From: Fuerstiella sp.
GTDB lineage: Bacteria > Planctomycetota > Planctomycetia > Planctomycetales > Planctomycetaceae
Reading direction: 5' to 3'
Assembly (NCBI GenBank): GCA_029247265.1
Contig: JAQWLN010000148.1
Location: 1-41,886 of the forward strand
Length of the DNA stretch: 41,886 nt
Positions 1-41,886 of the stretch are shown here, in pieces. Both the position numbers and the translations under genes were made by a program. Position 1 is the first letter of the stretch. The number at the start of each line of letters is the position of its first letter. The notes under the pieces are model-generated. The model saw nothing but the letters and a program-made list of their open reading frames with translations, made no database searches and had not been told where the DNA came from.

Positions 1-213
1 AAATCCCGGCGTGGTGTAGCACTTCAGCGTAACGATTTCGCCGACAAGAAAAAGTGCGTCGGAATCGGCATTATGCTGTAGCACGATACTCTGACTGAGT
101 TGGAGCGGTGGCAGCGGTCGCTTGAGAAAATGACACCACAGCACGGAGCCTGTGTTTCGCAGGCTCCGTGCCGCATTGACTGCAAAGCGTGTCTTTCGAA
201 TCCAATTCTTCAT
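1..213 (-). CDS. Partial CDS of unknown product (possible FkbM-type methyltransferase N-terminus)
   Basis: The frame is open from an ATG at 213 to the window edge (71 codons), so only the N-terminus is seen. A strong Shine-Dalgarno sequence (AAGGAGGT, minus strand, 218-225) lies 4 bases before the ATG, which makes the start convincing. It begins 19 bases after the stop of the flippase gene and is probably co-transcribed with it. The basic N-terminus (MKNWIRKTRF) is followed by a segment with the pattern SD..F..GEIV...CYTTPGF, loosely like the start of FkbM-type methyltransferases common in polysaccharide loci. That resemblance is weak and is inference only. The first 25 codons contain a perfect 12-bp inverted repeat (see separate entry). 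Confidence 0.55.
   Translation of the reverse strand, partial: MKNWIRKTRFAVNAARSLRNTGSVLWCHFLKRPLPPLQLSQSIVLQHNADSDALFLVGEIVTLKCYTTPGF
141..171. repeat. Perfect 12-bp inverted repeat (hairpin) inside the start of a gene
   Basis: Arms GCACGGAGCCTG (141-152) and CAGGCTCCGTGC (160-171) are exact reverse complements separated by a 7-base loop. The hairpin lies within codons 15-25 of the partial gene, so it would form in the mRNA close to the ribosome-binding site. No T-tract follows, so it is not a standard terminator. It could be a translational control element, a processing site or a dispersed palindromic repeat; the sequence alone does not decide. Confidence 0.8.
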
Positions 214-217
214 GCTG

Positions 218-225
218 ACCTCCTT
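218..225 (-). promoter_or_regulatory. Strong ribosome-binding site of the partial gene
   Basis: The minus strand reads AAGGAGGT four bases upstream of the ATG at 213. Most genes in this window lack so complete a site, so it decides the start of an otherwise unrecognised partial gene and suggests that translation starts independently after the flippase stop codon at 233-235. Confidence 0.75.
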
Positions 226-232
226 GGTTCTG

Positions 233-1555
233 TTAGTCCGTTGCCATAGCACTGTCGGAATGTGTTCGTAAGCCCCTGAAGATCAGCCCGACAGCGACCA
301 TCAATGACCCAATCTGCGCTGCTGCCGAGAACAGAATGACAGATCGGATTTCAGTGAAATCCAACATGGGAGCCAACAGGATTTGCAGTGAAAGCGTTAT
401 TGGAATGCTTAGCCAGGCGTGCCTGACCCAGCCACGGGCGAAAACCAGCCCCCAGCTCATATTGGCAATAAACGCCACTGTTGTGCCAGCCAGAAAAAGC
501 ACCAGCTCAGCGGTGAGATGAGCGTACTTGTCTCCCAAAAACATCAACAGCAATTCGGGAAAGAAGTAGCCGAACGTGAAAATGGCAACCGTTAGACAGA
601 GAAACGTGCTGTAGGTCGCCAGCAGTACTGTGACAAGGCGTTTCGTCGACTCACAACGTGCAAAGGCTGGGAAAATGAAATGCCCAAGCGGTAATCCCAG
701 GCACACGAAAATAATTGACAATCGCGTGAGGGCTCCGAGTCCCGCCACAGCCTGCGCTGAAGCAAAAAAGCTAAGGATGAAGATCGACAACTGGCCCTGG
801 ACACAGCTGAAAATACCCAGAGGTGCGGTGTTCCGAACGATTGTCCGAATTTCACTAGCCCATTCGTCGCTGGGTTCCGAGTTTTCAATGCACTCTTTGT
901 TTTCCTGTCGCAGAAACCTCAACTGCAGGCAGTATGCAATTGATGTTGCCGCAGAGGCCAACAACGCTGTCGGGCTGGCATACGAGATCAGGGAAGTAAG
1001 TGCTAGTCGTGACATCGAGAATGTCGCTTCAGCCTGCACGAATATCTTTGTCTGGCGACGCAGTTTTGCTGCGTTCAGCCAGACAGCTGCCTCTGTTGCC
1101 ATCATCGCAGATAGAAATACAAACAGAAGAATGGCTGCTGAGAGCTGCGCCGACGCTTCGTTCCGACAGAGAGCCCAAAAAGTGAGTGGCCCCGTAATCA
1201 CCGTCGCCAGAAGTAGAAACGTCCTTCGTCGTTCGCGGACGGTGGTGACAAGACGCGAAAATCGAGAAACATCGTTGCAAATGCGACCGCCCACAGATGA
1301 AAGAACACTGCCCAAACCAAGGTCTGCCAGAATATTGACCGTTGCCATCGCCGCAGTACCGACCGTGAACCAGGCATAGTCCGCGGTCGAAAGTGAACGT
1401 ACCAATAAGAATCCTGTGACGGCGTTGGCAACCTGAATCAGGCCCTGCACCCCACTGTACACAACGATTTGCTGCAGGTTGGAGCGAAGTCGACTGATGA
1501 TGCCGACGGGCCAATGCCATTGAGGCCACTTCGCTGTTTGCCGACGCACTGACAT
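233..1555 (-). CDS. Wzx-like polysaccharide flippase (MOP/MVF superfamily membrane protein)
   Basis: A 440-residue integral membrane protein with about 12 hydrophobic segments and the early 'GVQGLIQVANAVTGFLLVRSLS' layout typical of oligosaccharide flippases of the polysaccharide-biosynthesis family. Such proteins move undecaprenyl-linked repeat units across the inner membrane. Length is normal for the family. The ATG at 1555 has no obvious Shine-Dalgarno sequence. The gene sits downstream of the glycosyltransferase relic in the exopolysaccharide locus, which supports the assignment. Sugar specificity cannot be read from the sequence. Confidence 0.8.
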   Translation of the reverse strand: MSVRRQTAKWPQWHWPVGIISRLRSNLQQIVVYSGVQGLIQVANAVTGFLLVRSLSTADYAWFTVGTAAMATVNILADLGLGSVLSSVGGRICNDVSRFSRLVTTVRERRRTFLLLATVITGPLTFWALCRNEASAQLSAAILLFVFLSAMMATEAAVWLNAAKLRRQTKIFVQAEATFSMSRLALTSLISYASPTALLASAATSIAYCLQLRFLRQENKECIENSEPSDEWASEIRTIVRNTAPLGIFSCVQGQLSIFILSFFASAQAVAGLGALTRLSIIFVCLGLPLGHFIFPAFARCESTKRLVTVLLATYSTFLCLTVAIFTFGYFFPELLLMFLGDKYAHLTAELVLFLAGTTVAFIANMSWGLVFARGWVRHAWLSIPITLSLQILLAPMLDFTEIRSVILFSAAAQIGSLMVAVGLIFRGLRTHSDSAMATD

Positions 1556-1635
1556 TGAAACTTAATGCTCGAGTGTGCATGAGGCCGAGCGGTTTTTATT
1601 GATCACGAGTATTGCCATTTGAAGAGATTCGCTAT

Positions 1636-1944
1636 TTAACCCTGCATGCCACGACCGGTTTCGAAAGTGGAATTTGCTACATGCAACTTCCACAAGCACC
1701 TGTGAAAAGGCATCAATGGAATGTTTACGCCTGAATTTCGATTCCGCGAGATCTCGTGCGCAGTTTCGCATCTCTCGCAGCTGTTCCGGTTTGGATTTGC
1801 GTTCGGCTGACCAGCAAGGACGTGAACATAAAAGCTGTCAACCAGAGACTCGCACAGTGCCGTCAACAACTGTGCTGTCGCTTCAGAATCGGGCCAGTAG
1901 GATCGATTCTGAAACAGGCCCCGCGCCCTGACTATTTTACCCAT
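1636..1944 (-). pseudogene. N-terminal stub of a GT4-type glycosyltransferase (WbuB/WcaI-like)
   Basis: From an ATG at 1944 the frame shows NRSYWPDSEATAQLLTALCE followed by VHVLAGQPNANPN, which matches the N-terminal Rossmann half of WbuB/WcaI-type family 4 glycosyltransferases (usual pattern N..YWPD..ATGQLLTEL...V.VI.G.P). The similarity fades after about 60-80 residues and a TAA ends the frame at 1636. The next gene starts at 1555, so the roughly 300 residues of donor-sugar domain are missing. This is a degraded fragment, not a working enzyme. It sits where the exopolysaccharide locus would be expected to encode a glycosyltransferase. Confidence 0.6.
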
Positions 1945-2216
1945 GCTACGCAGAGCCACCGGTCCACAATGCCCATAGTCGGCGCGGACTCCGTCCTCCT
2001 GGGTGGCACTGATTTTGGGGAAAATGGTGGCACCACAAGAGAGATGTTCAGGCAATACTTACCGCAATCTCTTACGAAGCGCGGAGGCTATCGCATTTTC
2101 GCAAATCGATGCTAGCCCTACATCTGGCGGATATCGCAGGACCAAACTCCAAATCAACAAATGCTGCTGGCCGGACGGGCCGCGAACCGCAGAAATGGCC
2201 GATCCAGGCCTCAGAA

Positions 2217-2830
2217 TCTGTCAACCATCGACGCACAGTGTGAAGAATCCGGCGAGGAGATCCCATCAAAAGCACGTAGCCGGACGTGGCTATCCGCTGT
2301 TGGTTGCCGGTAACCTGCTATACCATCCAGCTGCAACCGGACTTCAGATACTCAACTGCGGTGTCAACGGCGACAACGTTTCAGATCTGCAGAATCGTTG
2401 GCAGGAGGACTGTCTGGATTTGAAGCCGGATCTTGTGAGCATCCTGATCGACGTCAACGATATTTGGCACAGAATTGACGAGTGGAGTCACGGTTTCATC
2501 AACGACGACTACAACAACTATCGTGATCTGCTGCACCACACGCGGCAGCATTTGCCAGAGACCAAGATCGTAATCTGCGAACCATTTTTACTTCGATATG
2601 GAAGGGGCAACCACAGGTGGTTTCCACACTTCGATCAGTGCCGAGCAGCAGCGGCCCGACTTGCCGCAGAACTGAACGTTACTCTGGTTCCGTTTCAGAC
2701 CGTGTTTAGCCACGCCGTGATGGAATCGAAAATGGGGCCTGAGTATTGGGCGGACGACGGAGTGCACCCCACGCTGGCCGGACACTCACTCATGGCAAAG
2801 GCGTAGCTTGACACTGTCCTGCGACCGTGA
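2217..2830 (+). pseudogene. Decayed SGNH/GDSL hydrolase gene (missing catalytic N-terminus, amber near the C-terminus)
   Basis: The recognisable part runs from GRGYPLLVAGNLL (about 2284) through ILNCGVNGDNVSDLQ, KPDLVSILIDVND and DDGVHPTLAGHSLM, that is SGNH blocks II, III and V with the Gly, Asn and Asp-x-x-His residues kept. The block I Gly-Asp-Ser that carries the catalytic serine is absent. Upstream, only a different frame shows a faint ESVNHRR remnant. The frame ends at TAG (2804-2806); reading through it gives LDTVLRP and then TGA at 2828-2830. Family members normally end 'GH.LMA.AWL..V', so TAG most likely replaces the conserved Trp codon TGG. The gene lies opposite to the surrounding locus. 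A non-catalytic protein from 2003 to 2806 cannot be excluded. Confidence 0.75.
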
Positions 2831-3029
2831 GCACTGTTCTGATGGGGCACCGCTGCTATTTCACGGTAGCAGCAAGAACTCAAGCTCGAAACTTAAGCGA
2901 GTGTGTTTGTCGTAATTCACCCACCCGCTTGCGTTTCGAGCCTGCAGTGTCGGAAGCTCGCCGCCGTCCAACTTATCATGGACGGGTAGGTTCCTTTCGC
3001 AGCTTGACCCTCCGGGTCGAACATCGATC
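2831..3029. other. Short intergenic stretch between the SGNH relic and the SGNH-like gene
   Basis: About 200 bases between two converging frames. I see no conserved coding segment and no stem followed by a T-tract that would make a convincing terminator. Confidence 0.4.
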
Positions 3030-3980
3030 TCAATCATGTCGCAAAGGGCCAACGCCATCGCCGGTCTCGGCACGATTCAAGATGCTTTTTCGGGCCTGCC
3101 CCGATTCGCTCACACTCAGACGATCGGAAACCAAATCAGCGATCATCCGGTACCCTCGCTCATTGTGATGCGGGTTGACGTCGCCATAGAAGTCGGACAA
3201 GTGGCCGTTGCCCATCTTTTCATGCATGTCTGGGCCAAGATCAAGCAACGGAATTCCACGCGTGGTCAGCGCGCAGACAAGATTGGAATACGTCCAGTCG
3301 CCCGTTCGTTTGTGGTACTCAAAGTCGCCCCTGGTGGGTAACAGCACGACCAGCGACTTCTGACCACGTGCTTCTGCAAGGCGATGGAATTCCTGCAAGA
3401 TACCTGCAGTTACGGACAAGCCGTTCGCGGCGTGGTCCGACTGATAGAACGACTTGTGCCGGGGTTCCCGCCGAATTTTCGCAACGACATGAAAATGCGA
3501 AACCGCTCGCAGCACAGTGAGCGTATACGGAAATCTAGGCCGAACGGGGCCGCTGGGACCGCCCGGCATGAACGTCTCGTGTGTTAGGAAGTTTTCCGGA
3601 TTGGCGACAAACCGTTCATATTCTTCCACGGAGATTTTGGGCAGAGGAAGCTGTTTGAGTTCGCCGTCTGAACGAACAATGAATCGCGGTTTGAACCCGC
3701 ACCCGTTGCCTGGGTAAAGCAGATCACGATACTGATTCACGTTGCGCAGAATATTTTCGGTCAGGTGCATCAGAATGACGACCGGCGCGGTTTCCGTACC
3801 ACGGCGACAGTTTTCATGGAATCGCAGCAGTGCCTGGTCCGACCCGTACCCCCCTTCACCGAAGTTATCGACGCGAGCGTCAATCGACGATGACAGTATT
3901 TCCGGCCATGCGGCATCATCTTCGACGCCCGCCGACCACGTAAAAGAGTCACACCATAATTTATCAGGATATTCTGACAA
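3030..3980 (-). CDS. SGNH/GDSL hydrolase-like protein of an exopolysaccharide locus, N-terminus abnormal
   Basis: The 316-residue frame (TTG at 3980) has DSFTW.AGVEDD..WPEIL near its start, then NFGEGGYGSDQALLR, VILMHLTENILRNVNQYRDLL and a C-terminal FYGDVNPHHNERGYRMIAD block, typical of SGNH hydrolases found beside polysaccharide genes. Such proteins may act as O-acyl transferases or esterases on the polymer, but the substrate is unknown. Two things are odd. First, the expected N-terminal membrane anchor or signal (commonly 60-90 residues before the motif) is absent, and no ATG or GTG lies in frame between 3980 and the previous gene's stop. Second, the GDS motif reads CDS; removing one TG from a TGTG at this point would restore GDS. 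The gene may therefore be recently inactivated. Confidence 0.6.
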   Translation of the reverse strand: MSEYPDKLWCDSFTWSAGVEDDAAWPEILSSSIDARVDNFGEGGYGSDQALLRFHENCRRGTETAPVVILMHLTENILRNVNQYRDLLYPGNGCGFKPRFIVRSDGELKQLPLPKISVEEYERFVANPENFLTHETFMPGGPSGPVRPRFPYTLTVLRAVSHFHVVAKIRREPRHKSFYQSDHAANGLSVTAGILQEFHRLAEARGQKSLVVLLPTRGDFEYHKRTGDWTYSNLVCALTTRGIPLLDLGPDMHEKMGNGHLSDFYGDVNPHHNERGYRMIADLVSDRLSVSESGQARKSILNRAETGDGVGPLRHD

Positions 3981-4024
3981 ACAGCCCGTGCCAGGAATGG
4001 AAATGATGGTATCCGCGATGGCGA

Positions 4025-4960
4025 CTATGCTGCCAGAGCGTCGCGTCCCACGGTCGGCGACTGACTCTCTTGATTGTGATCTATCTCCGCAATTGAGACT
4101 TCCGAGCCACCTGCTGGGGAATCAGTAAAAACACGTAACCCAGGAAGGACAGGCTGTTCTGAGGTGGCCAGCACATTGGTTGTCGTGAAAGGCGCGGAGA
4201 CGAGTTTCAGTAACACAACGACTGCGGTCTTCGCAAACAGAGAAAGATCCAGTCGCTGAGACCAGGAACTGATGTACGTCAGGTCCCGTTCAACACGACT
4301 CTGGACACAGTTCCACTCGAAGGCGCCACGATATTCCCAGTATTGAGCCAACCCGGTGATACCTGGCTTGGCGATGGACCGCAGCGGGTAATCGTCAACA
4401 ACATCCTCAAATTTCTTACAATCTTCAAAGTGATGCGGACGTGGTCCCACAACGCTCATTGACCCCAGCAGCACGTTTACAAACTGCGGAATTTCGTCGA
4501 TCTTGGAGTTTCGCAGAAACTGTCCCATTGGAAAAATTCTGCCTTCGGGATTGTCTTCAATGTCCGACACACCGGGCGACGGAACGTGCATTGTTCGAAA
4601 CTTGAGTATCGAAAATTGCCGATCGTTACGTCCGCAGCGAACCTGACAGTAGAACATGGGCCCCGACGACTGCATCGACTGCGCAATTTTCACAACCAGA
4701 CACAGGATTGGAAGGACGAATAGAACGACCGGCAATGAGATGGCAATATCGATGCTGCGTTTTACGAACTGGCTCCATGGGCGGAGCAGGGGTGAGTCAC
4801 TTTGACAGGAATTATCGCCGAACGTGGCAAAACCTGGCTCCAACGTGATACGTCCCGCTATTGCTTCCGGGTCTGCAGCATCATGTGCCGTAAAGTTGCT
4901 GGCGGTGGCATCGGTCGACGCTGAATCCATCGGAGTGATCTCTGATCCTTCGAGGTTCAT
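4025..4960 (-). CDS. Initiating sugar transferase (polyprenyl-phosphate hexose-1-phosphate transferase, PF02397 family)
   Basis: A 311-residue member of the bacterial sugar transferase family, which moves a sugar-1-phosphate onto undecaprenyl phosphate and so starts repeat-unit synthesis at the inner membrane. Visible motifs in order: a re-entrant hydrophobic helix (about residues 90-115), ILKFRTM, DEIPQFVNVLLGSMSVVGPRPH, and KPGITGLAQ. It lacks the four-helix N-terminal domain of WbaP/WcaJ and instead carries about 80 polar residues. Its ATG overlaps the stop of the upstream ligase gene (TCAT, 4957-4960), and GGAGGTG lies 5 bases before the ATG, so the two are translationally coupled. It ends in TAG. 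Confidence 0.88.
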   Translation of the reverse strand: MNLEGSEITPMDSASTDATASNFTAHDAADPEAIAGRITLEPGFATFGDNSCQSDSPLLRPWSQFVKRSIDIAISLPVVLFVLPILCLVVKIAQSMQSSGPMFYCQVRCGRNDRQFSILKFRTMHVPSPGVSDIEDNPEGRIFPMGQFLRNSKIDEIPQFVNVLLGSMSVVGPRPHHFEDCKKFEDVVDDYPLRSIAKPGITGLAQYWEYRGAFEWNCVQSRVERDLTYISSWSQRLDLSLFAKTAVVVLLKLVSAPFTTTNVLATSEQPVLPGLRVFTDSPAGGSEVSIAEIDHNQESQSPTVGRDALAA

Positions 4961-7623
4961 GACTCACCTCCACGCTCGATTACAGCCCTGATTTTGGCTA
5001 GAGCACTGTTGATCGTCTTATCGTCCGGACGTCGTACCCGACACCATTCCAGTTGTTTCCGACTAGCTTCGTAGTGCTGGTGGACAAGAAGCTCCATGGC
5101 AAATTTTCTCCGAAGGGAGTAGTTTCCGGGCTGCTGCTGCACAGCGTGCTGAAGGCAACTGAGAGCCTTTTGCTGACTGCCCATGAAGGAGAAGATCTGG
5201 TGGCCGTGTGTCCAGAAATCCTGGTCTGAATCGTTGACCGTTGCCATGAACTCCTTAAACCTGCGGCTGTAAATATTCGCAGCAACTGTCTGCTGATTCG
5301 GTTGTCCGAGCCTCCCGTATTCGTCAAACAGCAACCACAGACCGTCCGCCTGCGGGTCAAGTCTGTCGATAACTTCTGCGGCTGAGAACTGCGTTGCCAG
5401 CGCATGGATAATCAGTTTCCGAATTTGCGGATCGACAGCGAATGCGGCACCCCAGTGGTCACAGGCGCCATCCATGTTTCCCTGCTCCACCAAGGCCATT
5501 CCGGCGAGATACCGAATCGGCGCACTATATGGCCTGAGCCTGACGGACTGAGCGATTAGTGCCTCTTCACTTTCCGACGACAATCCGGTTAGGAAACTAA
5601 CCTGAGCCATCACAAGATAGTTCTCGCCGCGAAGTGGCTGCCCCTGGACTGCCTTTCGCGAAGTGATGAGGGCTCGATAGAGATCAGCCGAATTCCTGCC
5701 AAATGCAGTGAAGAGCCACTCACCGACAGCCTTGTTTGACTCAAAACCAACTGAACGTACTGTGTTTCGGATTTCATGCACCGTCATTTGGTTTTCGGCG
5801 GTCAGCTGACCCCGTTCAAATCTGCGGAGATACAGTGCAGAAAGATCAGACATGGCCCGAAAGTCGGCAGGGTCGATCCTCACGCAGTTTTCCAGATGAG
5901 TAATCATCAAATCAAGTCGCTCGTCCACCGCCGCAAGCGAGTCGTAATTGCTGTATCTGAGGCCGTCGATGGCATGCTTTCGGAAGGTCATCCAATCCTG
6001 CTCAGACGCTGCGTCTTTAGCGGCGACATCGGCAGAAAGGCGGCCAGCCGGCAACACCAACACGATCAGAACACATGCCAGAAACACGGGCCACCGGCGT
6101 TGTCGGCAATCCACGCCAACGTCGCCTCTGAGCTGAAAAGACCTGCAGGCACAGGCGGCAATGACCAGAGTCAGCACCATCGTCGCCGGGATGTACCAGA
6201 CGAAGTCAACGACCGAATGAGCAACGCTTACGATCAAGCCTGACGACAACACTGTAATTCTCTGTCTTTCTTCCATGTTGCCGTTCCGAAATGTGATCGA
6301 GCACCACCGGAAACACAGACTGATTCCCGCGAGCAGCAGAAAAAATCCAGGCAGCCCCATCTCCAGCAGAACCTGGAGATACCCGGATTCCGCGTGCGAG
6401 AACCGGACGACTGACTGCTGGCCCAACCATGTGGGGTAGACTTCCGCATGGCTGCCCAAGCCTGAACCCGCCTGCCAAAAATGCGGAACAGCATCTGCCA
6501 GGGCCCCCCACAGCAGAAATCTTCCCTTCGAGAGCGATTCCACGGAATCTGCCCGAGCGATCATGTTCCACTTGTTTTCCAGTGATTCCGTCCCGAATGC
6601 TGCCAGTCCAAACAGGATAAAAATCAGAACAGGCGCGACCAGTTTCGCAATTTGTTGCCACCGATCCGCAAGTATGATCGAAGAGACGAGCAGTGCCAGG
6701 ATGAATGCCGCGATGCCACCTCTTGAAAATGTCAGCACAACAGCAAAGCCGACCAGGGCCAAAGAAACTCCAATAATCTTTTGGTGACCGGCCCCGGTCT
6801 GGACTCGAGACAATCCGAATCCAGCGGCTTTAACTTTTCCCGGGATGTCATGTTTCTTTTTTATTTTCGGGACGTGACGCCGCCAACACCAGATCAGTGG
6901 TCCTGTGCCAAGAGCAAGAAAGTGGGCGAAATGATTTTGATTCGTGAATGTCCCCTTTGCCGGCCAATCAGCGTCCCGAAAAGGGTGATCGAATAACCAA
7001 AGGAACTGGCCGTTGCCAAAGAACAACTGTACGAGTCCGACAAAGGCCATTGCGGCGGCTGCCGTGGCCACCAACCGAATCACACGGTCGACATCGTCCA
7101 TGGTTTTCATATGCTGAACCAGCGTCAGAAAAAAAATACTGTAGCCGATCAACAGAACGAGTCCGGACCGCGTCAGAGCGGGAGTCAGAGATATCGTCGA
7201 CCAGGCGTTGCCGCCGAAGCTTTCGCCATTCGGAGTGCCCCAAACGTCAAGATATTGAGATGAAAACGGGGCCACCCGACTCATGACATCAGGTGCCAGC
7301 GGCATCATCTGCATTCCCACCAATCCAACGGCGGCCACGACGATCAATTCAGCTCCGGAAAAACCAGAGCCGGCAGTCGGCGAAATCAATCGCCGAACAG
7401 ACCATGCCAGTCCCATCAGCAGACTGGCACTCACGAAAATCAGAATTCCGGTTTCCTGGATGCCGGCCATTGTGAAGGGCACAATCAATACCGAAACCAT
7501 CAGGCACAAATCGCAGACTCGATCCATCGCTGGCGCGGCACCCGCCCGGCTTGCCGACGATCGTGTCCGCTGCCGAGAACGTGGTTTCCGACGCGAAGAG
7601 GGTGACTCAGCGATCGTATTCAT
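4957..7623 (-). CDS. O-antigen ligase/polymerase (Wzy/WaaL-type) with C-terminal TPR region
   Basis: An 888-residue protein. The first ~510 residues hold about 12 transmembrane segments and the large periplasmic loop of the O-antigen ligase family, including GTFTNQNHFAHFLALG and FLLWGALADAVPHFWQAGSGLGSH. The remaining ~370 residues are soluble and resemble TPR helices (for example SLRRKFAMELLVHQHYEASRKQ), presumably periplasmic. The family polymerises or ligates lipid-linked oligosaccharides at the outer face of the inner membrane. The gene starts 4 bases after the BY-kinase stop and overlaps the sugar transferase start by 4 bases, so the block is one operon. Whether it is polymerase or ligase cannot be decided; the locus context favours a Wzy-like polymerase. 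Confidence 0.82.
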   Translation of the reverse strand: MNTIAESPSSRRKPRSRQRTRSSASRAGAAPAMDRVCDLCLMVSVLIVPFTMAGIQETGILIFVSASLLMGLAWSVRRLISPTAGSGFSGAELIVVAAVGLVGMQMMPLAPDVMSRVAPFSSQYLDVWGTPNGESFGGNAWSTISLTPALTRSGLVLLIGYSIFFLTLVQHMKTMDDVDRVIRLVATAAAAMAFVGLVQLFFGNGQFLWLFDHPFRDADWPAKGTFTNQNHFAHFLALGTGPLIWCWRRHVPKIKKKHDIPGKVKAAGFGLSRVQTGAGHQKIIGVSLALVGFAVVLTFSRGGIAAFILALLVSSIILADRWQQIAKLVAPVLIFILFGLAAFGTESLENKWNMIARADSVESLSKGRFLLWGALADAVPHFWQAGSGLGSHAEVYPTWLGQQSVVRFSHAESGYLQVLLEMGLPGFFLLLAGISLCFRWCSITFRNGNMEERQRITVLSSGLIVSVAHSVVDFVWYIPATMVLTLVIAACACRSFQLRGDVGVDCRQRRWPVFLACVLIVLVLPAGRLSADVAAKDAASEQDWMTFRKHAIDGLRYSNYDSLAAVDERLDLMITHLENCVRIDPADFRAMSDLSALYLRRFERGQLTAENQMTVHEIRNTVRSVGFESNKAVGEWLFTAFGRNSADLYRALITSRKAVQGQPLRGENYLVMAQVSFLTGLSSESEEALIAQSVRLRPYSAPIRYLAGMALVEQGNMDGACDHWGAAFAVDPQIRKLIIHALATQFSAAEVIDRLDPQADGLWLLFDEYGRLGQPNQQTVAANIYSRRFKEFMATVNDSDQDFWTHGHQIFSFMGSQQKALSCLQHAVQQQPGNYSLRRKFAMELLVHQHYEASRKQLEWCRVRRPDDKTINSALAKIRAVIERGGES

Positions 7624-7627
7624 GGCA

Positions 7628-9898
7628 TCAGGCTGCCTTTCGAATTCCGGTACTGCCGGAAGTTGTGACTAATCGATCATCATCAGATTCCAGTTCGTCG
7701 TCATCGTGACCGTACGAATAGTCGGATGCATATCCGTAGCCGTACTGATAGCCGTAACCTTTGTTCTCGTCGCTCATGCTGGTGTTTGCCACAATCCCGA
7801 CGATCTTCAGCTCCATGGACTTCAACTGATCCACGGCACGAGCAACACTTCGACGGTGCGTCTTGTCTGGATTCATCAGGAACAGAATGCCGTCCACAAA
7901 TCGCCCAACGACAGCTGCGTCACTGACCGGCAACGTCGGTGGGCAGTCGACAATCACCTGATCATATTCCGCCACGGCCCAGTCCAGAATGTCCGCCAGC
8001 GTCGGCATCGACAGAAGCATGCCGGCATTCAAGATTCGTGGACCACACGGCAGGACATCCAGCAGGGGCACTTCGGTACTGACAGTTCGTTCCTTACACA
8101 TTCCCGGGATATCGGCGTCACCCCGGAGAATTTCCGATAGCCCGCCGTGTCCTCTTACTTCCAACAGACGCGACAGACCGGGGCGTCTCATGTCCGCATC
8201 GATCAGAAGGGTGCGTTTGCCTGTCTGGGCGTAGGAAGCCGCAAGATTGACAACAGTCGTGGTTTTCCCTTCACTGGCTTCAGAACTGGTGATGGCAATG
8301 CATTTTGTGTCTCCCGGTGCCATTGTCAGCGAGGTTTTCAGCGTCCGGAAACATTCAGCATGGGGAGTCTGAGGGAACGCATGGACGTAGATCATTGATT
8401 GATCAATTTCGTCATCCGGGATCTTTCGGATGACACCCAAAACCGGAAGCCCCAGTTCGTCGCGGACTTCCTCCGGCGATCGCAGTGTATCATCGAGCAG
8501 GTCGATCACGTAGATAATAGCCAAGCCCAGCACTATAGCTGCGAAACAGAACATCGACATCGACTTGGAAAGAATGGGATAGACTGCAAACTGCGACAAC
8601 AGCGGATCACTGAGCGGAGCAACGCGAAACGCACCGCCACCCTGCTCTATCTTGAGCGAACTGAGACGATTGGACAGCGTCGAGTGTTGCTCTCGCAACA
8701 ACTCCACCTCTCTTGATGCGAAGCTGATGAACGCCAGTTTGTCGCTTAACTGAACGGCACTACTTTCTGCGTCGTTGTAGTCCCTCTGCAGTGTTGCTTC
8801 ATACTGTTCGGTCGATGCCAATTCCGTCGTGAGCGTATTGATCAGCCAGTGGCCAACACGCGGATCACTGAACCCGGACCGGACATGACTGTCCATGGCT
8901 GATTGAATTGCCACTATACGCTTTTTTTGTCCTTCAATCAGGGACTGTCGCCGAACGATTTCGGAATGCCCAAGACCGAAGTGACGACGCAAAGCAGCGA
9001 ACTCGCCTTCCATGACACTCAACTCTGTAGTCAGTTCATCGAGCATCTCCACATCGGCCCCACCTGTTCCCGGTATTTGAGACAGTGCCTTAGGTCCGAC
9101 AATTTCCTCCAGCTTATTAAGGCTCGCTGTCAGATCTGCTCCTTCAGTAACCAGTTTGCGAGCATTGATGAGCATGGACTCAAGCTCAAGCCGCCTGCTG
9201 CGGACGCTGATAAGATCAGTGTTTAACTGGGAAACTCGCTGGACAATCGGATGTGACTGATCACTGGCTTCTCCAATGGCGATGTCGCCGCATTTTCTGC
9301 GTTCATCCAGCAGATGACGCTCTTTGTCGACTAGTGTCGCTTCGATATCCATCTGTTTGGATTCGAGTTGCTTCATCAGTGTCAGAGAAAGGTTCTGCTG
9401 GTAGTCTTCCATATATTTCGATGAAGCCGCCATGAGCGACTGGATGACGTAAAGAGCGCCCTCTGGAGTGCCAGAAAGGCAGCGCATCTCCAGTACATGT
9501 TCCGTCGGTTCATAAGTCACCGTTAACATCTGTCGCAGCACTAGTGGCCAGGCCGACCTATCTTTCACACCAGCCAGTTCCATCGGCCTCTCAGGCAATT
9601 GTTCAACGGTCTGTATCAGTACTGTGTCGCTCTGTAACAGTTGTTTGTAGCTGGCCAGCAGTCCCTGCGTTTGACTACGATCAGTCTTGTCGCTGTGAGC
9701 TGCCTGAACCAGTATCTTGGCAGACGATTCATACCTTTTAGGCGTCCGCTTGTGCCGCACAATGGCAAAGAATACAGCGGCAGCGACTAAACCAACCAAT
9801 ATCATCTTGTGGCGATTAACGACACGCAGATACCGCATCAAGGCATGGAACCCCTGCGGTTTGGAAGATTTTTCGTGATCGGTTGTATATGGATCCAT
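7628..9898 (-). CDS. Polysaccharide co-polymerase / BY-type tyrosine autokinase (Wzc-like)
   Basis: A 756-residue protein joining a Wzz chain-length domain (TM at about 32-47, long coiled coil about 160-415, second TM about 445-466) to a bacterial tyrosine kinase domain. Kinase motifs are intact: Walker A SSEASEGKTTTVV (about 538-550), Walker A' LLIDADMRRPG (564-574), Walker B VIVDCPP (648-654). The C-terminus carries a tyrosine cluster (about 715-729, YGYQYGYGYASDYSYG), the expected autophosphorylation tail. Such proteins control polymer length and export by cycling phosphorylation, working with the outer-membrane export protein encoded just upstream. It follows that gene by 53 bases. Confidence 0.92.
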   Translation of the reverse strand: MDPYTTDHEKSSKPQGFHALMRYLRVVNRHKMILVGLVAAAVFFAIVRHKRTPKRYESSAKILVQAAHSDKTDRSQTQGLLASYKQLLQSDTVLIQTVEQLPERPMELAGVKDRSAWPLVLRQMLTVTYEPTEHVLEMRCLSGTPEGALYVIQSLMAASSKYMEDYQQNLSLTLMKQLESKQMDIEATLVDKERHLLDERRKCGDIAIGEASDQSHPIVQRVSQLNTDLISVRSRRLELESMLINARKLVTEGADLTASLNKLEEIVGPKALSQIPGTGGADVEMLDELTTELSVMEGEFAALRRHFGLGHSEIVRRQSLIEGQKKRIVAIQSAMDSHVRSGFSDPRVGHWLINTLTTELASTEQYEATLQRDYNDAESSAVQLSDKLAFISFASREVELLREQHSTLSNRLSSLKIEQGGGAFRVAPLSDPLLSQFAVYPILSKSMSMFCFAAIVLGLAIIYVIDLLDDTLRSPEEVRDELGLPVLGVIRKIPDDEIDQSMIYVHAFPQTPHAECFRTLKTSLTMAPGDTKCIAITSSEASEGKTTTVVNLAASYAQTGKRTLLIDADMRRPGLSRLLEVRGHGGLSEILRGDADIPGMCKERTVSTEVPLLDVLPCGPRILNAGMLLSMPTLADILDWAVAEYDQVIVDCPPTLPVSDAAVVGRFVDGILFLMNPDKTHRRSVARAVDQLKSMELKIVGIVANTSMSDENKGYGYQYGYGYASDYSYGHDDDELESDDDRLVTTSGSTGIRKAA

Positions 9899-9951
9899 GT
9901 CTGAAAATTGCCTGCAGTCCGGTTCGCGTTCGCGTTCGAGCAGTCAATTGA

Positions 9952-11016
9952 CTAAGGAATGACTGCACGAGATGCATTTGCTCCCGCGCCGATAAATCCA
10001 CTTAACGTTGAAAGAGTAAATGTCAGCAGATTCTCTTCAACACTAACGATGTCGTACGGGGCCAACAGCAAGTTCTCTTTCGCGTCCGCTGTAGCCTTGC
10101 GTATTGAGGCTTTGATTCGGACGGTGTTGTTGCCGCCGGGTTCTCGTCGAATGATCGTAACTCTGTCAGAAATCCAATTAGAGAACGTCTGCCCGCCGGC
10201 CAGGGTGATCGCGTCCAGAAGCCGCACATTTTTCCCGGCCGGCACTTCTACTGCCTGGTTTCTGATGACACCTATCACCTGAATCGGCCGTGGTGGGGAT
10301 GGTTCCACGTGAACCACCGATCCTTCAGGCACCATGATCTGACCGAGGTCTGACTCTGTTGTGTCAGCAAGGCTGACGGTGAGTGCTCGGAAAGCGGTCT
10401 GGCCCACGGGGCGAATCGCGCTCTCACCATCAACGATATTTTTCGGCGTCGCCTCCACACCACTTACCGAAATGGCGCCGGATGCTTCGGACGTCAGGCC
10501 ACCAGCCCGCACAATGACGTCGGCAAGACCGGCTTCAGTGCCGGTGATAACCACGGGGCCTGGTGTGTTGACCGCTCCGGTGATAATGATCGTTCGTTCT
10601 CTGCGATCTTCAACTGACACGGCGACACTGGGCGTCAGAAAGACGTCACGTTGACGGCTCGTCTGGACGATTGATTCGGCGGCCTCCGCCTGAGTCAAGC
10701 CTGCTAGCCTGACGGCACCTATATTCGGTATCGCCGCCTCGCCCGACTCGTCAACACGGGCCACCCAAACGTATTCAGAATCCTCCGTGAAGGTCCCCGA
10801 ATCCAGATTAACCTGCAGACTGTCGCCGGACCTGATCAGGTCTTCGTTGGCCTCGCGACTTGCGTAAGCAGTCAGATCCAGCAGCGAATAGTCACGAATC
10901 GGACGGGCTGCAAAGCGCGCTGGCAATGAAGTTGCAGTGAACTGTGAACGTGCACAACCTGCAAGCAGACATGTGCTGACCGTCAGCAGAACGACTTTTC
11001 TCCAATGTCCCGGCAT
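9952..11016 (-). CDS. Polysaccharide export lipoprotein (Wza-like, SLBB domains)
   Basis: A 354-residue protein from the ATG at 11016. A signal peptide ends in the lipobox LLAG-C (Cys 21), so it should be lipidated and outer-membrane attached. Next come a poly-export domain (around ANEDLIRSGDSLQV) and two SLBB repeats (IIITGAVNTPGPVVITG and IQVIGVIRNQAVEVPAG, each followed by LADVIVRAGG or LLDAITLAGG). A hydrophobic C-terminal tail (FTLSTLSGFIGAGA) may span the outer membrane as in Wza. The reading frame extends to a TTG at 11052, but the ATG gives a proper signal peptide. It is the first gene of the exopolysaccharide operon. Confidence 0.9.
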   Translation of the reverse strand: MPGHWRKVVLLTVSTCLLAGCARSQFTATSLPARFAARPIRDYSLLDLTAYASREANEDLIRSGDSLQVNLDSGTFTEDSEYVWVARVDESGEAAIPNIGAVRLAGLTQAEAAESIVQTSRQRDVFLTPSVAVSVEDRRERTIIITGAVNTPGPVVITGTEAGLADVIVRAGGLTSEASGAISVSGVEATPKNIVDGESAIRPVGQTAFRALTVSLADTTESDLGQIMVPEGSVVHVEPSPPRPIQVIGVIRNQAVEVPAGKNVRLLDAITLAGGQTFSNWISDRVTIIRREPGGNNTVRIKASIRKATADAKENLLLAPYDIVSVEENLLTFTLSTLSGFIGAGANASRAVIP

Positions 11017-11613
11017 TGTGTTACTTGCGCCCCCGAGATGTATGCGTTTCAATTCAACAACGACAAGTTTGCACGGTCACACACCGATTTCTCAGTACCC
11101 TCAGGACCAGAATCGGTAACCGTGTCACCATTGAAGGGCCTACGTATAACGGTGATCACGATGTCCCGGGGAGACAACTTCCGGAAAAAACAGAGCGTTT
11201 TAATTGGTCAGGGGCCACGAAGAGGCACAGACTGCCGCAAGACTGGCAGATTTCAGTAGGACTTCCCGATTCATCGGCAGGTATTGCCGATTTCCGAACT
11301 GTTGACTTGCGGCGGATCTTCGATAACCGCCAGCCACCGACGATTTGACGCGAGTTCCACTCACATCCTGCCGAGCGTCTCGCAGCGTTATTCTGTGCCC
11401 GGTTCGGACACTGCGACGCATCTGATAATCACTCGTGGATGCGACAACCCGTCCCCATATGGCGTTGTATCGAACTTTGAGGGGCACTCCATACGGTGTT
11501 TGGGACTGCCAAAGAGCCTATGATGATGTGGAACCAGGTAATTCCCTTGCGGTATCCAGGAAGGTACATGAATGCCGCAGCGCAGCTCTTGTCCAACATT
11601 CGAGGCTAACGAA
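11017..11613. other. Intergenic region between the export-lipoprotein gene and the esterase pseudogene
   Basis: Nearly 600 bases between divergent genes. Apart from the possible Tat leader stub (11200-11274) I recognise no coding segment, RNA gene or repeat. The promoter of the exopolysaccharide operon should lie here on the minus strand, but I could not pick a convincing -35/-10 pair by eye. Confidence 0.5.
11200..11274 (-). pseudogene. Possible Tat signal peptide remnant of a lost secreted protein
   Basis: From an ATG at 11274 the frame reads MNREVLLKSASLAAVCASSW and then PLTN before a TAA at 11200. This closely resembles planctomycete twin-arginine leaders of the type MNRR.FLKSASLAA., with the twin arginine lost. 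After the stop, none of the three frames up to the lipoprotein gene shows a recognisable protein. I read it as the stub of a deleted gene. It is short and could be coincidence. Confidence 0.3.
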
Positions 11614-13185
11614 ATGCGTTTGAAGACTTCCTCCTGCTGTGCTGCGGTTGCCCTACTGGTGAGTCTGGTCAGCGTTGCTGACGCGGCCCAGTTGCGTCTG
11701 CCAGCGGTGTTCTCAGATGACATGGTGCTGCGGCGCGGCTAGGAAAATCCCGTCTGGGGCTGGGCAGAGCCAGGTGAAGAAGTGGTCGTGGCTACCGCAG
11801 GTCGCACGGTGACCGGAACGGTCGGACAGGACGGTCGCTGGCAGGTCAGGCTTCCAGTGGTTCCACTGCAGCACGAACCAATCGAAATTCAGGTAAGAAC
11901 ATCTTCGAACTCGACGCTGACAGTTCGCAATGTACTCGTCGGTGACGTCTGGTTGTGCACGGGGCCTTCCAACATCTACTGGCCTGTTCGGAAGTGTGAT
12001 AACGCACCGATAGAGATTGCGGAGGCCACGTATCCGCAGATTCGATTCTTCACGGTTGAGAAAAATCTGGCGGATCGACCTCAGGACGACTGCAACGGCA
12101 ACTGGCTTACGTGCAGCCCCCGGACTGTGGCCGATGTATCGGGAATCGGATTCTTCTTTGGACGACAACTCCACCAGCAGCTGGACGTTCCGATCGGCAT
12201 CCTTCAGAGTTGCTGGGGAGGATCCCGGATTGAAGCATGGACAAGCGAAGAGGCTCTGGAAAACCAGCCGGCTTTGAAGCCCATCCTTCAGTCCTGGGAC
12301 ACGGACTTCGCCAACTATGACGATGAACGGACGACTGCGGCATACGAGCAGGAACTGGTTCGCTGGAAGCGATCAGTTGTCGCATCTGAGAACGAAGGCA
12401 AAAAGGCTCCCCCACGCCCGAAGAAACCAGAAAACCCGCGAGCGTCGCAGCATCGCCCCGCATGTCTATTCAACGGAATGATCACGCCGTTGATTCCGTT
12501 CAGAATCCGCGGCGTCATTTCCTACCAGGGCCTGGGGAATCTCTATTGGGCAGAACACAGCCGAGTGCTTCTACCGACGATGATTCGTGACTGGCAGTCC
12601 CGTTGGGGACAGGGGGCCTTCGCCTTCGGAATGGTACAGCCCGCTCCGTTTCTTTGTGACCGATGGCCAAAGCAGCAGAACGATGCGTACGCTCTGCAGC
12701 GAGAAGCGCAGATGCTGGTTCTGGATCAGATTCCGCGTACCGGCGTTGCCGCGACAATGGACATCGGTGACCTCGACGAACTTCACTTCACGAATAAGCA
12801 GGCCGTTGCTCAACGTCTGGCCAATTGGGCCCTGGCAACTGAGTATCAGGAAAACGTGAAGTACACCGGACCGATCTATGAATCAATGAGCATCGAGAAC
12901 AACAGGATCAGAATCAGGTTTTCGCATGCAGCAGAGGGTCTTGGAACCAGCGATGGTCTGGCCCCGACACATTTCACCATTGCTGGCAGCGACAGGAAAT
13001 TTCACCCCGCAGTTGCTGTGATTGACGGCAAAACGGTATGGGTTCAAGCGGATCAGGTGGCTCAACCTGTCGCGGTACGATTTGCATGGAGTGACACGGC
13101 CATACCAAACCTAGTGAACAGTGATGGACTGCCAGCCTCGATTTTCAGAACGGACGTGCCACCGCTGCACATACAGCACAACTGA
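11614..13185 (+). pseudogene. Sialate O-acetylesterase-like gene (SASA/DUF303) interrupted by an amber codon
   Basis: Reading from the ATG at 11614, a signal peptide (MRLKTSSCCAAVALLVSLVSVADA) runs into the family N-terminus QLRLPAVFSDDMVLRRG, then TAG (11740-11742, codon 43), then continues in the same frame with ENPVWGWAEPGEEVVV and the complete enzyme to TGA at 13185. Family members read 'LFSD.MVLQR...PVWGWA.PGE', so the TAG falls inside a conserved segment. The core keeps GDVWLC.G.SN (with GPSNI where GQSNM is usual), GGSRIEAWTS and the catalytic-type LHFTNK. Translation could restart at GTG 11782, but without a signal peptide. These enzymes remove acetyl esters from polysaccharides in the periplasm. 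The gene is probably inactive. Confidence 0.82.
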
Positions 13186-13250
13186 TAATCAAATGCGAAC
13201 CCGAATCGGCGTATGCCCAGACCTTCGTCCACTGATCCCAGCCAGCGGCA

Positions 13251-14630
13251 TCACACGAGTTCTCGAATCGGTACATTGCCGGTAATGATTCGTTCGATGT
13301 CCTTGGGGATGCCGGTCTGGAGCCGCAACTCACCGATGTCGAACAGAGTGTGCATGATCGTCGCAAGGACATTGCTGCTGGATATAGGATCCGAATCCGG
13401 CTCGCTGCCGGTTCGATCCGACCTGCCTACAACCTGCCCCATCTTCAGTCCGCCTCCGACGAATGCCAGTGTGCAGAGATTGCCCCAGTGATCCCGGCCG
13501 CCATTCTTGTTAATTTTCGGAGTGCGACCAAACTCTCCAGTAATTACCAGCAGGATCCGCTCGCTCAACCCGCGCTGCTGTATGTCTTCGATGAATGCTG
13601 AGACAGCCTTGTCAACAGCAGGTGTCAGTGACGCGAGGCCATCGGCCATCGTAAATTCTTTGCCACCGCCGTGCATGTCCCAGCCGCCGCACGTGACCGT
13701 CACGAAACCGCAGCCAGCTTCGCACAGACGCCTCGCCAGCAGCATTTGTTTTCCCAGTGCAACGGGTGAGAACTGTGTGGCATAGGAATTCCGTTTCTTA
13801 ACAGCCTGGGTAGGTTCAAAGCTGCCTGTGTCGTATCGTTCAATCAGTTCTGCATCCTCTTTCGAAAGATCAAATGCACCGGCGACGCCACGTGCGAGCA
13901 CGTCAAATGCCTGCTGCTGAAACTGACCAGCGGATTCGATCTGCCCCGAATCGTCCAGGCTTCTGCGAAGCTGATCCAGGCGACTCAGCAATGACTTGCG
14001 GTCATCCAGCCGATTTCCTCGAACATTCAGCTGCATATTATCAATGATCTCTCCGCCAGCACTGGGATCAAATGGTCGGTACGCAGATGCCAGATCCCCG
14101 GTTTGTGAGACTCGGTCAACACTGACATACAGATCTTTGTATTTCGGGCCCATTCCGGGAGCCGTAACAAGTGCGTTGTTCGGCATACCAGTGACCGGAT
14201 CGGTCAGCCCGGCAACGCGAGCGAACAGAGCCCCCATCATCGCACCGGTCGGATTGCCGCCCGCCATGACGTGCATTGCTGCAGGACCGTGACTGGAAAT
14301 TCCATGTCGATAGGATCGCACTACGGCCATGCGATCCGCAAGCATTGAAAGCTGAGGGAAAGATCCACCGAACGCGACACCCGGCAATGACGTCGCCATA
14401 TCTCCCGTGATGCTGCGAATCTCGAGTGGTGCGTCGGGCTTCGGATCAAACGTTTCAAACTGAGTGGGACCGCCCTGCAGATTGAGTACAACCACGGACC
14501 GATTGCGCAACGATTTTCCGATGGAAGTTTCCTGCGCAGCCAGCAGGCCCGGCAGAGACAGACCTCCAACCGTAGCTGCGCCGATTCGCAGCAACTCGCG
14601 TCGCGAACATCGATCCACCAAAGTCAGCAT
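13251..14630 (-). CDS. DUF1501 protein, Tat-exported sulfatase-fold hydrolase
   Basis: A 459-residue protein with a twin-arginine leader (CSRRELLRIG, residues 9-18) and the DUF1501 layout: VVVLNLQGGPTQFETFDPKP near the start, VVRSYRHGISSHGPAAMHVM in the middle, and VITGEFGRTPKINKNGGRDHW then GQVVGRSDRTGSEP toward the C-terminus. DUF1501 proteins have the alkaline phosphatase/sulfatase fold and are very abundant in planctomycetes; no reaction is established. The gene is 170 bases downstream of a sulfatase on the same strand, so the two may be co-transcribed. It converges with the esterase pseudogene. No damage is seen. Confidence 0.88.
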   Translation of the reverse strand: MLTLVDRCSRRELLRIGAATVGGLSLPGLLAAQETSIGKSLRNRSVVVLNLQGGPTQFETFDPKPDAPLEIRSITGDMATSLPGVAFGGSFPQLSMLADRMAVVRSYRHGISSHGPAAMHVMAGGNPTGAMMGALFARVAGLTDPVTGMPNNALVTAPGMGPKYKDLYVSVDRVSQTGDLASAYRPFDPSAGGEIIDNMQLNVRGNRLDDRKSLLSRLDQLRRSLDDSGQIESAGQFQQQAFDVLARGVAGAFDLSKEDAELIERYDTGSFEPTQAVKKRNSYATQFSPVALGKQMLLARRLCEAGCGFVTVTCGGWDMHGGGKEFTMADGLASLTPAVDKAVSAFIEDIQQRGLSERILLVITGEFGRTPKINKNGGRDHWGNLCTLAFVGGGLKMGQVVGRSDRTGSEPDSDPISSSNVLATIMHTLFDIGELRLQTGIPKDIERIITGNVPIRELV

Positions 14631-14800
14631 TCACCCACTCCACAGATATAGTGCGAAGACCACCGAATCTTAACGCATCCACAGACGATTTGCGAGATAT
14701 ACGTGGGCACTGACGCCGGATGCTCTGCCATGCTCGCGTATTCCGTGCGACAGGACGTGATAAATCCTGTCACACATTCTTCTGCGACGTACGCGGCCGA

Positions 14801-16237
14801 TCAGGGGCGAACGGCGAATGATTCGGCATCTACGTCATTGGATACTCTGACCCACTTCTGCAGATAATGCTGGTGCCTGCTGAGAATGGTTTTGAACTCC
14901 GGTGATGCAACCAGGTTCTGCATTTCGCCCGGATCGTTTCGCATGTCCACGAGAGATTCCCGCACGCCTCCGTCCCGATAGACGCAGTACTTGAACTGTT
15001 CGCTGCGAAGCATTCGACCGGTGTGATTCTCCGTCACGACATACTCACGCCAGTCTGCGACTGTGTTTCCTTCAGCAATGGGCCGCAGACTCTTTCCCAA
15101 CAGGCTTTCCGGCACATCCACACCGGCGTAGCCGCACAGCGTCGGAAGAATGTCCAGACCGCTCGATGCCAGACGCTGGTCGACAACACCCGGAATGATT
15201 CTGCCTTTGTACTTCATCAGCAACGGCACACGAACGGACTGATCGTAGAAACGCCCTTTGGACGCCAGACGATGGCACGCGTCCATGTCGCCGTGATCGC
15301 TGGTAAAAACGACAAGAGTTTCTTCCTCAAGTCCGTTCCGCTTCAGTGCATCAAGGATCTGTCCAATATGCTGGTCCACCTGTTCGGTCAACCGACAATA
15401 GATCCAGCGATAGATCCGCCACTGACGCTCGTCGTAGACCATGCGCATCGTCCCGGCTGGAGTGACTGCACTCGCTTTGGAATAGAGGTCGATTGCATCC
15501 GGTTCAAGCTCCGGGATCCGAAAGTTATCGGGGAGAGGAGGCAATTGCTGCGGCGGCAGCTTCAACGCCTGTTGATACAGATGCTCGACACTGGACCTGC
15601 CCTTTGGTGATTTCCCCTTGTATGCGCTGTACGCGAAACAAATGTCGTGAGGATTGATGAATGAAGCGACGGCGAAGAACGGTCGATCCCGCTTTCTTTT
15701 CAGAAACTCGATGCAGGCAACCGGCAAGGCCTCTCGCTGATCTCGAAAGTATTCGTCGTAGCCAGCGTCCAGCGGATTCAGTTCGGGACACATGTGCACT
15801 TTTCCGCCATAGAACGTGTCGTAACCGGCGGATTTAATCAGCTTTCCCAACGAGTTCTGATTGACCTCAATGGGCACATTCGCTTTCACACCGTTGTTCA
15901 GCACACCTAAGCGTCCGGCCATGACCCCGGTGGCCATGCTGATTCGGCTGGGTACACAGACGGGATTGGAAACATAGGCATTCGCAAATCGGATGCCTTC
16001 CTGCGCCAGACTGTCCATTGCCGAAGTCGTCAGGTACTTGTTCCCGGTACAACTCATCATGTTGGCATGTTGCTGATCGGTAATTATCAGCAGGATGTTG
16101 GGCGGTCGATTTTCCGCCTTGACGCCGTCGCCTGAAGACTGAACCGAAGGAGCCAGGCGGGGCGATGCGGCCAGCGTGTCCAGCTGCGGCGATACGACCA
16201 TTGCACACAGGCAGGCCAGCGGCACAAAGCCAGCCAC
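14801..16237 (-). CDS. Cys-type sulfatase (arylsulfatase family), N-terminus uncertain
   Basis: About 478 residues. The sulfatase signature NPVCVPSRISMATG is present, with Cys 94 the residue that is converted to formylglycine, preceded by NILLIITDQQHANMM and followed by VVFTSDHGDMDACH. It would cleave sulfate esters, probably of polysaccharides, after export. The only in-frame start is a GTG at 16237, because TGA lies five codons upstream, and the resulting leader (MAGFVPLACLCAMVV) lacks basic residues. A nearby ATG (16266) in another frame reads MATPSEFRTSWLAL, which would make a better leader, so a frameshift near 16230 is possible. The catalytic body is intact. Confidence 0.85.
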   Translation of the reverse strand: MAGFVPLACLCAMVVSPQLDTLAASPRLAPSVQSSGDGVKAENRPPNILLIITDQQHANMMSCTGNKYLTTSAMDSLAQEGIRFANAYVSNPVCVPSRISMATGVMAGRLGVLNNGVKANVPIEVNQNSLGKLIKSAGYDTFYGGKVHMCPELNPLDAGYDEYFRDQREALPVACIEFLKRKRDRPFFAVASFINPHDICFAYSAYKGKSPKGRSSVEHLYQQALKLPPQQLPPLPDNFRIPELEPDAIDLYSKASAVTPAGTMRMVYDERQWRIYRWIYCRLTEQVDQHIGQILDALKRNGLEEETLVVFTSDHGDMDACHRLASKGRFYDQSVRVPLLMKYKGRIIPGVVDQRLASSGLDILPTLCGYAGVDVPESLLGKSLRPIAEGNTVADWREYVVTENHTGRMLRSEQFKYCVYRDGGVRESLVDMRNDPGEMQNLVASPEFKTILSRHQHYLQKWVRVSNDVDAESFAVRP

Positions 16238-16461
16238 GACGTTCGAAACTCAGAAGGCGTCGCCATAAAATCCGATCTCTAAATCCGTTGTCAGCCGTAC
16301 AGACTGCGAAATGTCTGCTGCCAGCAGAAGCGAGGGAACAACTTCTCAACCTCGTGGCTCAGTGAGATGCTCTGCGAAGACCTCGACAACTGCAAGTCAC
16401 TCCTGGTCTGACAAACCAATGTCAGTCGGCAGACAATCCGGCCGGTCAGGCGAAGGACGTT
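16238..16461. other. Region between the PilZ gene stop and the sulfatase start
   Basis: This stretch should hold the sulfatase promoter and perhaps its true leader (see the out-of-frame MATPSEFRTSWLA near 16266). No other gene, repeat or terminator was recognised. Confidence 0.4.
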
Positions 16462-17184
16462 CTATTTCCCAGCGTTGCTTGACGTATGACGACGAGTGAG
16501 CAGTACGCCATGTTCCTCCTTCAGGCTGCAACCTGTGAGATTCACGTCAGTGGTTTTTGTGGCCCATTCGGGAAAAACGCACAGACAAATGCTGCCACCT
16601 TCACAGATTACGGAGGCCTGATAGTGACGATTCACTTCGAAGGCGACATCACTTGCCAGACACAGCCCGTGCAACGAATAGTTAAGAACTCGCGTTTCCT
16701 GTTGACAACGATCGACCCTGACGAAAGCCTGCAGATCAACCGGGTATCGAATGTCTGTCCTGCGGTCACTGACCAGCCGATGATTCAGGAGCAAGTCCAG
16801 TCGACTACCGGAAAACACTGCAATAACTCGGGTATTGCCCTCAGCCATGACCCAATGGACGATTCCCGTTTGTGCAGCGAACAACTGTTCGTCGCCTTCG
16901 CAAAGTGAAAACGTGACAACATCTCCAATATCCAGATAACTTTCTGCCCCAGCAACGATTAACACTACCTCCTGTGAGCCAATTGCTCTCACCGCACAGC
17001 TGACCACGGTCTTATCTATGCAGGTCACGTGTGCTGCAACGCTGGGGAGCCTGCCTGTCGTCAAACGGTCGTCCACAGTTTCAACGTTCAACGCAGCCGT
17101 CGCATGTCCTGCAACACTGCAGTGTCCGGTTTCATTCTTTTCTGATTTGGTAGCTGAACCAGCGACCATCGGATGTGCCCTCAT
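16462..17184 (-). CDS. PilZ-domain protein (putative cyclic-di-GMP effector)
   Basis: From the ATG at 17184 the product has 240 residues. The C-terminal half has the PilZ signature: DRRTDIRYPVDLQAFVR (RxxxR) followed about 25 residues later by LNYSLHGLCL ((D/N)xSxxG). The N-terminal half (VVLIVAGAESYLDIGDVV, TGIVHWV) looks like a YcgR-type beta barrel but is poorly conserved. PilZ proteins bind cyclic-di-GMP and often control motility or exopolysaccharide, which fits the nearby locus, though a link is inference. The open frame extends to a TTG at 17385, but the extra 67 residues look non-coding. A good sigma-70-like promoter lies upstream at 17470-17497. It ends in TAG. Confidence 0.68.
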   Translation of the reverse strand: MRAHPMVAGSATKSEKNETGHCSVAGHATAALNVETVDDRLTTGRLPSVAAHVTCIDKTVVSCAVRAIGSQEVVLIVAGAESYLDIGDVVTFSLCEGDEQLFAAQTGIVHWVMAEGNTRVIAVFSGSRLDLLLNHRLVSDRRTDIRYPVDLQAFVRVDRCQQETRVLNYSLHGLCLASDVAFEVNRHYQASVICEGGSICLCVFPEWATKTTDVNLTGCSLKEEHGVLLTRRHTSSNAGK

Positions 17185-17469
17185 TGTGTAAAACGAAAAC
17201 GATCCGGGCGGGTACTCCACGCTCGTCGTCCTCCCCTTCGTCTTTCCAACGATACACCGTCTTTTCAGTTCGTCTATGAAGTGGCTGAAACTCTGTCCAG
17301 AAGTGTGGCCCCCCCACCAAAGCCTGTTCGGATTGTGCGGAAGATGCAGTCCGGAGTTCCCTGAAATAGATTTCGGACGAACCAAAACAAATTGAGTGCC
17401 CGCAAATCACGGGCGGCCGCGCGTTTCTCCGACTTCGTTTCAGCCCCGGGACACACTACCACCTACTCC

Positions 17470-17497
17470 ATTATAAATTAATCACCCTCAACAAGCA
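17470..17497 (-). promoter_or_regulatory. Sigma-70-like promoter for the PilZ gene
   Basis: On the minus strand, TGCTTG (17492-17497) and a perfect TATAAT (17470-17475) are 16 bases apart in an AT-rich patch. The direction fits the PilZ gene, leaving a 5' leader of roughly 280 bases to the ATG at 17184 or about 80 bases to the TTG at 17385. Based on the consensus only. Confidence 0.55.
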
Positions 17498-17596
17498 GCG
17501 ATCGGCATACAACTTGCCCGGGGTCAGGTCGAGTTGTGCACAAGGGCACGGAAGTGGAGCCAGGTGGCGACGCATGGGACGATGGGAACTAAATGC

Positions 17597-18985
17597 CTAC
17601 GAATGCAGATCTCGTTTATCGACGGCCAGTGCCGCTTCCTTGACCGCTTCAGCAAGGGTGGGATGGGCATGGCAACAGCGGGCAATGTCTTCGCTGCTGG
17701 CCCCGAATTCCATAGCCACTGCCGCCTCAGCAATGAGTTCTCCCGCGTGAGCTCCTATGATATGCACACCCAGTACGCGATCATTTTCTGCGTCAGCAAT
17801 GACCTTCACGAAGCCCTCCGTGTGGCCGGCAGCTCGTGCTCGACCGTTGGCCGCGAAGCTGAATCGACCGACTCTGTATTCATGGCCGCGTTCCTTCAGG
17901 TCGTCTTCCGTTTCACCGACTGAGGCTATCTCCGGAGCTGTGTAGATCACACCGGGAATATTTCCATAGTTAACGTGACCGTGGCCGGTTGCCAGATTTT
18001 CCACACATGCGATGCCTTCTTCCTCGGCCTTGTGAGCCAGCATTGCTCCACCAATGACGTCACCAATCGCGAATACGCCAGGGGCCGTCGTCCTGTACGC
18101 CGAGTTCACTCGAATAAATCCACGCTGATCAGTATCAACGCCCGCTTGATCCAGTCCCAGGCGATCTGTGCAGGGGCGACGCCCAACGGCGATCAGAACT
18201 CGATCACATTCAATCGGCGCGTTTCCGTCAATTTCGACACGGCAGCTTTGTCCATCTGCGCTGACGTTTTGAACTTTCGTGCCCAGATGAAATTCCATCC
18301 CCTGCTTCTGCAGTATCTTCTGCGCCTCGTTGGCGATCTGCGAATCCGTACCGGGCAGAATGCGAGGCAGGTATTCGAGCACGCTGACCTTTGCCCCCAG
18401 CCTGCGCCAGACCGTGCCCAGCTCAAGCCCGATCACTCCCGCACCGATCACCACCAGATGATTGGGCACATCCGGCCACGAAAGTGCCTCTGTGCTGGTT
18501 CCAATCCGGTCACCGTCGGGTTCCATGCCCGGAAACGAAGTGGACACGCTGCCGGTGGCAATCAATATGTGCTGTCCAGAAAGTTGCACCGTTCCGGACT
18601 CGGCCGCTACCTCCACTTTACCATCGCCGAGCAATCGGCCGTGTCCGAAGTGCCGATCAATCCTGTGTTTCTTCAGCAGCCCCTGGATACCACCGTCCAG
18701 TTGGGCCACGACACCGTCCTTATGAGCCATCATCTTCGGCAGATCGACTGAGACATCGCGTGCGATGATACCCCGCTCAGCAAACTGGTGCCGTGACTTT
18801 TCAAACAGCTCGGTCGTTTCCAGCAATGCCTTACTGGGAATACAGCCCACGCGCAGGCAGGTGCCGCCGAGTTTTTCCTCGCGTTCAACGACGGCGGCCT
18901 TCATGCCCAGTTGAGCAGCGCGAATTGCCGCTACGTAGCCACCGGGGCCGGCGCCAATAACGATAAGGTCGTAGAGATCAGACAT
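17597..18985 (-). CDS. lpdA: Dihydrolipoyl dehydrogenase (E3)
   Basis: A 462-residue flavoprotein of normal length that reoxidises dihydrolipoyl groups of the 2-oxoglutarate dehydrogenase complex using NAD+. Visible features: FAD-binding VIGAGPGGYVAA (9-20), the redox disulfide GGTCLRVGCIPSK (Cys 43 and 48), an NAD-binding VVIGAGVIGLELG (about 180), FAIGDVIGG.MLAHKAEEEG, and the dimer-interface HAHPTLAEA with the catalytic His and Glu. It starts 9 bases after the E2 stop, with GAGG just before the ATG, and is the last gene of the operon. It ends in TAG. Confidence 0.95.
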   Translation of the reverse strand: MSDLYDLIVIGAGPGGYVAAIRAAQLGMKAAVVEREEKLGGTCLRVGCIPSKALLETTELFEKSRHQFAERGIIARDVSVDLPKMMAHKDGVVAQLDGGIQGLLKKHRIDRHFGHGRLLGDGKVEVAAESGTVQLSGQHILIATGSVSTSFPGMEPDGDRIGTSTEALSWPDVPNHLVVIGAGVIGLELGTVWRRLGAKVSVLEYLPRILPGTDSQIANEAQKILQKQGMEFHLGTKVQNVSADGQSCRVEIDGNAPIECDRVLIAVGRRPCTDRLGLDQAGVDTDQRGFIRVNSAYRTTAPGVFAIGDVIGGAMLAHKAEEEGIACVENLATGHGHVNYGNIPGVIYTAPEIASVGETEDDLKERGHEYRVGRFSFAANGRARAAGHTEGFVKVIADAENDRVLGVHIIGAHAGELIAEAAVAMEFGASSEDIARCCHAHPTLAEAVKEAALAVDKRDLHS

Positions 18986-18994
18986 TTGCCTCAG

Positions 18995-20161
18995 TCAAAC
19001 TTCCAGTATCAACCGCGCCGGGTCTTCAATCACGTCTTTGATGCGTTTCAAAAACGACACGGCTTCTTTTCCATCGACCACACGGTGATCGTACGTCAGA
19101 GCCACATACATCATGGGACGAATCACAACTTCGCCGTTCACGGCCACAGGTCTCTCGATGATGCCGTGCATGCCCAGCACGCCGCTCTGCGGTGGATTGA
19201 CGATTGGAGTGGACAGCAACGAACCGTAAACACCTCCGTTGGTAATGGTAAAGGTGCCGCCTTCCAGTTCCTCCAGACCAATCTTATTGGCCTGAGCTCG
19301 CGCACCAAAGTCCCGAATGGCGAGTTCAATTTCGGCGAAACTCATATTTTCCGCATTTCTCAGCACAGGCACAACAAGGCCCTTGCCGCCACCCACAGCA
19401 ACGCCCACATCACAGTAGTTGTGATATAACAGTTTGTTGCCGTCCATCTGCGCATTGATCGCAGGATATTGCTGCAGCGCGTCCACGATGGCTCGTACGA
19501 AGAATGACATGAACCCGAGCTTCGTACCGTATCTTTTTTCAAACGTGTCTTTGTAGTTCTGTCGCAGGGCTTTCACGGCCAGCATGTCAATTTCATTGAA
19601 AGTCGTCAGCAAGGCAGCGGTCTGCTGAGCACTCACGAGCCGGTTTGCGATCGTCTGTCGAATCGGGCTCATCGGCACCGACTTTGTTTCTCGGGCCCCG
19701 CCGCTGCGAGCAGGACTTCCGCCGGCCAGGTGACGAGCAACGTCTTCCTTTAAAACTCGTCCGCCTGGGCCGCTTCCGCTGACTGCTCCGCTGGCCACGC
19801 TGTTTTCTGCCATCAGTCGTTCAGCCGCCGGCATAACATGATCTCTGTCGTCAGATGAAGTCGCAGCGGCAGAAGGAGAAGGCGTGGCACCACCTGCTGA
19901 CGCGGTCGCGGGCGCCTCAGACTCTTCCATGAACCCGATAACTTCGCCAACTTCCGCTGTTTCTCCCGCGCGTTTCAGCACGCGAGTAATTGTCCCATTC
20001 ACAGGAGCCGGAACATCGAAGGTTGCCTTGTCGGTTTCGAGGCCTACCACGTTTCCGTCCATCACGACGAAGGAATTCTCACCAACGTACCACTCACCAA
20101 TGAAGACCTCAGAGATGGATTCACCCACCGACGGGACTTTGATTTCGATTTCGTTACTCAT
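18995..20161 (-). CDS. sucB: Dihydrolipoyllysine-residue succinyltransferase (E2 of 2-oxoglutarate dehydrogenase)
   Basis: A 388-residue E2 subunit. Domain order: one lipoyl domain with [14 protein letters not shown] (lipoylated Lys 45), a flexible Ala/Ser-rich linker (about 83-103), a peripheral subunit-binding domain ([19 protein letters not shown] to [13 protein letters not shown]), and the catalytic acyltransferase domain ending in [16 protein letters not shown] (His 359 and Asp 363). It passes succinyl groups from E1 to coenzyme A. Its ATG overlaps the E1 stop (TCAT, 20158-20161), so E1 and E2 are translationally coupled. Succinyl specificity is inferred from the neighbouring sucA. Confidence 0.94.
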
Positions 20162-23034
20162 GCGATTTCCAAAGCCTGTTTCAAAATGGCCTGCTGTTCA
20201 ATTTTGTGACTTCTGCTGGAGCCGGTCGCAGGACTCGCGGATTCCGCACGGGTGACTCCCGTAAGAACGTGCGAGCCAAACACAAAATCCCCAAAGCGAA
20301 TTCGAATCGTCGGCCACGCACCCATATTTCGAGGTTCTTCCTGAACCCAGAACACCGGTACGTCTTTCCCATACACCGACAGTTCCTGTTGCAATTCTGC
20401 TTCAGGGAATGGATAGAGCTGTTCCAGCCTCAGAATGACCACATCATCGCGACCGGATTCCTTGCGCGCGCTTTCCAGCTCGTAGTAGATTTTTCCACTG
20501 CACAGCAGAATTCGCTTCACACCGGAAGGATCAACGCCGCCCTTGTCCGCCAGCACTTCACAAAATCGGCCGCCCGTAAAGTCAGCGGCCGACGATACGG
20601 CATCTTTATGTCGCAGCAGACTTTTGGGTGTCATCACGATCAGTGGCTTTTTCCATTGTCGCAGCGCTTGTCGACGCAGCAGATGAAAATGCTGTGCCGG
20701 AGTTGTCGGCACGGCAATCTGCATATTGTCTTCGGCGGCCAATGTCAGGAACCGTTCAAGTCGAGCACTCGAGTGTTCGGGCCCCTGCCCTTCAAAGCCA
20801 TGCGGAAGCAGCATCACCAATCCACTTAACCGCTTCCATTTGTCTTCGGCACTGGAGATGAACTGATCGATAATAACCTGAGCAACATTGACGAAGTCGC
20901 CAAACTGAGCCTCCCAGATCGTGAGCCCGCGGGGGCGATCTAGGCTGTAGCCGTATTCGAACCCCAGAACGCCGATTTCAGACAACGGACTGTTGTGAAG
21001 TTCAACCTGTTCCAGACTTGCTGCGAGATCCTGCAGGCCGATCCACACTCGTCCGTCCTGTGCGTCGTGCAGCGCCGCATGGCGATGGCTGAAGGTACCT
21101 CGACGAACGTCCTGACCGCTGAATCGCAGTTGCTGCCCATTTGCAACGACTGAGCCCAGAGCCGCAAGCTCCGCCATGCCCCAATCGAAAGGCAGTTCAC
21201 CCGCCCCCATCTTAAGTCGCTGCTGCAGAATTCGGACAAGACGATTATGCGGAGTAAATCCCGTCGGTGGAGTACACAGTGTGTTGACGAGTCGTTGCAG
21301 CTCAGCCGCGCTGACGGTGGTGTCCACTGTATCCGCATCGGCCACAGGACCGCCGAAGAAATCTTCCCACGAACCTCCACCGCTGTCAGTGAGAAAGCTG
21401 AATTCCTCCTGTCGTGCTTCCTCGAGCTCATCTTCGAGCATTTTTGCTCGTCGTGCGACGATTTCATCGGCTTCCTCCCGAGTCAACTCGCCCAGCGAAA
21501 GTGTACTTTCGAGATAGCTTTCGAACACTGTCTTTTGCTGTCGAATCCGCTTGTACATCGTTGGTTGAGTAAATGCGGGTTCGTCGCCTTCGTTATGTCC
21601 CCGCCGACGAAAACAGTACATGTCCACAATCACGTCGCGTTGAAAATTCTCGCGAAAGTCCATTGCCAGCTGTACAACCTGGGCCACCGCCTCCGGATCT
21701 TCACCATTCACATGGAAGATCGGAATCTGCAGCATTCGAGCTACATCCGTGGCATAGGTGCACGATCGTCCCTCTGACGGCGACGTCGTGAAGCCGATCT
21801 GGTTGTTGACGATAATGTGCAGCGTCCCGCCCGTTCGGTAGCCGCTCAGTTCGCTAAGATTCAGCGTCTCCTGAGCAACGCCTTCGCCAGCAAACGCTGC
21901 GTCACCATGGATCAGAATTCCCAGAGCGCGGCGACGGTCGAAGTCCTCCAGATGGTCCTGCTTGGCTCGCAGCCGCCCCAGGGCCACCGGGTTGACGAAT
22001 TCAAGATGGCTGGGGTTGAAGCACAGTGTCAGGTGAACGTCCTGCCCGGCGGTCGTCGTCCAGTCTGAACTGTAGCCGAGATGATACTTGACATCGCCGC
22101 GACCCATTTGAAGTTCCGGGTCACGGTCCTCGAACTCGCGAAAAATACGACTCGGCTCCTTACCCATGATATTCGCAAGCACGTTCAAACGGCCGCGATG
22201 AGCCATTCCCATCACGATCTGACTGATTCCCTGAGCCCCAGCCCGCTCAATAGCCAGGTCCAGCAGAGGAATCAGACTTTCAGCCCCTTCCAGTGAGAAG
22301 CTTTTTGCACCGACGTACTTTTTCTGTACGAATTCTTCGAACATCACCGCATCGCTGAGTCGAGTTAGAATGCGGATCTGCTCATCACGAGAAAGACGCA
22401 GACGATTGCCCGTGCGTTCCATGCGTTCACGCAGCCATGACCGCACCTGCAGACTGTCGATGTGCATGAACTGCACTCCAATCGACCGGCAATAGGTCAT
22501 TTGCAACCACTTCAGCATCTCGCCCAGAGTGCGGCATTCTGCCCCGCCGAACCACTGAGTGGAGAATTCCATACTCATGTGTTCTTCGGTGAATCCGTAG
22601 AAGACAGGATCGAGTTCCGGTGGCTCCGGACGCTTTGCCTGTAACGGGTCAATCTGAGCAACAATGTGCCCGCGAACACGGTAGTTGCGAATCAGCTGGT
22701 CCAGCCGTTCCTGCAGAATGGCAGTTTCAGATGTTGCCGGGTCGGCGGCAGACGCCCCCTGGCGATGAAAAATGCTGTAACGCTGAAACGGAGACTTAAG
22801 CACCGCCGGCGTAACGTCTTCATGCCCAGCGTGGATCTCGTCGAAATAATCCCGCCAGTCCGGCGACACGGAATTACGGTCCTGCAGGTACACTCCGTAC
22901 TGCTGCTCGATAAACGCCAGACTCTGAGTACTCAGCTGTGAAACTGAACCACGAGTTTTTCCGTTGGGCACAGGTTCGTTCGGACTATCCAGAAACGCCG
23001 GAGCGGCCGCAGGCTGATGAGACGAAGGAGACAT
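20158..23034 (-). CDS. sucA: 2-oxoglutarate dehydrogenase E1 component
   Basis: A 958-residue thiamine-diphosphate enzyme that decarboxylates 2-oxoglutarate in the TCA cycle. The N-terminus has the E2-binding type segment ([27 protein letters not shown]), then [43 protein letters not shown]..., [17 protein letters not shown], and the cofactor-binding [19 protein letters not shown]...[11 protein letters not shown]. The transketolase-like C-terminal domain includes EFGYSL-type [14 protein letters not shown] and [22 protein letters not shown]. Length and motif set are normal for the E. coli-type enzyme. It is the first gene of the E1-E2-E3 operon. Confidence 0.96.
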
Positions 23035-23484
23035 TATGTGTGATTACGCCCCACTCGTTTCAAAATGCACGGGAATACCTACGCATCGTGTCGCGTTCCC
23101 GCAGAAATCATCGCACTTAGTCGAGCCCCGTCTGACGATTAACGTGCATTGCACAAACATTTTCGCACCGAGACGTTTGGGTTGTTTACCTGAATTCGTC
23201 GTTGAAAATTCTCTGTGAACCATCGAACATTCAGTTGCCATGGTTATCCGCCGGACGTTTCGGTGCAGGATTCTCGGTCAATCCACGATGTCCCGATGTC
23301 ATCCAGGGCAGTTTCTGACTGATAGACCCACTATACTGAATAGGAAGTTCCGGAGACCACGCACCGCGTGTATTTACCACGATTGCGTCAAGGTGACTGT
23401 AACAGCCTGTCTCAGGACGACTCAGTCGGGGAAGTCGACTCTTAATGCCCCTGCATCCCCATTTTCACTCAAACGCCCATCGCA
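23035..23484. other. Divergent intergenic region between sucA and the mogA-like gene
   Basis: 450 bases with no gene that I can support. A TATACT hexamer at 23332-23337 on the plus strand could be a -10 element for the mogA-like gene, but the -35 region is poor. No riboswitch-like or repeat structure stands out. Confidence 0.45.
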
Positions 23485-24036
23485 ATGCCCGAGTCCACTC
23501 CCGCCCCTGCCCACATCGGCATCCTGACCATTTCTGACCGCGCCAGTCGCGGCGAGTATGAAGACCGCGGTGGCCCGGCCATTCGCGAATATCTCGCAGA
23601 CGTACTGTGCAGCGAATGGATCGGTAAGCCGGTCATTATTGGCGACGAACAGTCGGAAATCGAAGCCGCAATCAAAAGACTGACCCAAGACGAGGGGTGT
23701 TGTCTGATTGTCACGACGGGAGGCACGGGGCCTGCGACTCGGGACGTGACTCCGGAAGCGACCGAAGCGGTCTGTGAAAAAATGATGCCCGGTTTCGGCG
23801 AACTCATGCGAAAAGTTTCGCTGGAGAAAGTTCCAACGGCGATTCTGTCCCGCCAGACTGCTGGTATCCTGGGTAGCTCGCTGATCGTCAATCTTCCCGG
23901 CCAGCCCAAAGCCATCGCCGAGTGCCTGGACGCCGTCTTTCCAGCCATTCCGTACTGTATCGATCTGATCGGCGGGCCGTTTCTTGAAACCAACGAACAG
24001 CGAATCGTGGCATTCAGACCCAAAAAGAAGAAATAG
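23485..24036 (+). CDS. mog: Molybdopterin adenylyltransferase (MogA/MoaB family)
   Basis: A 183-residue protein of the MoCF-binding family. Visible motifs are IGILTISDRASRGEYEDRGGPAI at the N-terminus, the nucleotide/pterin-binding CLIVTTGGTGPATRDVTPEAT, and LIVNLPGQPKAIAECLDAVFPAIPYCIDL. The family activates molybdopterin with ATP before metal insertion. The E.DRGGP and GGTG.a.RDvTPEAT patterns favour MogA over MoaB, whose role differs. No other molybdenum-cofactor gene is nearby. It converges with the histidine kinase gene, 14 bases away, and ends in TAG. Confidence 0.88.
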   Translation: MPESTPAPAHIGILTISDRASRGEYEDRGGPAIREYLADVLCSEWIGKPVIIGDEQSEIEAAIKRLTQDEGCCLIVTTGGTGPATRDVTPEATEAVCEKMMPGFGELMRKVSLEKVPTAILSRQTAGILGSSLIVNLPGQPKAIAECLDAVFPAIPYCIDLIGGPFLETNEQRIVAFRPKKKK

Positions 24037-24050
24037 CCATGTCACTGCGG

Positions 24051-25322
24051 CTATCCTTCCGCTGCGATATCAATCTGACATCGGACTTGCGCAACGAATT
24101 CAGAGGGTGCGAACGGTTTCTGTAGAAACCCAGCCTGAAACGTCTCCGGAGAAAATTCAGCGATCGCGTCACTGGTATATCCGCTCATATAGAGAATCGG
24201 CAGGTCTGGCTTTTGGCGTCTGAGCCTGCTCGCCAAATCCTGACCATTCATTGAGGGCATGACGACGTCCGTAATCAGCATGTCAATTTCACCTCGGTGG
24301 CGATCAAAACATTGCAAAGCTTCTTCGCCATCCACAGCTGCAAAAACGCGGTAACCGTCGGCTTCGAGAACCTTTTGCAACAGTTTTCGAACAGCGGCTT
24401 CATCTTCAACCAACAGAATAGTCTCTGTGCCGCTGGCACCCTGCGGCGCTGACGTCGAAGCGGCAACTGACATCGTGTCGTTGGTCACTGGGCAAAATAT
24501 CCTGATCGCGGTGCCGACCCCTTCTTCACTCTCAACAGACACAAAACCTCCATTCTGCGAGATCAAGCCGTGAGTAACCGCCATGCCCAGCCCTGTCCCC
24601 TGACTGCCTTTCGTGCTGAAAAAGGGCTCGAATATTTTTGAGCTGACTTCCGACGACATGCCGTCTCCGTTGTCTGAGATCTCTGCACAGACGAAGTCAC
24701 CTTCCGGTAATTCCGGCCGGGGCAATTGCTCGGCACGCAGCGTTACGACTTCCGTGCTGATCAGAATCTCGCCGCCATTGACACACGCATCGCGCGCGTT
24801 CAGCACGATGTTCGTGATCACCTGGTCCAACTGACTTCGGCTGACGCTAATCAGTGGCGGATCTGAGGCCAGATTAGTCTTGAGCGTCACGTGTTCACCG
24901 ACGATTCGTTGAAGCAGACTGGCTGACTCCTGCAGAATTTCGCTGACATTCACAACTTCAGGTTCTGCCGTGGATCGTCTGCTGACCGCCAGTAAATGAC
25001 GATTCAACCGAGCTGCTCGTTCGCCCGCTTCAAGAATACACGAAACAGACCGCGCGTGTGGATCGCCGTCTGACATTTGGCTGAGCAGGATCTGACAGTG
25101 GCTGTTAATGACCGTCAGCAGGTTGTTGAAATCGTGAGCGATGCCCCCCGCCAACTGACCGACGGTGTTTGTTGTCTGAGAATGCTGCAAGTGCTCGAAG
25201 TGCCTGCTCCGCTGTGCCATGTCCTCTGCAGCGCCGACCGCATCCTTAACGCGCGCAGTCTTAACGCGCGCAATCTGCGCGTGCAGCGAACCAGTTTGTT
25301 CTTCAGCTGCATCGTTTGCCAT
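24051..25322 (-). CDS. Soluble hybrid histidine kinase with C-terminal receiver domain
   Basis: A 423-residue protein. An H-box (GGIAHDFNNLLTVINSH, His 63) is followed by the ATPase boxes N (NIVLNARDAC), G1 (ISDNGDGM), F (FEPFFSTK) and G2 (GTGLGMAVT), and from about residue 300 by a receiver domain with Asp 352 (LITDVVMPSMNG) and Lys 402 (QKPFAP). No transmembrane or PAS sensor domain is present: the N-terminus is only about 40 residues and is predicted helical. It must therefore sense through a partner or be a phosphorelay intermediate. No separate response regulator gene is adjacent. A 15-base tandem duplication lies in codons 16-26. It ends in TAG. Confidence 0.88.
   Translation of the reverse strand: MANDAAEEQTGSLHAQIARVKTARVKDAVGAAEDMAQRSRHFEHLQHSQTTNTVGQLAGGIAHDFNNLLTVINSHCQILLSQMSDGDPHARSVSCILEAGERAARLNRHLLAVSRRSTAEPEVVNVSEILQESASLLQRIVGEHVTLKTNLASDPPLISVSRSQLDQVITNIVLNARDACVNGGEILISTEVVTLRAEQLPRPELPEGDFVCAEISDNGDGMSSEVSSKIFEPFFSTKGSQGTGLGMAVTHGLISQNGGFVSVESEEGVGTAIRIFCPVTNDTMSVAASTSAPQGASGTETILLVEDEAAVRKLLQKVLEADGYRVFAAVDGEEALQCFDRHRGEIDMLITDVVMPSMNGQDLASRLRRQKPDLPILYMSGYTSDAIAEFSPETFQAGFLQKPFAPSEFVAQVRCQIDIAAEG
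25246..25275. repeat. 15-bp tandem duplication in the histidine kinase N-terminus
   Basis: TTAACGCGCGCAGTC (25246-25260) is followed directly by TTAACGCGCGCAATC (25261-25275), 14 of 15 bases identical. On the minus strand it encodes the repeated ARVKT-ARVKD in the N-terminal helix. The length is a multiple of three, so the frame is kept. Each unit contains a self-complementary GCGCGC. Confidence 0.8.
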
Positions 25323-25739
25323 GCCCCGGTTCCTGCGACCTGTGGTACCCTGATCGCGCGGTATGAAGCATAATCGTTGCTGTCACAACCTGGACAGTGG
25401 TCTACGGAATTGACTAAGGTTGATGCTTTTCCGCCAGTCCGCGGACAACATAGCCAGGAACGATGCAGTCCGTTTGCACTTCTGCTTTCGCCAGGTCACG
25501 GCGGACGTGCGCTCAGCATGGCTCACGCTGCCCGAACGCAGGAAGTGCCGACATTCATTCCTGCCCCAGCACTCCAATATCTGACGCTCAGACGTGACGA
25601 ACTGCCCAGAAAAACACCAGTGCGGCCCGACAACACCCCGGATTTTTGTGGTGTTGCTTACAATCTGCGGAAATGTCGGGAAATCAGTGAAATCCGAAAA
25701 CCGCTGATTTACAGTTTTTCCTATCTGCCCAATCCATGT
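25323..25739. other. Intergenic region upstream of the small Cys-rich secreted protein
   Basis: About 420 bases between divergent genes with no coding segment that I recognise on either strand. It should hold the histidine kinase promoter, which I could not identify. Confidence 0.45.
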
Positions 25740-25769
25740 TTGCGAAACGACGCCTGTTCCGGATATACT
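25740..25769 (+). promoter_or_regulatory. Sigma-70-like promoter for the Cys-rich secreted protein
   Basis: TTGCGA (25740-25745) and TATACT (25764-25769) are 18 bases apart, followed by a 5' leader of roughly 55 bases to the ATG at 25832. The strand and distance fit the downstream gene. Consensus match only. Confidence 0.5.
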
Positions 25770-25831
25770 TCAACACGTACGTTGACGCATTCCCTCCTTT
25801 TGCCCTGTGACCACTCGTGGAGTTCAAGACA

Positions 25832-26320
25832 ATGAAGAAACCAGTAATGACGTTGTTCGCTGCCTGCCTGGCATTAGCGTGCGCGGCCGGTACGTTCGCC
25901 GATGAGAAGCAGGAAAAGAAGCAAACCAAGAAAAAGGTCGTCGCTATCAAGTGCGTCGTAGCCGGCAAAGAAATCAAGATCGCCGATGCGAAGACGGTTT
26001 CATACCGCAATGCAAATGTTTATGTTTGCTGTGACAACTGCAAAGCCAAGGTGGAAAAGGACTCTGCCCCTTTCGCTGCCAAAGCTAACCACCAGCTGGT
26101 CCGCACGAAACAGTACCGTCAGACAAAGTGCCCATTATCCGGCGGGCCAATTGACAAAGAACAAAAAGTCAAAGTTGCCGGTCAGATGGTGAGATTGTGC
26201 TGTGAAAAATGCCAGGGCAAAGTGGCAGAAGCCAAGGGCGACGAACAGCTTGCATTGGTCTTCGCCGATGCGGCCTTCGACAAAGGCTTCAAAGCCGTTA
26301 AGAAAAAGAAAAAGAACTGA
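25832..26320 (+). CDS. Small secreted Cys-rich protein with two YHS-like metal-binding repeats
   Basis: A 162-residue protein from the ATG at 25832, with a clear signal peptide (MKKPVMTLFAACLALACAAGTFA), a Lys-rich segment (EKKQTKKKVV), and two related units. Unit 1 has KCVVAGKEI...VSYRNANVYVCCDNCKAKVEKD; unit 2 has KCPLSGGPID...VKVAGQMVRLCCEKCQGKVAEA. Each pairs one Cys with a CCxxC cluster about 25-30 residues later, a pattern like YHS-type metal-binding domains. Metal binding in the periplasm is inferred. A GTG at 25817 is an alternative start but would spoil the signal peptide. It has its own promoter and a strong terminator, so it is probably a single, well-expressed gene. It ends in a KKKKKN tail. 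Confidence 0.75.
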   Translation: MKKPVMTLFAACLALACAAGTFADEKQEKKQTKKKVVAIKCVVAGKEIKIADAKTVSYRNANVYVCCDNCKAKVEKDSAPFAAKANHQLVRTKQYRQTKCPLSGGPIDKEQKVKVAGQMVRLCCEKCQGKVAEAKGDEQLALVFADAAFDKGFKAVKKKKKN

Positions 26321-26346
26321 TCGATAAGCATCGACAGTAAACGCAC

Positions 26347-26379
26347 AAAGGGCGTTCGCAATGCGAACGCCCTTTTTTT
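26347..26379 (+). terminator. Rho-independent terminator
   Basis: A perfect 13-bp stem (26347-26359 with 26363-26375, core GGGCGTTCGC/GCGAACGCCC) with a 3-base AAT loop is followed by a run of T. It lies 26 bases after the stop of the Cys-rich secreted protein. The AAA before the stem also makes a shorter T-tract on the other strand, where the broken DUF1501 gene has already ended. Confidence 0.93.
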
Positions 26380-26415
26380 ATGCGCTAGTGTCCGACGGAA
26401 GGCGACGGTTGACGA

Positions 26416-28434
26416 TCACGTCACAATCGGTTCACGCTCTTCCAGAAGATATCGTGGACGACCGGAGTTGTCGTTGAAGGTCATTGCGGGGTCGATACGG
26501 AGATGATGATAAACGGTGGCCAAGACGTTCTCGGGGCGATATGGCCTGGTTGCCGGACTCGCTCCGATGGAATCGGAGCGAGCCAATGACCTGCCCCGTA
26601 TTCAGGTTTCCCCCCGCCAGCATGACCGACATCACTCGGCCCCAATGGTCTCGCCCGGCGTCTTTGTTGATTCGTGGCGTACGACCAAATTCGCCCATTG
26701 CGACGACCATCACACGATTCGCCAGACCTCGTTCGTGCAGATCGGTAATCAGCGCTGCGACACCCTGATCAAATGCGGGGCCTTTGGCATGCATTCGACC
26801 TTTAACATCCTTGTGATCGTCCCAGCTTCCCAGCGTGTTGACGCGAACGGAAACGAACTTCACACCACTCTCGACAAGTCGACGAGCCAGCAGAATGTTC
26901 TGACCAAGCGAACTTGTTCCGTAACGGCTTCGGACCGCATCCGGTTCAGCTGCAATATCGAAGGCGGCTCGGGCCTTATCGCCGGTGACCATTTCGAATG
27001 CCTGGTGAGTAAACGAATCCTGTGCGTCGGCGACACCCTGAGTATCGATCACTCGGCGAGCGTGGTCAAATCCCTGCAGCAGCGTTCGACGATCGCCGAG
27101 ACGTTCCTGTGTCATGCCACCAATCAGCGTCAGGTTGGCAACGACAAGTCCCACCTGCGAAAGCACGGCATCTCGCTTGCGCCAGGCGATTCGCAACCGC
27201 TGCAGGTTCGAAAGACGACCAAGACGCTTCAACGCGGACTCATCAAATGCCTCTCCCTCGAAACGAACTTCAAGATCAAGCCCTCGCGACGAATACAGCT
27301 TTCCGCCCGCAGCTTCGATGTGCCCAATCGCGGCCTGCTCAACATCAAACATTTTCCGGGCATGCGCCGGAGCGTTCGGACCAGCGTCCCGAGCCAGTCG
27401 AAACCCGAGATAACACGCGGCAGCGTCTCGATCCCAGTAAGTGCGATTCGCCGATCGAGCGAACAGGTCACCGTTAAACCAGCTGCCACCTCGGATCGAG
27501 TGAAAATCATTGGCGGGTGTCTGCGGTCGGTCGGAATTAACGGGATCGACTGCCACCTGGTTCGGCTGGTCGTATCGCGGACGGCGGTAGTCCCTGTAGA
27601 TCGTGTCCAGCCAAAGATCTTCACACCATTCCCAGACGTTGCCGTGCATGTCTTTAAGGCCCCACGGATTCGCGTCGTAACTGCCAACTGGCGCCGTAAA
27701 AACATGACCGTCCTCAGGGTCATTGTCCCAGTCCAGCAGCCATTGTCTTTCCGCAGCATGTTTGCGATGTCGTTCCAGTTCGACATTTCCGAGATTGCCG
27801 AATCGGTGAACGACACCTTTGGCCCTGTCCCCAAACGAAAACTAGGTTGTCGTTCCGGATCGGCACGCGAATTCCCACTCTGCCTCTGTTGGCAGTCGGT
27901 AACGGACACCGTCCTTTTCGCTCAGCCAATGACAATAAGCTTTAACATCGGACCAGCTAACGCCAACCACCGGATGGCTGTCACCCTGCGCAAACCCAGG
28001 ATTCTTCCAGCTGAACTTTTCGTTACGAAGAAAATCGTGCGACTGATAAAGTGGCTTATCTTCGGGAGTCGGTTCCCATCCGACCATCTGAGTATCGCCG
28101 CGTTCAGCTGATGTTTCACAACCCCTTTCTTCGACGAAGGTACGATACGAAACTGCCCGACCGTAACTTCGGTTTCGGCGATGTGGAACGGCCGTGTAAT
28201 CCACGTTACGTGAGCGGGGTCTTCTGCGTTGCCGTAGAACTGCCCCGTTGTGGATAAAGGGAAACTGCGCTTCAGTACGTTCTCGCCACCAGACGTTCCC
28301 TGAATGAATCGGCCACCTTCCAGCAACCGGAACCTGGTCCCGACGGAGTCTGTCACCTGTTCCTGAGCCACGGCGGAAGAAGCGACCATGACAAGCACTG
28401 TTGCAATCCAGACGCAACAGATCTGTCGTTTCAT
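26416..28434 (-). pseudogene. Broken chimera: SUMF1/FGE-fold protein + leucine-rich segment fused to the C-terminal half of a DUF1501 protein
   Basis: From the ATG at 28434: signal peptide ([16 protein letters not shown]...AVAQ), then a complete SUMF1-type domain ([78 protein letters not shown]), a leucine-rich stretch (about 27190-27290), and then directly, in frame, the second half of a DUF1501 protein (LVVANLTLIGG, FGRTPRINKDAGRDHWG). Three lesions are seen: a TACGA tandem duplication at 28141-28150 shifts the frame; TAG at 27842-27844 interrupts SGTTT-FSFGD; and one extra base near 26580 shifts the end, whose correct continuation (RPENVLATVYHHLRIDPAM... to TGA at 26416) is still readable. 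A deletion between two adjacent genes best explains the fusion. The SUMF1 catalytic cysteine is also absent (ARSANR). Confidence 0.88.
26558..26582. repeat. Perfect 11-bp hairpin at a frameshift site
   Basis: CTCGCTCCGAT (26558-26568) and ATCGGAGCGAG (26572-26582) are exact reverse complements with a 3-base loop. On the minus strand, removing one C from GGCTCGCTCCGATTCC restores the DUF1501 reading frame (G-S-S-D-S-I-G-A-S-P). That same extra C is what makes the stem perfect. Confidence 0.85.
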
Positions 28435-28573
28435 CCGCTTTGCATTCGTGTCCGCGGCGAAGTGAGCTAACAATGGACAGTTTTCGTCCGGAGAACAGTA
28501 ATCTGTTTGTTGCGTCTCACCGAAGCGACCAACGGACGTGTGCCAACAGCTTCCGAGCGTCAGCTCGAACAGA

Positions 28574-28609
28574 CCGTCGCAGACGGACCGAACAAGCCGT
28601 CGTAGACGG
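28574..28609. repeat. Two tandem mini-hairpins CCGTC-N3-GACGG
   Basis: CCGTCGCAGACGG (28574-28586) and CCGTCGTAGACGG (28597-28609) are near-identical, each able to form a 5-bp stem with a 3-base loop, separated by 10 bases. They lie between the broken chimera and the intact DUF1501 gene, just past the DUF1501 stop at 28611. A role in transcript ending or processing is possible, but there is no T-tract. Confidence 0.6.
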
Positions 28610-28610
28610 A

Positions 28611-30035
28611 TCAGGCAATGATATCATGCACCACCCGTGTTTCTAACTGGTGGGTCAAGCGTTCGCCAAGGCCATTACGATTGAAAACGAGTTCTTCATG
28701 ATGCAGGCCCAGCAGATGCAGAATCGTGGCGTGCCAGTCCTGAATGCTCACTCGATTTTCAACAGACGCATAACCAATCTCGTCTGTATTTCCGTAGACG
28801 GACCCTGCTTTCGAACCGCCACCGGCCATCCATGACGTGAAGCCATATGGCCCGTGATCACGCCCGGCCTTCTTGTGATCTCCCTGAGACATCGGCAAAC
28901 GACCGAATTCACCGCCCCAAACCACCAGAGTCGAATCCAGCAGGCCTCGGTCCCGCAGGTCTTTCACCAATGCTGCGACGGGCTGGTCGGTTATGTCGCA
29001 GATACTTTTCAGTGATGTTCTGATGTTGCTGTGATTGTCCCACGCCTGCCCTCGAGAAAACAGCTGAACGAACCGGACGCCACGTTCGATCAGTCGTCTG
29101 GCCAGCAGACAACGCTGCCCGAATTCATTCGTCGGCTTGTTGCCAATTCCGTACATTTTCTGAGTTGCTTCCGTCTCATCCGCCGTCGACAGCGCCTGAG
29201 TTGCTTCGAGCTGCATCTTCGCAGCCATCTCGTAATTGCTTAGCCGTGCATCCAGAACCTGCTGCCCGGGTCGGGACTTTTTGTGAATGCGATCCAGACG
29301 GCTGATGAGATCTCGCTTCGCAGCCGTGACTGCGGGCAGCTCCTGATAATCGGGTTTCAGATTCAGCACCGGCGAATCACCGGCCCGCATGCGAGTCCCC
29401 TGATGGACGGGCGGCAGATATCCGGACTTCCAGTTGCTGACTCCGTTGGTAGGCAGGCGTCCAACAGGATCGGCAAGAACGACGTAGGATGGCAGATTAC
29501 GATTCTCTGAACCTAGTCCGTATGAAATCCACGATCCGAATGTCGGATGACCGGGAAACGTCTGTCCGGACACCAGTTTAAAGATGGCCGGCTCGTGATT
29601 GGGGTGCACGTTGTACATCGACCGGACGATGCACAGTTCATCGACCTCACCAGCGATGTGCGGCATGACTTCGGACACCCACGCTCCGGATGTTCCGTGC
29701 TGCCTGAACTTCCACGGACTCTGCATCAACTGACCACGACGATCGTTCTCGAAAACGGCATCTTGTGTCAGTTCACGTGGCGGTTCTCCGCCGTCGTATT
29801 TCTTCAGGGCCGGCTTGGGATCGAACAGGTCGACCTGCGACGGGCCACCCTGCATACACAGATGAATGACGGCTTTGGCTTTTGGCGGAAAGTGAGTCTG
29901 TGCTGCATCGAGGCCGCTATCGAGAGATTGCCCGTAGACATCGTCACTCAGCAACGACGCCAATGCCGCCCCGAACATTCCGTCGGTGGTATTGCGAAAG
30001 AAACTGCGACGCGTGGTATGTTGGTTAATCGACAT
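28611..30035 (-). CDS. DUF1501 protein, Tat-exported, partner of a DUF1553 cytochrome protein
   Basis: A 474-residue protein with a twin-arginine leader (TTRRSFFRNT, residues 7-16) and intact DUF1501 layout: VIHLCMQGGPSQVDLFDPKP, CIVRSMYNVHPNHEPA, FVQLFSRGQAWDNH, VVWGGEFGRLPMSQGDHKKAGRDHG and GSVYGNTDEIGYAS. It belongs to a different subgroup from the gene at 13251. It overlaps the end of the upstream PSCyt1/DUF1553 gene by 11 bases, the standard planctomycete pairing of these two families, which suggests that they act together after export. The substrate is unknown. Confidence 0.9.
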   Translation of the reverse strand: MSINQHTTRRSFFRNTTDGMFGAALASLLSDDVYGQSLDSGLDAAQTHFPPKAKAVIHLCMQGGPSQVDLFDPKPALKKYDGGEPPRELTQDAVFENDRRGQLMQSPWKFRQHGTSGAWVSEVMPHIAGEVDELCIVRSMYNVHPNHEPAIFKLVSGQTFPGHPTFGSWISYGLGSENRNLPSYVVLADPVGRLPTNGVSNWKSGYLPPVHQGTRMRAGDSPVLNLKPDYQELPAVTAAKRDLISRLDRIHKKSRPGQQVLDARLSNYEMAAKMQLEATQALSTADETEATQKMYGIGNKPTNEFGQRCLLARRLIERGVRFVQLFSRGQAWDNHSNIRTSLKSICDITDQPVAALVKDLRDRGLLDSTLVVWGGEFGRLPMSQGDHKKAGRDHGPYGFTSWMAGGGSKAGSVYGNTDEIGYASVENRVSIQDWHATILHLLGLHHEELVFNRNGLGERLTHQLETRVVHDIIA

Positions 30036-32778
30036 AAAGCAAACTCGCCGAATTCAGCAGTCCATGGCAAAAGCCAGCAAGGGCACTGATATTTGTATCG
30101 TCACCTGCAGCAGATTCGGATTCCGATTTTGACTCGTCAGCGCCGTCTGCACTCAATTCCTGTTCAATACTGCGTATTGCGTAAAGTGAAGCCTCGCGTT
30201 CTTCGTCCGATGGCCGACGATTCAGTGCGATTTCAAAGGCACGCGTCACCTGCCCGGTCTCATCGTCGCCCGCTTCGCTTTGAACTCGGGTTGCGAATGC
30301 CTGCGCCAGGTCGAACACCATGCGGTTATTCAGCAGGTGCAGTGACTGAGTCACAACGGTGGATGCTGTGCGTTCTGTACAGTTGGGCGTCATCTGCGGC
30401 AGATCAAACGCTTCAAAGATCGTCGGCATTTCTTTCCGCCGCTGCCGTACATAGATACTGCGACGCCATTTTCCGTCGACGGGCTTTGAAGTGACCAATC
30501 CATCCTCGCGCACTTCTACAGCGTCCGGATCGCCAAACGGCGTTTCATTCAAACGATCGGCAACCAGCAACATCGTGTCTCGTACCTCTTCTGCACTCAG
30601 CCGACGCATCGGCATACGTGACAGCAGTCGGTTATCCGGATCATTGGACCTGTGAACGTCCGTTACTGATGAGCTCTGCATCCAGACGGCGGATGTCATG
30701 ATCTGACGGTGCAGACGCTTAATGCTCCAGCCGTGTTCGACGAAGTCCACGGCCAGCCAGTCCAGAAGTTCAGGGTGAGATGGGGGCGTCCCCAGTTTGC
30801 CGAAGTTGTCGGAGCTTTCCACAAGACCTCGACCAAAATGCTGCTGCCAGATGCGATTCACAATAACCCGCGCTGTCAGCGGATGGTCATCTTTTGTAAG
30901 CCAGCGAGCAAAGGCCAGACGACGCCCGGTCTTGGGAGTGGAATGCTTCAACACGACGGGCTGAAACGGAGTGCGACCATTCGTCAGCATGGACGGCACG
31001 CCCGGCCCCACCAGAATTCCTGGCTGAGTCTCGTCGCCGCGACGATACAGGAATGTGGGCGACGGTCGACCACGGTCCCAGAGTGCTCGGATCTTCGGTG
31101 ACTGTTTCAGCAGCGCGGTCAGTTCTGTCTGTTCTGCCCTGAGCTTCTTTTTCTGGTCGCCCGCAAGCCCCTTCTGTTTTAACTCGGCCGTAATCTCATC
31201 AATTCGCTTTTGCGTCTGCTGTTGCTTGTCTTTGACCGCTGCACGTTCATCGGGTCGAAGCACTTCCAATAGACGCTGTTTTGATTTCTTCCACTGATTG
31301 TTGAAGGCATGTGGCGTCATCCAGTCGTATTCGTCGTACGCCCCCTTGAAGACCGCCACCATCCGATAATAATCGCGCTGAGGAATGGGATCATATTTGT
31401 GGGTATGACACCGGGCACAATTCATCGTCAGCCCCATCAAACTGCGTGACACAACATCAATCGCATCAGTGATCACTTCCATCCGATCCGAGAACCGATT
31501 TACCGGATCAGCCGCCGTCCCGTCTGGAACCATTCTCAGAAATCCCGTCGCTGTGAGTCGGTCGATGACGTCATCCGTGACCGACGACTCATCCGCCCAG
31601 TCGACCAGTTCGTCACCTGCCAGCTGTTCGACAAGGAATTCACTGTACGGTTTGTCATCGTTGAATGCCTTGATGACCCAGTCACGGTACCTCCACGCAA
31701 ATGGCCGTACGGAATCGGCGTTACGCTTTCCTTCGGAATCTGAATAGCCAGCCAGATCCAGCCAGAACCGGCCCCATTTTTCACCGTAGCGAGGCGATTC
31801 CAGCAACCGATCAAGCAATCGCGGCCAGGCGTCGGCGGTGTGATCTTCAGTAAACTCTATGAGCAAAGTCTCACTCGGCGGCAGCCCGGTCAATGCAAAT
31901 GCAGCACGTCGCGCCAGAGTTGTGCGGTCTGCTTCGGCCGAAAACTTCACACCGGAAACGTTTAACTTCGACAGAACGAATGCATCAATTTCGGTGCGAA
32001 TGGATTCCGGGGTAACCGTTGGCGGTGCCGTTTTCCTGGGCGGAACGAACGACCAGAACTGTCGTTCATCATCTGTGACAAGAGGATCCGATTTATCAGT
32101 CGCGACGTCTTCAATCAGAGACAGCGGTGTCGCACCCGCAGCAACCCATTGTTTTAGTCGGTCTAACTCAGCCGTCGTCATGGGCTCGATGCCCGATTCA
32201 CCGATGTCCGCCTTCGGTGGACAGAGCTGTTCCACAACCCGTGTCACCATCAGGCTTTCGTCCGGCTTGCCGGCAACAAACGCAGCGCCATTTTTTCCGC
32301 CCTGCCGCATCAGCGAATGCTGGCGCAGATCAAGATCGCCAAACTGATACTCCGGGCCATGGCACATCACGCACCGTCGCAGAATCAGCGGGACGATGTC
32401 GGCATAGGTAACTTCCACTGTTTGTGCGGACTCATACCCTGACAAGTCGGCCCCGGATTCGATCCATTGTCGGATCACACCGATCTGTTCGGCCGTCATT
32501 GACGGCTCATCTTCCGGCGGCATCGATCCGGAATGGATCATTTCAAACAGCAGACTTTCGTCCGGCGCGCCGGCAACAATCAGCGGTCCGGATTCGCCGC
32601 CTCGTTTGAAGGCCGCCCAATCAACCAGGCTTAAGTCCGCTTTCCGAGTCTTCTGCCCGTGGCACTTGTCACACCGAGCAGCAAGGATCGGCCGAACATC
32701 ACGTGCAAACGTCAGTTCCACAGCTCTGAGACTGGATTCGCTGACGAAACACAGAGAGATCCCGCAGATGGCCCGCAT
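30025..32778 (-). CDS. PSCyt1-DUF1549-DUF1553 planctomycete cytochrome protein
   Basis: A 917-residue exported protein from the ATG at 32778. Order: short hydrophobic leader, a cytochrome-like domain with two CxxCH haem motifs (RCDKCHGQ near the start and RCVMCHGPEYQ), a DUF1549 domain (SPRYGEKWGRFWLDLAGYSDSEG), a third CxxCH (NCARCHTHKYDPIPQRDYY), a coiled coil (about the KDKQQQTQKRIDEITAELK region), and DUF1553 (RVIVNRIWQQHFGRGLVESSDNFG, SHPELLDWLAVDFVEHGWSIKRLHRQIM, RRLSAEEVRDTMLL). These large proteins are a planctomycete hallmark, and their role, perhaps oxidative polysaccharide handling, is not established. The frame extends to 32868, but the ATG at 32778 gives the leader. Confidence 0.9.
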   Translation of the reverse strand: MRAICGISLCFVSESSLRAVELTFARDVRPILAARCDKCHGQKTRKADLSLVDWAAFKRGGESGPLIVAGAPDESLLFEMIHSGSMPPEDEPSMTAEQIGVIRQWIESGADLSGYESAQTVEVTYADIVPLILRRCVMCHGPEYQFGDLDLRQHSLMRQGGKNGAAFVAGKPDESLMVTRVVEQLCPPKADIGESGIEPMTTAELDRLKQWVAAGATPLSLIEDVATDKSDPLVTDDERQFWSFVPPRKTAPPTVTPESIRTEIDAFVLSKLNVSGVKFSAEADRTTLARRAAFALTGLPPSETLLIEFTEDHTADAWPRLLDRLLESPRYGEKWGRFWLDLAGYSDSEGKRNADSVRPFAWRYRDWVIKAFNDDKPYSEFLVEQLAGDELVDWADESSVTDDVIDRLTATGFLRMVPDGTAADPVNRFSDRMEVITDAIDVVSRSLMGLTMNCARCHTHKYDPIPQRDYYRMVAVFKGAYDEYDWMTPHAFNNQWKKSKQRLLEVLRPDERAAVKDKQQQTQKRIDEITAELKQKGLAGDQKKKLRAEQTELTALLKQSPKIRALWDRGRPSPTFLYRRGDETQPGILVGPGVPSMLTNGRTPFQPVVLKHSTPKTGRRLAFARWLTKDDHPLTARVIVNRIWQQHFGRGLVESSDNFGKLGTPPSHPELLDWLAVDFVEHGWSIKRLHRQIMTSAVWMQSSSVTDVHRSNDPDNRLLSRMPMRRLSAEEVRDTMLLVADRLNETPFGDPDAVEVREDGLVTSKPVDGKWRRSIYVRQRRKEMPTIFEAFDLPQMTPNCTERTASTVVTQSLHLLNNRMVFDLAQAFATRVQSEAGDDETGQVTRAFEIALNRRPSDEEREASLYAIRSIEQELSADGADESKSESESAAGDDTNISALAGFCHGLLNSASLLYVD

Positions 32779-33029
32779 TGCGGCATCTCGCAGCTGTTTG
32801 GAACAGTGGGATCGAATTGTGGTGCAGCACCACATTTGTTCGAGACCTTCAGTCGGCGGGAAGGACATGACTGGGGAGGCAGGTGGGCAGCGTCAGTGTA
32901 CACATTGACTGCACGAAAAACATGTGAATTGCGATGTGGCAGCGGCACTGCCGCAACGAAGCCGCTCGCCATCATGACACAATCCGAAACACTGAAGGCG
33001 CGGCGAAATGGGATACCGTTTGCGCGCAC

Positions 33030-33065
33030 AAAAAAGCCGGACGTGGCGTGTGCCAGACCCGGCTT
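33030..33065 (-). terminator. Rho-independent terminator of rpsR
   Basis: On the minus strand, AAGCCGG and CCGGCTT (33059-33065 with 33034-33040) form a stem containing an inner GCCA/TGGC pairing, followed by six T (33030-33035). It lies 26 bases after the rpsR stop in the right direction. Confidence 0.82.
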
Positions 33066-33091
33066 GATTTAACCTCTTACTGCCAGAGACT

Positions 33092-33373
33092 TTAGTCGTC
33101 CGACACGTAAGGCAGCAGACCGATGAAGCGAGCTCGCAGGATCGCCGTCCGAACGGCTCGCTGATACAAAGCCGAGGTGCCAGTGCGTCGACGTGGCAAA
33201 ATGCGGCCTTCGCGGTCGATGAGTGTTTTCAGAGTTCTCAGGTCTTTGTAGTCAACATAAACCGGTCGAGGCACAACGCCTCCGGCGGTAAATGGGCACG
33301 TCATTGTCTTCTTTTTGAGACGTGCGCGGCGTTTTCTGAGCTTCTTTAGATCTGACTTCGAGATTGTGGCCAT
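33092..33373 (-). CDS. rpsR: Small ribosomal subunit protein S18
   Basis: A 93-residue basic protein with the S18 core [51 protein letters not shown], preceded by a Lys/Arg-rich N-terminal tail ([13 protein letters not shown]). It binds S6 and 16S rRNA in the small subunit platform. In most bacteria it lies in an rpsF-ssb-rpsR-rplI cluster; here it stands alone with its own terminator, and the flanking genes are unrelated. A purine-rich AAAAGG upstream could be the ribosome-binding site. Confidence 0.95.
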
Positions 33374-33716
33374 AAAACCAAGTTCGCCTTTTCTAATTCA
33401 AGCGAATGTGTGGAACGGGCTGTGTCCCCGTAAAGTCTGCCATACAAATAAGTTAAGACAAACCGCCCGATCGGACCGGCCATAAAACATGACTGGCGGG
33501 GAAAACGGCAGTTCGGCATTGTAATCGGACGATACGGTTGAGCAACACAAACCTGAGTCACAGTTTTATACGATCCCAAATTGTTGGCGGGATGGCCTGC
33601 CCGCAGGTTCAGACGATTACTGGAAATCCGGGCTGTCGCGGCCACACGTGGCTGCCAGCACATGAATAATTCAAAACAACATCCAGGACTGGCGGTGTCA
33701 GCCAGAAGTTCACAAC
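33374..33716. other. Divergent intergenic region between rpsR and the transglutaminase-like gene
   Basis: 343 bases that should hold the promoters of two divergent genes. No coding segment, S6/S18-binding leader structure or repeat could be supported by eye. Confidence 0.4.
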
Positions 33717-34307
33717 ATGAGCAATATTAGTCCCGATCCGGCAGCCTTTCTGCAGAATTGCCAGATCATTGACTGGGAAACACGGTCGGTGCTGCAGCAC
33801 GCGGCATCCCTGGCCGAGGATGACAACTGCCGCTCGACTGTGGCACAACGCTGCTTTCAGTGGGTGCGGGACAATGTGCGGCACAGTTCAGACTTTCAGT
33901 TGAACCCGATCACGTGCCGAGCATCGGACGTGCTGACTCACAGAACAGGATATTGCTACGCCAAAAGCCACCTGCTGTGTGCTCTACTACGTGCCAATCA
34001 AATTCCGGCAGGGCTCTGCTACCAGCGACTCAGCATTGATGGAACCGGACCGCCATACTGCCTGCATGGAATGACGGCCGTTTGCCTCCCCGACGTCGGC
34101 TGGTATCGTTGTGACCCTCGTGGCAACCGAGAGGACATTGATGCTCAGTTTACACCGCCCATTGAACGTCTCGCATTTGGAACCCCGTTGCCGCAGGAAT
34201 ACGACCTGCCGGAGATTCATGTGCGACCGTTGATCATCGTCGTCGATGCGCTGCACGCACACGATACATGGGACGGACTGCTGCCCGACATGTCACCGGC
34301 GAAATAG
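33717..34307 (+). CDS. Transglutaminase-like (papain-fold) protein
   Basis: A 196-residue cytoplasmic protein with the full transglutaminase-like triad: Cys 80 in TGYCYAKSHLLCALLRANQIPAG, His 117 in CLHGMTAV, and Asp 133 in WYRCDPRGN. No signal peptide is present. Bacterial members act as cysteine proteases or amidases; the substrate here is unknown. The gene stands alone between rpsR and mscS and ends in TAG. Confidence 0.82.
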   Translation: MSNISPDPAAFLQNCQIIDWETRSVLQHAASLAEDDNCRSTVAQRCFQWVRDNVRHSSDFQLNPITCRASDVLTHRTGYCYAKSHLLCALLRANQIPAGLCYQRLSIDGTGPPYCLHGMTAVCLPDVGWYRCDPRGNREDIDAQFTPPIERLAFGTPLPQEYDLPEIHVRPLIIVVDALHAHDTWDGLLPDMSPAK

Positions 34308-34540
34308 GCTGCAAACGCCATACAGACAGTGCTCTGAACGAATGCTATGGCTTCGAAATGGCGTGGCAGGTAGTCTAAGCATTCGATGCTGAGAGCATCT
34401 GGAGGCAACGGCACAATGCGTATGCCGGCCTCATTCCCATCGATCTTATCGGGAACTTTGTTGCGAAATGAGAAACACAACGCAGCGGACGAAATCCTGA
34501 TTCAAGGCAAGGCGGTCGCGTAAACACCATCAAAGATGGC

Positions 34541-34547
34541 AGAGGAG
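34541..34547 (+). promoter_or_regulatory. Ribosome-binding site of the MscS gene
   Basis: AGAGGAG lies 8 bases before the ATG at 34556 and fixes the start of the channel gene. The remaining intergenic stretch from 34308 shows no recognisable feature. Confidence 0.7.
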
Positions 34548-34555
34548 AAGCACGG

Positions 34556-35467
34556 ATGTTTTTGTTTCAGGATACTCCCGACGCACAGCAGCAGTTCGAA
34601 TCCGTCGCCGCCAAAGCCAGCAGGGACGTCAGCGAAGCGCTTCAGGGTCTGAAAGAAGGCGACATCCAAAAGGCCTGGCCACTTCTGCAGGGTTACGTCG
34701 TACCAGCCGTTGAGGTGTTGCTGCTGCTGATCGTTTCCTACATGGCGGCAAAGTTTATCTCACGAATCATCAGCGCTCCTGTGCAAAAACGTGTCGACGA
34801 AACTCTCGGCAGGTTCATTGGCAAAGTTGTGTACTACGCCATCATGATCAGCGTGCTGATTGCGGTGCTTGGTAAGTTCGGCTTCCAGGTCACAAGTTTC
34901 GCCGCGATTCTGGCTTCGGCCGGCTTTGCGATCGGCATGGCGTTTCAGGGCACGCTGGGTAATTTTTCCGCAGGAATCATGCTGCTGGTCTTCCGCCCGT
35001 TCAAGGTGGGCGACTTCATTAGCGCGGCCGGGATCAGAGCCACGGTCAACGAGATTGATCTGTTCACCACAACCCTGGACACAACCGACAATCGACGAAT
35101 CATCGTCCCCAATACGGCGATTGCTGCGGGGACGATTGAAAACGTCTCACACCATAAAGAACGTCGCGTTGAAGTTAAGGTCGGCTGCGACTACTCAGCC
35201 GATCTGCGAAAAACGCGAGAAGTCCTCAGTGCTGCGGCCGAGGCACTGAAGGGAAAAAAGATTGAAGGTGACGGACGAGGCTACCAGGTTGTCCTTGGCG
35301 ATCTGGGGGATTCCGCCGTCAATTGGACAGTACGTTTCTGGACCACGGCTGATGACTTCTGGGGCGTCAAAGAAGAATTAACGGAATCCGTGAAGAATCA
35401 CCTGGACGAAGCAGGGATCGGGATTCCGTACCCACAGATTGACGTGCACGTCAACAACGGCGCATGA
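34556..35467 (+). CDS. Small-conductance mechanosensitive channel (MscS family)
   Basis: A 303-residue MscS-type channel. A soluble N-terminal helix region is followed by TM1 (VPAVEVLLLLIVSYMAAKF), TM2 (VVYYAIMISVLIAVLG) and the pore-lining TM3 (SFAAILASAGFAIGMAFQGTLGNFSAGIMLLVFRPFKVGD), with the Gly/Ala packing pattern of MscS, and then the beta domain (IDLFTTTLDTTDNRRIIVPN) and C-terminal cytoplasmic vestibule. It would release solutes on osmotic downshock. Length matches E. coli MscS plus a short N-terminal extension. Confidence 0.92.
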   Translation: MFLFQDTPDAQQQFESVAAKASRDVSEALQGLKEGDIQKAWPLLQGYVVPAVEVLLLLIVSYMAAKFISRIISAPVQKRVDETLGRFIGKVVYYAIMISVLIAVLGKFGFQVTSFAAILASAGFAIGMAFQGTLGNFSAGIMLLVFRPFKVGDFISAAGIRATVNEIDLFTTTLDTTDNRRIIVPNTAIAAGTIENVSHHKERRVEVKVGCDYSADLRKTREVLSAAAEALKGKKIEGDGRGYQVVLGDLGDSAVNWTVRFWTTADDFWGVKEELTESVKNHLDEAGIGIPYPQIDVHVNNGA

Positions 35468-35602
35468 GTGGGATTGGTGTTCTTCCGGCTGTCGTCATGA
35501 TTACAGCGTATTACGCTGACTTGTGGCCGCGAAAGACGTTTTCCGTCCTGCTATGCGTGCTCCCCACGAGCCCGAGCGAGCCACGTGTTTTCGAAAACTG
35601 CT

Positions 35603-36691
35603 CTAGGACGTGACGTCCGGGCTGGGACGACTGGTTCCATTCAGCTGCGTGGGACGGCTGTTCTTCTGCAGCCATATCATCAGCACAATGCCAGAAACGA
35701 ACAGACCAATGCTCATCAGCTGAGAAAACGTGAGGCTCGTTCCCATGCGGCCTGGTTCATCGTCACGAATCACTTCCAGAGCGAATCGATTGATGGGATA
35801 TAGAATCCAGCCAAGTGATAACACGGCACCTTCAAACGGTCTACGTTTGAAGAACCACATCAAGAACCCGCCGAGCAGGAACGCAAGAACAGAACTGTAG
35901 ATCTGAGTCGGATGCAGGGCGATGGTGGCCGACATGTCCGGCGTCAGAAATTCTGCCCCGCGATGTGAGAGCTCATTGTAGGTCATACTGTCCGGTGGAA
36001 ACTGAACGGCCCACGGCAGCGTGCATGCTCCACCAAAACAGCATCCGTACAGAAAACAGCCGATTCGTCCGAAGCCCAGCCCAACAAACAAAGACGGCAT
36101 GATGACGTCTCCCAGTTGAAGCGGCCTGATTCCACGCCGACGACAGAACATCAACAGACCAATGACGCCTCCGATAACTCCGCCGTAAAAAACGATCCCA
36201 CCATCCCACAGCGCGATGGTGGCTTGAAGAGCCTCCGCTCCGCTTCTTCCGGGGAACACTCGGTGACCATTCTGCAACAGGTAGACGATTCGAGCACCAA
36301 TGATGCCGGGGATCATCAGCCACATGATGAGGTCCCAGATGACGTCCGGACTCAGGCCGACAGTTTTCGCACGTCGGCTGGCCAGCAGCGTTGCCGTCGA
36401 AAATCCGAAAAACAACATGAAACCATACCCGAAGACCGGAATTCCTGTCTGCACGATCGGCAGCCCCGTCACGGGAACGAGCGCGATCGCCGTTGGGATC
36501 GCGGCCCAGAAGAACAGCGAAGAATAAACCTGCGTCGCATCACGCGTGACCCACCAAAGCACGCAGAGGCTGGTGATCGCAATCATCAGCCACACTGCAA
36601 TCATCCAGCCGTACCCAACCAGCAATTCGTTGCCAACGGACTCAAGGTGCCAGAGCTGGTCAAAGACAATTCGAAGCAGAACTTTTCGCAT
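35603..36691 (-). CDS. lgt: Phosphatidylglycerol--prolipoprotein diacylglyceryl transferase
   Basis: A 362-residue inner-membrane enzyme that attaches diacylglycerol to the lipobox cysteine of prolipoproteins, such as the Wza-like protein in this window. Motifs include GGIVFYGGVIGGVIGLL, the Lgt signature GFGRIGCFLYGCCFGGACTLPWAV and the late HPTQIYSS. About seven transmembrane segments are visible. The frame is open to a GTG at 36766, but the ATG at 36691 (MRKVLLRIVFDQ) fits the family better. The two extra cysteines after GRIGCF are common in planctomycete Lgt. It ends in TAG. Confidence 0.93.
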   Translation of the reverse strand: MRKVLLRIVFDQLWHLESVGNELLVGYGWMIAVWLMIAITSLCVLWWVTRDATQVYSSLFFWAAIPTAIALVPVTGLPIVQTGIPVFGYGFMLFFGFSTATLLASRRAKTVGLSPDVIWDLIMWLMIPGIIGARIVYLLQNGHRVFPGRSGAEALQATIALWDGGIVFYGGVIGGVIGLLMFCRRRGIRPLQLGDVIMPSLFVGLGFGRIGCFLYGCCFGGACTLPWAVQFPPDSMTYNELSHRGAEFLTPDMSATIALHPTQIYSSVLAFLLGGFLMWFFKRRPFEGAVLSLGWILYPINRFALEVIRDDEPGRMGTSLTFSQLMSIGLFVSGIVLMIWLQKNSRPTQLNGTSRPSPDVTS

Positions 36692-36837
36692 GATGTATTG
36701 TCGCGGGATGACAGGTCGAAACGCGGGCCTTCCCAAATCAACAGAATTCGGTCGCCAACTCGTCACTCGGGCACCGCGACGACGTCAACGTGTCGATGGG
36801 GGCCGGGTCGAGCAGCAGTTTAGCGAATGGGGGCGAT

Positions 36838-37686
36838 TCAGCGAAATCGCAGTATCTGGTTGTCAATGAGCCGCGTTTTTCCAACGCGGGCGGCAATCAG
36901 AGCCACTGCTCGTTCCGACGTTTCGACAAGTGGCTCGAGTGTATCGCAGTCGGCGACAACCGAATAAACCAGGTCGACGCCGTTGACGCCCCCAATAAGT
37001 TGCTGCATCTGTCGAGAAATCGAATCGGGAGACTCAGATCCGGTTTCTGCAAGTTGTTGCGCCATCGACAAAGCGCGGAACAGGACCAGAGAGCGTTCCC
37101 GGTCAGCAGGTGACAGATAGCGGTTTCGGCTGCTCATCGCCAGGCCATCGTCTTCACGAACAATGGGGCAGGTGACGATTTCGAGGGCCCAGTTCAGATC
37201 ACTGACCATGCGTCGAATGACCAACTGCTGTTGGTAGTCTTTTTGACCAAAATACGCTCGGTGTGGCAGCGTAATATTGAACAGCTTGGCAACTACGGTG
37301 GTCACACCATCAAAATGACCGGGACGGTCACGCCCTTCCAGCTTCCGAGTCAGACCGGTCAGACTGACAATTGATTCCGCATCCGGAGGGAACATCTGAG
37401 CCGCATCCGGAGTGAACACCAGGTCCACTCCCGCGGCCTCACACCGTTGCAGGTCCTGCTCGAGTGTACGCGGATAACACTCAAAATCCTCATTGGGCCC
37501 AAACTGCATGGGATTCACGAAGATCGTGGTAACGACAAAGTCGCATTCTCTGCGCGCGGCCTCCATCAGACTGACATGGCCCACGTGCAGCGCGCCCATC
37601 GTTGGCACAACGCCAACGCGCCGACCGCCACATCGGTGGCTCTGTACGACGCTGCGAACTGCCGAGGGTAAGGCTTCAACCTGCAT
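36838..37686 (-). CDS. panC: Pantoate--beta-alanine ligase
   Basis: A 282-residue enzyme that joins pantoate and beta-alanine with ATP, the last step of pantothenate synthesis. Motifs: VGVVPTMGALHVGHVSLM (HIGH-like ATP site), FVNPMQFGPNEDF.CYPRTLEQDL, FGQKDYQQ and the KMSKS-like AMSSRNRYLSPADR. The ATG at 37686 (MQVEALPSAVR) is preferred; a TTG at 37695 is also in frame. It starts 10 bases after the DUF1571 stop, so the two are probably co-transcribed, and Lgt follows on the same strand. Confidence 0.95.
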   Translation of the reverse strand: MQVEALPSAVRSVVQSHRCGGRRVGVVPTMGALHVGHVSLMEAARRECDFVVTTIFVNPMQFGPNEDFECYPRTLEQDLQRCEAAGVDLVFTPDAAQMFPPDAESIVSLTGLTRKLEGRDRPGHFDGVTTVVAKLFNITLPHRAYFGQKDYQQQLVIRRMVSDLNWALEIVTCPIVREDDGLAMSSRNRYLSPADRERSLVLFRALSMAQQLAETGSESPDSISRQMQQLIGGVNGVDLVYSVVADCDTLEPLVETSERAVALIAARVGKTRLIDNQILRFR

Positions 37687-37695
37687 CGCGCCCAA

Positions 37696-38463
37696 CTAAA
37701 AAGCGTACTTTGTGTTCACCTGGTCGAAGTCAGCGTCGGTCAGCCGAACGTTCGTCCTGATGTCGCTGAAGGTATAGTCTTCGACAAGAGGTGATTTGGC
37801 GCCCGCTGTTTTGGGGAATCCGTATTGCTGAACTCGAACCGGCAGTCCCGTCGCGTCGTCCACCCACAGACGAGTTTTCTGGAAGCGAAACTGCCGTCGG
37901 GGCCTGGGGTGAGAACATTCAATCACGCGGCACGTCATTTTTCCCAATCGCGCGTCCTTATAGTACTTGACCTCGCTCTCGCCGAACTTTACTTCTTCCC
38001 GCCATTGCTCGATCACTGCTTTCACAAGGTTGCCAATGCCGGCCATCGTAATGGGATATCGGTTTTCACTCATGGCCGTGGATTCGGTCGGTACAAGCTC
38101 CATCGTGCCAACCACACTCAGAAACCCGGCTTCATGGGCGAGCAGGTTGCCTTTGTTCTGTCCTTCCACGTACAGGACTTCGCGACCTTCGTGCGGATTT
38201 TCGAAGTAAAGATAGACACTAAAGGGCTCATGCCGAATCTTGATCCTGGTTTTTTGCTTGATCAAACTTGTCCCGACGACCTCTTGTTTAAAGAAGACGG
38301 CTTCGTAACCGGGAATTGCCTCAATCTTATCCAGACACGATTCCGCGTACTGAATGGCAGGCTGTAGCGGATGATCCTTCTTGATGTCCTCCTCCGCCTG
38401 AACACTGCCCGCGAATAGCAAAATCAGCGTTATGAAGGTGGTGGAGTACTTAACACATTTCAT
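37696..38463 (-). CDS. DUF1571 secreted protein
   Basis: A 255-residue exported protein from the ATG at 38463, with GGAGA 9 bases upstream and a signal peptide (MKCVKYSTTFITLILLFAGSVQA). The body matches DUF1571: AIPGYEAVFFKQE, the FSVYLYFENPHEGREVLYVEG strand, CRVIECSHPRP, RLWVDDATGLPVRVQQYGFP and DYTFSDIRTNVRLTDADFD. This resembles LolA/LolB-like beta barrels used to carry lipids, but no function is established for the family. DUF1571 is most common in planctomycetes. The upstream extension of the frame to 38574 has no signal and is not used. Confidence 0.85.
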   Translation of the reverse strand: MKCVKYSTTFITLILLFAGSVQAEEDIKKDHPLQPAIQYAESCLDKIEAIPGYEAVFFKQEVVGTSLIKQKTRIKIRHEPFSVYLYFENPHEGREVLYVEGQNKGNLLAHEAGFLSVVGTMELVPTESTAMSENRYPITMAGIGNLVKAVIEQWREEVKFGESEVKYYKDARLGKMTCRVIECSHPRPRRQFRFQKTRLWVDDATGLPVRVQQYGFPKTAGAKSPLVEDYTFSDIRTNVRLTDADFDQVNTKYAF

Positions 38464-38766
38464 GATGGTTCTCCGATAAGCCGCGAGCGGCATGTGAGAT
38501 GTGGCACTGCAAACAGTTTTGGGAAGATCCACACACCGGTCGTAGCAATGAACATCCCCGGAATTGTCATGCATTTACGATTCTGCCGCGAGATGACAGC
38601 CGGCTTATTGCGGTGATTCGCTGGATTTTCAGCTCGACGACGGCGGCAGCAGTGCCGGATTATTATACGGCGAAACTGAGATTGTGGTGAAATCGACTTG
38701 TTTCTAGACTTCGGCAGAATCTGCTTCATTGGAGAAGGATCTCCCGAAATTGGTGTGGAAGTCGGA

Positions 38767-39366
38767 ATGGAATCTTCGCGCGGCGGACCGCTCACAACAT
38801 TTATCATGATGCTGCCACTGATCGTGGTACCGGCTTTGGCGATGTTTAGGCCGTCCGGCCCTGAGGGCAGCCTTCTCAGTTCGCTGCTTTCTGCCGGCTC
38901 CAACGATTCGTCGGTCGCCGATGCGCCAGACGATGGCGCTGACATTGATGGTTTCTCCGAAAGTGACTTTGAGGCAGAATTCGCCGAAATACTGGATTCG
39001 AGCAGCTCAACCACTGGTGACGATGATTCCATATTCACCGAGAATCCATCGTTTCCATCAGACTCCGGCGCGGACGAAACACCGTCAGTTGCGACTCCGC
39101 AGACCTTCCCACGGTCTGCCCCGGCTCCGGATTTGCCCGCTGACGCTGATCTTGAGACCCTGACCACTCAGCTTCGCATGCTTGGAGCCACTCGAACCCT
39201 ATGGTTTTCTCCTGGAGACAATTCGACATTTGGGTTCGTTGCATTCTTTCCCGCAGGTCAGGGAAGCGTTCGCTACCGATTTGAGGCGATCGCCGCCTCC
39301 AGAGTGGCGGCCGTACAAGCCGTGACACATCAGGCTCGCGAATGGAAGTCTTCGCAGGCCCCGTAG
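38767..39366 (+). CDS. Membrane-anchored acidic protein of unknown function
   Basis: From the ATG at 38767 (GGAAG just upstream) the product has 199 residues: a short polar N-terminus, one transmembrane helix (FIMMLPLIVVPALAMF), a long Ser/Asp/Glu-rich linker (about residues 35-125, disordered), and a small folded C-terminal domain (LTTQLRMLGATRTLWFSPGDNSTFGFVAFFP, VRYRFEAIAASRVAAVQAV). I do not recognise a named family. The C-terminal domain could dock a partner in the cytoplasm or periplasm. The frame extends to a TTG at 38698. It lies 130 bases before scpB on the same strand. Confidence 0.6.
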   Translation: MESSRGGPLTTFIMMLPLIVVPALAMFRPSGPEGSLLSSLLSAGSNDSSVADAPDDGADIDGFSESDFEAEFAEILDSSSSTTGDDDSIFTENPSFPSDSGADETPSVATPQTFPRSAPAPDLPADADLETLTTQLRMLGATRTLWFSPGDNSTFGFVAFFPAGQGSVRYRFEAIAASRVAAVQAVTHQAREWKSSQAP

Positions 39367-39495
39367 TCAGCAGAGTGTCAGATCCTGAAGATAATCCCCT
39401 GCGTCACGAGTCGACGTCCGGCCTCTCGGGGCAAACTTACACAGGGCGTCGCACACCGCCATCGGTCGTCCCCAATTTGATCCGTCTACGGCCTT

Positions 39496-40287
39496 ATGAC
39501 CACCCCCTTCACCACACAAACGAACCGTTTCCCGTTTGGCTCTGCCTCATGGGATCAACTGGGACATGATCACCGTTGCCGCTCCGGGCAACAACTTTAC
39601 ACGGTTGGTCTCTTCTCGGGACCTTTGTATGCGTTGAAGGACTCCATTGATGAGTCCGTCATGCTGGAGGACGGTCGACTGATTCGATCCAACCGTCTGG
39701 CGCGGCTGGAAGCCGCTCTGCTGATTTCGAGTGCAGCAGCGACCGCTCGGAAACTGGTGCAGCAGGCCGGACTGGTCGACACTCAGGAAGTTAATCAGCT
39801 GGTTGACCTTTTGAACCAGAGCTATGACCGGACCGATTCTGCATTTCGAGTTGAGCGAACAGCGACCGGATTTCTGCTGATGACCCGCCCTGCTCTGGTC
39901 AGTTGGCTGGACCGCCTGCATCAGAGACAGTCACAAATGCAGCTTTCTCAGCCGATGATGGAAACGCTGACGATCGTCGCATATCAGCAGCCCGTGACGC
40001 GAGCGAACGTAGAATCCATTCGTGGCGTACAGTCATCAGAAATGATTCGTCAACTGATTGACCGCGGGCTGGTTCAGGTTGGTGGCGAAGAAGATTCCCT
40101 GGGCAGGCCTTTTCTATACATCACGACACGACAGTTCCTGGACATGTTTGGCCTTGGTCGAGTTTCAGACCTGCCGGACTACGAAACGATCGGTCGCCGA
40201 AAGGAACCTGAACCCGAGGCTGAGGCTGTCAGCACCGACGATGACGGTGATGTGCCGGTTCCGGAGACGCAGGGTAGCGCTGGGTAA
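39496..40287 (+). CDS. scpB: Segregation and condensation protein B
   Basis: A ScpB protein, which forms the SMC-ScpA-ScpB complex that condenses and separates the chromosome. Two winged-helix domains are visible: RLEAALLISSAAATARKLVQQAG...FRVERTATGFLLMTRP, and MMETLTIVAYQQPVTRANVESIRGVQSSEMIRQLIDRGLVQVGGEEDSLGRPFLYITTRQFLDMFGL. An acidic tail (EPEPEAEAVSTDDDGD) follows. The start is uncertain: the first 55 residues from 39496 do not look conserved, and an ATG at 39661 would give 208 residues beginning just before the first domain. No clear Shine-Dalgarno sequence favours either. scpA is not in the window. Confidence 0.88.
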   Translation: MTTPFTTQTNRFPFGSASWDQLGHDHRCRSGQQLYTVGLFSGPLYALKDSIDESVMLEDGRLIRSNRLARLEAALLISSAAATARKLVQQAGLVDTQEVNQLVDLLNQSYDRTDSAFRVERTATGFLLMTRPALVSWLDRLHQRQSQMQLSQPMMETLTIVAYQQPVTRANVESIRGVQSSEMIRQLIDRGLVQVGGEEDSLGRPFLYITTRQFLDMFGLGRVSDLPDYETIGRRKEPEPEAEAVSTDDDGDVPVPETQGSAG

Positions 40288-40383
40288 AGCCATGGTCGCC
40301 CATGGAAGCGATGACGATGTTCGCAACGATTCGCAACTTCCACAGCGTTCACCGTCGCAAGCCAGAGCATGCGGCGGCGGTCG

Positions 40384-41082
40384 TCAGACCTGAGCGGTGT
40401 TTTTCGGCAGCCCGGCAAGTGGCCTGATCAGTTCGAGCAATTCGTTGTTGATGTCGCTGACGGAACGCAGTTCATCGTCGGAATTCAGACTTTCCACGAC
40501 CTGCCAGTCGTCCCGTTGCTCAGCAATACTCAGGTAACAGCGACGGACACGTTCCAGATATGGCAAATTGGATTCCTGAATATCAGCTTCGTCATCAGTA
40601 TAGTCACGTTCGCCTTTGCGGCTGACCAGTTCCCGGCTCCACCGGGAACTGATGTCAATTAGTATGTTCAGGTCCGGACGTGGCAGTCCGAACACAACGT
40701 GTTCAACGTGATCGATCCACGCAACCAGCTCTGACCGCTCCTGTCCATCCAGTTTCGCGGACTGATGAGCCAGGTTGGAGCCGGTGAACCGGTCAAGAAT
40801 GACAATGTCGTGATCATTAATCGCCTGCTGCAGAACCGATCGGGATTCGAAGCGGTCACCTGCATACAAGACGGACGCCAACTGAGGATGAACCTGCTCC
40901 AGCGAACCAAAACGACCATTCAGAAAATCCCCGATAGCGCCGCCGAAAGTGGTTTCTGCATATCTGGGAAACTGCAGAACCGTGGCCCTGACGCCGGCGG
41001 CAACAATACGTTCGACCAGTTGCTTCGCCTGCGTGCCCTTGCCTGAACCGTCAATGCCTTCAATGGCGATAAGTGTAGTCAT
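40384..41082 (-). CDS. tmk: Thymidylate kinase (dTMP kinase)
   Basis: A 232-residue nucleoside monophosphate kinase that phosphorylates dTMP to dTDP. Visible are the P-loop AIEGIDGSGKGTQAKQL (6-22), the dTMP-binding LQFPRY, GDRFESR, and the DR motif VILDRFTGSNLAHQSAK, then a lid region rich in Arg (SRWSRELVSRKGERDYTDD). Slightly longer than typical (205-215 residues). It converges with scpB. Upstream on the minus strand there is a TTGACA (about 41216-41221), but no matching -10 was found. Confidence 0.94.
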   Translation of the reverse strand: MTTLIAIEGIDGSGKGTQAKQLVERIVAAGVRATVLQFPRYAETTFGGAIGDFLNGRFGSLEQVHPQLASVLYAGDRFESRSVLQQAINDHDIVILDRFTGSNLAHQSAKLDGQERSELVAWIDHVEHVVFGLPRPDLNILIDISSRWSRELVSRKGERDYTDDEADIQESNLPYLERVRRCYLSIAEQRDDWQVVESLNSDDELRSVSDINNELLELIRPLAGLPKNTAQV

Positions 41083-41238
41083 ACTGCGAGCTGTTCGTTT
41101 CTAATATCTGTGGACCGCAGATTCGGCATTCTATTGATTCGGATCTACTGCCTGTTGAATCGCGGACCCGGCGAGCCACGTACGGTGGTATGCAAAAACA
41201 GCGACATCGTAACGCTGTCAAGCGAACGTAAAAATTCA

Positions 41239-41886
41239 CTAACCTGTCTGTCCAGTATCCACCAACTGAGCAGATGTCATACAACTCTCGATCTGCTCAG
41301 GCGGCACAACACGAGTGGACTGAACACCTTCACGATTCGCCCTCTGGGCGACACACGGAACGAACGTGCCGAGATCGGCTTCTGCTCCACGTACTTCCGT
41401 GGGGATGTACCATTGATCCGACCCCCGGACCCAACCTGAACGACCCTCACACGTTCGCTCGGCCAGCACAACCTGTTCAGCACCGGATTCTATACGACTG
41501 CGATAGAAATCCAGAGCAAGATCACGCTCCAGCTCGCCCAGCGCACGAACGCGGTCTTTAATGACGCTGCCGGGGACCTGCCCACTGAGGTTCGCCGCTG
41601 GCGTTCCATCACGACGACTGTAAGGGAAGACGTGAACTTTCATAAAACGCGCGCGGCGACACGTGTCCAGAGTTTCCTCGAACTCGGCGTCTGTCTCACC
41701 CGGAAATCCGACAATGACGTCGGTCGTAAATGCAGGGTCGTTGCCCAGCCGCTCGCGAATCTGCTCCAGACGTTCCAAAAAACGGCCAACTCGATATCGC
41801 CGTCGCATGCGCTGCAACACGGTGTCCGACCCACTCTGCAGCGCCGGGTGGAACTGAGGGCACAGGTGTTCGCAGTCGCCAGCCGC
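41239..41886 (-). CDS. Partial radical-SAM tRNA methylthiotransferase (MtaB/MiaB family), C-terminal part
   Basis: The frame runs to the window edge, so the N-terminal part with the iron-sulfur cysteines is outside. Present are CPQFHPALQSGSDTVLQRMRRRY, TTDVIVGFPGETDAEFEETLD, RFMKVHVFPYSRRDGTPAANL and the C-terminal TRAM-like segment (EQVVLAERTCEGRSGWVRGS). These fit the MiaB/MtaB family, which adds methylthio groups to adenosine 37 of tRNAs. The spacing and the CP.FH..LQSGSD pattern favour MtaB (t6A modification), but the N-terminus would be needed to decide. It is 156 bases upstream of tmk on the same strand and ends in TAG. Confidence 0.85.
   Translation of the reverse strand, partial: AAGDCEHLCPQFHPALQSGSDTVLQRMRRRYRVGRFLERLEQIRERLGNDPAFTTDVIVGFPGETDAEFEETLDTCRRARFMKVHVFPYSRRDGTPAANLSGQVPGSVIKDRVRALGELERDLALDFYRSRIESGAEQVVLAERTCEGRSGWVRGSDQWYIPTEVRGAEADLGTFVPCVAQRANREGVQSTRVVPPEQIESCMTSAQLVDTGQTG

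Follow-up and report, generated by a model that had tools for sequence, protein, structure and literature searches.

We find that a single added base in a decaying planctomycete gene both shifts the reading frame and completes a perfect hairpin. The gene lies in the window, by which we mean the whole 41,886-base stretch of DNA analyzed (contig C267 of a 280-contig assembly). The best explanation is that the extra base was copied from the opposite arm of the hairpin during a brief template switch in replication. Judged from the pattern preserved at the locus, we put the probability of this explanation at roughly 0.8.

On the minus strand, positions 26582 to 26558 read CTCGCTCCGAT-TCC-ATCGGAGCGAG. 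A pattern check of the window confirmed the 11-bp exact reverse-complement arms (11/11 complementary) and the 3-base loop that a first-pass annotation had described. That annotation gave the span as 26558..26584, which locates the hairpin but overshoots the arm end (26582) by two bases. The DNA folds at −14.5 kcal/mol (z = −6.0), and none of 200 shuffled sequences folds as well. Three perfect inverted repeats with arms of at least 11 bp and a loop of 3 to 20 bases occur in the window (26558-26582, 26347-26375, and 141-171), and twelve with arms of at least 11 bp and a loop of 3 to 10 occur in the 427,271 bases of the fetched loci, some of which overlap. Within the gene remnant (1,914 bases scored), only the 22 bases of this hairpin sit in a perfect arm of at least 9 bp.

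The open reading frame (ORF) around the hairpin is a fusion, identified by profile search, in which the end of an FGE-sulfatase domain is followed by the back part of a DUF1501 protein. The DUF1501 match (PF07394) scores 166 bits against a curated cut-off of 27 and covers profile positions 148 to 336 of 390, the front part being missing. In the translation of the DUF1501 remnant, the reading frame breaks at the hairpin. The frame used 5′ of the hairpin enters a foreign tail with a stop at 26432, while 3′ of the hairpin another frame gives the usual DUF1501 family end, through the TGA at 26418-26416. This agrees with the first-pass annotation, which had read a normal DUF1501 end in a sequence relieved of the extra base. 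The same annotation had called that base a C. A single added base and the shift of frame both hold, but the identity of the base as the C at 26578 cannot be fixed. BLAST places the gap at G 26579 against one relative (G001) and at the neighboring 26578 against the other (G002). In the three-way alignment, the GC of the window stands where the relatives have a single base, C in G001 and T in G002. A parent C (as in G001) would imply insertion of a G, a parent G would imply insertion of a C, and a parent T (as in G002) would imply an insertion plus a substitution, which template copying could make in one step. The features of the remnant are collected in Table 1.

Table 1. Positions of the hairpin and of the lesions and gene parts of the remnant, in window coordinates.
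Feature	Position	Strand	Remarks
Hairpin 5′ arm CTCGCTCCGAT	26572..26582	-	Extra base lies here, at 26578 or 26579, in the gapped column of the three-way alignment
Hairpin loop TCC, 3 bases	26569..26571	-	
Hairpin 3′ arm ATCGGAGCGAG	26558..26568	-	GGAGCGAG also in G002, ATCGGAGC in G001
Frameshifted tail of the DUF1501 remnant, foreign stop	26432..26577	-	Usual family end would reach TGA 26418-26416
DUF1501 gene, 3′ part (Pfam PF07394)	26417..27145	-	82% / 80% DNA identity to G001 / G002
Deletion joint	27145..27146	-	In G001, flanks 5,723 bases further apart, on the same strand and in the same order; G shared at 27145
FGE-sulfatase/LRR gene, front part (PF03781), in-frame fusion to the DUF1501 part	27146..28453	-	
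Nonsense codon TAG	27842..27844	-	TGG in G001
5-bp insertion relative to G001, frameshift	28143..28147	-	Within TCGTATCGTA; TCGTA read twice

Comparison with relatives gives the change a direction. Eight genomes of the genus were compared, including that of the window, and the gene is present in three of them: the window genome, G001, and G002. The DUF1501 part is 82% identical in DNA to G001 and 80% to G002, and the orthologues are thus 18 to 20% diverged. Across the 732 columns of the shared DUF1501 part, the three-way alignment has, apart from its ends, a single gap, which is one base long and falls in the hairpin, where the window reads GGCTCGCTCCGAT, G001 reads GGCTC-CTCCGAT, and G002 reads GGCTC-TTCTGAC. 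As the first-pass annotation had anticipated for close orthologues, both G001 and G002 have one base fewer at this column, stay in frame, and carry imperfect palindromes only. Their folds at the same place are weak and uneven (−6.6 kcal/mol in G001 and −6.1 in G002, against −14.5 in the window) and no stronger than those of shuffled sequence (z = −0.9 and 0.0). G001 has seven perfectly paired bases adjoining the loop, without the outer CTC/GAG pairing. The fold of G002 has a GGCTC/GAGCC outer stem and a 6-pair inner stem that includes G-T pairs.

More distant homologues also lack the perfect hairpin. With four copies of the window left out, 71 fetched loci were searched. Fifty match the protein tail. 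All of these cover the site, and they comprise 43 different sequences, in which orthologues and paralogues are mixed; the other 21, which do not match the tail, comprise 20 loci that are mostly FGE-type relatives and one locus found by pattern search (L072). With 60 bases scored at each of the 43 homologous sites, perfect arms of at least 8 bp are absent from all of them, so that no intact relative examined already carries the palindrome, a possibility that the first-pass annotation had raised against its own proposal. Nor is the alignment of any of the 43 gapped at the four relevant residues. The corresponding protein spacing, G-x-[ST]-D, is kept by all 116 DUF1501 homologues among the 120 matches listed (of 7,884); the remaining four are three FGE-LRR proteins and the protein of the window itself. 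In a family search of 170 genomes, seven genomes had a match at E = 1e-55 or better, and the six other than that of the window fall within the 43-site count. No second copy of the remnant is found among the protein matches listed: it has one member on one contig, and the next match is 83% identical. The quasipalindrome template switch proposed in the first-pass annotation is thus supported by the two orthologues of the genus, in which the base is absent and the palindromes are imperfect.

A template switch would have proceeded as follows. In the ancestor, an internal loop with one base opposite two would have lain between an outer CTC/GAG pairing, like that of G002, and 6 to 7 bp of inner pairing. 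The growing strand would then have doubled back on itself, or moved across to the sister strand, read the GC of the opposite arm, and gone back to its original template. Of the two arms, the 3′ arm probably served as the template, because it retains the coding sequence of the relatives while the window differs in the 5′ arm. The 3′ arm also looks old, from the parts of it found in G002 and G001 (Table 1), and we infer that the 5′ arm is the one that was rewritten. Selection would have spared the insertion if the gene was already lost or later became so, as indicated by its large deletion, its 5-bp insertion, and its stop codon.

Template switching is the best explanation because of the perfect hairpin, the state of the relatives, the match to the other arm, and the low rate at which random insertions give such a result. 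The derived state is a perfect and longer inverted repeat (11 bp, loop of 3). An imperfect repeat without the change stands in both G001 and G002, although each of these fold signals is weak and the direct ancestor is a reconstruction. The new sequence is the complement of the other arm, GC opposite GC. With TCC or TCG as the parent codon, the added base differs from both of its neighbors, and simple slippage in a short repeat or homopolymer therefore does not yield it; other parent codons would require a substitution as well.

The strongest alternative is that a one-base insertion, in a gene free of selection, completed the palindrome by chance. The other disabling lesions mean that any insertion would have been tolerated, and the site is somewhat palindrome-prone, G001 already reaching 7 bp. 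However, in a simulation of random single insertions at 63 loci, a perfect arm of at least 11 bp holding the new base arose in only 27 of 60,000 trials, a rate that is raised by loci that partly overlap and by records that contain long palindromes. With the threshold lowered to 9 bp, 118 of the 60,000 insertions completed such a repeat. Among all possible single insertions in the G001 and G002 genes, with 60 bases at each gene end left out, none of 9,720 gave an arm of at least 10 bp and three gave an arm of 9. The insertion was placed by alignment with the relatives and not by the palindrome, although the site itself had been picked out of 42 kb in the first-pass annotation. A chance insertion would also have had to supply a base that copies no neighbor, for parent codons TCC or TCG. 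We therefore consider chance unlikely.

Slightly less likely again is a sequencing or assembly artefact, with the base introduced when the library was amplified or the consensus called, at a site prone to hairpins. The change is one base in one draft assembly of 280 contigs, and hairpins may cause polymerases to switch template in vitro too. Against this, when other ORFs are aligned to G001 and G002, their frame gaps come in compensating sets; the exceptions are a gap at the last base of an ORF and a 6+4 gap no more than about 45 bases from a G001 contig end. This pattern speaks against a poor assembly. Furthermore, one more lesion in the remnant is unsurprising, given its 5-bp insertion, its stop codon, and the 5.7-kb deletion. 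The remaining alternative, two slippage steps consisting of a 4-bp tandem duplication (GCTC-GCTC in the window) and a 3-bp loss for a net gain of one base, is very improbable: GCTCGCTC does occur in the window and the upstream 5-bp lesion reads as a tandem duplication, but two events would be needed at one place, no intermediate length appears at the 43 distinct DNA sites or in the 116 proteins among the matches listed, and the match to the other arm is not predicted.

The gene that carries the hairpin has been damaged in several ways. Relative to G001, 5,723 bases are missing. A DUF1592-type cytochrome gene and a DUF1552 gene have gone with them, along with the LRR half of the FGE gene on one side and the front of the DUF1501 gene on the other. 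This 5.7-kb deletion fused two genes of one operon. The 5-bp insertion is likely to be a tandem duplication by slippage, since TCGTA stands twice. Substitutions at codon positions 1, 2, and 3 of the DUF1501 part number 9, 2, and 39 on the window branch and 11, 1, and 41 on that of G001. The resemblance between these two patterns suggests that the loss of the gene is recent.

The same operon has been lost in part, and separately, in G002, a parallel loss of the gene set in two species. In G002 (L042, 8422-9471), the front of the FGE gene is fused to the back of the DUF1552 gene, the joint showing similarity over about 12 bases. Compared with G001, its FGE front is also longer by one base in an A-run.

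The hairpin of the window is a clean, polarized natural example of a mechanism long known, with a close precedent in yeast, and is no new kind of event. Quasipalindrome correction as a genome process is reportedly the subject of van Noort et al. (2003), “Strand misalignments lead to quasipalindrome correction.” Among the matches listed from the open-licence literature, no title naming such a case was found, and one listed paper, which surveys inverted repeats across bacterial genomes, mentions both quasipalindromes and planctomycetes.

For Escherichia coli, PMC7202029, citing Ripley 1982, describes quasipalindrome mutation as a template switch. Imperfect inverted repeats are presented there as hotspots at which the polymerase is templated by the nascent strand. 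The E. coli case concerns laboratory reporters, whereas the present one is a natural, phylogenetically polarized event in an uncultured planctomycete. The geometry is nearly identical to that of a yeast lys2 hotspot, where, according to PMC3820800, a base added opposite an interrupting base gives a perfect 8- or 9-bp palindrome. That system differs in using a frameshift-reversion assay, high transcription, and loss of RNase H2, and in its shorter arms. Yeast UTP5, as summarized in PMC8604942, offers a natural counterpart, in which a perfect 11-bp inverted repeat of one strain is imperfect in S288c and other strains. There, however, the change is multinucleotide and lies in a eukaryotic gene, whereas here it is a frameshift in a broken bacterial gene. 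An origin of perfect RNA stems by template switching has also been proposed (PMC8794818).

The experimental evidence for hairpin-templated mutation considered here comes from E. coli reporters and from yeast (PMC7202029, PMC8604942, and PMC3820800). At the present locus, in an uncultured bacterium, one can read off the mutation along with its direction, its consequence, and its likely template, because the earlier state is preserved in two relatives. The locus thus suggests a survey in which small insertions and deletions in dead genes are polarized by intact relatives and those that complete an inverted repeat are counted. We lean toward the broader view that this is a one-step, hairpin-templated frameshift in a wild planctomycete, and that the dead genes of its lineage are fossils showing template-switch errors, slippage, and deletion side by side. 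If so, the real mutation spectrum of wild bacteria could be measured from dead genes.

Several other readings of the hairpin were considered. Programmed frameshifting is not favored, given that the same gene has a deletion, a stop codon, and a second frameshift, and that the shift is absent from the homologues examined. Loop inversion by a sister-strand switch has left no sign, the loop TCC not being the inverse of GCC or TCG. A dispersed hairpin element is rejected, as the exact site occurs once in the eight genomes of the genus. A search for the hairpin pattern with up to 3 mismatches gave one additional site, a 25-base near-palindrome in another genome of the genus (G005:C1:3755808-3755832, the locus L072 above) with two mismatches to the hairpin of the window. 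This site is likely to be a chance match, since the reversed pattern, used as a control, likewise gave one match, in G001. A transcription terminator is not favored either: the hairpin lacks a T-run, and a terminator-like repeat sits at 26347-26375.

The surroundings of the remnant can be described further. The terminator-like inverted repeat, of 13 to 14 bp, lies behind the remnant and is kept, with changes, in both G001 and G002. Directly upstream, at 28611-32868, are an intact-looking DUF1501 gene and its PSCyt1/DUF1549/DUF1553 partner, a pair that is syntenic in both relatives. The genome of the window (G000) has 154 DUF1501 matches, and four of those listed contain an in-frame stop (C275:6777, C52:34419, C79:604, and C186:8995).
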